From assembly GCF_964355755.1 (NCBI RefSeq), contig NC_092672.1:248001-312000 (forward strand): 64,000 nucleotides of DNA, given 5' to 3'. Shown here in pieces: positions 1-64,000 of the stretch (its first letter is position 1; each line of letters starts with the position of its first letter). The notes under the pieces were generated by a model. The model saw only the letters and a list, made by a program, of their open reading frames with translations, was not told the origin of the DNA and did no database searches. This stretch comes from Antedon mediterranea (lineage: Eukaryota; Echinodermata; Crinoidea; Comatulida; Antedonidae). Made by a program: the position numbers and the translations under genes.

Positions 1-87
1 AAAATAATGGAATTGATGTATTAAGCAGATTCCTAATTGGATTTGTCTAATATAGTATCAGGGAAATATCACCCTGTACATAGTGAA

Positions 88-389
88 CTAATACTCTTAG
101 TTTTCACATCTGCATAAATTGTTACCAACTTGTACCAATAATATTTTCAAACATGCATACGCGGACCTTGCGCTATTTGATTACTATGATTGGTCAGTTA
201 ATACCAGGGCAATACATGCGCGCGCAGTAAGAACTCGGAACATCTCGGAACAAAAACACAGTCCTCTGTCCTTGAGATTTCACAGGGGACCCCTGTGAAA
301 TCTCGAGAGAAAATTTTCTTCACGCTATGCAAACCTAGTTACAACTTGTAACAAGTTGTTACAATTTGCAGATGTGAATAGGGTATTAG
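88..389. mobile_element. Foldback/MITE-like element with ~40 bp imperfect terminal inverted repeats
   Basis: The left arm (about 88-137, containing TTTTCACATCTGCA) is the inverse of the right arm (about 345-389, containing TGCAGATGTGAA). Near the centre, about 274-306, is a second, almost perfect palindrome with arms GAGATTTCACAGGGG and CCCCTGTGAAATCTC around one base. There is no coding capacity. It looks like a non-autonomous DNA transposon; the family is not recognised. Confidence 0.6.
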
Positions 390-550
390 CTTTATATAAT
401 GCAACTAATAAGTATCATGAGTGTATTATTACTGCGAGGTGTTTTCTTGATTGATTGTAACATTAAAATGGTACTATCAATGAGTACTATTATAAAAGTA
501 ATTGATTAGCATACATATTCATCATTGATAATTTTAACTTGTTTTATAAG

Positions 551-2649
551 GATGCAGATGGGGATACACCACTACATGTTGCCATTAACAAAAATCAAGA
601 TAAAGTTATAGAAGTCATGCTGAAATCACCTAAGGTTGACATAAGTGTGAGCAATGGAAGAGGTTTTAATACCTTACAGTATGCTGCACTCAGAGGGTGC
701 ACTAAGTAAGTACTAAGTCATGCTGAAATCACCTAAGGTTGACATAAGTGTGAGCAATGGAAGAGGTTTTAATACCTTACAGTATGCTGCACTCAGAGGG
801 TGCACTAAGTAAGTACTAAGTCATGCTTAAATCACTTAAGGTTGACATAAGTGTGAGCAATGGAAGAGGTTTTAATACCTTACAGTATGCTGCACTCAGA
901 GGGTGCACTAAGTAAGTACTAAGTCATGCTTAAATCACTTAAGGTTGACATAAGTGTGAGCAATGGAAAAGGTTTTAATACCTTACAGTATGCTGCACTC
1001 AGAGGGTGCACTAAGTAAGTACTAAGTCATGCTTAAATCACTTAAGGTTGACATAAGTGTGAGCAATGGAAGAGGTTTTAATACCTTACAGTATGCTGCA
1101 CTCAGGGGGTGCACTAAGTAAGTACTAAGTCTTGCTTAAATCACTTAAGGTTGACATTAGTGTAAGTGATGCTTAAATCATTAATTTTTGTACTTAAATT
1201 TTCCAGAGCGGTTGAACTTATTTTGTCGCAAACAGAAGGCAAACAATTAGTAAACAGTAAAAAGAAAGATGGCTTCACAGCTCTGCATGTTGCCGCTGTA
1301 AATGACCATGTAGAAGTTGCTAAACTTCTCATACAAAAGGTAACGATTTTAATTTGGTTTTTATTGATCTTATCATTTTGTATTACTTAGTTGGAATTGA
1401 AAACAATTCTAATGTCAAATGGCAGATACAGAATTAGTACTACCATTGCAAATTATCAACATACTCTCTTTCTTAACATGTGCAGGGTAAAGCAGATTTG
1501 GAAATTAAAAATAACAAAGGGGCAACACCATTAATGTGTGCTGTGGATGAATTTCATGTTAAAGTTGTTGGTGTGTTGGTTGAAGCAGGGTCAAATGTCA
1601 ACTGCACGGACAATGATGGTGATACGTGCCTACACAATTTAATGATAAAGAATACAATCAATGACCTGCAAGGGTCGTTGTCAGGTGAAGATGACATAAT
1701 GCGCTCAGTAAGCCATCATTTTATTTCTATATAATAGACAACATTTATTTTAAATTAAAACTTTTAGAATTGATTGTTACATGGGTTACAATGTCTATAC
1801 TTCAATTCACCCTTATAATTCTTCATTATCAGTATATTTCGGTATATTCAACTGCCACACTTTAGTGGCATTGTATATTTATATCCAATCTAACCTCAGC
1901 ATACTATAAAAACACCAGTGACAGTGACAACCAATCACACTGAGACATTTCCTTTGAATTGAATACTAACTATTTTACTCAATCAAAGTGTATGAATATT
2001 TTAAGGAAATGAAAATAATTTTGAACAATTTTAAAAATGTTAGTGGTTATTCTTTTCCTTAAGCTCTGTCAAACTAGTTTGACAAAAAAAAAGTGTGATG
2101 TGCCCAAATATGGTAGTGATGTGACATCATCATGCCCATTATTGGCACATCACAATTTTTTTCACAAAGATTGATAGTGTGAACAGAGTTTAACTTGACA
2201 TTTTAATTTGTATAATTATATATATATTATTTCACTGCCTCAGCTTAGGGCTGTAGTTGGTGGCATACTTAATACACATTCAGAATCCAAACCAGATGAC
2301 GGTTTTGATATAGCCGGATATTTAGTTGCGAATGGAGCCAACCTGCAACTGAAGAATAAAAAGGGTAAAACTGCCCTTGATCTTAATAAAAATCCCAAGG
2401 TTGAGAAAATGCTCCTTCTTGTCCAACAGCAACAATGGTAAGTATATTTATTTACTACACCATTGTTGTAGAATAGTGGTGGTGGTGCACTCTGAATATT
2501 TTAATTTGTTTAACTATTTTCCAACAACAGAAGTGTTATTGCAGCTATATACTGTACTTCACAAGCATTGTAAAATGGTTAGGTTTGTTTTTTAGATTTG
2601 TGTAAATAACAATATTTTTGTCATTTTCAGGCAGCAAAGTCTCAAGTAA
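551..2649 (+). CDS. Mind-bomb-like ankyrin-repeat protein, 3' part (5 exons), lacking the RING end
   Basis: Five exons join in frame: 551-705, 1207-1339, 1486-1707, 2244-2437 and 2631-2649 (TAA). They give about 240 residues; the N-terminus lies to the left. All junctions are GT/AG and the phases agree (2, 0, 0, 2). The protein is consecutive ankyrin repeats with signatures [38 protein letters not shown] and DGDTCLHNL. It closes with [20 protein letters not shown]. Order and wording closely follow the last ankyrin repeats of the Mind bomb E3 ubiquitin ligases (MIB1/MIB2), which promote Notch-ligand endocytosis. In MIB proteins these repeats lead into RING fingers. Here the reading frame instead ends at WQQSLK-stop, followed by AATAAA at 2693-2698. 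It is therefore a RING-less paralogue, an isoform, or a truncated gene. The first visible exon is copied in the following intron (see repeat). Confidence 0.8.
615..1170 (+). repeat. 103-bp tandem repeat copying an exon 3' part and its splice donor (about 5 copies)
   Basis: The sequence starting GTTGACATAAGTGTGAGC recurs at 635, 738, 841, 944, 1047 and (degenerate) 1150, an exact 103-bp step. The first copy is the end of a real ankyrin exon, and each full copy carries the donor GTAAGTACT. Because 103 is not a multiple of 3, the copies cannot be read through in frame. Confidence 0.92.
2061..2191. mobile_element. MITE copy 1, termini AAGCTCTGTC...GAACAGAGTTT
   Basis: About 130 bp with inverted ends and a core GTGTGATGTGCCCAAATATG. 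Two further copies lie at 16066-16192 and 48028-48191. The ends sit on TTAA or TTAA-like tetranucleotides, which suggests a piggyBac-type target. It is located in an intron of the ankyrin gene. Confidence 0.7.
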
Positions 2650-2699
2650 CCTGTCTGTGTCACTGGAGTGAACCTCAATATAATGTATTCTTAATAAAT

Positions 2700-3288
2700 A
2701 AACCGTGAATTATTTTAATGATATGATTAATGATATTAGATAGAGCTCTTTTGTAATAATAAACAATTATAGTTTTCAGTTCATAAAAATATGTAGGATA
2801 AAAGTGACTGCAAATAACGAGAGGGAAGCCATGATTCGATGTTTTTATCTTTATTTAAATAATAATCAAACGTTGAATCATGTCGGATAACATTTTGATT
2901 TTAACAAATTCATTATTAATAATATATTATTATTATTATTACATTAGAAGTTGTTATTGGTTTAGTTGTAATTATGCTTGGTAATGACTGCTGTTTAATC
3001 ACATCTTGACTCAGAATATGCAATTATGAAATAGAAGCATTCCTTATAAAGGTATTTAAAAACATGACTTTTAGTTACTGTAAATATGGTAGTTCATCAT
3101 AATGTTCTGAATAGTAACATTATATCCTATTCATATTTTATCTTTGTAAATAATTATATGAAGCATTTGTGATTAATGTTCGCATCCCACTTGTGCATAT
3201 TCTGATCCAAATAATCTCTTCTTTTTCTGGGAATTTTTGGGTTTAATAATCAAGTGTTAGCTTAAGTCACTGTCACTATGTTAAGATT
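2700..3288. other. Non-coding AT-rich spacer
   Basis: This is the downstream flank of the ankyrin gene after its poly(A) signal. I see simple AT-rich sequence with short TTATTA runs and no gene. Confidence 0.6.
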
Positions 3289-3427
3289 AGTTCCCACTAC
3301 AGACGCAATACAAGGACGTATAATGTGATGGATAAAGTGATGGATTATTCGAACAGTCGGTTATCATTGGTCAACACGCTTACGTTGCCTCTACGTCCTC
3401 GCGTTGCGTCTTAAGCTTTGTTCCCAC
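3289..3427. mobile_element. Degenerate MITE of the TTCCCACTA...GACGCA family
   Basis: The left end TTCCCACTACAGACGCA and the right-hand part CGTCCTCGCGTTGCGTC are inverted relatives of one another. The core contains ATTGGTCAACACGCTTACG. It matches the better preserved copy at 3529-3678; its right terminus is blurred by a second TTCCCACT at about 3421. Confidence 0.55.
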
Positions 3428-3528
3428 TGTAAAAACAGACTAAAAACTAATTGTCATCCTCTGCGTCTACTCTGTGACTTCGTTTTTGTACGGTTTTCAA
3501 ATTTGGTTTTGTTCCTCTTCTCCATATT

Positions 3529-3678
3529 TTGGTTCCCACTAGAGACGCAGCACAAGGACGTAACCAACGTAAGTGAGTAAACCAATCACAAGCGACGGAT
3601 TATTCGAACTGTCGCTGGTCATTGGTCAACACACTTGCATTGCGTTTACGTCCTTGCGTTAGTCTTAGTGGGAACCAA
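3529..3678. mobile_element. MITE, ends TTGGTTCCCACTA...TAGTGGGAACCAA
   Basis: A 150-bp element with good terminal inverted repeats (TTGGTTCCCACTAGAGACGC against GCGTTAGTCTTAGTGGGAACCAA). It has a central CCAATCACAAGCG/ATTGGTCAACAC dyad and no coding capacity. Relatives lie at 3289-3427 and 18531-18671. Confidence 0.75.
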
Positions 3679-3976
3679 GCTTTACGTTGCGTACTAATGA
3701 ATGAGTTTGAACTGTTTAAGTACTAGACCTGATAATGTGCTGCTGCAAACGTTATTCTTATTGCAAAGACTTTCAGTTAGTATTTTGTTAATCGTTAAAA
3801 TATATATGAAATGTAGATTTATATAAGATAAATAGATCAGCGTACGTACTGTATAACAGTAGCCTAGATCTGCAATAAAAACAATTTGATACAGAACTTA
3901 TGTCAACATTATTGTCAAGTCTTTGTTTAATGTGTTTTTTATCATCATTTATGTTTTCTTTACCAGAGTGCACATC

Positions 3977-5272
3977 TTAAAGATTTCCCCAAAAACATTA
4001 AAAGTGAAGATTAATTAAATCATACTTGAATGTCATATTGTAGTTTTAGTAGTTAAAGTTAATTCCGTATAAAAAAATCAGGAATAAATTATAATAATGT
4101 TTTAAGAATGAATAAATGCATAGTTAAAATAAACCAAAAACCTCATTGGCTGGCAGCTAATTTGACGTTCTTTCAGATAAATGCATTTTTTTTTCGATCC
4201 CGATTTGGTCAAAGTTGATTTACTATGTGGCATTAAGATTGCAAGTTCAACAAACATTTATTAAGAAATATTTTTCAGGGGACTATAATCTATCTTTAAA
4301 GTTATTCGGAAGACATCCACTATATTTTATAGTTTACTGTTTTAAAGTAATAGCCGGAATCCCGATCGACGTCGCCGTAGTTGGATGTTTTACCGAAATA
4401 ACGGGATTTTAACGGATTATCCGTCCGATTTCATCAACGAATCGGATAGATTTTTATTTAAGGACCATATCAATGCCGTACAGTCCGGATCTAACTTCTG
4501 ATAGCTCACACCGAACGTGCAGTTTTTGGAATTATTGGCGTGGTCAGTAGAAAGAGGTGCTGTCACCTGTTCACACCCATTTTCTTCCCTTCATTGTGTT
4601 TGTGCAAATAGCCTCTCAGTACGTGGCCTACAATAACATAAAACATATACATATGTGGATCTGGGGCAAGTGGGCCATTTATAATTGCAGTTAATGAATT
4701 AAGTTATTCACTTCCGGAAAAAACGGGGAAAAAAAGAAAACAGTGATTTATATTTATTAAAAGGGAAAAAATGAATAAAAACAATGATTTACCCACTTAT
4801 AGGCGGCCTAAGGGCGGAAAACAAATGTTCACTTTAATTACATTTTTTTTTCAGAAATACATTTTTTTTTTCGATCAATTGTTGTCAAAATGTATAACTA
4901 AGCATACACTACATTATGGCATATTCAACCAACCAAAAAAACATTTTCATTAAAGATGTATTGTCCCCCTGAAAAAAATATTAATTTAAAAAAAAATTTT
5001 TATTGAGTATCCTATTTTAATGTAACATAATAGTTATCCACTTTGACCAAAAATTGGATCTAAAAAATCTATTTACCTAAAAATGTAATTTAAAGCAAAA
5101 ATGGTCAAATTGGCTGCCAGCCAATGGATTTTTGGTTGAATTTAAACCATTAATTTTTTTCATTTTAACATGACTTTTTTCGGGTTTTTTTCTATTGAAT
5201 TGATTAACTTCATTAAAACTACAAAATAACATATTCAAAGTCTGATTTTTTTGGGGGACATTACATTTTTAA
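3977..5272. mobile_element. Long-TIR element flanked by TTAA, with a nested related end
   Basis: The left arm (about 3977-4166) and right arm (about 5104-5272) are imperfect inverted copies over roughly 170-190 bp. Examples are ATTGGCTGGCAGC at about 4145 against GCTGCCAGCCAAT at about 5113. Both outer edges are TTAA. Inside, at 4950, lies TTAAAGATGTATTGTCCCC, the same terminus as the element at 28064-28617. The 4950-5272 segment is thus a related shorter unit sharing the right end. No intact transposase is seen. It is probably a piggyBac-type non-autonomous element. Confidence 0.55.
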
Positions 5273-6625
5273 GAAAAAAAAATATGTACTGTAGGCCTAT
5301 GTCTAATTATTATCTTTTTGAATATTATTATCGATGGTGTGACAAATAAAACGAAATTTTCATCGAGATAGTTTTTACACACATTTTTCAGTATTACATA
5401 CATTACGACTGTATTCAAAGGCTAACTCGTAACGCCAAACCCGTATGACAGATGACGTCATTGTCGATATCGCCATTAGTACAATTTTTCTGTCTGGGTG
5501 GAGAGTATTTAGCCGGTAAAATCTTCCAAATATACCAAAAATGTAAGTTATTGAGCGTTTAGAACGCAAAAGCTTGAAATGTTTTTGTTAGGAATTACGT
5601 ATGTGAAAGTATGTATGTCTAACGTGGATATAAAAGTGTTTATTTTGACAGACAAATTGTTTCTGAGCCGAGAGCTGGATCGACTACAGAGTGTGCTGAG
5701 AGAGAAAAGGAGGCGTTCAGATCTGTGGTTGTTGTTGTATGAAGAGACCGATCGCGCCGCCCTGTTTACACACAAAAACAACGTACACAATACTATAAAT
5801 AATGTATTTAGGATTGTTTTTTTTTTTCATTGCTGTGTCATACGATTTTGTTAAAAGATATATTGGTTTTTGCGCGTTTTCACATTGATTTAATTTAATA
5901 ATAATATAAAGCAACCGAGTATCAAAAACAAATGAAGCAGTAGGCTCCTACACACAATTTTTTCTTAATAATTATTATATATAATATTATTTATAATATG
6001 TTGTTAATTATTATATCATCAAAACAACCTACAAAGATTACAATAACATGGATAAAAGTACCAAAACCATAAATGCAACCAAATGTATTTATTAAATCAA
6101 TTTACAATTAGGCCTAGATCTACTGTATTTTTTTTATAAATCTTTATTGTGCTTGAGAGATAATTGTGTGAATGATGATTATTAGTGTAATGCTTACTCA
6201 TTAAGAGTTTAGTGCTGGTTTTGTACATCACATGCTTTTCTAATCAAAACCTCAGTTTTGTGACTCACAAAGAGGAATTCAGCTATCAATACTAAGTATT
6301 ATCAAAAGATTTGTACTTAAATCTTTGCTGGGTATCAGAGCAAAACATACCTGTATTAGGCCTTACGGTGAAGATGAAAACATTTTTTCTTGTTCCTCAT
6401 TAAGCATAATAAGTGAACTCTCTTGATTCATATACATAAAAATAAATTAATCACGTATTAAAAAGTTCCACGAAAATTTTCCTGACATTTTAAAGAAATC
6501 TTGATTTTAAAAGTATAAAAGAATATATTTTCGCAGTTGCCATTTTGTATCACATGACATCAGTTAAACCAATCATACGCGACGTTTAGGCAGCAGACGT
6601 CAAAATCACACGATGTAAACACGAA
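5273..6625. other. Intergenic region upstream of the seven-exon gene
   Basis: AT-rich with no convincing gene. A short open frame at 5579-5854 has weak coding appearance. Just before the start codon at 6626 is GCAGACGTCAAAAT, which contains the CRE-like core GACGTCA and may belong to the promoter. Confidence 0.4.
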
Positions 6626-9600
6626 ATGGCGTCCGACGAGGAAGGATCTTCTCGCTCAGACAAAGTAAAGTTGAAATGTTTTTTCCAAATTTACAAGCAT
6701 TCAAATGAAATTATCAGTCCAATTACTGAGATTCGATGGAATAAAGTGTTGCTCTGTTCAAAGAGTTGGATAAAATTAGATGGAGACGGCAAGGAAATCG
6801 CCATACATTTGACGGAGCTTGGTATGTCTGATGAAGGTAAATCGTTTGACGATGTCGTACGCGAGCATCCAGGCTTAGGTTTTCATGCTACCTGTTACAG
6901 GCGATATACTGATACATCTCGACTAAAAAAGGTAATATTTGGTTTATTATTATCAGAATACTCTAAGAGTTAATAATATAGTTAAATGATACAGTATATA
7001 GGGTGCTGCTGCACTTACTTATAGATCTATATTGTGCCCTTAGTTTCTGTGCTTGGTTGTTGATTGGGCTTTCTACTAGTACCAGTACTACTACGTAGGC
7101 CTAGGGGATTAGGCTAAGTTGAGCCGCCGACAAGTTGAGCCGCCGCCAGAAAAACGTTATTTTCTATGAAACGCCAAATGCTTACTTTCGCCGGTGCTCG
7201 TTTCTATTTAATAGAAGTTCTATTTATATTAATTATTAGATATAACGATGTATATTCCAAAGTTTATAGATCACGGTTTTTAGTATATATTATTAAATAT
7301 TATAATTAAAGAGAAATAATTATGAATTATCTGACTTGTAGATTCCAAAATATAAGGCCTAAAACATGACCGAAAATGATCGTTTTTAGCCAAAAATTAC
7401 GTAAACATGTTGCCCCCTTAGGCGGCAGTTGTATGAACTAGGCCTACTCCATTTTTCGGTAAAATAATTGCATAAAATCACCGTTTTTTAGTAAAATATT
7501 TTGTGTATTAACATTGTAAAATTCAATAAAATATGATATTATTATTAAAAGATAGTAGATAAAAAACAATAATTATTTAACCTCATTCGAAGAGTATCAA
7601 TACTCTATTAGTCCTGAGAGACAACGTGATTTTACGCGAGAAAAATATTATGGAGTGCACTGCATTTTTACCTTGAAAGATTAAAAACAATTAAATTATT
7701 AAATATGACTACTTTCCTTTGCTGTGTTGTTATGGCGGTTCAAACCGACAAAATTGTAGTATGTAATTATTATTTATTTTCATGACACAATAAACCTAAA
7801 GACCATGAACTTATGTACTAGGACACCCCTCTATCACTACGCGAAATGTCGTAAAAGACGCACTGGGCGTTTCATAGAAATTACCGGCGGCTCAACTTGT
7901 CGGCGGCCCAACCGGTCATATCCCGGCCTAGGCCCTAGGCCTAGGCCATATTATATTATACAGTATATATTATTCAGTAGGCTACAAAATTAATTTTAGT
8001 TAAATACCAATATAGGCTCTATATAAGACAAAATAAAATGCTGTATAAATTAATTATACGTTGAAATTGATGTTTAGGCTGAAACAAGAGTTGCCAAAAA
8101 GAGATCCCAAGCAGGAGACAGTGAGAGCCCAGATGAGCCACCAGTTAAGAGGGCCAAGCATTTTTTGAGAAGTAGTTCAGCCACAGCAATGGTTCAAAAA
8201 GCCACAATTTTGCCAAAGAAATGTATCATTTGTAAATTGCAAGACAAATTAGTGACGATCCAAGGCAAAAGAGGTCATGATAAATTAAGAAAGGCTTTAA
8301 CAGATGATGCAGGTAATTATTTGAAGAAAAAAAATTCACTTGTTATTGTTGTTTCTCCTATCCTTGAAATTTGTAAACATATGGTTAATTAATCAATCTG
8401 CTTTCTAATCCCCATCCTATAATGAGTTTTGCAGGCTCAACTGATGTAATCCAATTAGAAAACCTTCCTACTGTACAGCATAATGAGGTGTTCCAGGACA
8501 TTTCTTCCATGTGAACCTTTGCTATATAGTGTAATCATGGAGCTATACATTTTATATCTCCATGCTGTAGTTATGCATAACAAAATATCATTTCAATCAT
8601 TTAGGAATTACACACTATTGCTTTTGTTGATTTGATTTATGACAGGAATGTTGCGAAAAGCTGCAGAAATGAGAGAGGACCAAAGTATTTTAAAAGACAT
8701 TCGAGGCAAAAGCTGTGCTTGTATTGAAGTGCGATATCATGACCAATGTTACAAAAACTACACCAAAATAGTTGTTAATTCACGTAAACGACATGATTCT
8801 GGAAAGTGAGTAAAACGTAACTTTCTAAAACTCTGTTGGTTTTTTAAATTTACATTTTAAATTTTTTTTTTATTTGCTTCAGTCTAAATGTTGAATTTTT
8901 AAACACCAAAATCTATAAAATATTAAAATATATTTTAATAATACAGTATTTATTATTATTTACAGGGAATTGGAAAGTGTTTTTTTAACATATAAGCAAA
9001 GCTATAAGGTATTTTGCAGAGATGTAATTGATAAACGGTTACAGTATGGACAGGAGATACTAAGACTCGCAAAACTCCAAAAGCTTTTCATGAAATCAAT
9101 TGAAAAAACAGAAAAAGTTTACTTGTCAACTATAAGGTAGGCTGTCGATCCCTTCTTAAAAACGATGAAATAATTTTGTAATATTTTTGAGATCCAGTTA
9201 CTGTAATAATTTCTTCATTTTATCTGTGTTACAATTAATTATAATCAATTAATGTGTTATTTATAGATCAGACGTGTTGAAGAAGAAGCTCAGGATGGAT
9301 TATCCTAACCTAATTTTTCATTCACCCACAAGAAGGTTAGTTGCTTAGTGTGTTTATATTAAATGATTATTTCACCAGGGATAATTAAAAAAAAAAATCT
9401 TTTTGTGGATTGGTCAAACTAAATATTTTATTTATTTTTTCTTAATTAGAAATGAATCAGTTCTGGTGTACTTTAGCAATGTATCCCCAGGATTTGTGGC
9501 TGATCCATTTTTGTCATCAGGAAAAAGTACAACGGAGACAGATGAATCATCAAAGTATGACATAGATATTCCAACTACTTCTACAACACACGAAATCTCC

Positions 9601-10186
9601 ACTGATGGTGACAATAGAGACAAACTAAGGACTCTATATTTTGCAGGTACGGTTAAAATACAATAACTTGTATATATTGGTTTATTTTTAAATAACAACA
9701 ATAAATGTTATTGCATAATTAAGGAAATGCTGTGGATCAAAGAGGTGAAAGCTGTATGCACTCAAAAAACAAAACTGTTATGATAGTAAGTGGTGTCGAT
9801 CATAAATGCTGTACACAATACAGTATATGCTTTATATAAATTTATTATTACTATGTTTCATTCACCCAATGCTATAAAATGTACTTGCAGGTACGATAGT
9901 AAATAATGCCATCAAATCAAACAAAGGTATGCAGAGTGAATGGCCTCCAAGAGCAGCGGACATTAATGATGTTGACATATCTGAAATTGTGCCATATGAG
10001 TTGTTTAATCTAATCGCAAAGTGTGTTGGTGCTGCAGAAGATACTATACAAACCTCATTTTCAGATGTTACTGAAGAAACTCGAACGAAAATTTTATCGA
10101 TATGCCAGGACATCCTGTACCTTGCTTGGAAAGGAAGAAGGCAGACTCCAAAGTCACTTGCTCTAGGATTAACTGTTCGAGTGTGA
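6626..10186 (+). CDS. Seven-exon gene, unassigned animal protein family with two HxxCY motifs
   Basis: The exons are 6626-6931, 8078-8312, 8646-8805, 8966-9136, 9267-9335, 9450-9646 and 9891-10186 (TGA). All introns are GT/AG and phases agree throughout, giving 477 residues. The start (ATGGCGTCC) opens an acidic, Ser-rich N-terminus. Two segments share a Cys...HxxCY pattern, GFHATCYRRYTD near residue 92 and YHDQCYKNYTK near 217, the second preceded by CIICK. They look like a duplicated zinc-binding module. Between them is a Lys/Arg-rich stretch (KKRSQ, PVKRAK) that could be a nuclear signal. The last exon has the segments PRAADIND, VPYELFNLIAKCVGA and GRRQTPKSLALGL. From memory I associate these with multicopy uncharacterised proteins of corals, lancelets and echinoderms, which usually continue well past this point. 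Here the protein stops two residues later, so it may be shortened. No function is assigned. Confidence 0.8.
7118..7912. mobile_element. Intronic TIR element, ends AGTTGAGCCGCCGACAAG...
   Basis: The left end (GTTGAGCCGCCGACAAGTTG at 7118 onward) is the inverse of the right end (CAACTTGTCGGCGGCCCAAC, about 7893-7912). The inverted similarity continues inward (CTATGAAACGCC against GGGCGTTTCATAG). The interior of about 800 bp is AT-rich and non-coding. It sits in the first intron of the seven-exon gene and explains that intron's length. Confidence 0.65.
8435..8514 (+). other. Possible alternative terminal exon of the seven-exon gene
   Basis: After an acceptor TTTTGCAG at 8427-8434, an open frame continues exon 2 in the correct phase. 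It encodes 26 residues (GSTDVIQLENLPTVQ...) and ends in TGA at 8512-8514. Its composition looks coding. If used, it would make a short protein of about 104 further residues after exon 1, with only the first HxxCY motif and CIICK. No poly(A) signal is obvious nearby, so this is tentative. Confidence 0.35.
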
Positions 10187-10316
10187 ATGAGATGAGTGTG
10201 AAAACAGGACAAGAGAAGAAGAAGAAGAAAAAGAAGACACACCAGACTATGGCATTGAAGATGATGAATTAGACTATGGTGAATTAGACTATGAGGAAGA
10301 TGAATATGAAATATAG
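10187..10316 (+). other. Acidic reading frame downstream of the stop (possible frameshifted tail)
   Basis: Past the TGA at 10184-10186, a different frame reads a run of Glu, then DTPDYGIEDDELDYGELDYE and further acidic residues, closing at a TAG near 10314-10316. One stop and a frame change separate it from the upstream protein. It may be the relic of a longer acidic C-terminus or chance from a GAA-rich stretch. Confidence 0.3.
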
Positions 10317-10439
10317 TTTATACGGTTTTGAATGCAACAAAATCATCATAAAAAGTAACTGTAATGTAATAGGCCTACACTATAACCAATGTGAAACACT
10401 AACCATGGTTATGCAAACAGAAACTGTGAGCATGTGAAT

Positions 10440-10760
10440 AAAAAAAAAGATTTAAAAAAAATGAAAACAAAATGGAAACCATGAGAATATAAATAAATAA
10501 TATAACCATGAGAATATAATAATAAAAACTGTAACCATGAGAATATAAATAAATAATGTAACCACGAGAATATAATAATAAAAACTGTAACCATGAGAAT
10601 ATAAATAAATAATTTAACCATGAGAATATAATAATAAAAACTGTAACCATGAGAATATAAAGAAAAATAGTAACTATGAGAATATAAAGAAATTGTGTAA
10701 CCATTAAAAGAAATTGTGTAACCATGAGAATATAAAGAAAAATATTAACCATGAGAATAA
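10440..10760. repeat. AT-rich minisatellite around AACCATGAGAATATAA
   Basis: The motif AACCATGAGAATATAA recurs about ten times. Two spacer types (AATAAATAAT and TAATAAAAACTGT) alternate to give a composite unit of about 57 bp. It lies directly downstream of the seven-exon gene. Long open frames across it on the minus strand are artefacts of the repeat. Confidence 0.85.
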
Positions 10761-13331
10761 ATACAATTACATTGAAACAAAACAAATATTTGATGTTTGT
10801 ATTTTATTTAATAATTTAAATTTACTATTGCATTGGTGTTTATTACTAGGAATATGTGTTCTATATGTTTCACAGTTAAATCATATCAGTCACTCTGTAC
10901 ATCCTACGGTATAAACTTCGCATAATATTGCTGCTGTATTTCTACTGCTATTAATAGCCTACCTGTCGGGAGAAACCATTATACGAACAGTTGAAGCCAT
11001 TTGTAATTATAAATGTTTTAATGTCGGGGGATAATTATTAACTCTAAATTTTAATTTTAGAGTTAATATAAATTTGTATTCACCAAATTTATTTAAAAAA
11101 ATAAAGAATAAATCTATTTTGATAATAAATAACTTGCCTATATATTTCTTATAAACCGTGATAATAATAGTACAGTCTAGTTATAGTGCGCCACCAGTTG
11201 TTTCAGCCTCGCTATTTCGTAAGAAATCGTTGGCATATTTACCAATTTTAACGGTAATTTTCTACCAAACGCCAGGTATTTTTTTGTGGAACTTTTACTT
11301 TTTGTACTATTAGTATTTATTTAGAACAGTATATGTGGTAAAAAAGTATTATGCTTGATGAGGAACGGGATTGCTTTTCCAGGCATCATTTCAGCTTCGC
11401 CGTAAGGCCTATATTGTATACACTGTACTAAAAATAAATGAAACCGTAGTACGTTCATACAGTACACATCAAGTCTTTCTTATTTGAGGCCCTTCTCATG
11501 CCTAAATATCTTGATTTAAAGAAACTCGCATTTAATTTGCCTATTAATTTATTTCGACCAAAATTATTGAAAAAAAAAAAATTGTATTGTTACAGTATCA
11601 TTAAATATTGAAATTATAATTCATTTTAATTATTTTTTTTTTTTTGGTAGAGTGAGGTCTTTGCTATTTTCCAATATATTATTTATTTCATTCTTCCATT
11701 TTTTGTGTTTTGTTTGCTTCAATAAAAGTTACTGTACTGCTCCACCCAAGAAGCATAATGCTGCATTTGAATGCAAAAATAAATGTTATTGATAGAGACA
11801 GTTGAATAACATTTTGTACCTAGGGACAAGTAAAAAACTTGGGTATTTCCTCCTCTAAGGTTGTTTTTAATAGGTATACTGTAATAATAATAGTATATGA
11901 ACCCAAAAGACTGGGTTCAATTTGCTGTAACATGCTTCTCATAAATAACATTTAATCATTCAGTTGATTGTTTATTTCAGTAACTAAATTCTTATGTATT
12001 TGAAAATAACTGCTATTTAGAGTTGTACTGATTTTTATTTAAAAGATTTTTCACTCACCAATTATTGTGGAGTACAGTATTGTAGCTTACAATGCAGCAA
12101 ATGTAAACTATAGAATTGTCAAGATCACTTAAACAAATACTACAAGTACTTTTTGTTAATGGCATGAAGACGTATAGGCCTGTATGTTGGTCGAACAGTT
12201 GCAGCTCCTACAGTAAACTGTCGAACAATCTTCCTAATTCCCTTAGATTAACGCACCTTCAAGTAAAATGTTTATGAATACCCTTTTATTTAGTTCTATT
12301 AACCAAATCATTTATTTCGTGATTCCAAACTCATTATATTTTCAAGCACTTTGAGACAATCTGTTGATATATAGTCAATAGAAAGTCTATGGTTGGTGGT
12401 ATTATATGTGAACATTAGCATTACATGATTTCATAGTGTAGCAAGTTGTAGATCTTGTCAGTCAAATGATAATTTATTGGTCATTTACACCACCAGAGAA
12501 CATAGAAGGTAGTACTAGCAATGGACAACAGCTGGCTGTTATAGTGCCATCATGGTTATTTTATTACAACAACAATACTACAACACTAAATTGAAATAGT
12601 TTTTTGTCTCTATGAAACAAAGTATTGATTTTATAATACTCATTATTCACTGCTAGTTAAGATCATTGTATTCACTACTACATTGTTTACCAACCACAAG
12701 GTTGATGAATAAGATTATACAGCAACATTCATTTTAAATTGATACAGTTAATTTACACAATTATATAATTTGTTTTATTAATTAGTAGAATTTTAATGTT
12801 AACACATACTGTAGTAGACACTGTAGAGAGCATTATTATTTTTATGTTTCCTTTTTAAAAGTTAATTCTTCTGGAAGGTTATGTTATTGTACAGTACTAT
12901 GCTAACCTGTAATTTCCTATGCTTTGTCCTAAGCATGATGGATTTACTGTATGCTTGGATATTTAATGAGAAAAATGTGATTGCACCAGAGACCAGTTCA
13001 CTAATGGCAGTCAGCCATCAGTACTCTGCTTTAATCAATAGTCATTCCCATAACCTTGCTAAAACACTATGTTTTCTACCTACATGAAGCCATTGTGACC
13101 TTTGAACTCTAGCATTGGATGTTGAACATTATAATGTGAAATCATCATCATCATGTACTATAATTGTCTTGCATGATTTGAGTGTAATCATTACTTTACC
13201 AAATGTGGCTACACTAATTTGACAAATCTAATTTGGATAAAAATATACTGTAGCAACTTATATCCTGCTCTGGATAAAACTAGGGAATAATAATTCATTC
13301 GATTCAATAATTCCGTCTTATATTTTTGTAG
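10761..13331. other. Region between the seven-exon gene and the first visible VAMP exon
   Basis: AT-rich, with no convincing exon. The short 5' coding exon of VAMP (probably just the first two residues, phase 2) should be upstream of 13332, but I could not identify it. It may lie here or in non-recognised sequence. Confidence 0.45.
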
Positions 13332-16300
13332 GGCTGCCCCAGCACCAGCAGCAGGAGGCCCTCCAGCAGGCGGACCAGTACCTAACAAAAAATTGCAACA
13401 AACACAAGCACAGGTTGATGAGGTACGATCTTCATCCATAGAATCTCTAATATGTTTTCAAATGTTCCTTAAAGTGCAAACAACAAATACTGTATTGCAT
13501 GAAAATATCAAAAGTACATTATATTATAATTACAAAATGATATACTGTAAAATTTAAAAACTTTTATTTCTATTTTATCTTTATATATTATTATAAAGAG
13601 TTTGTGAATTGTTTAAAAAAAATCTCTTTAGGTTGTGGATATTATGAGGGTGAACGTGGATAAAGTGCTCGAGAGAGATCAGAAGCTTTCTGAACTTGAT
13701 GATCGTGCAGGTAAGAACAAAACCTCCAAAATTCTAAGCCCTAAGTATAGTTCAGCTTTCTTAAGTCCTGATAAGTACGGCGGGTCCAACTCTCTAAGCC
13801 TGTTAAGTACGATCCAACTTTCTAAGCCCTGATACGGTAGTTGTCATTACAGTAGTGTACCTGGTAATGTTAGCAAAACATTCTACATTATCTAATACCT
13901 GAAACATGTACTTAATAACCAGCTGGTATAAAGTTTATCTATTGGGATCCTGAGACTTCACCACTACTCAAGATATGAAGTCAAAGTGACTTAAGTTTGA
14001 GCAGAGTGATTTGGTTATAGCATAAATTATGAAAATGAGGGTACTAGTAGCTGAACATGTGAATTAGTGACAAATAATCAGAAGGTGTTATAAACAATAC
14101 TACCAGCCAGCATATCATTTACACTTAAATATTATGTTCCCTATTAAAACTTTAGAATTTAGAATTTATATAAATTCAAAGCTGCTAGTTGATAAAATAA
14201 TTTAAAAGCAAAGAACTCCATTTACATGTTTAATTTTTTTTTAATTGTTAAAAAAGGAATATTTCAATTTCAAATAAAATGGTCTTTAAATTTTAAATGT
14301 GATAAGAACAATTCAATTCAGTTTAATTAGATTTTCTATGTAATTTAATAATTCAATTTAACATAATTAGAAACAGTTTTATAAAGTACTGTATCTTGTA
14401 TCAATTAAAGATCCAACATCAATTTAAAAAAGGACAAACTGTAATATTTAATAATACGGTTAATGCTATAAACTACATGCCAACCCACATAGAATTGTAC
14501 AATACCTCCTACATATTGTGCTACCAGCCACTGATTAGCTTATATCTCTTACTAAGTTCACACTTATATTGTTGATTGTCTTAAATGCCTAATAGTAATA
14601 TAAAATGGCTTCCAAGGAATTTAAAGATCATATTGAGCTGCAACTTCAATTTAGTAAGACACGCCCTTTAGTGATACTGTTTGTCAATTTAGTAAGACAC
14701 GCCCTTTAGTGATACTGTTTGTCAATTTAGTAAGACACGCCCTTTAGTGATACTGTTTGTCAATTTAGTAAGACACGCCCTTTAGTGATACTGTTTGTCA
14801 ATTTAGTAAGACACGCCCTTTAGTGATACTGTTTGTCAATTTAGTAAGACACGCCCTTTAGTGATACTGTTTGTCAATTTAGTAAGACACGCCCTTTAGT
14901 GATACTGTTTGTCAATGAAAGCTGAAAAGTTTCTCCCCTGTGTTTTTTTTGTTATGTTTACTGAAAGGAAAAATAAAATGTGCGTTATTTTGAACAACAC
15001 TGTGAATGATTATTTTTTCAGTGTATAATTTTCTTGTTTGTTAATCATTTGTATGAAGAACACATTTTGTTGTGAACGAGCTTCCGTTTCACAAATGTTA
15101 TTATTGTATGTTGTAGATGCACTTCAGCAAGGGGCATCCCACTTTGAGAAGAATGCTGGGAAATTGAAGAGGAAATACTGGTGGAAGAATTGTAAGATGA
15201 TGATTATTTTAGCTGTAATTGTTATTGTAATCATAATCATCATTGTAGGTAAGTATCAACAAACAATTTAGAATTTTAAACCTTCATAAACTAAACATTA
15301 AGATATCATTTTACACAAATTGCAGTTGATAAAATGGTTGAAACTAAGCTTGCAAAGTTAGCATGCATGCATCTTAGACTTAATCTCATGTGCGGTTGGG
15401 AATACTACTTAATATGAGAGTAAATTAGTTAGAATGTTTACACAAGAAATCTTTACAATTATATGGAATGCTGATGGGTTCAGGGAAGTGAATTATCTGC
15501 TAAAGAAATATGCCCCAATTATTTTCAACAAATTTAATACTTAAAATCATTTTTTTGTTTATACTGCAGCATCCAAAAAGTGGGAAATTACAAAAATAAA
15601 AAAAAAATTGTTCATCTAATTGGTATTCTTTAGTCAAATTAAAAAACCATAAATTTAACAAAAGTGTATGTGCGAACACCTAGTGTGAGCAGAAGAATCA
15701 AGAGTAGGGTTTGCTAAATACAGGGTATTTAGAATAGTGCGAGTCATCCGGGGATCTTAAAAAAAAGTGTGGGTTGTTGTGGAATCTTGAGTGCTTACTT
15801 AACTAATGCTATAGACACTACTGTAGATGATTGAAATAGTTTTGTTTCACTATGGTTCTATTATCATAAGTAGATCATATCAATGCATTATATGTGCAGC
15901 ACCACAAATCACTATATTTTTTGTCTTTCTCTCAACACCTGAAGTCTGGGCGACAGGACAATAAGGTGGGTACTAAGTGATCTCACTCAGATGATCACTG
16001 TTGTAGAAGAACTAGAGAAAACAATCATGTTCAAAACTAATTGCATGCAAGCAAAGTTTATTCTTAAGCTCTGTCTACACTATCAAACTTTTTGACAAAA
16101 AAGTGTGATATGCCTAAATATGGTTGTGATACATTGACATAATCATGTCCATAGGCACATTACATAAAGTCTGATAGTGTAGACAGAGCTTTACTCGGAA
16201 CTTATTTTGAGAACAAATGAAGATCATGTTTTTAGATTTCTTATCTATTTCTTCTATGATGCTGATTTTTCTGACACATCCATCTGCTTATTGTTTTGCA

Positions 16301-16796
16301 TGCTTTTTGTTGTAAATATTATTTGTTTGTATTGATTTTAGTACATTATACATTAATTAATCTTATGCACTTAGTTATATTCAATTGTTTTGTTTATCTT
16401 TTGTAACCATACCCATATCTTTTGTAAGTATCATCATGTCCATTACTATTGTATGTGTGTGAACTAGAGGAATTTGATACCAATCATTGTTGTGAGACAT
16501 TGACATTAAACAGTACATTCAAATTGAATAAAGCTGTTAAATGTTAATGTGATCTTAATGTTGATGTTTTTAAACGATGCATTTTGGTAGGATTATTAGA
16601 GTACAGTAGTAAATAAAGCCAGTGTTAAGATATGTACATGTTGTGTTTCCTTGCTCCTTACCCTTTTTGTAGAGTTTTTTCACTTTTTCTGCATTTTACT
16701 TTTCATTTTTTCTCTTTAATTTACATTTTGTTAAATAGAAATCTATTTTTATGCAACTTTTTATCTTTTTCAGTTGCGATTGTTACCAGTACATAG
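13332..16796 (+). CDS. VAMP: VAMP/synaptobrevin (R-SNARE)
   Basis: The visible exons are 13332-13422, 13632-13710, 15117-15248 and 16774-16796 (TAG), with matching phases 0, 1 and 1. A very short 5' exon, probably only Met-Ser, is missing. The protein has an Ala/Pro/Gly-rich head followed by the R-SNARE core. That core shows [20 protein letters not shown], then [16 protein letters not shown] with the zero-layer Arg in LERDQ. Next come the juxtamembrane [15 protein letters not shown] and a single C-terminal transmembrane helix rich in Ile/Val, ending VAIVTST. This is the vesicle SNARE that pairs with syntaxin and SNAP-25 for exocytosis. Length and exon layout fit the VAMP1/2/3 group. Reading through the donor at 15249 would add GKYQQTI and a stop. 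A second version of the last exon follows at once (16812-16834). AATAAA at 17166-17171 is a candidate poly(A) signal. Confidence 0.95.
14647..14916. repeat. 38-bp minisatellite, 7 copies
   Basis: A unit beginning CAATTTAGTAAGACACGCCC repeats every 38 bp from 14647 to 14912, followed by a partial CAAT. The copies are identical to the eye. It is located in the VAMP intron between the SNARE-core exon and the transmembrane exon. Confidence 0.95.
16066..16192. mobile_element. MITE copy 2, ends AAGCTCTGTCTACACTATC...
   Basis: The left end AAGCTCTGTCTACACTATCA is the near-perfect inverse of the right end TGATAGTGTAGACAGAGCTT. The core, with GTGTGATATGCCTAAATATG, matches the copies at 2061 and 48028. 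It sits in the last VAMP intron. Confidence 0.85.
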
Positions 16797-16811
16797 AACT
16801 GACTCTTTCAG

Positions 16812-16834
16812 TTGAGATTGTCATCAGTACATAG
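16812..16834 (+). other. VAMP: Duplicated alternative terminal exon of VAMP
   Basis: A 38-bp tandem duplication copies the acceptor (CTCTTTCAG), the last seven codons and the TAG stop. The first copy encodes VAIVTST; this one, in the same splice phase, encodes VEIVIST. Both keep an acceptor with a pyrimidine tract, so either can be spliced to the transmembrane exon. The Glu in the second copy would place an acid at the end of the membrane segment. Confidence 0.7.
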
Positions 16835-18530
16835 AACTTTCTGTTGTTAGAGATTCAAGACAGCAGATATTGTGGAGTAAAGAATATACTACCAAACAGA
16901 CGGTGAATCTATGTTGGAGCGTCAAATAGGAAACTATTATATCTTGTATATTTATGAAACTATCAATTATGCATATGTAAAATATTATAGTAAACTGCTG
17001 TGTTAACATAAAGATTTAAATAGTACATTAACAACACCTGTATGTAAATGTGTGTTAATTTCCTTCATTGATTATTCATTTGAATACTAGGACTAATGTA
17101 TTACTAAGTAGGTTTTTTCCCTTATTTTCATTTTTTATTTAAAATGAATGTTTATTAATTATGTTAATAAACATAATAGTTAATTATACCCATAGTTTGT
17201 ATACATGTATAGTATTTGTTTCTGTGGCTGTATCGTGGTTATAATCTAACAACAGTATCTCACCACTAGATTTACAAATTCAATATTTTATCCATTTTTT
17301 TAACTGCACAAAGGTAAGTGTTTCAGAATAGTGACAACAAAATACTTTGACAAATTAAATTATTTGAACAAATTTATAAATGTATATTTCCATAGAAAAA
17401 AAATATGGTGATTTATTTGTCAGTTAGAAATAATAAATTCTCAAATTGGATTTTAATTTGTACAGATAAATTAAATTGAAACAAATTATCTTTGGGCTTT
17501 CAGTAAACAGTTAAAATGATGATTACTTTTACAACTCTTGTCCAAATTCAATATTATGTGCAATTATATAAAAAATGATAGTTTCTGTCAAAAAATGATC
17601 TCAATTACACATATTTCCACCGACATTTTGATGAGCTGCAATTTGCAGTGTGGACACACCCTAACCCCACGTGCTACGGTAGTGACATACGGTAGTGACA
17701 ACCTAAAGGGGGTGTGCTTGTTTACATTTTGAATTCAGTTCATAAATACTAAGTAATATTAAATGTATTCTAGCCTATTTAAGATAGTGTAACCACCATT
17801 GTTTCTTTGCGAATTGTATTTAATAATTATTGTCTAACCATGTTGTTTAGCAAATTGGACAAAATAGCATGATAGCTTAATGCAAATAGGTGTTTAGGTG
17901 ATTTTAGTTGTGAAGCTTCAGAAAAATGTTACATTTACTCAATTTCAACTTGTTTAAACATGGAGTACCATAAGGGGTGTTACTCGCAGGATACCAAAAT
18001 GGAAACTTATTTACTATAGCTTATTGTAGGGGAAACTTGCTTAATCAAGGTATAGAGAACTTGTTTACACGTGGACTACCAAATGGGGAACTCTATTTAC
18101 TATAGCTTATTGTAAGAGAGGAACAATTTTACTCTTTTCCTAAAATAAGGTGAGACGCCTTAATGCCTCTCATGGTGTACATGTTGAGAACTGGAGCAAT
18201 ATATAATTACATGTAATTTATGAATGTCTAAATTTAGAAGTGTATGTATAAGTTTTGTCTCCAGAATGTATTGCAGGTACTTTAGTTGTTAAATAAATTA
18301 AACTTATACCATTTATTGTAAGCATGTTGGTTGGGGAGAGAGAGAGAAGTACATTATTTGTTTATCTCTGTTGTTATTTACATATAAAATGTCACATGTA
18401 GTATTGCGTCGCTTTAGATTTCTTGCTCGTTAAAACTCGTACTTTAATATAGCAAGTAGTCATCTCTGTCAGTTTGTAGATTGTTTACATAATTCTGCTT
18501 GCAGAATTGCTGCCTTTCTTAGATATCTCA
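16835..18530. other. VAMP 3' UTR and downstream spacer
   Basis: No gene seen. AATAAA occurs at 17166-17171. About 17960-18120 holds two diverged copies of a roughly 110-bp unit containing TTTACTATAGCTTATTGTA. A short foldback around GGACACACCC and GGGGGTGTGC lies at about 17650-17720. Confidence 0.5.
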
Positions 18531-18671
18531 AGCTTGGTTCCCACTAGCTACGCAACGTAAGTGAATTGACCAATCACAAGCGGTGGATTAATTGAACAGT
18601 TGCTTGTAATTGGTCAACTCGCTTGTGTTGCGCGTACGTCCTTGCGTTGCGTCTCTAGTGGAAACCACGCT
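18531..18671. mobile_element. MITE of the TTCCCACTA family
   Basis: The left end AGCTTGGTTCCCACTAGC and right end TCTAGTGGAAACCACGCT are inverted. The core has CCAATCACAAGCG and ATTGGTCAACTCGC, the same layout as 3529-3678. About 140 bp, non-coding. Confidence 0.7.
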
Positions 18672-19260
18672 CAAGTATGGATATCTTTTGTTTGTAGAAT
18701 GGTATAATGGGATGAATGTTTTTTTCCATCTGTGATGGACGTGATATTTTTAATGGATGTTTATATCCATCTGATCAGATGTAGAGGTCAAAAGTCAAGT
18801 CAAAACGAGTATTGTAAATTTTCGTTGGTAGATATGAATTTTATACAAACTTCATTTTCCAAAATAAGAAACTGTTATAATTGTTTTCACCTAACACATT
18901 ACTGCTTTCTCTGTGATCATTTGGTCACAGTGTGTATATGATGCGTAGATTATTATAAGTTTATAATTAACACTGGGTACGCCTAGGTACACGCCTACTG
19001 CAAAAAAAAAAAAAACCTTTTTGTCATGTTTTACAATACCTTGTTGTGATATCTTTCACAGAAAGTTGACGTATGCTTATCGTTCGCATAGCGTGGTAAT
19101 TCATAGTTTTTCCAGCTATTATTACTAATCAAATGTATTATGTCTAACATTTTCTACTGAAATTGCATGATGGGAACAACCTTTAAACATCGTAACATTT
19201 GTCCCTCCAACTTAGTGGCTGTGCTTCGCAGTCTACTTTGGTTCTCTACCATTTAAACGA

Positions 19261-19390
19261 ATGTTGACGTCCATTAAGCGTTGCTCAACGAAGTTAGGCG
19301 CACTTAGTTGAAGGAAGACGGTTGTATGTTGACGTCCATTAAGCGTTGCTCAACGTAGTTAGGCGCACTTAGTTGAAGGAAGACGGTTGT
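19261..19390. repeat. 65-bp direct duplication
   Basis: The unit starting ATGTTGACGTCCATTAAGCG at 19261 is repeated at 19326 with a single visible base change. The sequence around it up to 20127 shows no gene. Confidence 0.85.
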
Positions 19391-20150
19391 ATGTTTCTAC
19401 TGTAGTAAGCATGCTAACAAACATTCCGTTGACCATTCCAAGTAATGTCATACAAAGTATTCTATTATCTAAGCCATGTTTGTACTTTCCCTGTTGTTTA
19501 TGAGGTTTATAAACGATTTCCTTCATCGTCCTTGATGTTGATGTAGTTTAGATAATAGACAGAGTACATGATTGTTCACTGATAGATACCGTTTATCTAG
19601 CTTTTAATTATCTGTCACATCGTATATATTGTATTTACAGTAAATAATTATATCCTATATGTTAACATTATAGGTCATTGTGATTCTGTTGTTTTTTTGT
19701 CCTACGCATTTTGTAGGCCTATGTTGTGACTTATCGAACGCATACGAATAGAATAGAAGTCTATTGTAGTTTCACTAGATATTATTACCGTTCTTGAATG
19801 AGAAAATATATATTGTGTATATATAAATATATTATATATACATACAGTACTGTATATTATTATGATACCATTCATAAACTTGGTTATCTGAAGGAAAAAT
19901 TGGTTTGAGTCGTCCTAACAATCTGGATGTCCAAACCATGTTATAACCTTGATAGTACACGATACGAACGGTTTGTATCTAGAGGCATGCGGCACAGGAA
20001 TGATGTGTTCTATTATGTTGTTATGAGGGTACCTCTAGTAGTATATCAGTTATTGAATGTACACGGTGCAATTAATAAACAGTCATCATAACATGCTTTG
20101 TCTGTAATTAACTGAAAGTACAACTTATTAGTTTAAATATACGTGATCTA

Positions 20151-20245
20151 TGTGATCTGAAGTTTTTGACAACGTATTCTGCTGGTGGATCACATGTAGG
20201 CCTACTCCATGTGATCTGAAGTCTTTGACAACGTATTCTGTTGAT
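20151..20245. repeat. ~59-bp duplication at the end of the protease fragment
   Basis: TGTGATCTGAAGT(T/C)TTTGACAACG occurs at 20151 and 20210. It makes the last residues of the open frame repetitive, so the C-terminus read there is probably not original. Confidence 0.7.
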
Positions 20246-20764
20246 GTATGTAGGCTAACTAAATAATTGAATACATCATTCGATCTAGCTGGTGATACCA
20301 TACAAACGTCTCCATTATAATTCCCGGCAGCTGCCACGCCAATAAACTGTGCTTTTGCCAATCTTGCCATAGCTTCTTCAACGATGTTTGAGGGTGCTGA
20401 ACTTCCAAATGACATTGATACAACACCTGGCTCTCCATTGTTCAAAATATAATTGATAGCTTGACGGAAAATAATAATTTGTTTATTTTCTCGAATTTTT
20501 TGGTCGCATCCCTCTACTTAATCAAATATGCAAGATAACTGTTTCTACTTTTACGGTCGTTATAAGGCGTTTCTATTAGGCCTATATCAGATTATGCCCA
20601 GAGAATTTCCATAATAAATTGTGTAAACTTATGACTACACGAGAGACAAATTACACCAGTTCGCACATAATACTTGTGTATATTTTATACTGACTCTGAA
20701 TTATATCAAATGATGTCGTTACGTTTCCAGGACAACTAAACACGCGCACACTACGTAAAGTTAC

Positions 20765-20782
20765 CCCCCCCCCCCCCCCCCC
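20765..20782. repeat. Poly-C homopolymer
   Basis: An uninterrupted C run of about 18 bases at the edge of the His-region exon of the S8 protease relic. It is a likely site of length instability or assembly error. Confidence 0.9.
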
Positions 20783-20945
20783 GGTGCAACTCCGTAATTA
20801 TCGGCACCAACTGTTCCAGCAACATGTGTCCCGTGTGACCAAAGCAATCCTCACCCTTAACATGAAAATGCAAAATATAACATGTATCTCGAATATATCA
20901 TCCATCACAATCGATTATAAGAAAGAACAAAATTCGTACCTCACC

Positions 20946-21071
20946 AGTTTTTACTTCGTGCCAGTTCACAGCTCTTCCACCAAATTCAACATGATCAGTT
21001 CGGATACCAGTTTTTACTTCGTGCCAGTTCACAGCTCTGCCACCAAGTTCAACATGATTAGTTCGGATACC
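20946..21071 (-). repeat. 63-bp in-frame duplication within the catalytic-Asp exon
   Basis: Two units 63 bp apart encode 21 residues each, starting TGIRTNHVELGGRAVNW and TGIRTDHVEFGGRAVNW. The duplication keeps the frame but inserts an extra 21 residues directly after the catalytic Asp, where the fold would not be expected to tolerate it. Confidence 0.9.
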
Positions 21072-22079
21072 AGTATCTACAACATACACGATTACGCCAC
21101 TTCCATTCCCTTTATAATAAGTTCAATGTTTTTAATATTAATATAATGGTAATGACCGATTATGTAGCTAGGCCTACCAGGCCATATACTTACCCGTCGA
21201 TAGATATGTATTGTCGAGTGGTAGCTCACGCTGATCGATACGGTCTAAACCCCATACATTCGTGCTCGTTTGCATTCCAATTTATTATTTCTTGTTCTAC
21301 GTATCTCACATCATTCATTTGGCTAACAAAAACAAATAACAAAAGTTATTATTCTTGGCACACGCCCCTTAAACAGTTTTTGTTGGTATTATGATCTTAA
21401 TGCACCGACAAAATGGTTATGAATGATCCTCTATGATTTAATGTAATACCGATTTAATTTCAAGACATTTTATTGGTCCACTTTAAAATGGATATTTGTT
21501 TTGTTTGGCATAATTAAGGCGATAAAACAACAAAGTAAAATACAAAAGAAAATGTTAAAATAAAATACAAAAAAAAATAAGGTTTTGTGATGAAACGACA
21601 ACATTTTTTACATATTAGCATAATTATACAAAACCATACGTTATACCGTAACAAGCAAAGACATTCCTTGATTTAATTACCATATTCAACTGTTCACCAT
21701 CAAGATCGCACAAGACCGCTGGTATTCCGTCTTTTGTGTGTAGTGCTTTCTTAGGAGTCATCTTTTTACCGTCAGATGTCTTCATCTCACTCATTTTTCT
21801 CATAACATCTGTTAGATCGACATCATCCTAAAAGAAAGTTGGTTTTGTAAATTGTGTTATGTATCACATACTTTAAAAAGCTACTAAATACAGTACTACC
21901 ATGGAGGTATTTTTTATACCTCCATGGTACTACTAAATTTAACAAGTGCGGATCTCTAACAAAATGGTTACTTACGTCACATACTACGACAAACGTTCGG
22001 GATTCACGTGAATTTGGAATAGCATTGCCGTAAACATAAAGTTTCGGACATTTCAGTTTTGGTTCATGCCCCGACAAAA

Positions 22080-22214
22080 GACACGCTAAGGTAAGCCTCA
22101 ACATTATCAACACAGTTGATAATAAAGACACGCTAAGGTAGGCCTCAACATTATCAACACAGTTGAAACAAAAGACACGCTAAGGTAGGCCTCAACATTA
22201 TCAACACAGTTGAT
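22080..22214 (-). repeat. 47-bp tandem repeat (3 copies) covering the protease start codon
   Basis: Units begin at 22080, 22127 and 22174 (GACACGCTAAGGTA(A/G)GCC). Each carries an inverse ATGTTGAGGC, so the signal-peptide start of the S8 protease relic is present three times, with Leu or Pro at codon 4. Confidence 0.88.
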
Positions 22215-22607
22215 AGGGCCTACAACCACAATATTCATTTTCTTAAAAGTGAATATTATTAGTGTCTCTGACGTTTCTTCTCAGAACTAAGAATGGAAAG
22301 TATCGATAGAGAATTTGTTTCCTAATTTAAAGTATTTTCGCAAACATTGGTTATACAATTCAACCTTTCCTCTTATTGCATTGCGCAGAACACATGTGTT
22401 CAATTCCAGGTGTTCGTTGAAACGCCATCTATCGACAGGCTGTCTATTGACCATACAACATGGGACCATGGCAAATAATTCAATTTGGTTCATAATTATG
22501 ACAAATTCATTCTGTTGAATCTTGAAATAATTTCATTCGGCATCCCAATTAATAATTTTCTTGAGAATGCAAAACTACAGCCCGTTTGTGAAAACGTAGT
22601 GGTAAAG

Positions 22608-22799
22608 TAGGCCTACTTGCTTCTGTGATCCGGGAACAAACCACGGTTTTAAAATTTAAAAAAGCCCTCAAAACACATCTATTTCCTAAGAAGTGACTCA
22701 TTGTTGGGTGTGCTGATGTAAAGCGCTTTGATCATTTTATACTAATTTGGAAAAGCGCTATAGGCCTAATAAATAAAATAATAATAATAATAATAATAC
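22608..22799 (+). mobile_element. 3' end of an L2/CR1-like non-LTR retrotransposon
   Basis: The frame reads IREQTTVLKFKKALKTHLFP and stops. It is followed by the motif AAAGCGCT...GGAAAAGCGCTATA and an (AATAAT)n tail ending at about 22799. This is the usual look of the C-terminus and 3' tail of L2/CR1-type LINEs. Only the tail is present, consistent with 5' truncation. Confidence 0.7.
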
Positions 22800-23958
22800 T
22801 AAATGTCTTTATTGGGCTGTATTTTCACGCTGCTGCTCTAGCCCGCTTAATCAGAAGCTAAAGCAAGCAGCAGTTATAGTTATAGGACGGCAGTTTTGCG
22901 AAAATGGAAACTCCACTATAATTTATTGATTCCAGCTGCTACAGTAGACCCAAAAAAACGTCTGGGAAAAGAGTCTATTAGGACATATGTCATGCTATAA
23001 TTACAAATCCCAAAGCATTTCTGGTATATTCACTGTCAGATATTCATTGAATTATTATCGAAACAGTCCATTAAAGTTTGTGTTTGTAATAGGATACTTC
23101 ACACTTGAAATATCTAGGGCGATGAAGTGACCCCCAGACTTGACCTAAAAGTGACAGAAATTGAGTATTCACTTCTGTAACCAAAAAATAATATTTATTC
23201 ACATACAAATAAAAAGAGAAAAGAAACCCAAAAACCATTGTCTGACAGACAATTTAAGTATTTGTTGCTTTTTAAATTACTTTTTTCAGGTAAAATAACT
23301 ATTATGACTGTGACAACAAAATGATGACACATTCAAAAACATTTGAAATAAAAAATATTTTTCAATAAGCGAGCAGCGTTTTTTGTAAGAAATATTTCTT
23401 GTTTTACTCATGCATTGTCAAACTTTTCTGGATTTTTTTTCCGGTAAAAAAATATCGTGTGCTATAACATGGGCAGTACGGAAAATTCATGATTGTCTAA
23501 ATTTTGTGTACATCGCCCTCATGAGGTATCAATAATTTTTTTTTTTCGTCATGCAATTTATGTTTACCCATAGAGGGCGTATTACTTTGTTTACTTTTTG
23601 TTAGTTCACGTTGTTTGTGTTGTTTTAAAATAAATTCGAAGATTTAATCTAATCTGATTAGGCCTAGGCTGCGCTAGTAGTATCAGGCGTAGCCTAGTAG
23701 GATCGTAGGATCACTCTTGTGTTACTAAGTATATGAAGTTTGTGGGAAAAGAAAAAAGTAATAAGGTCTGATCATCAGGCCAGCCGAGTATACGATATAG
23801 TATAGACTTTAGATTAGTTTTTAGGCTACAACAGAGAGAGGAGAGAGCAGCAGCAGTAGAGAGAGTGTTTGGGTCGAGCGCTTAACTAGCTAGGCCTACT
23901 AAACTAGGCCTACTAGAGGTTAGTAGAGGCTTTATTTAAAGAATGTGAATTAAATAAT
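22800..23958. other. Spacer and 5' flank of the FAAP20-like gene
   Basis: AT-rich with no gene. The last 330 bases are richer in GC and contain repeated AGGCCTA motifs and GAGAGAG runs. This part probably includes the 5' UTR or promoter of the gene starting at 23959. Confidence 0.4.
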
Positions 23959-25708
23959 ATGATGCAAGAAGAAAAGGAATGGACACCACTCCCAAGGCCG
24001 TGTTTGGTGTGTCTCACTAAGAAAAAAGTTGATCATAGTAATGATGACACTAAGCCAAGTAGGCCTACTATGACACTGACAGATGCTGAATTTATTTCTA
24101 ACCAAACGGACATAATTAACACATTTACAGACAATTTGGTAAACATTAACAAGGACAACTCTGATCAATTGGAACAATGTGGTGATATGACTACTGTGAA
24201 CATTATGAATGTTGGCAAAACACAAAAATGTTTGTCTTTAAAACGTGCAGCAAACTTTACAAATCAAAAGCATCATTCATCTGCAAAGAATGTTTGTAAC
24301 AAAAAAACCCTGAATATGAACTCAAAAGTCAAACAGCAAGACTTGCTGCTGCATCAGCAAACATTTAAGCCTGTACTAACAGATCAAGTCAAGACTCAAT
24401 CAAAATGGCAGCCAACTTTATTCGGTCAATCATCTATTGCTAAATTTGATACCAAAAAACAGAAAGAATTAGCAATTCAATCTACAAGTAAGCAGGCATC
24501 AAACCTGTCATTATTTCAGAAAAGATGTTCAGCGAACAAAATAGTTGAACAGTCCAAAACTGATGATGGTTTAAAGTTATGTCCACTTTGTCAAATGGAA
24601 TTCCTAATAAGGTAAGACTAAGTTAAATGTACAAACATTTATCCATATTTCAGATTTTATTAGTCTCTAGCTTACATAAATATACTGTTATGTTTTGTAT
24701 GTCAGAAATTAGAATTTGAATGCAAGTTTGACTAAAGATAATATTTTAATATTATAATAAACTTCTCCACCATGGGAACTCAAGGTACTTATTATGTGTT
24801 CATTTACTTGTTGTATAAGTAATTAGGCCTACTAGGAAATCATCGATAATTTCTTTAAAGTTAATTTTAATTTATGGATATAAATTTGACATAAAGCGGA
24901 TTAGACATTTTGCTATTTGTGTTTTAATGGTCATGTAAATCATTAGCACATTGCTAAGCAACAGATGTTAAAACACCTCATTTGTTGTGAAATTGATCAC
25001 TTCATTCACTTGTTGGATCTATGACGACAGTCCTTAAGAGCTTTTTTGATTCTAAAAAGTATTAAATTACAAAGTTCTCACTAGAAAGTGGCATATTTAA
25101 ATTTCCTATCAATCAATGATAAGATGGTTTGTCAAAACGATTTAAATGTTCTGACTTAACGGGTAGCAAAATGACCAATTGCTATTCATTGAACTACTCA
25201 ATTATATTTAGTATAAGATATCACAAAAACAATTAACAAAAACGGAATGTATTTATTTCGCTTTACATCAACTTATTACAAGCAAGAGTTGAGAATTTTG
25301 AAATCTTTGATTGAATACTTTGTCAAATTTCTGTAATTCCAACAAATAATTCACATGCCCCATTTTTTAAGTTTAACATTACTGACTACGTGAGTTACTG
25401 TGACCTCTGTCACCTATTGTTTTTCCTAATCTATCAGTTTGACTGTTCTTAATTGTTTGGTTGGTGAAATCAATAAATGAAATGAATTCAAAAGAAAGAA
25501 AATGAACATTAAAGCTCTTAAATTATTACAGTTTACTGAATGCAAAAATGAGGAGAGGGACAAGAGGTTGAAATAATTTCATGTAAATGACTATATTATA
25601 TAAATAACATTTACTCAATGTACTCATTATTACAGTTGGACACAGATAGAAAAAGATGGTCATATAGCTTCATGTCTATCAGAAACAAGTGATGATGTCA
25701 TCTGGTAA
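23959..25708 (+). CDS. FAAP20: FAAP20-like protein with a C-terminal UBZ4 zinc finger (2 exons)
   Basis: The exons are 23959-24611 and 25636-25708 (TAA), joined in phase 2, giving about 241 residues. The N-terminus has EWTPLPRPCL, which resembles the WTPFPP segment of vertebrate FAAP20. The middle is long, polar, Lys/Gln-rich and probably disordered. The C-terminus is one zinc finger of the form C-x2-C-x15-H-x3-C (CPLCQMEF ... DGHIASCL), ending ETSDDVIW-stop. Human FAAP20, a ubiquitin-binding partner of FANCA in the Fanconi anaemia core complex, ends with the same arrangement: UBZ4, an acidic linker and Trp as the very last residue. The Asp two residues before the zinc-binding His and the terminal Trp, both important for ubiquitin binding in that family, are kept. 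The second-exon split within the finger is clear. Other UBZ4 proteins do not end this way, so orthology is likely. Confidence 0.78.
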
Positions 25709-26416
25709 CAGTCAAAGAAACAAGTAATGATGTCATCTGGTAACAGTCAAAGAAAGAGGTAATGATATCATCCAGTAACAGTCATATTAGAAACAAGTGA
25801 TGATGTCATCCAGTAACAGTCATATTAGAAACAAGTGATGATGTCATCCAGTAACAGTCACAGAAACAAGTAATGATGTCATCCAGTAACAGTCAAATAA
25901 ACAAGTGATGATGTCATCCAGTAACAGTCACAGAAACAAGTAATGATGTCATCCAGTAACAGTCAAAGAAACAAGTAATGATGTCATCTGGTAACACTCA
26001 CAGAAACAAGTAATGATGTCATCCAGTAACATTCACAGAAACAAGTAATGATGTCATCTGGTAACAGTCAAAGAAACAAGTAATGATGTCATCTGGTAAC
26101 AGTCACAGAAACAAGTAATGATGTCATCTGGTAACACTCACAGAAACAAGTAATGATGTCATCCAGTAACATTCACAGAAACAAGTAATGATGTCATCTG
26201 GTAACAGTCAAAGAAACAAGTAATGATGTCATCTGGTAACAGTCACAGAAACAAGTAATGATGTCATCTGGTAACAGTCAAATAAACAAGTGATGATGTC
26301 ATCTGGTAACAGTAAAAAAAAACAGGCGATGATGTCATCCAGTAACAGTCATATTAGAAACAGATGATGATGTCATCCAGTAACAGTCAAAGAAACAAGT
26401 GATGATGTCATTTTGG
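25680..26416 (+). repeat. ~35-bp minisatellite made from the last codons of the FAAP20-like gene (about 21 copies)
   Basis: The unit AGAAACAAGTGATGATGTCA plus TCTGGTAACAGTC starts inside the last exon (codons for ETSDDVIW and the TAA) and repeats to 26416. There are about 21 occurrences of GATGTCAT (one as GATATCAT). Spacing varies between about 34 and 45 bp, and units alternate between TCTGG and TCCAG variants. The first copy keeps the stop, so the array forms the 3' UTR. Confidence 0.93.
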
Positions 26417-28063
26417 TAAAAGATAATGATAGGGTTAGGTGCAGAGTTCTGTCGGTGTACCTACCTAGTGTGAAAGTGATTAATAATGAGCAACATTTGT
26501 ATGCAAACGAGATAAATGTCTATTTGTGTTCACTGAATGATATTTTAGAGAGCAGTTGGCATCTGAACTGTGTATCGCTATACAACTCTGAACTCTACAA
26601 TCATTTTCAATATAAGGTCATTAGCTTCTGAACTGATAATTCTTTCGTTTTACATATCGCAACTAATTGCATTAAACTCAGTTGTTTATAATTCGCCGGT
26701 AATGTAATACTGTTCTCCTAAGTCTGTTAAAATGCTAGAATTAGAGGCAATTTCTTTACTTTTTTGTGCTTATTACGTTCATCGGCGAGATGTAATAAAG
26801 TGAAGATTATGGCATCAATTCTATCAATTGCATGTTTGCATTCTTTGAAGTGCTTTTATAGTTAATAATTCCTTTAAAAACAGGATTTTATAATAATTTT
26901 CGATAGATCGCTAATTTCATTCGTCTGATTTTTAACATCTGAAATTTCAATCGTTAACCCGCAGCATTGCAGTTTATTTATTGACATAATGATATCTCGG
27001 TAAGATAAGTAGCCTGCATCATCTTATGTGCTAAAAATCATCTGAGAAGGAAGGACGGAAGGAAAGGCAATACTTAAAATAAAACCACTACCATTACGTC
27101 AGCATGTTTGTATTTGTAGGCCTATATCGATCCAGCATCTTCCTTCAGTTTGTTATTGCTATTTTATGGCGAATCGTGATGAGATATGACAACAGTTAAT
27201 TAAAAAATATAAAAAATAAATATTGAAAAATGTATTCGCAAAGTGGTGATTTTTTACACAGAGATTTTAATTTGTTTCTTCTTATAGTGTCTGTATTATT
27301 GTATTGAAGTGGTCCTTATTATGATACTACAAATCAATTAAGCACACGGCATTGACATACGTGACATTTATTACTTATATCGTAACTATTTCCGTCAGTT
27401 TCTGTCTTGTGCGTTAAAACCAATTTGGGTAATTGCATGAATAGAGCCGGCGTCAGCCTCTTCAATCCTTTATGTACAATGAACTCAAATGTTTTCGTTT
27501 TTTACGCCATTTCACAACAACATCATATATACAAACAAAATATCATAACGTTTTTTTTATTGTTTATTATTTTAGATATTCTCTTAAGTATTATTATTTT
27601 TATAGGTACCGTATATGAGATAATTTAATTCGCTGAGTTTTTTCTTTCAATGTATTGACAAATTGAAACCAAACTCATGAAAACAAATTTTGCACAATAA
27701 GAAATTAAATAATCCCTTGTTATGAGGACGATTTAAAATAAAAACATTGTTGTAAATTCATTCAGTAAATTTAATCATGAGAGAAAAGATTTTCCAGGAT
27801 TAATATTGATGGAAGTTTCGTAAATTAATTTAGCAACAACAGACTTATTTTAAGTTTAATCAATCTACCAAATTCTAATCAAGTAAAAACAAGTATGGTG
27901 ATAAAGTAAGTAAAATGCTTCGTACTGCTTATTATGAAAACAATTACTTTATTCATCACATCATGACGTCAATGTATAGTTTGTAAAGTGTTATAAACAT
28001 AATGATAAAAAGAGGCACCGGGAAAGAAAAGTTTTTGTATCGATGAGACCCCAGATTAAATTA
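26417..28063. other. Non-coding spacer
   Basis: AT-rich sequence with no gene or clear repeat. An open frame at 26413-26631 has no recognisable domain and starts in the minisatellite. Confidence 0.5.
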
Positions 28064-28617
28064 TTAAAGATGTATTGTCCCTTTGACTAATTCCAAAAAA
28101 AAATTTTTTTTTTAATTTCGAAAAAAAGTGGGTCATTTTTAAGTATCATAATAGTTATTAACTTTCACCAAAAATTAGTCAAAAAAAAAATAATTTAACC
28201 TAAATACAGATGTTTTTTTGTTCAAAAAATAACTTTGACTTCCAGTCACAGTTTTCAATCAAAACATATCCCATAATGCAATGCGCTTGTTTGGCTACTC
28301 TGTATGCATAATCATAAAACTTCCTCGTGATCTGTGTGAAAACACCTTCTCAACCGTGAAGAGTTGTAAACAATCCTAATTAGCATCTTGCATAATGCAT
28401 ACTCATGGTTTGAAATCTTTGTTTACTTTTGCTTGCGACGATTTCTCAGACGAAATGTAATCTAATTAATTTACCTGTTAATTACGTAAACTGTTGTTTT
28501 TGGCTCGAATTTTCGACTTAAAGTGAATAACTTTAATATTACTTTGATATGGCCAATTTAAATTTAGAATATTTTTTTTTTTCATTTTTTGTGTTTCAAG
28601 GGACAATACATCTTTAA
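28064..28617. mobile_element. TIR element, TTAA-AGATGTATTGTCCC ends
   Basis: The left TTAAAGATGTATTGTCCC is the exact inverse of the right GGGACAATACATCTTTAA. Including both TTAA edges it is 554 bp. The interior is AT-rich and non-coding, and shares CATAATAGTTATNNACTTT with the unit at 4950-5272. TTAA flanks suggest piggyBac-type mobilisation. Confidence 0.8.
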
Positions 28618-29141
28618 AGTTAAAGTTTGTTTCAGAGTTATACGCAATGTATTTTTTTAAAGTAAGGTATTTATACTCAATGGATGTTTTTTGGTTTAAA
28701 AAAAAAGCATTTCAGATTTTATTTATCCGGAAATAGATTAATTTGAATTCAATTACATGTAAGTTTATTCTATTTCAATTAGGCCTACCTGTAAGGGGCG
28801 TTTTGATTGAATAAAATAAATATAGATGGTGTGATGGGCGTGTGATATCACGGATTCACAATTTCACATCTACCATAATTCAAATAATCACTAATGGCAT
28901 AATATTTTAACATTTATTGACATCTACACGAAACAAATTGTTGAATTTTAACAAGCACATAAATACATAGGCCTATATCATTATAATATTTAAAAGTTCG
29001 GGAAACATTTTATATTTAGACTGAACTTATAACACATTCACTCACTGCAAAGAACTGACACTTGACATCGTGCATGGAGACATAAAACAATTTTTTACTT
29101 TCAGTCGCTAGGCCTATTACCATACCAGAGTATACGACTTA
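28618..29141. other. Non-coding spacer downstream of the GPCR tail array
   Basis: AT-rich, with nothing recognised. Confidence 0.45.
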
Positions 29142-30300
29142 ATTACGACAAGCTGTTGCAGTAGATGAAACTGCTTGTGATGCGACTTACAGTCAAGGTT
29201 TAGCTGCGACAGATACTTCTGCTGCTGCAGAAGATAAAACTGCTCGTGATACAACGTAGCAAGGTTCACTTACGACAGACACTGCTGGTGCAGAAGATGA
29301 AGCTACTTGTGATACAGCTTTACATGGTTCAATTACAACAGATACTGCTGCTTCAGAAGATAAAGCTGCTTCTGATACAACAACAAGGTTCAATTACGAC
29401 AGATGCTGATTGCAGTAGATGAAACTGCTTGTTATACATCTTAACATCAGTTACGACAGATACTGTTGTTACAAGCGACGAAGCTGCGTCTGATACAAAT
29501 TAACAAGGTTCAGTTACGGCAGATGCTGGTTTAGTGGTTAATACTGCTTGTGATACAATTTAGCAAGGTTCAGTAATACAACAAATAGTGTTGTAGTAGA
29601 AGAAACTGCTTCTGATACAACCAAGTTCAGTTACGACAGATAATGCTGTGTTACAGAAGACGAAACTGCTTGTGATACAACTTAGCAAGGTTCCGTTACG
29701 ACAAATGCTGCTATTGCAGCGCAGAAGATGAAACTGCTTGTGATACAACTTGACACGCGATTCAGATACGACAGATACTGCTGTTGCAGAAGATAAAACT
29801 GCTTGTGATACAACTTAGCACGGTTTAGTTACGAAAAATGCAGCTGTTGCAGAATGTTAAAATGCTTGTGATACAACTAAACTGCTTGTAATACAACTTG
29901 GCACGCAATTCAGATACGACAGATACTGTTGTTGCAGTTAAACTACTTGTTATAAAACTTAGCACGGTTCAGATACGACAGATGTTGCCGTTGCAGTAGA
30001 TGAAACTGCTTGTGATACGACTTTCAAATTGTTGTGAACCCTTTTTCTCGATCCTTTCACCGTAACATCGCATTCACAAGGGTTTAAGTACCAGCAGAAG
30101 GCATCTCTGTATGTGCTGTTGGTGAGGGTGTAAATAATCGGATTGATTGCAGTAGAAGAAACTGCTTGTGATTACAACTTTGCACGCATTTCAGATACGA
30201 CAGATACTGTTGTTGCAGTTAACCTGCTTGTTATACAACTTAGCATTGTTCAGATACGACAGATGCTGCCGTTGCAGTAGATGAAACTGCTTGTGATACG
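29142..30300 (-). repeat. Array of degenerate ~60-bp units expanded from the GPCR C-terminal tail
   Basis: Units contain GAAACTGCTTGTGATACAAC and ACGACAGATACTGCTGTTGC and recur more than a dozen times. Read on the minus strand, they encode variants of VVSQAVSSTATAASVVSEPC, the tail of the GPCR. Some units lack the stop and stay open, for example 29393-29193. At 29977-30152 a 281-bp-offset copy also includes the end of TM7 (INPIIYTLTN) and the NPC tail region, so larger segments were duplicated too. Confidence 0.88.
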
Positions 30301-31367
30301 ACTTTCAAATTGTTGTCAACTCTTTTTCTCGATCCTTTCACCGAAACATCGCACCCACACGGGTTGAAGTACCAGCAGAAGGCATCTCTGTATGTTTTGT
30401 TGGTGAGGGTGTAAATAATCGGATTGATGGCAGCGTTCATGAACATGGGTGTGCGAGTTAAATTTGCAACGTTAGTAAATTTATACTGGTCAAAATCGTT
30501 ATAGTACTGGATAAAAAGATTGAGCAATCTGTAAGGCAGGAAACACATGGCATATATAGAAACTGTGACTGTCACTGTTCTAAATATCTTCCGCTCAGCT
30601 TTAATGCGGTTTTCGATATTCTTTGATTCGTTGAAAGGAGATTTGCGAAGTTCCATGACCATTAGTACGTACATTGGAACCATACCGACAATAATCAACA
30701 ACCCAACGCCAATATCAGCTACATACGTATGTATTACAATCTTACAAGCTAAATCATTCTCAGGGCCACAGTAATGACACCAAGTCGTCTCACTGGGTAG
30801 ACCGCGGTATCCATCAGGCCAAGGGAAAGTGTGTGTTTGAGTAGAAACCGAAAAAAGGAGACGAGACTGGTAGGCAAAGACAGTGAGCCATACAGCGGTG
30901 CTTATTTTGAAGGCGCGGCTCCGCGTGCCATTTTCGCGGTACTTGAATGGCCTACATATGGCTAAGTAGCGTTCTGCTGACACGCAGAGAATCATGACAT
31001 TAGAAATTTGGAAACTTGAATCAATGAGAAACACTATAATCTTGCAAACGTAAGGCGAGAAGTTGCCCTGATGAAAACTATCGTGCAGGTCATTTTCTGC
31101 ATATGATCTAAAAAACGGAATTGGTGCCACCGCTAAGAACACGCTATCTGAAAATGCCAAGCTAACTAAGTAGACATTAAGTGGTGTCTTCATCTGTGGA
31201 ACGCGCAGTAGCACCACGACTGTTGCACTATTACCGATGAGTCCAACGATGATAATGATTGGCCAGATAACCGGAATGATCACATGATCCATTGCTGGAT
31301 ACAAAAACAGGTCAACATACTCATCAAGGTCGTATTCAGTGGTGGTGGTGTTGTTGGATACGTCCAT
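30240..31367 (-). CDS. Class A (rhodopsin-family) G-protein-coupled receptor, probably peptide-activated
   Basis: A single coding exon encodes 375 residues from the Met at 31367. I prefer it over the upstream Met at 31454 because an acceptor-like GGAATCTTTCAG lies between them. The N-terminus is short and acidic with a possible N-glycosylation site (NNT). Seven hydrophobic segments follow, with family landmarks: GLIGNS in TM1, LAFSD in TM2, Cys in YVCKI, and ERYLAICRPF (DRY variant ERY) after TM3. FLPYRLLN is in TM6 and NAAINPIIY (NPxxY) in TM7. NPCGCDV may be a palmitoylation site after helix 8. Extracellular loop 2 is Cys-rich (CHYCGPENDLAC). The overall pattern resembles thyrotropin-releasing hormone, neuromedin U and related peptide receptors; the ligand cannot be named. 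The Ser/Thr/Ala tail is repeat-derived and merges into the downstream array. Confidence 0.9.
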   Translation of the reverse strand: MDVSNNTTTTEYDLDEYVDLFLYPAMDHVIIPVIWPIIIIVGLIGNSATVVVLLRVPQMKTPLNVYLVSLAFSDSVFLAVAPIPFFRSYAENDLHDSFHQGNFSPYVCKIIVFLIDSSFQISNVMILCVSAERYLAICRPFKYRENGTRSRAFKISTAVWLTVFAYQSRLLFSVSTQTHTFPWPDGYRGLPSETTWCHYCGPENDLACKIVIHTYVADIGVGLLIIVGMVPMYVLMVMELRKSPFNESKNIENRIKAERKIFRTVTVTVSIYAMCFLPYRLLNLFIQYYNDFDQYKFTNVANLTRTPMFMNAAINPIIYTLTNKTYRDAFCWYFNPCGCDVSVKGSRKRVDNNLKVVSQAVSSTATAASVVSEQC

Positions 31368-31454
31368 AATGGCAATCTGAAAGATTCCAAAATATGGATA
31401 CTTAAAATTAACACACAGTAATAATAACATGGTGAACTCATGGGACAAAGACAA

Positions 31455-32157
31455 TATATTGTCTATGGCAACAACGGTACCCTAACACAGTAAACAAAAT
31501 TACTCTTTAAACTCATTACTGGTTGCAAGACTCGTCAATGGAACATAAATGTCGCTTTTAAAGAGATAAGAACATTACAATTGAGACATTGCTTTTAATA
31601 TAAGTAGAACAAAAAGTAAATGTATTAAATCATGAATCTGTATTGGGCGATCTTTCACACCCATCGCGTATACATCTGATAAATTGCTTTTCAATCCATT
31701 TCTTAATGCATATTGGGGACGGAATGTTAAACAATGCATTAGAACATTTAGAATGTTCTATGTTGTTTAACAGGTTGCCATGTAAACGATATCAAACGTG
31801 AGGAACGTGTTTGATGAAGGTTGTTTTAACATAAAAATATGACATAAAAAGATAAAATTAATATTGTTTTTCGTCACCCACATTGTAAGAGCGAAGCAAC
31901 AACTCCCAATTGTAAATAAAATGTATGTAAATAGATCTGTACCAATTAAAGGCTTAGATAATCAAATATGAATGAGTGATTAATTACGGTTCACTTCAAC
32001 GGTGTTGAAAAGCTTTTTTAATTCAGTTTAAAAACTATGATGTTATTCATAATGCCACTTGTTAATTAGGTACGGTAAATCTAATTATTCGGCCGTACGA
32101 TTTTTCAGATCATTGACGAGCGAATTTGAACGCGACCGTTAAAGTTACATCGGTTCA
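31455..32157. other. 5' flank of the GPCR gene
   Basis: No gene seen. It should contain the 5' UTR exon and promoter of the minus-strand receptor. Confidence 0.4.
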
Positions 32158-33382
32158 GGTGGCTTTAGTGACTTAATCGTTACACCGTCGGAGGACAAAA
32201 GCACCAAATTTCTTTTAAACGTACTAATTTATTTTTGCCTAGGAGCCACCCGATCAGCTTCCGATTTTCCAAGATGGCGGCCAAAATCCAAAATGGCTGC
32301 CAGTAAATTGGTATATCATATATATCTGGCTGTAAAAGTTACAAATAGACAAATAATGTACTGAATCAAGAATTTCTGAGGTCAGTAAAACCGATTCAGG
32401 AAATATTATATAAAGTGAGTTCCAAGATGGCGCCCAAAAATTAAAAATGGTAGCCCTTAAAATACATTATAATCGTATACAAAGTCACAAATAGTCCATT
32501 CCTAATGTATTTTAGTCTGCAAAACAGAAGGAAGGTGCAAGCATTGCATTTTATAAATTGATAAACCATGCTAGTTATAAAAACCCATGTTATCAAATTT
32601 CTAAAGTTTTTCTCGAAAACTAGTGGTCGTAAAAGTTTTTTTATGAAAAATTGTTAGAAAAATATATATTTATATGTTATATAATAAAACAGTTTCTATG
32701 AAAATGTAAAAGAATTCTATTTATGATAACTAAATTTGTAATTTTTTAACATCCAATAGTATTTGTTATGTATTAAAATGTGTTATATTTGCTGATTTTA
32801 GGCAATTAACGTAAATTTATCTGAACTATGGATTTTTTATGTAAAATTTGTTTTCTTTAATATAGAGAAAATGTAATTGTTTATCAAATAAGACCATTTA
32901 AAAAATATTCAGACAAAAACTTAATTAGTTACAGGTAAAAAAGTGTCCTTTTTACTTTTCAACAGCGCCCTTAATCTTTATTTTCCCAAAAATACCAGAA
33001 ACTGAACTGGTTATAACTTTTTCTATATAGATTTTTTTTACAGTAACATACCACCTCTACCATTTACTACAGCTACTTCATTTACATATTACTTCTGCCG
33101 TCCACAGATACTGTATTTGATTTCCTAGTTTACTGGCAGCCATTTTGGATTTTTCCCACCATCTTTGCAACGAGTGACCTATATTATGTACCATGTCAAA
33201 AATATGTTTCAATGACCATGAATACTTATGTTTTGATAGTTCATTTGCCTATATGTGACTTCTGCAACGAATGAAAATGTGATTTTCCAATTTGTAGGTC
33301 CCAACGAAGCTCCATGCCAAATCTGTCGCTTTTGTCCACTGTGTCACGATTTCCTCAAAATTTGTTGTTAAGTCACCTGACT
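32158..33382. mobile_element. Old long-TIR element around AAAATGGCTGCCAG
   Basis: The left part (TTAGTGACTTAATCG, GGACAAAAGC, CCAAAATGGCTGCCAGTAAA) is matched inversely by the right part (TTTACTGGCAGCCATTTTGG, GCTTTTGTCC, TTAAGTCACCTGAC). The arms are long and diverged and the interior is AT-rich. A decayed foldback transposon is the simplest reading. Confidence 0.5.
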
Positions 33383-33448
33383 ATCTTGATGCACCGGTGA
33401 TTAATGCTGGTCGTGATTGGTATATTGGTTCGATAACGTTTTACAAAC

Positions 33449-33553
33449 GTTCTGTCCCTATACGCAACGTAAAACCGACGTCAATCGACGAATCATCTAA
33501 AATCCTCTAAACTGGCAAGTTACTTGCGTTACGCATAGGGCCAGTACGTGACG
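33449..33553. repeat. Short foldback (inverted repeat) with GTCCCTATACGCAACGTAA
   Basis: The left CCCTATACGCAACGTAA and right TTGCGTTACGCATAGGG are inverted with about 60 bases between them, giving a MITE-like hairpin. Confidence 0.5.
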
Positions 33554-33920
33554 TCCTTTTACGAACTAAATTTGAACAAAGTTACTTTAGCGGTAATAAA
33601 AATAGCATCCGATGCGGTAACGATTAACTTGATTATACAAACAACTAATGAATCTAAGCCCATGTGATTTATCCGATTTCCGTGTGTATTCATGATGGAA
33701 TTCGTTTAGTTATTAATTCTTCCACATCGTGCTGCTGATTGTGGGTTAACTTTTGTTGTCAATAATCTGTTTTGATTCATTCAACAAAAATAAAATGGTA
33801 AACTTTTGTGGACTAAGTAGGCCTACGCGCGTTATAAATTATTATTGTTATTACCTAATTGGTCAGTTAAATAAAAATGTATTTGTATTATTCCTTTATT
33901 GATTACATTGTGTGAGCATA

Positions 33921-34370
33921 GATCTATCATACAGGGGTAGAGGTCTATCATACAGGGTAGAGGTCTATCATACAGGGGTAGAGGTCTATCATACAGGGGT
34001 AGAGGTCTATCATACAGGGGTAGAGGTCTATCATACAGGGGTAGAGGTCTATCATACAGGGGTAGAGGTCTATCATACAGGGGTAGAGGTCTATCATACA
34101 GGGGTAGGGGTCTATCATACAGGGGTAGGGGTCTATCATACAGGGGTAGAGGTCTATCATACAGGGGTAGGGGTCTATCATACAGGGGTAGGGGTATATC
34201 ATACAGGGGTAGGGGTCTATCATACAGGGGTAGAGGTCTATCATACAGGGGTAGAGGTCTATCATACAGGGGTAGAGGTCTATCATACAGGGGCAGAGGT
34301 CTATCATACAGGGGTAGAGGTCTATCATACAGGGGTAGAGGTCTATCATACAGGGGTAGAGGTCTATCAT
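33921..34370. repeat. 21-bp minisatellite, about 21 copies
   Basis: The unit TCTATCATACAGGGGTAGAG + G repeats with AGGGG and rare other variants. A remaining fragment of the same array continues at about 34546-34580, after an inserted element. Open frames on both strands are by-products of the 21-bp period. Confidence 0.95.
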
Positions 34371-34545
34371 CAGGGAACATTTTCGCCAGTGTAGCGTAGC
34401 AAAAAGCTATACAAAACAACCTTATTGCTACACATTTTGAAAATTGTGTAGCAAAAAATACAATACAAAACTATGTTTCTGGACTTAAAAATCAGTTTGA
34501 TTAGCAATATTGCTAAACAAAATTTTTAAATGAAAATTTTCCCTG
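34371..34545. mobile_element. 175-bp TIR element inserted into the 21-bp array
   Basis: The ends CAGGGAACATTTTC and GAAAATTTTCCCTG are inverted. The five bases ATCAT flank it on both sides (34366-34370 and 34546-34550), as a target-site duplication would. The interior has several inverted AGTGTAGC/GCTACAC-like words and no coding. It is clean evidence of insertion after the array formed. Confidence 0.82.
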
Positions 34546-34919
34546 ATCATACAGGGGTAGAGGTCTATCATACAGGGGGTAGAAGTTTAGAGGCTTTAAC
34601 GTTTGTCTAGAGTATAATAAACCCGATATTATATTAGCCGCCATAACCCACATGATAGGTTTAGATATGCTTATTTCTTGAATTGCATGTAAGTATTAAT
34701 TAATAACTGATTAATTAACACTCTTATTATTTAAGATTACCAGTACGTCCTATTAAAGCCTAAATCAATCTAATTATTGATATTAATAGAAATTAACAAT
34801 TACCGTTATAGCATTGATTAATCCTTCCACGAAGTTGATCAATCTTGGTTCTTGTTTTCAAAGGTATATCGTAAAGCTGGTTTAGTTACACGTCCGTCAA
34901 GTTTCGTTATGCCCACAGT

Positions 34920-35192
34920 ATGCGTATAGTTTCTAGATATACAACCTACTTTGTTCACGTGATTTGTTATACGTCACTGGATAAGTACTGGATTAATGTA
35001 ATGGATATTCCGAAAAGAAAAAAAAAAGCTATCCTCGATACTGCTGGCATGGTTGAAGGTGGAGAGAAATGTGCTGAACAAAAACAAATGGCAAGTCGTT
35101 TTAAAAGAAAAGCTGTCCTTGATACTGCTGGATTCGTTGAAGGTGGAGAGAAATGTGCTGAACGAAAACAAATGGCAAGTCGTTTTAAATAA
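34920..35192 (+). CDS. Short open frame with an 84-bp internal duplication, unknown
   Basis: 90 codons. The second part is two copies of a 28-residue unit rich in Lys (KKAILDTAGMVEGGEKCAEQ and KAVLDTAGFVEGGEKCAERK), each ending KQMASRFK. The duplicate period is exactly 84 bp (35037 and 35121), so the frame is kept, and substitutions are mostly conservative. It could be a terminal exon or a transposase scrap; no family is recognised and the upstream third looks non-coding. Confidence 0.3.
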   Translation: MRIVSRYTTYFVHVICYTSLDKYWINVMDIPKRKKKAILDTAGMVEGGEKCAEQKQMASRFKRKAVLDTAGFVEGGEKCAERKQMASRFK

Positions 35193-37367
35193 TGAACAAT
35201 CAACAAGTGCTTCTTTGGTTTTTGTCCACTGTATCAATTCTTGCGATTGATAATCCGAGTAATTTGAAATCCATTAGAAGGACAATTTCAATTTTCTGAT
35301 AGAGAATATATAGATCAATAATTTAAATACACATTTCTTAATGTTTTATATATCACATACCGCCAGAATAACGCCACTCGTTTCACTACTAATTTGTGAT
35401 ACATTATTTTAAGGTTTAATGTGATATTCAAATTTTTGAGATTTTAATGATAAGTAGGAGCTTAATACATTCAAAAAACATTTAATGAATGTAGGCCTAA
35501 TAATACATCATTTATCTGGACATTCTCAAATTTAGCATATTAATTACGAAATGCAATGATAGAAAGATACATTTTGATCCAACCAGAGAGTTGTTATCCA
35601 TTTACTTATCTATTTTTCCTTGGAATGTCATATCAATGATGATAAACGAACATATAGGTATAATATACATTAGTGCTCGTGTTTTTTTCAGTTTTATACA
35701 TAATAATTGTAAGTTAACAAAATGGCATACATAATCAGTAGAATCCCTGTGGGTGTTTCAAAGTTAACAACAAAATGTAGGCCTATACTAAAGAAATAAG
35801 GAAGCTAGCTGCGGAAACTTTCTGTTTGAATAAATAGAAATAAATGGATTGATTGATTTATTTATTTGATTGATTGATTGATATTTGCAATCTTTAAAAT
35901 TGCAAGTAATATCAGGAAAGTAATGTAATTTCACTCATCCCTGGTAATATCTAATTACTTTATGTATCCTTCAAATTGATTTGATACAAAAAAAGGGTTT
36001 ATGTCTTATTGATTTTAGAAGAGGATTGACATCGTGTTACTGAGAGCGAGATGATGGCTTGTTTTCACTAATTGCCTCTAAACATCATCAAGAAATGTAT
36101 ACGACAAAGTGAATGGCTCAAAGGATTAATGCTTCACTGAATATTCTCCACTTTCATGGGGATTATCTCTTAGCTTGTGCATTACACACTGTAATTAATT
36201 GCCAGGCTAGTTTGTCATTTTGGCCCAAATACATCAACCCATTCAATGAAAGAAAACGTCGTTTTGCATTATTAGTTTGTTGTCCTAATGCACGAACCCA
36301 TCAGTAAAGTCAAAGTCTATTTTGCATGATGCTTATTTTGTCCTTTTAGCCTAAATGCATCAGCATCACCATGTAAATAATCAGCCCATTAATGAAGAAA
36401 ATATCTATATGCATAATAGGCTACGGGGACGGGAGTTTGTCATTTGTTACAAAGCCTTCAATCCATTCAGGTTTAGTTTGTCATTTTGTTCAAATTCCTC
36501 ACCCATTCAGAAAGAAAAGGTGTTTTTTTTGCATACGCCTAATCCATCAACCCATTTTTTCCATAATTATTAACTTGATTAATTCTTTAAAGTATAATGT
36601 AATTGAGAAATGTATAATGTGAATTGCATGACGTAACTGTTAACTTGTATTGGAAGAGTTTGACTTTCTCGGAAATACATATTTTAAACATGTGATTATG
36701 GGTAACGTATAAACTCCGCTCAATGGTTGCACAATGTTTGAAATGCAAAATATTATCTATTTCATCATAATGGGTACATTATTTACAATATATACATTTC
36801 TGATGACGTGAAACATAGTTTTATGGTTCTAATTGATTATAAATGAAGTCTATTTAAAGAAGAAAAAAGAAGACATGTGAGTATATAGATGGCTAATGTT
36901 CTTGTTTTGATGATTTTACATTTAATGTGTTTTGTGTAAGCTTGCTTATGCATGTTGTATCCTTGTTGGTTTATAATAAATGCTGCTTAACCTGGTGAAG
37001 GATCAGAAGTACAAAAGTCAAAAACCAGCACTTAGTATTGCCAGGTAAGAGTGAAATTACGTATATCTCTTTGTGCTACTTTGCAAAATAACTAAAACCT
37101 GACTGTCGGTAATCCACTTCTACTCCCTAACTGGAAGTGTTGTTCTCTGGGGGAGAGATACCAGACATGTTAATTTTCAATAATTATTAAAAATATTGTT
37201 GTAAACAATAATACTACACACCCACGGCGGTCCATTTTATTCTAGTACATTAGTTTCACAGCTACAAAATGTAACAAGATAAGGATGGTGTTGTGATTCT
37301 TATCAGATGAATTAACTTAACTGCTGTAATTTGTTCACATTTCGATAAATTCGGTAATTAATGACGC
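35193..37367. other. Non-coding spacer
   Basis: AT-rich sequence. About 35840-35885 has a GATT-rich simple repeat. I see no gene; short open frames at 36.1-36.6 kb lack any domain. Confidence 0.5.
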
Positions 37368-40300
37368 ATTAGGCGCAGGAGCCCCGGATAGCGTTACGTT
37401 TGAAAACCCCAAAAAGTGAGGTTTTCAACCATTAGCGGCATGACTGATGTGAGTGATTAATGTGTTTTACGGACGGTTTCAAGGACTATCCTACCAGTGG
37501 GCTGTTCACTGGTCAAATGATTGACACTTTGTATCACCGTTTGTAACTGGAGCTGTGACGACCTTTGTAACTGGAGCTGTGACGACCTTGCAAGAATACT
37601 AGGCCAGAATTTTTAATTGAAAAGTGCCTTGGTATTAACAATAACATGGAGATGGAAACAAATTTGTCTATCTTTCTTTCTAAAATAAATGGTCACTATA
37701 GTTTCAAACTAGGCTTAGTCCACCACATTAGTAATTACAAATCGAAACCTAAATTAAAATTGTTGGTATTCTTTGGCCGTTGTTTGATTAATTACATCTT
37801 CATGCCATGTTTTTTTTCTCCTCTAATGATTTGGCGATACGCTCCTATATTAATTAGGCCTACTAGCAGAGGGTTCGATGAGTTTTGAAAAGTTATGGAA
37901 ATGTGGCCTAACATATAGCAATTCAGTTTTTTAAGGCCCTTCTTCCTTGTCCGAGCCTTTGGAAATATTAAAAAGTTATATTAATATAATATATTCTGTG
38001 TTTTCATGTTTTGAGAAATTGTATATCATTTCAGATGTTTCGCGCTGCGCTTTTATTTGTTTCGCGCTTCGTGTTGTTCGAGCTTCCTCCGTACATACCG
38101 ATAATTAATATGATTTTTCATTTCATTTTTTGTACATTATTAAAAAATAGCATACAGAACCCCATACAGAACATACCCTTCTCTGAGAAAACACTTGTGG
38201 GCGATTCCTCGAATACGACATGATGGAATAGCTTTGGAGACTTTGACTTTGGAGTAGGCCTAAATCGAAACGTCAAGCAACTCAACAGTTCTTTTCAGAA
38301 CTAATATAGGCCTACGTGGTGTACCGCAAATTTATATCAACAAATATGTAACTTGTTTAGCACGTTTAAAATGGAGAGCAAAACATATTAAAAAAAAAAC
38401 CCCTGAATTATTTCAAACAGACAGCACATTAGTTCAAACGGATAGCACAATAGATAGCTCAATCAAATGGATATAACTATGATATAACTGTACTGTGCAT
38501 TCTATACGGATTATCGGGTAGCACATTCTTTCAAATGGATAGCACATTCTTTCAAATGGATAGCACATTCTTTCAAATGGATAGCACATTATTTCAAATG
38601 GATAGCACATTAGGTAGCAAAATCAAATGGATATAGTACTGTACATTATTCTATGATTATCGGGTAGCACATTCTTTCAAATGGATAGCACATTAGGCCT
38701 ATTTCAAATGGATAGCACATTCTTTCAAATGGATAGCACATTATTTCAAATGGATAGCACATTATTTCAAATGGATAGCACATTGGGTAGCACAATCAAA
38801 TAGATATAGTACTGTACATTATTCTATAAGGATTATCGGGTAGCACATTATTTCAAATGGATAGCACATTAGGTAGCACAGTCAAATGGATATAGTACTG
38901 TACATTATTCTATACGGATTATCGGGTAGCACATTCTTTCAAATGGATAGCAAATTATTTCAAATGGATAGCACATTCTTTCAAATGGATAGCACATTAT
39001 TTCAAATGGATAGCACATTATTTCAAATGGATAGCACATTAGGTAGCACAATCAAATGGATGTAATTGTACTGTACAATATTCTATACGGATTATCGGGT
39101 AGCACATTCTTTCAAATAGCACATTATTTCAAATGGATAGCACATTATTTCAAATGGATAGCACATTGGGTAGCACAATCAAATGGATATAGTACTGTAC
39201 ATTATTCTATAAGGATTATCGGGTAGCACATTATTTCAAATGGATAGCACATTTAGGTAGCACAATCAAACGGATATAATTGTACTGTACATTATTCTAT
39301 AGCCTACGGATTATCGGGTAGCACATTCTTTCAAATGGATAGCACATTAGGTAGCACAGTCAAATAGATATAGTACTGTACATTATTCTATAAGGATTAT
39401 CGGGTAGCACATTCTTTCAAATGGATAGCACATTAGGTAGCACAGTCAAATGGATATAGTACTGTACATTATTCTATAAGGATTATCGGGTAGCACATTC
39501 TTTCAAATGGATAGCACATTAGGTAGCACAATCAAATGGATATAGTACTGTACATTATTCTATACGGATTATCGGGTAGCACATTCTTTCAAATGGATAG
39601 CACATTCTTTCAAATGGATAGCACATTGGGTAGCACAATCAAATAGATATAGTACTGTACTGTACATTATTCTATACGGATTATCGGGTAGCACATTCTT
39701 TCAAATGGATAGCACATTCTTTCAAATGGATAGCACATTATTTCAAATGGATAGCACATTAGGTAGCACAATCAAATGGATATATGTAATTGTACTGTAC
39801 ATTATTCTATACGGATTATCGGGTAGCACATTCTTTCAAATGGATAGCAAATTATTTCAAATGGATAGCATGGATTTGGGTAGCACAATCAAATTGAGCA
39901 CATTGGGTAACACATTGCATCAAATGGAAGCCTACTGTACAGTTATTCTATTGAATTGAAATATATATTTATAATGGGTAACCTCTTCAGTCAAAGACTG
40001 GTCTCCCAGAGGGCCCAGTTGGTGATCAGTGGCTGTGATAATACACCGGGGTAACCCCCCACTCGTCTCGAAAGATGTACTAGGTTCTCTAAAGTACACA
40101 CGAGTTAGATGTGTATTCTATTATCGGGTGTAGCACATTAAAATTGAGAGGATAAGATGGACATCATAATTTATTATTAAGGGGCAAAACAGCAAATCCT
40201 TACTGAGGGGACACTCCTATAAAGCGGACATTAAGGGGACGGGGAATATTTAAGCTCAGTGCCAATGTTCACTCAATATATTTTCCATCACAAAATAACA

Positions 40301-40851
40301 AAAAAGACGAAATATTTATATCCATTTATCGTTATTAAATAAAAATGGATATCATGATAATTATGATACTTTGTTTGTCTTGAAAGTTTTCATTGGTGAA
40401 ACGTTGCCTGCTACATTTTGAATTTCAGATCAGTATTGGTATTCCGTGATCTATTCTAACTAATGAAACAATTTTTAGAAAATGATATCTGATAGATATC
40501 ATCTAACTTTTAATATAGTTCTTGTATAACACCATATCAAGTAGTAGTAGAACTTATTGTAGGGTTTTCTTATTATTCAGTCAAGTCAGTGTTTCTATAC
40601 AGAAAAGAGTAGTCAGTGGCCTTAACATCAATTAATTGTATAATTTGCACCCAAGGTCGAATAGCAAGAAACTCAGGTCCAGTTACATTGGTGTTCATTG
40701 GTCAATAGGAAATGAACAGCACACTTATGGGTGGTGACAAAGTTTAGTTATTGATAAGTTGTCCTTGGGAAAAACACATTAGTTGGGTTGACCATGGGCT
40801 GACAGAGTTAACGACTTCGTAACGCTATCCGGGGCTCCTGCGCCTAATGGT
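37368..40851. mobile_element. 3.5-kb segment bracketed by a 32-bp inverted repeat
   Basis: CATTAGGCGCAGGAGCCCCG... at 37368-37399 is the exact inverse of the 32 bases at 40820-40851 (...CGGGGCTCCTGCGCCTAATG). Between them are a small hairpin (GAAAACC.../GGTTTTC at about 37400), a 25-bp direct duplication (about 37545-37590) and the large minisatellite at 38.4-39.9 kb. No transposase is seen. It may be a non-autonomous transposon that has captured or grown a satellite. Confidence 0.5.
38410..39930. repeat. Higher-order minisatellite (TTCAAATGGATAGCACATT units)
   Basis: A 21-bp subunit with TTTCAAATGGATAGCACATT is repeated 1-5 times. It is then followed by a longer spacer containing GTAGCACAATCAAATGGATA, GTACTGTACATTATTCTATA and GGATTATCGGG. 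This block recurs about 12 times, giving a higher-order structure of variable length. Confidence 0.93.
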
Positions 40852-42317
40852 GTGACCTGATTTCATTGCCCTCGCAATGAACTTATTGAATTAAAACTCT
40901 GGCTTAATTTAAATGCCAAAAATATCGAACTTTGCATTAACTTCAATGACTTTTATCTGACTTTATACCTTTTATCATAGGTCAATCGTTTCCGATATGA
41001 TTTAATATCTATTATTATTTGAACTTTCACAATCATTTCATTATAACCATTTAATTTCTTTTTGAAATGATTGATGTAGTCCTTCTGCGAACAGATCAAA
41101 GGCTACAGTACCGCTGCTAACGATCTATCTACAGGCATAAATTGAATCAATTGCAATATGTGGAAAATGTTAGCCAATGGTATTAAAAAAACGATAATAA
41201 GCATTTTTTTTATTCTTACGGGTGACTGTTTCATAAAATCGACGGATATATAAAAAAAAAACTGCCTCTCAGTTACTAATTGTTGTTTCTCTGCTCTGCT
41301 ATCTCAAGAAAATTACATTTGATCTGATGAGGGTTCACGCCAATGCGTACCGTAGTAGTGTATATACAGGTTAGTTTATGAAAGTATAATACAAGATTAT
41401 ACATAAGATCAGGCTCCACTATCATGTGCTCTGATTTAATATAGAAGTAGAAGAAGAAGCATGGCTTTCTTTTAAAAATGCTGTAATTTGATTTCACGCC
41501 CTCTATACTTAATAACGATATGTAGTATATTTTGATTTTCTGCTTTTTAATAGTAAGTCCGCCCTCTATCTGTGCCTCTGTAAAAAGCAGAACAAAATAC
41601 AGCAGTACTTTCTGAAACTAGAACGTTTACAATTAAGACATATCAATGTCACGGTCGGATGATGGTGGTTGCGTATCTCTGTCCATTTTGCTTGTGGTTG
41701 AAATTTTTAAATTGGGTTTTTTTTATCATCGATTATCAAAATCCAATACATACAATTATATCTGTGTTGTATTTATCTTTGATAAAAGGTTGAATGAATA
41801 AATGATTGAATAAACGGTGTCATTGATGTAAAATGTGTAGAAATTGATATTATTACGTATTCTATCCCAAAGACATCATCACCCTCTTCGAATGCACAGT
41901 ATCCGTCAAGCTAGAAAGCCGTACAAAAAAGTCATTCCTTCCACAGTCTATTGTCACATAATAAAAATGTTGTAAGATACACTATTTTTCACCGATTTGA
42001 AAAAGTTTAACAAATTGAATTAAACATCCACTTTACTCTACAAACAAAAAATGACAAGCATCTTACAGGTTAATAAACTTTTAAAAGTTTTCTTTGTTTG
42101 AGGGCGGCATTCGAACATTTAGCACATACATAATGGTATCCCCGTATTTTAATGGAGTCGTCCAATAGAATTGCACTGTGTCTATTGGCTATTGGTTCTG
42201 ATGTTGAGCACGAGAAGTACGAAAGAGGAAAAACAAAGTAGAGTCGTCTGGTGTGTTTTAGCCGTGATGCTCAGTAGATCCCATGTGACTTAGTGGGCCT
42301 AAGAAATAACTTTCGAG
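40852..42317. other. 5' flank of the Eph receptor gene
   Basis: No gene seen. Around 42165-42195 there are several CCAAT/ATTGG motifs (CCAATAGAATTG, CTATTGGCTATTGG) about 120-150 bases upstream of the start codon, which may be promoter elements. Confidence 0.4.
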
Positions 42318-45300
42318 ATGTCTCGATATGGGAATACTTACTCTATTTGGATATTTATATACCTTGGCTGTATAATATTTCATGTATCAAGTCCAAATAA
42401 AGGTAATTTTTTGTTTTTATTTATAGGCTCAGCCTCAGTCAGGACTGGAGGAGGAGGGAGGGGGGAGTGAGTAACGTCACCACTACCAGCAGCATCTACC
42501 CACCACACTGCACCTTAGTTCCACTATCCGCCAGCCAGAACAAGTTAAGCCAGCCCTCAATAGATCCACAAGAATACAGCCTAGAGATTGTTTTGTATTT
42601 GTTTTTTAGACCACCATGTCACATGGATGGTATGTGTAGAGTAGAGTTTCTCCAATTAATTGAATTGTCATGCTTTGGGTCTGCTCAATGGTGCAGGAGT
42701 TGACATCTTTACGACCTTCACAATCCAAAATAAATAAATCTAGTTGGGTTTTTGTCACGTTTCATTCTCCCAATAATATGTCAAGCTGTTTCCTGTTTAT
42801 GATATGTTTTCTACACAAATTTGTATAATTGGTACAAATTTCAAAATGCATTTTTTTTAGCTGCAGTTTTCTGCCTCTTACTTTTACTTGACACCAAAAA
42901 AAAAGACCCCCTTTCTCTTCGCAACAGTGAATACAGATGATGAGGAGCAGGCCTACCTTGCTTGTAAATTATGAATTTAGGTGTTGAAATCACACAACAT
43001 CACACAACACAAACAACTAAAATTTGTTTTATTGTAATAATTTTTGGAAATCTCAATTATCAAAATATAAATTAAAATTTAATTTTGTTTATGTTTGCAG
43101 TGACATTGTATGACAGCAATTCTTTTGCTGGTCTAAACTGGGACATCTTTCCACCGTCGGATGATATAGCAACATATAAAGGGGTAAATATTGTCAGCGA
43201 TTTTTGTTGTTTTAATTGTGTGTTAATCGTTTCTCAGTTTGTTTGTTTTTTTTAGCAGACAATGAATAAGTAAGTAGTATATCATAATTATTGCTAAATT
43301 GTGGATGAATAAAATGAATGATGATGAATAAAAAAAAGTATTCTTCATATTTACAAAATCAAGGTTTTCCTTCCTTTGATTTTATGTGATGACATAAAAA
43401 AAGCTTTTTCAGTGATTACTATTTTTATGGTGTCCTTGATATAATGTGGGCATGATTTCTACCAGATTTACCTTGCAATATTTAAGAAATTCCAAGACAA
43501 GTTTATGAAAAGTCAGTGATCAATCATTATATTAAGTACAAACAATTAACCTGTCAAAATAACCTCTTTTGTTGAGAATATGATTTATTTACTTCACTGT
43601 AGGGGAGCCACAAATGTACTCTGGTGATTAGGAAAAAAATAGTTGTTGTAATTAAAAATTTGAACCTTAGTATTCTCTAGGTCATTGCATTTATCTTAAA
43701 TATAGGTCACTCAGTTTGTCCACTTTGGGTCATTTCCTTTGGGTCAGTAACACAGTGGTCATTCCACTTATGTTGGTTGATGTTTTGATTTCACACATTT
43801 TTGGACATAAATCAATCATTAAGGTGTTTAATATCCCCTAAGGAATGTGAACCTACTGTAGTCCCAGGTTGTAAGTAAATAAACAAATCTCAAATTATCA
43901 GGATACCTGTACTGTACAAAATACAATTGGTCCAATGTGGTGGGAATTTAGAAATAGAAACACCATCCCTGCCTCACTGCCTGCTACCATCCAATGGTAC
44001 ATAACCTCTAGTGGGTGACGGTATTAATAGTAGAAAATAAATCCAAATCCACCTTAAAATGATTTTATATTACCAGATGGTTCCATACAAGATGCTAGTT
44101 GATAGTGATACCAATTTGCAATGGGCTACTGTCTATATATCAGGTTTTTCCATACAAGATGCTAGCTGATACCAATTTGCAAGGGGCCATGTGTTTTAAA
44201 CAGGAAACATTAGAGAAATGTCTTTAGTCCATTAGCTCATAAATCTTAGAATGTATCCTTTACATACACTCTACAGTATAATAAATCAACCAGTTTGAAC
44301 ATGCAAACAAGGTGTTTTGCCTGTACACCTCCAGACTATACAAGCATTCAAGATTAAGTTTCTTCTATAGGATTATACTAATCCCAGGCAACACCTATCA
44401 AAGGTTACTTGTATAATCTCCTAAATAAGCATACATGTTTGGGTACTTATCCAAGGTCTTTTAAAATCCACTAATTAGTTTTAACTAAATGGAGATATAT
44501 GGTATTGATATATGGTATTGATATATGGTATTGATATATGGTATTGATATATGGTATTGATATATGGTATTGGATCTTTATTACTTGTAGTGCAACAACT
44601 GTTTCTAAAGATGACTACAATACTGTATGATATTGTAATTAAATGTTCTCCTTGATAAACATTCACTAGCAAGTACACATTCATTATATGATAATTACAC
44701 AGTCCTTCAAGTCCTAATTTATTTATATAACTATTTATACTTCAATGTTTAGGGGCTGAACTTGATTAGTTTTAACTATTTTTTAGCCCTTCCCTTGATA
44801 TAATTATTATTATTTGTATTACAATGTTTATAATTTATATTTATGGGTAAATAAAGAAAGAAAGAAAGAAAGAAAGATGACTACAATACTGTATGATATT
44901 GTAATTAAATGTTCTCCTTGATAAACATTCACTAGCAAGTACACATTCATTATATGATAATTACACAGTCCTTCAAGATGGATGTTTAATCATTACAGCA
45001 GGGGTATTTTAAATTTTTTTACAGTAGTAAGTCATTAACTAAACAGAAAACAAAATGATCATATTTTGAAATCCTTTTACCTATTTCTAAATATGTTATG
45101 ATACAATTAATTATCACTCTGACTGATGGAATGTTTTTAGATCATTTACACAATTTTGTTGTTAATATGTTGTATTCCATAATGATTTAAACTACTAGTG
45201 TTAGCCTTTAAACTACTAGTGTTAGCCTTTAAACTACTAGTGTTAGCCTTTAAACTACTAGTGTTAGCCTTTAAACTACTAGTGTTAGCCTTTAAACTAC

Positions 45301-48300
45301 TAGTGTTAGCCTTTAAACTACTAGTGTTAGCCTTTAAACTACTAGTGTTAGCCTTTAAACTACTAGTGTTAGCCTTTAAACTACTAGTGTTAGCCTTTAA
45401 ACTACTAGTGTTAGCCTTTAAACTACTAGTGTTAGCCTTTAAACTACTAGTGTTAGCCTTTAAACTACTAGTGTTAGCCTTTAAACTACTAGTGTTAGCC
45501 TTTAAACTACTAGTGTTAGCCTTTAAACTACTAGTGTTAGCCTTTAAACTACTAGTGTTAGCCTTTAAACTACTGTAGCCAACAAAAAATGGCAAACCTG
45601 CATATCTGTGGAAACCATTTGCTCACAAATTTCACATGTTTACTACACTCATCAATGTCAGTGTAATTTATTAGATTAAAGTAAATTACAATGTATGGCC
45701 TATAAAACCAGCAGAAGCTACCATTTATAATTATTTAATGATTATTGGGTCACATACTTAGAAAAGACCCATGTACACCAGCCAACACTGCAATAAGCTA
45801 TTATTTCAGCAACACTACCAATATAAAATTTCGAGGAAGACCGAGAACCACCCTACCAATAACTCTCAGCAATGACCTACTCACCCTTTATAAGCATAAT
45901 ACAGACATTAAGTATCCCGGACAATTGAAAACCAAGAAAGACATGAAACAATTTAAAGAACTAGCAAATGAAAGATCAGACTGGAAGAAGCTAGTAAAAG
46001 AGATTTACGGAGCAGCCCAAGCGGAAATGTCGGCAGACTTTTCAGCGGAAAGGCAGTAATAATATATATATAATGATTATACAGGATTCTTCTAATTGCA
46101 CTGACATTGAAGACTGGGTGTTGACTTCAATATTGCATTCTATACACTCTTACTAATTAATATTCAAGGGTTCTTTAATTATATAATGATAATTATGTCC
46201 AGTATCCTCAATAAATCTTGGGTTAATGGTATAATAAATTGGTGCACTATGTTACTGCAGATAGATCTTATGATAATAAATTGGATTTCATAATCTGAAA
46301 GGCCTGTTATCATTAATATTTACAGTAGTAAAGCCTCGTCTATAGAAGAATACCGTACTGTATGTCGTTGTCGGGGTGGATCCAGAATTTTTCAAAATAG
46401 TGAGGCTCGGAAACAAAATGAGGGTTGATATAATATATTCTACATTTATTATACAGTATTTAATTTAACATACTTATGTTCATTCTTTGTACTTTGGGCT
46501 AACCTCTTTGAAACTGAATTAATATAATTGTAAGTTGCTGTATTAATATATTATACAGAATTAAATTACAATACTGTACTTGATCTCATTTTATTTTTAT
46601 TAAATATATGTATGTGGTGGAAATATACTTCTTTTGCCAAGTAAATCAAGTAAAAATCATTTATTAAATACATGTTTTTTATATCACCGTGCCTTTAGTT
46701 TTGTTTTTCATAACTTACGGTAGCCTATACGTACATGCTTTACTTTGTAGGTTGATACTGTTGGAGGTGATACTTGTCATTTTCAAGAATTGGATTAATA
46801 TTGATAAATTTAAAGAGGTTATTGATTCTTGAGTCATTTACGACTTACGTTGTTAAATACTCCATCTACTACAATTCCACTGCTATCTAACTGACTTTCT
46901 TGAACATGCATAGAATGAGTTCCTCAAGAACTCAACCAGTATCATCCTAATTTTAAGGCCCACATCAAGTTCTAGTACTAGTAGATACAGTATACTGTAA
47001 CAACGTCAACATTCCTACACAACAAGATCAATGATGGCCATATTATTTCAATTTTACTACTCATTACCCCCACTTGAAATTCAACATGAATTTCATAATG
47101 ACTTTTGATTTTTTCTACATTTAATTATGAGATAGCTAGCTTCGATTCTACGTATTTGTTGCACTTGAGTGCATTCAACATTGCATAGCAGACTGTAACT
47201 TGATGTGAGAGGGTCACAAAACTCATTTACATAACGTTAGATTCAATCATATTATTTCATTGCCTTTTAAAATATTAATTGGATTTTCCACTTCACTGAA
47301 AAAAAATTGCTTATTCGGGTTCTAAGAATTTTTGAAATATAATTATAACTAATTGAAGGGTTGCTTTAATAGTCACTTAATGAAACTTAATCGTAACCAA
47401 TTTATCATACATGATTAAAACAATGACTTTTAAGTAATTCTATGTCTGTATTCAATACGATTTATATAAATAAGGAAAGAGTGAATTTCACTCCTGTTTC
47501 CTGTAGAAGGTATTGCTGACACTGTCTTTACTCTATCTTTGTGAATACTTCAATTCCAACATCCTGTTTAGTACAGTAGGTCTACTACTGTACTAGAAGT
47601 GTTTATTAGTACAATGATCATAATGTTTACTGTGCAGTTTTGTTTTATTTTTTTTTTCAAATCTAAACCTGGTTTTATCTCCTACTGTATACTTATTACC
47701 TAAGAGTTTATCCTGTGAAATGTACAATGGAGGACTCCATAGAAAGTGTGGGTAATCACCATGCAAGATAATCCATACATTGTGTAATGACTAGCTTATC
47801 CTATTCATGATCACACGTCCAAATTAATTATTCAACCTCTATATAAGTAGTGATCCTCTAATAAATACATGTTCTACTAAATAGTAATTATTGGCATTTG
47901 GGTGTTTTATTTGTTGTTTCACCTTCACAGTATCATCCAATTCTACTCTCTTAGAGTGGTTCCATTTAAGCTCGCTCTTAGAGTGGTTCCATTTAAGCTT
48001 ATTAACGAATATAGGGTTGCTGTAGTCTAAAGCTCTGTCTACACTATCAAACTTTATGTGAAAACAAAATCTGATGTGCCCATATATGGACATGATGATG
48101 TCATATCACTACCATATTTAAGCATCATTACCATATTTGGGCACATCACACTTTTTGTCACAAAACGTTTGATAGTGTAGACAGAGCTTAATACTGTTTA
48201 GTCTATCTTTCCATTTCCATTATGAATTCAGTGTTTGTATGCTTAGTGTTAAGTAATACTAATTTATAATTTATTATGAATTCATTATGAATTCAGTGTT

Positions 48301-49577
48301 TGTATGCTACTGTACGTGTTAAGTAATACTAATTTATAATTTTGACACTGAAAATAATAATCCACATTAACATAATTTGAAATTTATACTGTAGTGTTAT
48401 GACACATACCTTGTAATATACACTGCATACATGTGATTTGCTATCATTCGTCATATTAATACATTTATGAATGTAATATATGCATAGAAATTAGGCTATG
48501 CTTGAATTCATTATTATCTTGAGGAATTATAAAGAACGTTTTACATTATGTTTAAATGTGTTTTTTGGTTTACATTCAAATTATTTTTCTAATTGTTTAC
48601 TTCAGACAAATCTTTTAATCTTTTAAACTAATTTTTGTTTGCAATATGCTGATATTTCATAAACTACTGTGTACAATTTAACTATTTTTTTTTATGGTAA
48701 AAAAAGAAATGATTATTGTGATGGTATGTTGGGATGTTAAGAACATTTTTAAGTACTGAGTTGCAACTGGTATGTTCTGTCAAAAAAAAGGGCAAATGTT
48801 CGTATAAGTTGAACTCATACTACCAACACCACCAATTGGTGTGTGTGTGTGTATTTATTATCTTTAAAACCAGTATTAATGACCTACATCAATTTTCATT
48901 TTAGTGGACTGAAACCGGTGCAAGCTACGCACGCAAGTTTCAAGTGTGTCAAGTACATGAACGCAATCAAAATAATTGGATTCGTTTACCGTACATCCAG
49001 AAAAAACAAGCAAACTTAATAATTGTAGAAACAGATTTCACTATGTTCTCATGTCAAGATGATGGGACTGACACTGACAGTGACATCGTCTCGTGCAGAG
49101 AAACATTTGACCTGTATTACAGTGATGTGAACAATTCCAGTGAAAATATCCCGCAGTATACTTCACCTCCATATAAAAAGATCTCGCGAATCGCAGCTGA
49201 TGGAAGGTTTTCAGATCCGTTGTCTTCTGATGAAGTCATAAACAAAGCAACTGAAAGATTTGGACCAATTGTAAATAATGGATTTTATCTTGCGATGCAA
49301 GATCAGGGTGCGTGCATGGCCTTGTTACGTACACTTGTGTATTACCTAGTTTGTCCTAAGGTTATGATGCACTTGGCGAACTTTCCAGAAACGGTTACTG
49401 GTGATTTTGTTACTTCGTTGGTTGAAGCAAAAGGCGAGTGCGTACCAAACTCAAAGAAGGTTGGCATTCAGGATCCCACATATCAATGTCGGAGCGATGG
49501 TACGTGGACTGTAATCCAAGGAGAATGTGTTTGTTCAGAAGGTTACTATCAGACTGAGAACTATGCTGCATGTGAAG
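42318..49577 (+). CDS. EPH: Eph receptor tyrosine kinase, 5' part (3 exons: signal peptide, ligand-binding domain, Cys-rich start)
   Basis: The exons are 42318-42402, 43101-43183 and 48905-49577, with phases 1 and 0 and an outgoing phase 1. They encode the first 280 residues. Exon 1 is a signal peptide (MSRYGN... WIFIYLGCIIF). Exon 2 starts the ephrin-binding domain with VTLYDSNSFAGLNWDIFPPS. Exon 3 holds the rest: FQVCQVHERNQNNWIRLPYI, SCRETFDLYY, KKISRIAADGRF, GFYLAMQDQGACMAL and CPKVMMHLANFPETVTG. It then enters the Cys-rich EGF-like region (GECVPNS, YQCRSDGTW, GECVCSEGYY). All these follow the order of the Eph ligand-binding domain, including the conserved QNNW and QDxGACxAL motifs. Eph receptors bind membrane ephrins in cell guidance. 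The remaining exons are not visible to the right end of the window, so the gene is incomplete here. Confidence 0.95.
44490..44573. repeat. 15-bp repeat ATATATGGTATTGAT, about 6 copies
   Basis: A clean short tandem repeat in the Eph intron 2. Confidence 0.9.
44607..44977. mobile_element. 161-bp insertion flanked by a 105-bp direct duplication
   Basis: 44607-44711 and 44873-44977 appear identical (AAAGATGACTACAATACTG... to ...CAGTCCTTCAAG). Between them, 44712-44872 is an AT-rich segment ending in TAAATAAAGAAAG(AAAG)n. The simple-repeat tail looks like the 3' end of a retroposed LINE/SINE, with an unusually long target duplication. Confidence 0.7.
45187..45573. repeat. 21-bp minisatellite TTAAACTACTAGTGTTAGCC, about 18 copies
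   Basis: Copies are virtually identical over 387 bp. Since the period is a multiple of three and lacks stops in some frames, long spurious open frames appear on both strands. It is in Eph intron 2. Confidence 0.96.
45745..46059 (+). pseudogene. C-terminal fragment of a non-LTR retrotransposon reverse transcriptase
   Basis: An open stretch of about 104 codons starts GHILRKDPCTPA and continues with KFRGRPRTT, then KELANERSDWKKLVKEIYGA and a stop. The order (GH.LR, RGRP.TT, A..R..W..LV) is the common end of LINE endonuclease/reverse-transcriptase ORFs after the catalytic part. Stops lie directly upstream, so it is a 5'-truncated relic in the Eph intron. Confidence 0.75.
46060..48027. other. Eph intron 2 sequence without features
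   Basis: AT-rich. A small duplication of CTTAGAGTGGTTCCATTTAAG lies at about 47950-47998. Confidence 0.5.
48028..48191. mobile_element. MITE copy 3, ends AAGCTCTGTCTACACTATC...
   Basis: The left AAGCTCTGTCTACACTATCA and right TGATAGTGTAGACAGAGCTT are inverted, with inner words GATGTGCCCATATATG and ACCATATTTGGGCACATCAC. It is the best preserved copy of the family at 2061 and 16066. Confidence 0.88.
48215..48345. repeat. Direct duplication (~70 bp)
   Basis: ATTATGAATTCAGTGTTTGT followed by GTTAAGTAATACTAATTTAT occurs twice, with a few extra bases in the second copy. Confidence 0.8.
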
Positions 49578-49719
49578 GTAAGACTTTAACATTGCACTGT
49601 TTATTTTTACCTTCGTACTGTATTTGTGAAACCGCATTTAATAGCATATCCTGCTTAATAGAACTTATTTATAATATTAATTGGATCCTAGGAACTTTTT
49701 CTAAAACATTTTTCTGCTC

Positions 49720-50592
49720 ATTGGCTCAGGGAGTTGTAAAATAAGATTATCTTACAACTCCCTGATTGGCTTGTCTGCTCATTGGCTCAGGGAGTTGTAA
49801 AATAAGATTATCTTACAACTCTCTGATTGGCTTGTCTGCTCATTGGCTCAGGGAGTTGTAAAATAAGATTATCTTACAACTCCCTGATTGGCTTGTCTGC
49901 TCATTGGCTCAGGGAGTTGTAAAATAAGATTATCTTACAACTCCCTGATTGGCTCAGGGAGTTGTAAAATAAGATTATCTTACAACTCCCTGATTGGCTC
50001 AGGGAGTTGTAAAATAAGATTATCTTACAACTCTCTGATTGGCTCAGGGAGTTGTAAAATAAGATTATCTTACAACTCCCTGATTGGCTCAGGGAGTTGT
50101 AAAATAAGATTATCTTACAACTCCCTGATTGGCTCAGGGAGTTGTAAAATAAGATTATCTTACAACTCCCTGATTGGCTCAGGGAGTTGTAAAATAAGAT
50201 TATCTTACAACTCCCTGATTGGCTCAGGGAGTTGTAAAATAAGATTATCTTACAACTCCCTGATTGGCTTGTCTGCTCATTGGCTCAGGGAGTTGTAAAA
50301 TAAGATTATCTTACAACTCTCTGATTGGCTCAGGGAGTTGTAAAATAAGATTATCTTACAACTCCCTGATTGGCTCAGGGAGTTGTAAAATAAGATTATC
50401 TTACAACTCCCTGATTGGCTCAGGGAGTTGTAAAATAAGATTATCTTACAACTCCCTGATTGGCTTGTCTGCTCATTGGCTCAGGGAGTTGTAAAATAAG
50501 ATTATCTTACAACTCCCTGATTGGCTTGTCTGCTCATTGGCTCAGGGAGTTGTAAAATAAGATTATCTTACAACTCCCTGATTGGCTTGTCT
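49720..50592. repeat. Tandem array of 17 hairpin-forming units (45/61 bp)
   Basis: Every unit holds CAGGGAGTTGTAA, a short AT-rich loop (AATAAGATTATC) and the inverse TTACAACTCCCTG. Units come in a 45-bp form and a 61-bp form that adds TTGTCTGCTCATTGG. I count 17 copies of TTGTAAAATAAG. The array begins about 140 bases after the Eph exon 3 donor. Confidence 0.95.
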
Positions 50593-50763
50593 CTTTTTTT
50601 TCAATCATACCTGTTTATGGGTTGTAATGGCATTTAACTTTGGAATGCAGAAAGTGAAATTTCTATCAAAAGCGGAAATTTGGATATTAAATCAACCGTG
50701 ATTAAAAAACCAATATTGTAATTTAGACACCAATTTGGACATTTGATCAAATTCACTTATTAT

Positions 50764-52096
50764 CAGGGGCGCAGCCAGTGGGGGGGTCACGGGGGTCCTG
50801 ACCCCCCCTTTTTTTTAGAAAAAATAAATAAAAACATGAGACAACAATACAGATCAAATCATCCTGGAGATACTGTGGAAGATTACTACCGAGCAGTATT
50901 ACCAAATCAACTTCTTGATTACAAACCGAGTTAAAAACCCGTTTTTCTGCCGATAACAGGCCATGCTTTAAAATATTTGGCGTAGCACCCGAGTCTATAG
51001 TGAAGTGTAATGTTGAAAGAAGTCTTCAAGGAACTTGAATTTGGTACGATGATCTGCCAAGACACGAACATCTTCATTCCGAGCTTCAGTGATGGAAGCG
51101 ACTGTGTAAAATTAGCGGATCCAAATGTGTTCCCGAATGTGCGTGCACTTCTTCTAATCGCGTAGGCCTATGCCCGTAAAGTCTGCTGAAGCTGAGCGGA
51201 GTTTTTTTACTTTATGGAGAACGAAAACCTGTTTGGGAAATCACATGTCTTATGAGCAGCTTTCGGGATTGTGCCTCATGAACATACACTTTAACATGAA
51301 CATTAATACAGAGAATGTCATTCGCGAATTCTGTCTCCAAGCCAAGAAGAATGTTCCAAACTTATGTTTAAAGATGGGATGCATCACGCGATGTCAAGAG
51401 CGCCGTTATAGTAACTAACGTAAAATGTATGATAATAATTTAGAAGTTTAGTTATTACAATTATGTATAAGCTATCACCTATACTATACATTCGAACAAA
51501 ATAGGTATATTTTTAAACAAAATATTGTATGTACTGGGTATGATAAGCGTCTCACATACACACAGAGCCGAGATAGCTTCTTGGACTTGCACAGTGTATG
51601 AACTCTAACCTTACGGTTCTCATTTAATAATACCACTCCCTCCATGCTATCATTCTAATTTCTTTTTTCAAACTTTTGCATCTCTACGTTCATTTCATGC
51701 AACTTTTGTATTGGTGTGAAAAGGGAGGAATTCAAATAATTCCTCCTCTGAGTTTACAGCCTCTCTACACAAATCAACAAACAAGCAAGAAAAAAAGTGT
51801 TTGTCTGTGGCAGCCTGGAATATAAAAATGTTCTGTAATGAAAATGAGAGTTGTTTTTTGTTTTCTTTGTTTCAGTTTATTAGTGTTAACATTGTCATAT
51901 TTGTGTGTGCGTAAACCGATTCAAATGATCTAGATTGCCCTAGACCGCCAAAGCTTCCAGGGGCCTTCGCCCCCTGGACCCCAACCGAGGGCCCTTGGCG
52001 GCCCCCTGGCCCCCAGCCCATGGTTGCTCGCTTTGCTCGCAAAATACTCACATATTGGTTGACCCCCCCTTTAATTCTTTGCTGGCTGCGCCCCTG
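50764..52096 (+). mobile_element. Degenerate hAT-superfamily DNA transposon
   Basis: The ends CAGGGGCGCAGCCAG (50764) and CTGGCTGCGCCCCTG (ending 52096) are perfect inverses. ATTAT lies on both outer sides (50759-50763 and 52097-52101), possibly a five-base target duplication. The interior has remains of a hAT transposase and a GC-rich stretch near the right end (about 51950-52030). Confidence 0.85.
50837..51418 (+). pseudogene. hAT transposase remnant, including the C-terminal dimerisation domain
   Basis: The first piece reads RQQYRSNHPGDTVEDYYRAV, a motif seen before the insertion domain of hAT transposases. Between the pieces are frame breaks and stops. The second, 51170-51418, reads PVKSAEAERSFFTLWRTKT, then MSYEQLSGLCLMNIHF, the typical hATC dimerisation region. 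The element cannot make an active enzyme as it stands. It lies inside the TIRs at 50764 and 52096. Confidence 0.82.
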
Positions 52097-53893
52097 ATTA
52101 TATCGTTGTTTGTTCTGATGCCTGCCATGGTTGTTGATTGATGGAGATGACATTGGCTCTGCTTGTTGTACCTGTGTATAATTTTCCAGTTTGTTACCAC
52201 AGAACATTGAGTTGTCTCTATTCGCTCGTCCATTCTACAATTTCTACCAACAATGTGTGATGTAGGCTACAACTACAAATATTATATATTTTCTTAACTT
52301 GTCATGATGTTTACATAAATTAGTTACATATCATTGGTCAGCTGATGTCAGTATAACTACCTCTTTGTACCACATTAGGACTGGCTAAATTCTCAATGAA
52401 TTTATCGCCACGTTTTCTTGTCAGTGAAGGCAGGTGAGAGTTAATGAAGCAGGGATAATGTGAGCTTGAGTATTCAGTCTGATTATTTCATATTAAGAAG
52501 ATCAGTGACTGGAAGTAATCATGTTTGAATGGATATGCTTCTCAATTGCTCCTATCGATGTCAAACCTCTTTGTTAACTGGTCCCTGTATACCACTGAGA
52601 TCATACTTTACTAATAACAAGAACTTCTAAAGCGAACACCTTTTGTAATAGAGCTCCTGAAAACCTGTTGAGCCCATACAACACTCTTTTTAACATACCA
52701 ACTCGCACGGAAATCTTAAACAATTATTTTGAAGTGTTTTTCATGGTTAACTGAATGTTTGTACTAACCAGGTTTGATATCAATATCAAAGAATTGGTTA
52801 ATTTATAAAAACGTTTGGTAATGTTTACTCTAACTTATCAAATTAATTAGGATGTAGTAATTTGGTCATTTCATTAGCACAATAAACCTGCTTTGTAATG
52901 TTTAAAAAGAATTTACACTAAATTTAAATATTAAAAGGGATTTTGGAAATCTGTGTTATGTTGTTATAATTGTATTTAGTATTACGTTCTAAACGTACAG
53001 TTTATTATAATCAATTGGAATACCGGTTTATTTAAACAAGTATGCTAAGTAAGTCACTTAGTTCATACTGTATGCTAATAGTAATGTTCAAACTGTCCAG
53101 ATAGAATCTGCTTTTAGTCTATCTATACATTTATTTATCAACAGTTTCAATAATAATCAATAACTTAAACATACAGTAAATTGAATCAAGAAAATAAGTA
53201 TCTTTGTATCATAATTAACAGATTTTTCTAAAAGTATTATTTAATTTTGTACCTGAAAAAACATACTATTATAACAGCGGTAATCCAGAAAGCAAATTGT
53301 AAAATGTTGTATTGGTCAGTCAGCCAGCCTTGGGATTGACAATTACAACAATTAATATAACACTATTCAGTATGGGATACAAAATTAATGATTTGTGAAA
53401 TTATGATGATGTGAATTTACCAAGGATTAAGTTCATTTAATGTCAAAGTCAAGAACGTATTGATTACAAACTATTTACAAAATAAGCACTGAAAATAACA
53501 TAAATAATGTAAATTGGTCCTCGGAAAATGAATTGCTTACTAATACTGTATTAAATTTGACTGAAGTCAGATAAATTTTAATTTATTTACGAGGTTGAAT
53601 TGAAGTATATTTTAATCATGTAATAAAAACATAATTTTTTGGAAAATTAACTACCAATTTCACCATTTAATGATTAATTTACTGTACAAAATAATATTAC
53701 AAAGTAAAATTGTTCACATTCATATTCTCTGATCCAAAACAACTGTAAAAACTGACAAATTAAATTAAATCTTTTTAGATTATAATTCTTTCTTAGTGTT
53801 TGTCAAAATAAGAATATTTATCACTGTAGGTGTTGATAATTTACACAATCACGCCTTCCTTGGGCTTTATGTGTTTCAGATGATCCATTTAGA
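52097..53893. other. AT-rich sequence, probable Eph intron
   Basis: I see no exon or clear repeat. Confidence 0.5.
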
Positions 53894-54325
53894 TTGCTAG
53901 TTCAGGGACTATCTGTGTGTGTATGTGATGATAAAAGCTATGGATGGACTCTGTGTGTGACTGTGTATGTGATGATAAAAGCTACAGTATGGGTGGACTC
54001 TTCATGGACTCTGTGTGTGTATGTGATGATAAAAGCTATGAGTGGACTCTTCATGGACTCTGTGTGTTTGTATGTGATGATAAAAGCTATGGGTGGACTC
54101 TGTGTGTGTGTATGTGATGATAAAAGCTATGGGTGAACTCTTCATGGACTCTGTATGTGTATGTGATGATAAAAGCTATGGGTGGACTCTTCATGGACTC
54201 TGTGTGTGTATGTGATGATAAAAGCTGTGGGTGGACTCTTCATGGACTCTGTGTATGTGTATGTGATGATAAAAGCTATGGGTGGACTCTTCATGGACTA
54301 TCTGTGTGTGTATGTGATGATGTAC
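53894..54325. repeat. ~50-bp minisatellite with GTGTATGTGATGATAAAAGC
   Basis: About nine units of variable length contain TGGACTCTTCATGGACTCTG, a TG-rich stretch and GATGATAAAAGCTATGGG. Open frames across it on the plus strand are repeat artefacts. Confidence 0.9.
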
Positions 54326-55035
54326 ATGATGACATAAAACCTTTGTTGGTCTTATCAACGATAAAGATCAGTCAGTACAAGAACATAATTGCTATAACTT
54401 ATTGGTATCTGTAAACACTTATTAGAGACAGTATGTTGAACATTATTAAATTCAGATTATTGTGTCAAGTCTGTTTGAAATGTAAGTTCAGATTAAGTTG
54501 TCTAATCCCTTTCTTGTATTTACAGGTGTCCTGTGGTTTCTATTTGTAGCCACATCTCTAATCTGTAAATCTTAATCTGGTTTTGGTAATCCTATTTGAT
54601 CCATATTGTTTTTTATCCGCTTTGCACATTTAAAACCAGTTGTTCACCAAGTACTGTACAGTATTGTAGATGTGCTTCTGGATTGTTTTTCTCTCTTTTA
54701 ACTGTATTCTTCTTGTTTTTAATAGTTTTTCCTTTTAATACTTTAACTTTATGCTTGAGTTCAAGCAAATATTTGTCTACTTTCTGTAAACACACAAACT
54801 TTTTAACTGGTTCAGTACTGGTTTACCTTGGATCTCCTTTAAAAGGCTTTTAGTTGAGCCGCAAACTCATCAACTTTAAGTGGTCCGGAATTTCTTGAAT
54901 TTAAAATCCTACAGATAATTAATATAATTGAAAAAAACTGAATGTAACAGTCTCAATGTAAATACTGCTCTGTCCTAATTTATGTAATGTAGGAGATTCG
55001 GCTGAAATTGCCTCTTTTAGTATCATACTCATCTC

Positions 55036-55290
55036 TCAACAAAACAACTTTATCTGCCTCCTCTTAATAGATGCAGGCAAATTGCTGCCTGCCGGTCTTC
55101 TGTCGTTTTTTGATGGATGAGAGGATGTTGTTCGGATGAGTGGCAAAGCATACGCAACAATCGTCATATGCTTGATTGTATCTGAGATTTCGTTCAGTGG
55201 TTGTTGCTGTCCGTTCACAGATGTTGTATTTCCTTCATTTTCTACATTTCTCATCCACATATCCTGTTGTAACCACTCAAATAAAACTAA
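55036..55290 (-). other. Possible unidentified terminal exon on the minus strand
   Basis: After a good acceptor (TTTTTACTTTTTAG on the minus strand, near 55291) an open frame runs about 84 codons: LFEWLQQDMWMRNVENEGN, then NEISDTIKHM, to a basic end (SIKRRQIKLFC) and a stop. Composition looks more like coding sequence than its surroundings. No domain or partner exon is recognised; a retroelement piece is equally possible. Confidence 0.25.
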
Positions 55291-55319
55291 AAAGTAAAAA
55301 TAAAATTGTTGCAAAAATA

Positions 55320-58300
55320 AAATGGTTCAGTAATTAACGACTAGATGAGGGCAGATGTTTATGACATTTATTATTAACAAATAAATATTTATAAACCCAT
55401 ACTGCCAACAATTTGAACCAGACCCTTGACTTTGTTCCTTTGCGGTATAAACTAATAAAATACTATTAAAATATGTTGATACCATGTTAATTTCTTAATG
55501 AATGTTTTACTGCCTTGTACAAGATGGAATATATACAAAAAAGTTAATAATCTTTATTAAATGACTTTGTCGGGTTTCTTCTTTCTTTTTTGAATATAAT
55601 AAAATTATATGATGCACTGTAAAAGCAAATGAGATTAAATTAATACATCTGATTTTTATAATGAACACAGCTTTTAAAGTATCAAAATAATTTATATTCT
55701 CTGGTATGTTGATTTTTTATTTACTAGCAGTTGGAAATCTTGTATCACAAATTAGATTACAAAATAATTTTAATATTTTCACAATTTTCATTACCTGCAA
55801 CAAATTCATCTAAAAATTAAACAAATTATCACTCCAAGCTACTGAAAAGTGCATTTTCATAAAAATAATTAATCCTACACAATTTTAAATGATTGATTTT
55901 ATTGGTTGATTACAAATGCTTTAAAAAGAACGAACCAATCAGTTTTCATAACACAAATTGTGATATTGATGTATTGCTGCCGACGGCTGTTTTGTGCATT
56001 TGCAACAGTAGATTTTAGTGTAGATATTCCGACAAGGTTTGCTGATTTTTACAGAGCAGCTTATTCTAATCAGCAAGTTTGATGTATTATCTGTTTTGTC
56101 CAATCTTAAATTTTAGTAGATCAAAGTTTTATTGATATCTTGTACATGTTGTTAAGACATAAAAGTCAGTTGAATAAGAAACACAATTTGTATACAAGCT
56201 ATTTTTAAATCAGTTGATTAATGTGATTGCAGTGTGTAAAATATAAAAAATCTATATTGACCAGTCATGCCACATTTATATTAAGATAAACATAAAATTC
56301 TGAAACTAATATAGTTATTATTTATCCTTAATCTTTGAGTATGCAACTTTTGGCCTTGACTAAACTACAGTAATAATAGTTTGTTTTATACAAAAGTGTA
56401 ATTTCCTTAGCTAGGCTAAGCAATCAATATTATGGCGGGTGAACTGTCAGAAGACACCTATTCTCACAAAATAAGAAAACGTTTTAGCTACAAGTTACTG
56501 ACATTTCTCATACTTAGATTAACAGTAGATTTCAGTCCTTGTTTAAAGTAAAATAAAGTGGAAATTTATATTTTATTCATGATATACTGTACTTTGATGA
56601 TAGTATAATGAATTGGTGGCTTGCGAGAAAGGCATGTGCTCAGCATGCCTGCTGAGTAAACGTGCTTAGCAAACTATTCTTCAAAAAGAATAACAATTGA
56701 GTATTAAAGCAAAACTGAATATTAATTCATGAATGCATGTATTTATTTCATGAATACAGTATATTAATGTTCAAAGTAACTACTGTATGATTTGTAAGTT
56801 CAAAGGTTTGGACTAAAAACAACATTGATTCAGTGTTACCAGCTTTCTGTGATAGCACACATATATAAATATTAGTTACATGAAATTTTACCTTCAAGTA
56901 TTGAATATTCAATATATTTCAAATGCATACTAATGTCTTAACATTGTGGAAGATTAACATTGATTTACATGGTATACATATGAATGAATGTTATGCTTTT
57001 GGCTACATATTTGTTTTTGAGTATTTGTCAATAATTTAAAGACTTTCAATTGTTTATTCAATGCGTATTAATAACTAATACACATTTTTCGGTTATTCAA
57101 AGTGTTTTCTGTGTGAATCTGTTTTATTATTAATGTAACAGTTGCTGTAATTTGCTTTTGGTTTAAACTCTAATTGCAATATTGTTGTTATTTTTATCCA
57201 CTTATTATAGTCTCCCTCTTGGGTTTGCATTCATACTTCTTTGGTGAGCAGACCCATCTTCACAGATAAACCTGATATATTTTACAGTATATATAGAAAA
57301 AATCGTGAACACTCAGTTTGATAATTGGTTCCGTGGAGCCTGCGGGTCTTCGTTTCTAGAACACATCAATTTCATTCATTGACAGTGAGAATAATAAGGC
57401 CATGGGATTCAAAATTGAATACAAAACAACTTTGCATGATATTAATGTTTTTAGTAGGATGAGCCGGTATGTTCTATGTTCTGAATGTCATTTCTTCAAT
57501 GTGACATTTCAAATAAGAGGAAACTAGTTGAATTTTACAATGTAACATTGAGAAACTTATTGTGACTGATATGATAATGTATTTTGCAATTGAAATAATC
57601 GTTTTACAAAATGGAGGATGATTCAACTCATGTTCACTGTTTTATTTTGTCCCCTTTAAAAGGCCCAAATTTGTTGATCGAATTTAAACAATTTTAAAAT
57701 ATATTACCTTTAAAACAATAATTGAACTCAACTTTGTGTACATTGGGTAAACCAAGCTCTAAATAACAGTCATTAAAAGTATCACATTTGATTATCATTT
57801 GCCAGTGTAAAATAACATTAGTCACCTTAAGCATGTAATTGTTTATCATTCAAATTTAAAGAGAATACCACAGTTGACTTTAAGATTACACTTTATGCTG
57901 ATAGTTTATTGTCTTTAAAAACAATTTAATTTATTATATTTGTTCTAAAAATGTTGTTTCATGACATTCTCAGAATGCAAGATACTGGAACTAAAGAATG
58001 ATTTGTTAATAAATTATGATGTTAGAAGTAATGTCACTGTTTTATGTCAAAGTCTTTTAACTTTCATGAAGTCATAAGTCGGAAATATTTTCTGTTTTTT
58101 GCTGCGTAAATGGACCTAATTTCAGATTCAGGTGAAGATATTATTTTCAGCTGAGAGTTATTAGCCTCCTTGTGATCTTAAATCCTCCACAGACTAACCC
58201 AAGTCAAAAGAACAAACAATAGCAAGATAAGTTAAACCACCGGGCAAGCCCTCAGGGGTCGACACTCATTTATATTAGAAATTTTAACGAACAAATTCCA

Positions 58301-61300
58301 TCGCAGCAAACTCAAATGTCCGTGATGATATTAATTTCGGTATCGAGTTGCATTCAAACTGTGCTTTCTCGGCTCATCTGCGAAGGAGTCATGTTGGAAA
58401 GAGTTGAAATCATTTAGTGGATGTTTTCTTAGGTGGCGTAAGTACTGCCCTGTGGCGTTATAGTCACTTCATAGACTAACACGACACTGTCGCTCGCATT
58501 GCCTCCGCGGTTTCTTAACAGCACTGTTACTCACTGTTCCCTGACTAGATATTTCACTGTGATATTGGATTTGATATATGATTTATTTTCTTGCCACAAG
58601 CTAAAGATTGATGAGATTTGAGTTTTGCCTTTGGGGTTATTTAGATGCTAGATCCCTACTTCTTTTTTGGTAGTTATAGTAAAAGTCTTTGGCACAATAA
58701 ACTCCTTTCAGACAGTCTTCTGTTTATTTGTAACTGGTTATTCATCTGCAAGCAAAATGTTATTTTATTTATTCACTTATTATTCATTCATTCACTTATT
58801 TATTCACTTATTCATTCACTTTTATTGCCATGAAAAATAAACAAGCATCAACTAAAAAAATGGCAATAGAAAGTAAAAAAGAGTACTCCCTTAGCTTAAA
58901 ACATCACATTTTTGTAACAATATTAAAACTAATATTTTAACCAATTTTAAAGCAAACATGTTCTGATTGATGTGATTGCTTTACATATACAAATCTGTTC
59001 TTACATTGATATTATGGAATATATATTTTGATCTGGATCAATGATGTTTCCCTAGAGACTAGTAATTGATCAGTAGTAACAAGGTATTCTGTTGGATTTT
59101 CTAGTAAATCACCTAGGCCAATGACTGCAGAATGCTGTCTGCAATGCAACACATTTATACTAGTCTTATATCATATATTGTATATGTCTAAACCTAGTCT
59201 TTCATATATGTATATTTCTGTACCAAGACTACTGGGCTTGTTACTGTTTGTTCATGCAACATTTTGAATAATCCTATCACTTGTGTGATTGGTTAAATGA
59301 CTTCAGTGTACACCCTTTATGTTGCATCCATAACGAACCCCAGTTTGTTACATCTTGGGTAGAGTTTATTGGTACATTGAAATTGTCACAACTGACTGGG
59401 TAAATTGCTGTCAGTCAAAATATGTAATAGAGAAGTAAGCAAGTAAATTAGCATTGGTAAAAAATCTACCAGAGTCTGTATTTTGGTGAAAGCAGCTTTA
59501 GTAATTTTGAAAACTATAAAACGATAATTTCTTATCATGTTCAGCATAAGTTTTGCACTCAATGTATATTAATCAGTAGATATAGCCTAAGATATACTTA
59601 TTGGAGAGATGGTACGGTAGATGGATTGACTGATAAGTAGATTAAGAATGCAATGCTTAGTACAAGTATTTGAAATAAATTTGCTTGTAGTTCTGTAAAT
59701 GATACTTATATAAACTGATTGTGATATTTTTAGATAATATTGGCGATCAACAAATTGGTGCAACATAGAAGATGTGGCGTCAATATTATGCTTACGCTTA
59801 CATTTTATTTTTATCATGATGTATAATAGATTACCAATCAGTTTATGATAAAAGGTAGTATTACCAACAATTTAAAGAAGAAAAGAGAGTATCAATCTCA
59901 GTAATAAATATTTTAATCGTACTTTGGTTGATGATCATATTTATCTATAAAATATATTCATTCTTTATCATCTTAATATATTTTCTTTGCAATGAAGAAA
60001 AGAAAGTAAATATTGAAAAATTGATATTTTTGCATCACATGTTTTTAGAAGTTCCAATAGTAAACAACTCTTTTTTTTTTCAAAAAGTAATAATAATGGT
60101 GTTATGTTTTGTTACGTAAAGTTTTCACTTGATACCTTGAATGTGCTAATACAAAAAGTAAATCAAAAAGGCGAAACAGATGTGTCAGAAAAACATAAAT
60201 AATAAATCAAAAGAACTGAAGCAGTATTTCTCATAAAATATAAGTCAAGATTTATTAAGCATAGTCCCACAATGAATTAATAAAGTCGTTGTTTTTCCCT
60301 GGAAACAGAATGTTCTTTGAGTTACAATCCAAAGAAAATGTGTATTTATCTCCAGTAACTCCAAACTGTTATTTAATTCCATGCAGCTTATTTTCAGATG
60401 CATCTATTTATATTCTCAAGGTTGTCAGGAATAAGATGATATTTATTAGTGATATTTATATGTTTTAATAGTAATGGCAGTCATTTCGGCTTTGATACAT
60501 GAAAGTATTTATGGGTCGTTAATCATGTTGTGAAAGATGAGCGCATCAATGCGCACAAATTACATGACATTGTATTGTACAAAATGCATTAAATTGCAAG
60601 AGATATACACTTCAATCCCTGGTTGTTGCAGATCAGAGCTGGTTGTTGATTTGTTGGTTTCTTCTCGACTGACAGCCAGTCCAGTTCTGAATGTCGATAA
60701 ATACAAGTATTATCAAGTGAAGGAAAAAGCAGGTCACGTTATGCAAAAAGCCGTTTGCAGCTCATTTGTTGTTTGTCGGACTTAAAATCTGACGGTTAAT
60801 GTGCTACAAAACGAGTATCAACTTCTTACTTTTGTTCTTTATTCCCAACATGAGATAAACGAAAAACCCCATTAGATATATATTTTTATTCTTTTTTTTT
60901 TTTTTTTTCGTAATGCTTCGCCAACAAACAAGAACATTTGTCAACTGGTAAACCGGTTTCTATGGTGACACTAATTGAGACGTACTTGAATTATCATGAC
61001 GTTGTTAGAATCTGTTAGTTTGATGCTCCTCATCAAAAAGCAAAAGTTGTTCATTCATTAATGAGACCATTCTAATCTAAATTACGGTGATAATTGTATT
61101 GGAATTACGCTATAAGCTGAATAGTGAATTACAGCACAGATTAAAGATAATACTATCCAGCGTACGCACGCTGTGAAATTCATGACCAATCTAATATAAG
61201 ATGTATGTCTAATCCTTCCTCCTTGACTATTAAGATAAATTCTGTTGATTACTGGCTTTTATGTTCAAAACTGTATACACATGTCCAGTGTTATTATATA

Positions 61301-62096
61301 ACATTATGTAGGCGTATTTAAGTTTTCTGTGCAATGTGCAGTTGATTTTTAAGTAATTGTTACTATACTCTGAATATTATTTTCATTTGTCTGGTTTTAG
61401 TAATTTGATTTATTTCACTATTCAGTATTTAACCAGCTATTCCTCACAGTTATGATTTTGTCTTTTGTCATACAAGGTTCCTCTAACTATGTAGGAGTAA
61501 CAAGAAACTTGATAAAATTTTATGTTTGCTAACAAACAACTAATTTGTTATTAAAATTCACTGTAAACCATTGGTAAAAGTACATTGAAAGTGTCAGTCA
61601 TTTAATTCCATTGTGTTGTATTACAATACTGTCTTAAACAATTATTCTGTTGTTGCATTTAATACACACAAAGTATTTACTACCTGTTGGCTGAATCTTT
61701 TATTATTTTTTCTATTGTTAATCAAAATCCCCGTCAGCTTTTACTGTTTACTTCTTCTTTCAAGTAGTTGGCCACATGCATCACAGCCTTCAGTTATTTA
61801 CTCAGTATATTTGAAATGGTTGCCCCTACATTTTTATTTGTATCTAAAATTTGCCTTTTTCTTTGTTCTTTAACAATAAATTTGCATCTATAATATGTGT
61901 TCTATGCCTTAAAACACTGCTTTCTCTTTGAAGGAATTCTGCACAACATTTTCAAGAAATAATAAATATTTAACATTGTCTCTCTTGTAGCTGAATATAT
62001 AATACATATTATTTGAAAAAATGTATTACTGATATCGAATTCATCTAGACTATCACTGTGTTTTTATGTCTATTGCGTTTTTCGTACTATTAGTTG
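55320..62096. other. Long AT-rich region without recognised genes (probable Eph intron)
   Basis: I searched for exons of the Eph FNIII, transmembrane and kinase regions and found none. Simple repeats occur at about 58765-58825 (TTCA/TTAT-rich). Confidence 0.45.
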
Positions 62097-62260
62097 GGAA
62101 AGCCACTCGACAGTGCAGTTCTTTTGAACTGATCCACTTTTGGTTACCCGCAGGTGCTGATAGTACTTTTGTTCTGTTTTGTTGAATGATGCCGTACCTT
62201 GTTTATGATTTTTGTATGTTACCTGGAAATTGAATAAAATAAAATAAAAATAAAATTTAT
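62097..62260 (+). mobile_element. Possible 3' end of a non-LTR element with an AATAAAAT-type tail
   Basis: A less AT-rich stretch (GACAGTGCAGTTC, GGTTACCCGCAGGTGCTG) leads to TTGAATAAAATAAAATAAAA, a simple A-rich tail. This is the usual look of a 5'-truncated retroposon. The family is not identified. Confidence 0.35.
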
Positions 62261-62324
62261 ACTAGATATTATAAAATACTATAATGCTTGAAAATATCAA
62301 TATTTCTTGGCACTCTGTCATAGA

Positions 62325-62906
62325 ACAGTAGTTTTCTACTGAAAGGCTTCCCAGTATAACAGTAGTTTTCTACTGAAAGGCTTCCCAGTATAACACTAAC
62401 AGTAGTTTTCTACTGAAAGGCTTCCCAGTATAACAGTAGTTTTCTACTGAAAGGCTTCCCAGTATAACAGTAGTTTTCTACTGAAAGGCTTCCCAGTATA
62501 ACAGTAGTTTTCTACTGAAAGGCTTCCCAGTATAACAGTAGTTTTCTACTGAAAGGCTTCCCAGTATAACAGTAGTTTTCTACTGAAAGGCTTCCCAGTA
62601 TAACAGTAGTTTTCTACTGAAAGGCTTCCCAGTATAACAGTAGTTTTCTACTGAAAGGCTTCCCAGTATAACAGTAGTTTTCTACTGAAAGGCTTCCCAG
62701 TATAACAGTAGTTTTCTACTGAAAGGCTTCCCAGTATAACAGTAGTTTTCTACTGAAAGGCTTCCCAGTATAACAGTAGTTTTCTACTGAAAGGCTTCCC
62801 AGTATAACAGTAGTTTTCTACTGAAAGGCTTCCCAGTATAACAGTAGTTTTCTACTGAAAGGCTTCCCAGTATAACAGTTTTCTACTGAAAGGCTTCCCA
62901 GTATAA
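62325..62906. repeat. 34-bp minisatellite, 17 copies
   Basis: The unit ACAGTAGTTTTCTACTGAAA + GGCTTCCCAGTATA repeats almost perfectly. CAGTAGTTTTCTACTG is itself a palindrome-like dyad (CAGTAG...CTACTG), so each unit can form a small hairpin. One unit carries an 8-base insertion and the last is shortened. Confidence 0.95.
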
Positions 62907-64000
62907 AGAATTTAAATAGTAAAATAAAATGTGCATTTTTATTAAATTTATGCTGATTAGTTTCTTTTTTTTTTAAATAGGAAAGGTTTTCAAAAATCAT
63001 TATGATATTAATTTTTGCTCTGCATTTTGCATTAATGTCTAAATTATTGATTTACTCAAATTACCATTTTTACCAGAGGATTAAAAGAAGACTTTTAAAC
63101 TATGCATATATTCTTTGCTTCCTATTCTGGTTCATACTCTTACTATGACTTCAGCTTGAATGTAATATCCACAATTCCTTCAAGCTAAATTTCAAATTAC
63201 AGTACAGTAACGATAGAATCATTAATTACTATATGCATTTAGGGCCTTCTTTGTAATTTTTTTTGTTGCAATCACTTCTGAAAATGATAGATAGTAGCAT
63301 AGTCAATATTAATATGTATATGCACTTAGACATTTCTGAAAATACTGTGAATAATTTAAAAATCAGTCTCTCTTAAATTTTCTCCTGATAATATAATTAT
63401 CGCTGGTTTCATTGAAAATAACAGTCTATTTTGTGCCTAGCTTGCCTGGATAAACTGACAATAGCCCTTTCTCCTCGAAGAGCGAGATATACCAAAATAA
63501 CAATTTAGCATATATACAGTGCAATCAATACCTTACAGTAAATGCTCAAATACAATAATACAATTTTGCATGTCGCAATGTTGAATTATAATTTCTGAAC
63601 ACCTTACACACATAGCATACAATTAGGCATGCATACTAGTTAGAAACATTTTGTAAATTGCATGATATTTATAATTTTTGTTTATTATAATCAATATTGT
63701 ATACTGTTCATTCATACATAATATTTACAAATGGATGACAGCACTGATCATAATTCAAATCTTAAATTTCCTTTTTCAAGGTACTAATTTGACACTTGAA
63801 AAAATTTGCAGTCAAAATATGATTACATTCACCATGGCAACGCATCACTTAAACTGCTATTATTATGCATTTCTATAGTGTAGTAAAGAGCTTGTTGTTT
63901 GTGAATAAAACTCTACTGCTGTTTGTCAGTGCATCAATGAGTGTCTCCTGGCATTTCCTATAAGGTTGTCAATTTATAAAGCTTTAATGCAAAAACAGAA
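62907..64000. other. AT-rich right end of the window
   Basis: No exon recognised; probably still Eph intron or flank. Confidence 0.4.

Follow-up and report, generated by a model that had tools for sequence, protein, structure and literature searches.

A minisatellite spanning the stop codon of a FAAP20-like gene in the crinoid Antedon mediterranea

Results

A predicted FAAP20-like gene runs into a tandem array

We analysed a 64,000-nucleotide stretch of the genome (hereafter the window) and found on its forward strand a predicted two-exon gene whose last codons are continuous with a tandem repeat. The features of the locus are as follows.

23959-24611, + strand: predicted exon 1, codons 1-217 plus bases 1 and 2 of codon 218 (gene model)
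24612-25635, + strand: predicted intron (GT...AG); it interrupts the UBZ finger, with the Cys pair encoded before it and the His/Cys pair after it
25636-25708, + strand: predicted last coding exon to the TAA, SWTQIEKDGHIASCLSETSDDVIW-stop, with the S codon straddling the splice (gene model, Pfam, PDB)
25681-26419, + strand: minisatellite of 21 copies of a 35-bp unit; the coding part is copy 1 as far as 25708, and the remainder lies 3' of the stop
25682-25708, + strand: copy 1, ETSDDVIW-stop, the sole copy with the exact tail
25896-25901, + strand: AATAAA in copy 7, the canonical polyadenylation hexamer nearest the stop on its 3' side
25994-26273, + strand: a 140-bp block present twice without a difference, as copies 10-13 and as copies 14-17
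26281-26286, + strand: AATAAA in copy 18
26794-26799, + strand: nearest AATAAA 3' of the array; ATTAAA is found before it, at 26671

An in-frame stop lies at 23914, and exon 1 was taken to start at the next ATG; it ends at a GTAAGA donor, while exon 2 starts at 25636, preceded by TTATTACAG. The exons join in frame to give a predicted protein of 241 residues with the C-terminus CPLCQMEFLISWTQIEKDGHIASCLSETSDDVIW. Residues 205-239 match the UBZ_FAAP20 family (Pfam PF15750) across all 35 of its 35 profile positions (5.8e-13; 48.8 bits vs a cut-off of 25), and the PDB entry 2muq is matched at E 1.1e-9 with the tail as query and at 6.7e-8 with the whole protein. Alignment of the predicted protein with the FAAP20 chains in the PDB (2muq, 2mur and 3wwq) is collinear through the terminal Trp, CLSETSDDVIW-stop here corresponding to CLAESTEDVTW-stop there. 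The zinc ligands of the C-x2-C...H-x3-C finger are present (CPLC...HIASC aligned with CPMC...HLAQC), as are the tail Asp and terminal Trp (DDVIW-stop vs EDVTW), and the second Asp and the Trp align with D177 and W180 of the human protein. These two human residues are called invariant in PMC4267625, according to which ubiquitin binding by the W180A mutant is not detectable and mitomycin sensitivity is not rescued. In combining a CCHC finger with a C-terminal D-V-x-W, the predicted protein resembles FAAP20 as represented in those PDB entries and in the human study. It differs from known FAAP20 in its N-terminal ~200 residues, which have no detected match: outside the UBZ neither a further Pfam family above its threshold nor, with E up to 1, a PDB chain was found, and searches of Pfam and the PDB detected no FANCA-binding part in this region, where it may be too diverged or too short. 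Judged from its sequence, the predicted gene is FAAP20-like, a putative orthologue of the DNA-repair gene FAAP20.

A PF15750 search for a paralogue returned this locus (the exon 2 part) and one further match, on C5, at 26.5 bits against the cut-off of 25. The latter (L131; G000:C5:3637400-3638600, minus strand) was considered as an array-free FAAP20 reference and rejected, since its CPMC...HIDNC finger, TCPMCEKVFGTGTSNADINKHIDNCLT, is followed by a stop and the Trp tail is absent; the match represents either a different UBZ-like protein or the edge of an exon and cannot serve as a reference. A short repeated motif, DTPYSHDTPYGH, lies downstream of that stop in the same frame.

Anatomy of the array

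Tandem Repeats Finder (TRF) reports a single array at 25681-26419 with period 35, 20.8 copies, 89% matches and a score of 1015, which makes it a minisatellite by the usual definition of many head-to-tail units of ~10-100 bp. A sequence-only reading of the same DNA had placed it at 25660-26416, right to within ~20 bases, and had correctly described a ~35-bp unit that begins in the last FAAP20-like exon (25636-25708) and holds ETSDDVIW and the stop. It had about 21 copies following, whereas 21 is the total, with 20 of them after copy 1. When the array is cut at its common core, 16 of the 20 spacings between copies are 35 bp, three are 38 bp and one is 36 bp. Copy 1 reads GAA ACA AGT GAT GAT GTC ATC TGG TAA, that is, ETSDDVIW-stop.

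The longest exact repeat within the array is 170 bp (25967 vs 26107). Together with the two identical 140-bp blocks, this implies that the array changed recently, the blocks apparently marking a late amplification, and its length is likely to vary among individuals. In the last copy TGGTAA runs into other sequence and the CAGTCA spacer is missing, so that the segment first duplicated can be delimited only approximately. The four bases 5' of AGAAAC are TATC in copy 1, resembling the TATT of copies 4, 5 and 20; C occupies the last of these four places in 8 of the 21 copies, after a different base context. The first unit was perhaps 38 bp and later lost three bases, which is suggestive only, the stretch being too short for proof. 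What we say of the age, polymorphism and growth direction of the array is based on one assembly.

Searched by BLAST against the 354-Mb assembly, a 221-base query from the exon end had 17 matches, the query itself among them, none of which lay outside this locus. Later array copies align with the exon end, the best of them at E 4.1e-11; their likeness to copy 1 is, on these alignments, not a matter of chance. The exact 18-base core ACAAGTRATGATGTCATC, searched in the unmasked sequence of the same 354-Mb assembly, gave 17 forward matches, all within the array and including copy 1, with zero reverse matches and zero for a reversed control pattern. A dispersed satellite or a mobile element was considered as the source of the array and rejected, as the exact core occurs nowhere else in the unmasked sequence and the BLAST matches are confined to this locus.

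Only copy 1 has the exact coding tail

The sequence-only reading held that every copy preserves the tail. The copies say otherwise. Trp-stop (TGG-TAA) is found in 10 of the 21 (copies 1, 2, 9, 11, 12, 13, 15, 16, 17 and 18) and Gln-stop (CAG-TAA) in another 10 (copies 3-8, 10, 14, 19 and 20), while copy 21 carries one extra T that leaves its frame without a stop. The first acidic residue is Asn instead of Asp in 13/21 copies, the second Asp is kept in all 21, and the exact ETSDDVIW-stop occurs only in copy 1. Selection on a protein is expected to leave chiefly third-position changes. Among the 28 codon-aligned columns, nine vary when copy 21 is set aside, made up of five first-position, three second-position and one third-position column; with the frame-shifted copy included there are 12 (six, four and two, respectively). 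By their changes, copies 2-21 evolve without visible constraint at the protein level, and copy 1 is the predicted functional coding end.

We also simulated 520 contractions by joining copy 1 to each of the 20 later copies at 26 homologous positions, with equal weight for every junction. Trp was retained in 263/520 and the wild-type tail in 183/520, and all 26 joins to copy 21 lost the stop and ran on into a longer frame. The expectation that deletion between copies would always leave an intact C-terminus was therefore not borne out.

The mRNA end

The sequence-only reading took the array to form the 3' UTR. Because AATAAA lies inside copies 7 and 18, transcripts could end within the array, which may then belong wholly, partly or not at all to the mature 3' UTR. 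A role as structured RNA was considered and set aside: the segment from exon 2 through the array folds slightly worse than its shuffles (z +2.26), 19 of 20 of which fold at least as well. The motif TGATGTCA, which we take to resemble a CREB/ATF site, has 22 occurrences on the array's strand of the window, 20 of them within the array (25681-26419).

Other arrays in the window and at gene ends elsewhere

Several further repeats are present in the window. Two 21-bp arrays, at 33923-34375 (21.7 copies, 97% matches) and 45186-45574 (18.5 copies, 100% matches), have long open frames on both strands, which are likely an artefact of a unit length divisible by three. At 49713-50592, units of 45 bp and 61 bp with inverted-repeat ends (CAGGGAGTTGTAA ... 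TTACAACTCCCTG) form a tandem array of palindromes. At 20943-21074 (minus strand, frame 20898-21122), an exon presumably of a subtilisin-type protease contains an in-frame 63-bp duplication, with GGRAVNWHEVKTG twice.

The convergent neighbour of the FAAP20-like gene is a rhodopsin-type GPCR on the minus strand (7tm_1, 2e-38), and a second array, at 29150-30433, is rooted in its stop-codon end. The final codons of this GPCR and its stop, whose last base is 30240, are repeated in ~63-bp units down to ~29150, with TGCTAA retained in some units and not in others. A further GPCR elsewhere (L081; G000:C3:34648717-34649647) has an 89-bp unit in 5.0 copies across its TGA stop; one base present in copies 1 and 2 is missing from copies 3-5, which are thus not maintained as coding sequence. 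At both GPCR ends, as at the FAAP20-like gene, the array begins near the stop, includes it and continues beyond it in later copies. The units differ from the 35-bp unit in length (63 bp in the window GPCR, 89 bp in L081) and are unrelated to it in sequence, and the window GPCR has an additional feature of its own, a 281-bp duplication carrying part of TM7.

We surveyed 129 gene ends elsewhere in the genome, counting an array as clear at period >= 10, copies >= 3 and score >= 150. One clear stop-spanning array was found (L081) and one doubtful (L115, an overlap of a few bases), distributed as 0/29 and 1/60 in two GPCR sets and 1/40 in a trypsin set; two weaker spanning arrays were left uncounted (L007, 11 bp, score 56; L112, 18 bp, score 76). 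The 29 are 30 GPCR loci minus L030, whose match holds 20 stops and no usable frame, and include one match (L027) that ends short of the profile end. The 60 were hand-chosen from the other 118 GPCR matches listed, without an internal stop and reaching profile position 258-260 of 260, and the 40 from the 149 trypsin matches listed, reaching position 220 of 220, 34 of them without an internal stop. Some surveyed loci lie in gene clusters and are non-independent, and some predicted stops, above all in the trypsin set, may be intron read-through.

Clear arrays cover 2.3%, 3.0% and 1.7% of bases in the sets of 29, 60 and 40, respectively, the first figure having been computed on all 30 GPCR loci with L030 included. 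From this coverage, random placement would put ~3 of 129 stops in an array, against one or two observed. At these 129 chosen ends of two gene families there is thus no excess of stop-spanning arrays over array coverage, a comparison that is rough because the counted bases include coding exons, which lowers the coverage. Coverage by clear arrays is higher in the window, at 10.3% of bases. That a window of 64 kb contains two stop-spanning arrays may exceed chance expectation.

Discussion

Origin of the array

We consider it very probable, and the best explanation, that a protein-silent tandem duplication across the stop codon gave rise, by amplification, to a neutral minisatellite. The tail, shared as it is with human FAAP20, predates the repeats, which argues, in agreement with the sequence-only reading, that the array grew from the coding end of the gene; the collinear alignment with the PDB chains through the terminal Trp points the same way. 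The initial event would have been a tandem duplication of the last codons and stop of the FAAP20 orthologue together with about six bases of 3' UTR. With translation terminating in copy 1, the duplication would not alter the protein and would escape selection, and this silence would suffice for an array to arise and lengthen at a gene end that is conserved. Slippage or unequal exchange would then have multiplied the unit to 21 copies, with the identity of the 140-bp blocks suggesting recent amplification at that scale. The outcome would be a neutral 3'-end minisatellite, probably length-variable between individuals, and possibly a mild mutational hazard, in that the coding end could acquire codons for Gln or Asn by conversion or contraction.

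The other explanations make predictions that the copies and the assembly speak to. Were copies retained as spare tails, from which any deletion would recover an intact FAAP20 C-terminus, selection would leave the second Asp (aligned with human D177) intact in 21/21 copies, as is seen, and Trp-stop does persist in 10/21; but an exact tail in a single copy, ten Gln-stop copies, a stopless copy 21, the loss of Trp in all but 263 of the 520 simulated contractions and of the wild-type tail in all but 183, and the placing of eight of the nine variable columns (copy 21 aside) at first or second codon positions make this very unlikely. It is improbable, to a lesser degree, that the array is regulatory, its copy number setting mRNA stability, the choice of poly(A) site or transcription. 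The candidate AATAAA hexamers in copies 7 and 18 would suit such a role, as would the concentration of TGATGTCA in the array (20 of the 22 in the window on that strand), yet repetition of this core is a plain consequence of repeating the codons, and the folding result (z +2.26; 19/20 shuffles at least as good) gives no extra RNA structure. Finally, a satellite or mobile-element repeat might have come first and the stop of the gene moved into it later. Minisatellites are dense in the window (10.3% of bases), which such an order of events would fit, but the alignment of the tail with FAAP20 extends to the final residue and the exact core is found nowhere else in the unmasked assembly, and we find this scarcely credible. 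Growth from the coding end by silent duplication is the account that we prefer, and the array otherwise looks ordinary, a by-product of a minisatellite-rich genome.

Comparison with known arrays and implications

A literature search covering minisatellites at stop codons and those with polyadenylation signals returned no clear precedent, although one may still exist in print. The nearest known system in our comparison is the human SLC6A3 (DAT1) gene, whose 3' end carries a 40-bp VNTR as described in PMC4472402 and PMC8502797. Both arrays have a tandem unit of roughly this length directly at the 3' end of a gene. The array described here differs in that copy 1 holds the last codons and the stop, from which its origin in coding sequence can be read, and in that it is known from one genome sequence.

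A bolder proposal is that the ubiquitin-binding tail is hypermutable, contraction or conversion between copy 1 and the Gln-stop copies repeatedly making Trp-less FAAP20 alleles that would stand as variants in interstrand-crosslink repair, with stop-spanning minisatellites as a recurrent protein-silent route to unstable gene ends. We think this quite unlikely. If internal copies do recombine with copy 1, a residue on which ubiquitin binding depends in human FAAP20 would adjoin a reservoir of changed versions of itself. More generally, conserved-looking codons in a repeat need not signal selection. The locus offers a readable example of a minisatellite apparently born of coding sequence with the protein unharmed, the duplication being silent in that it includes the stop.
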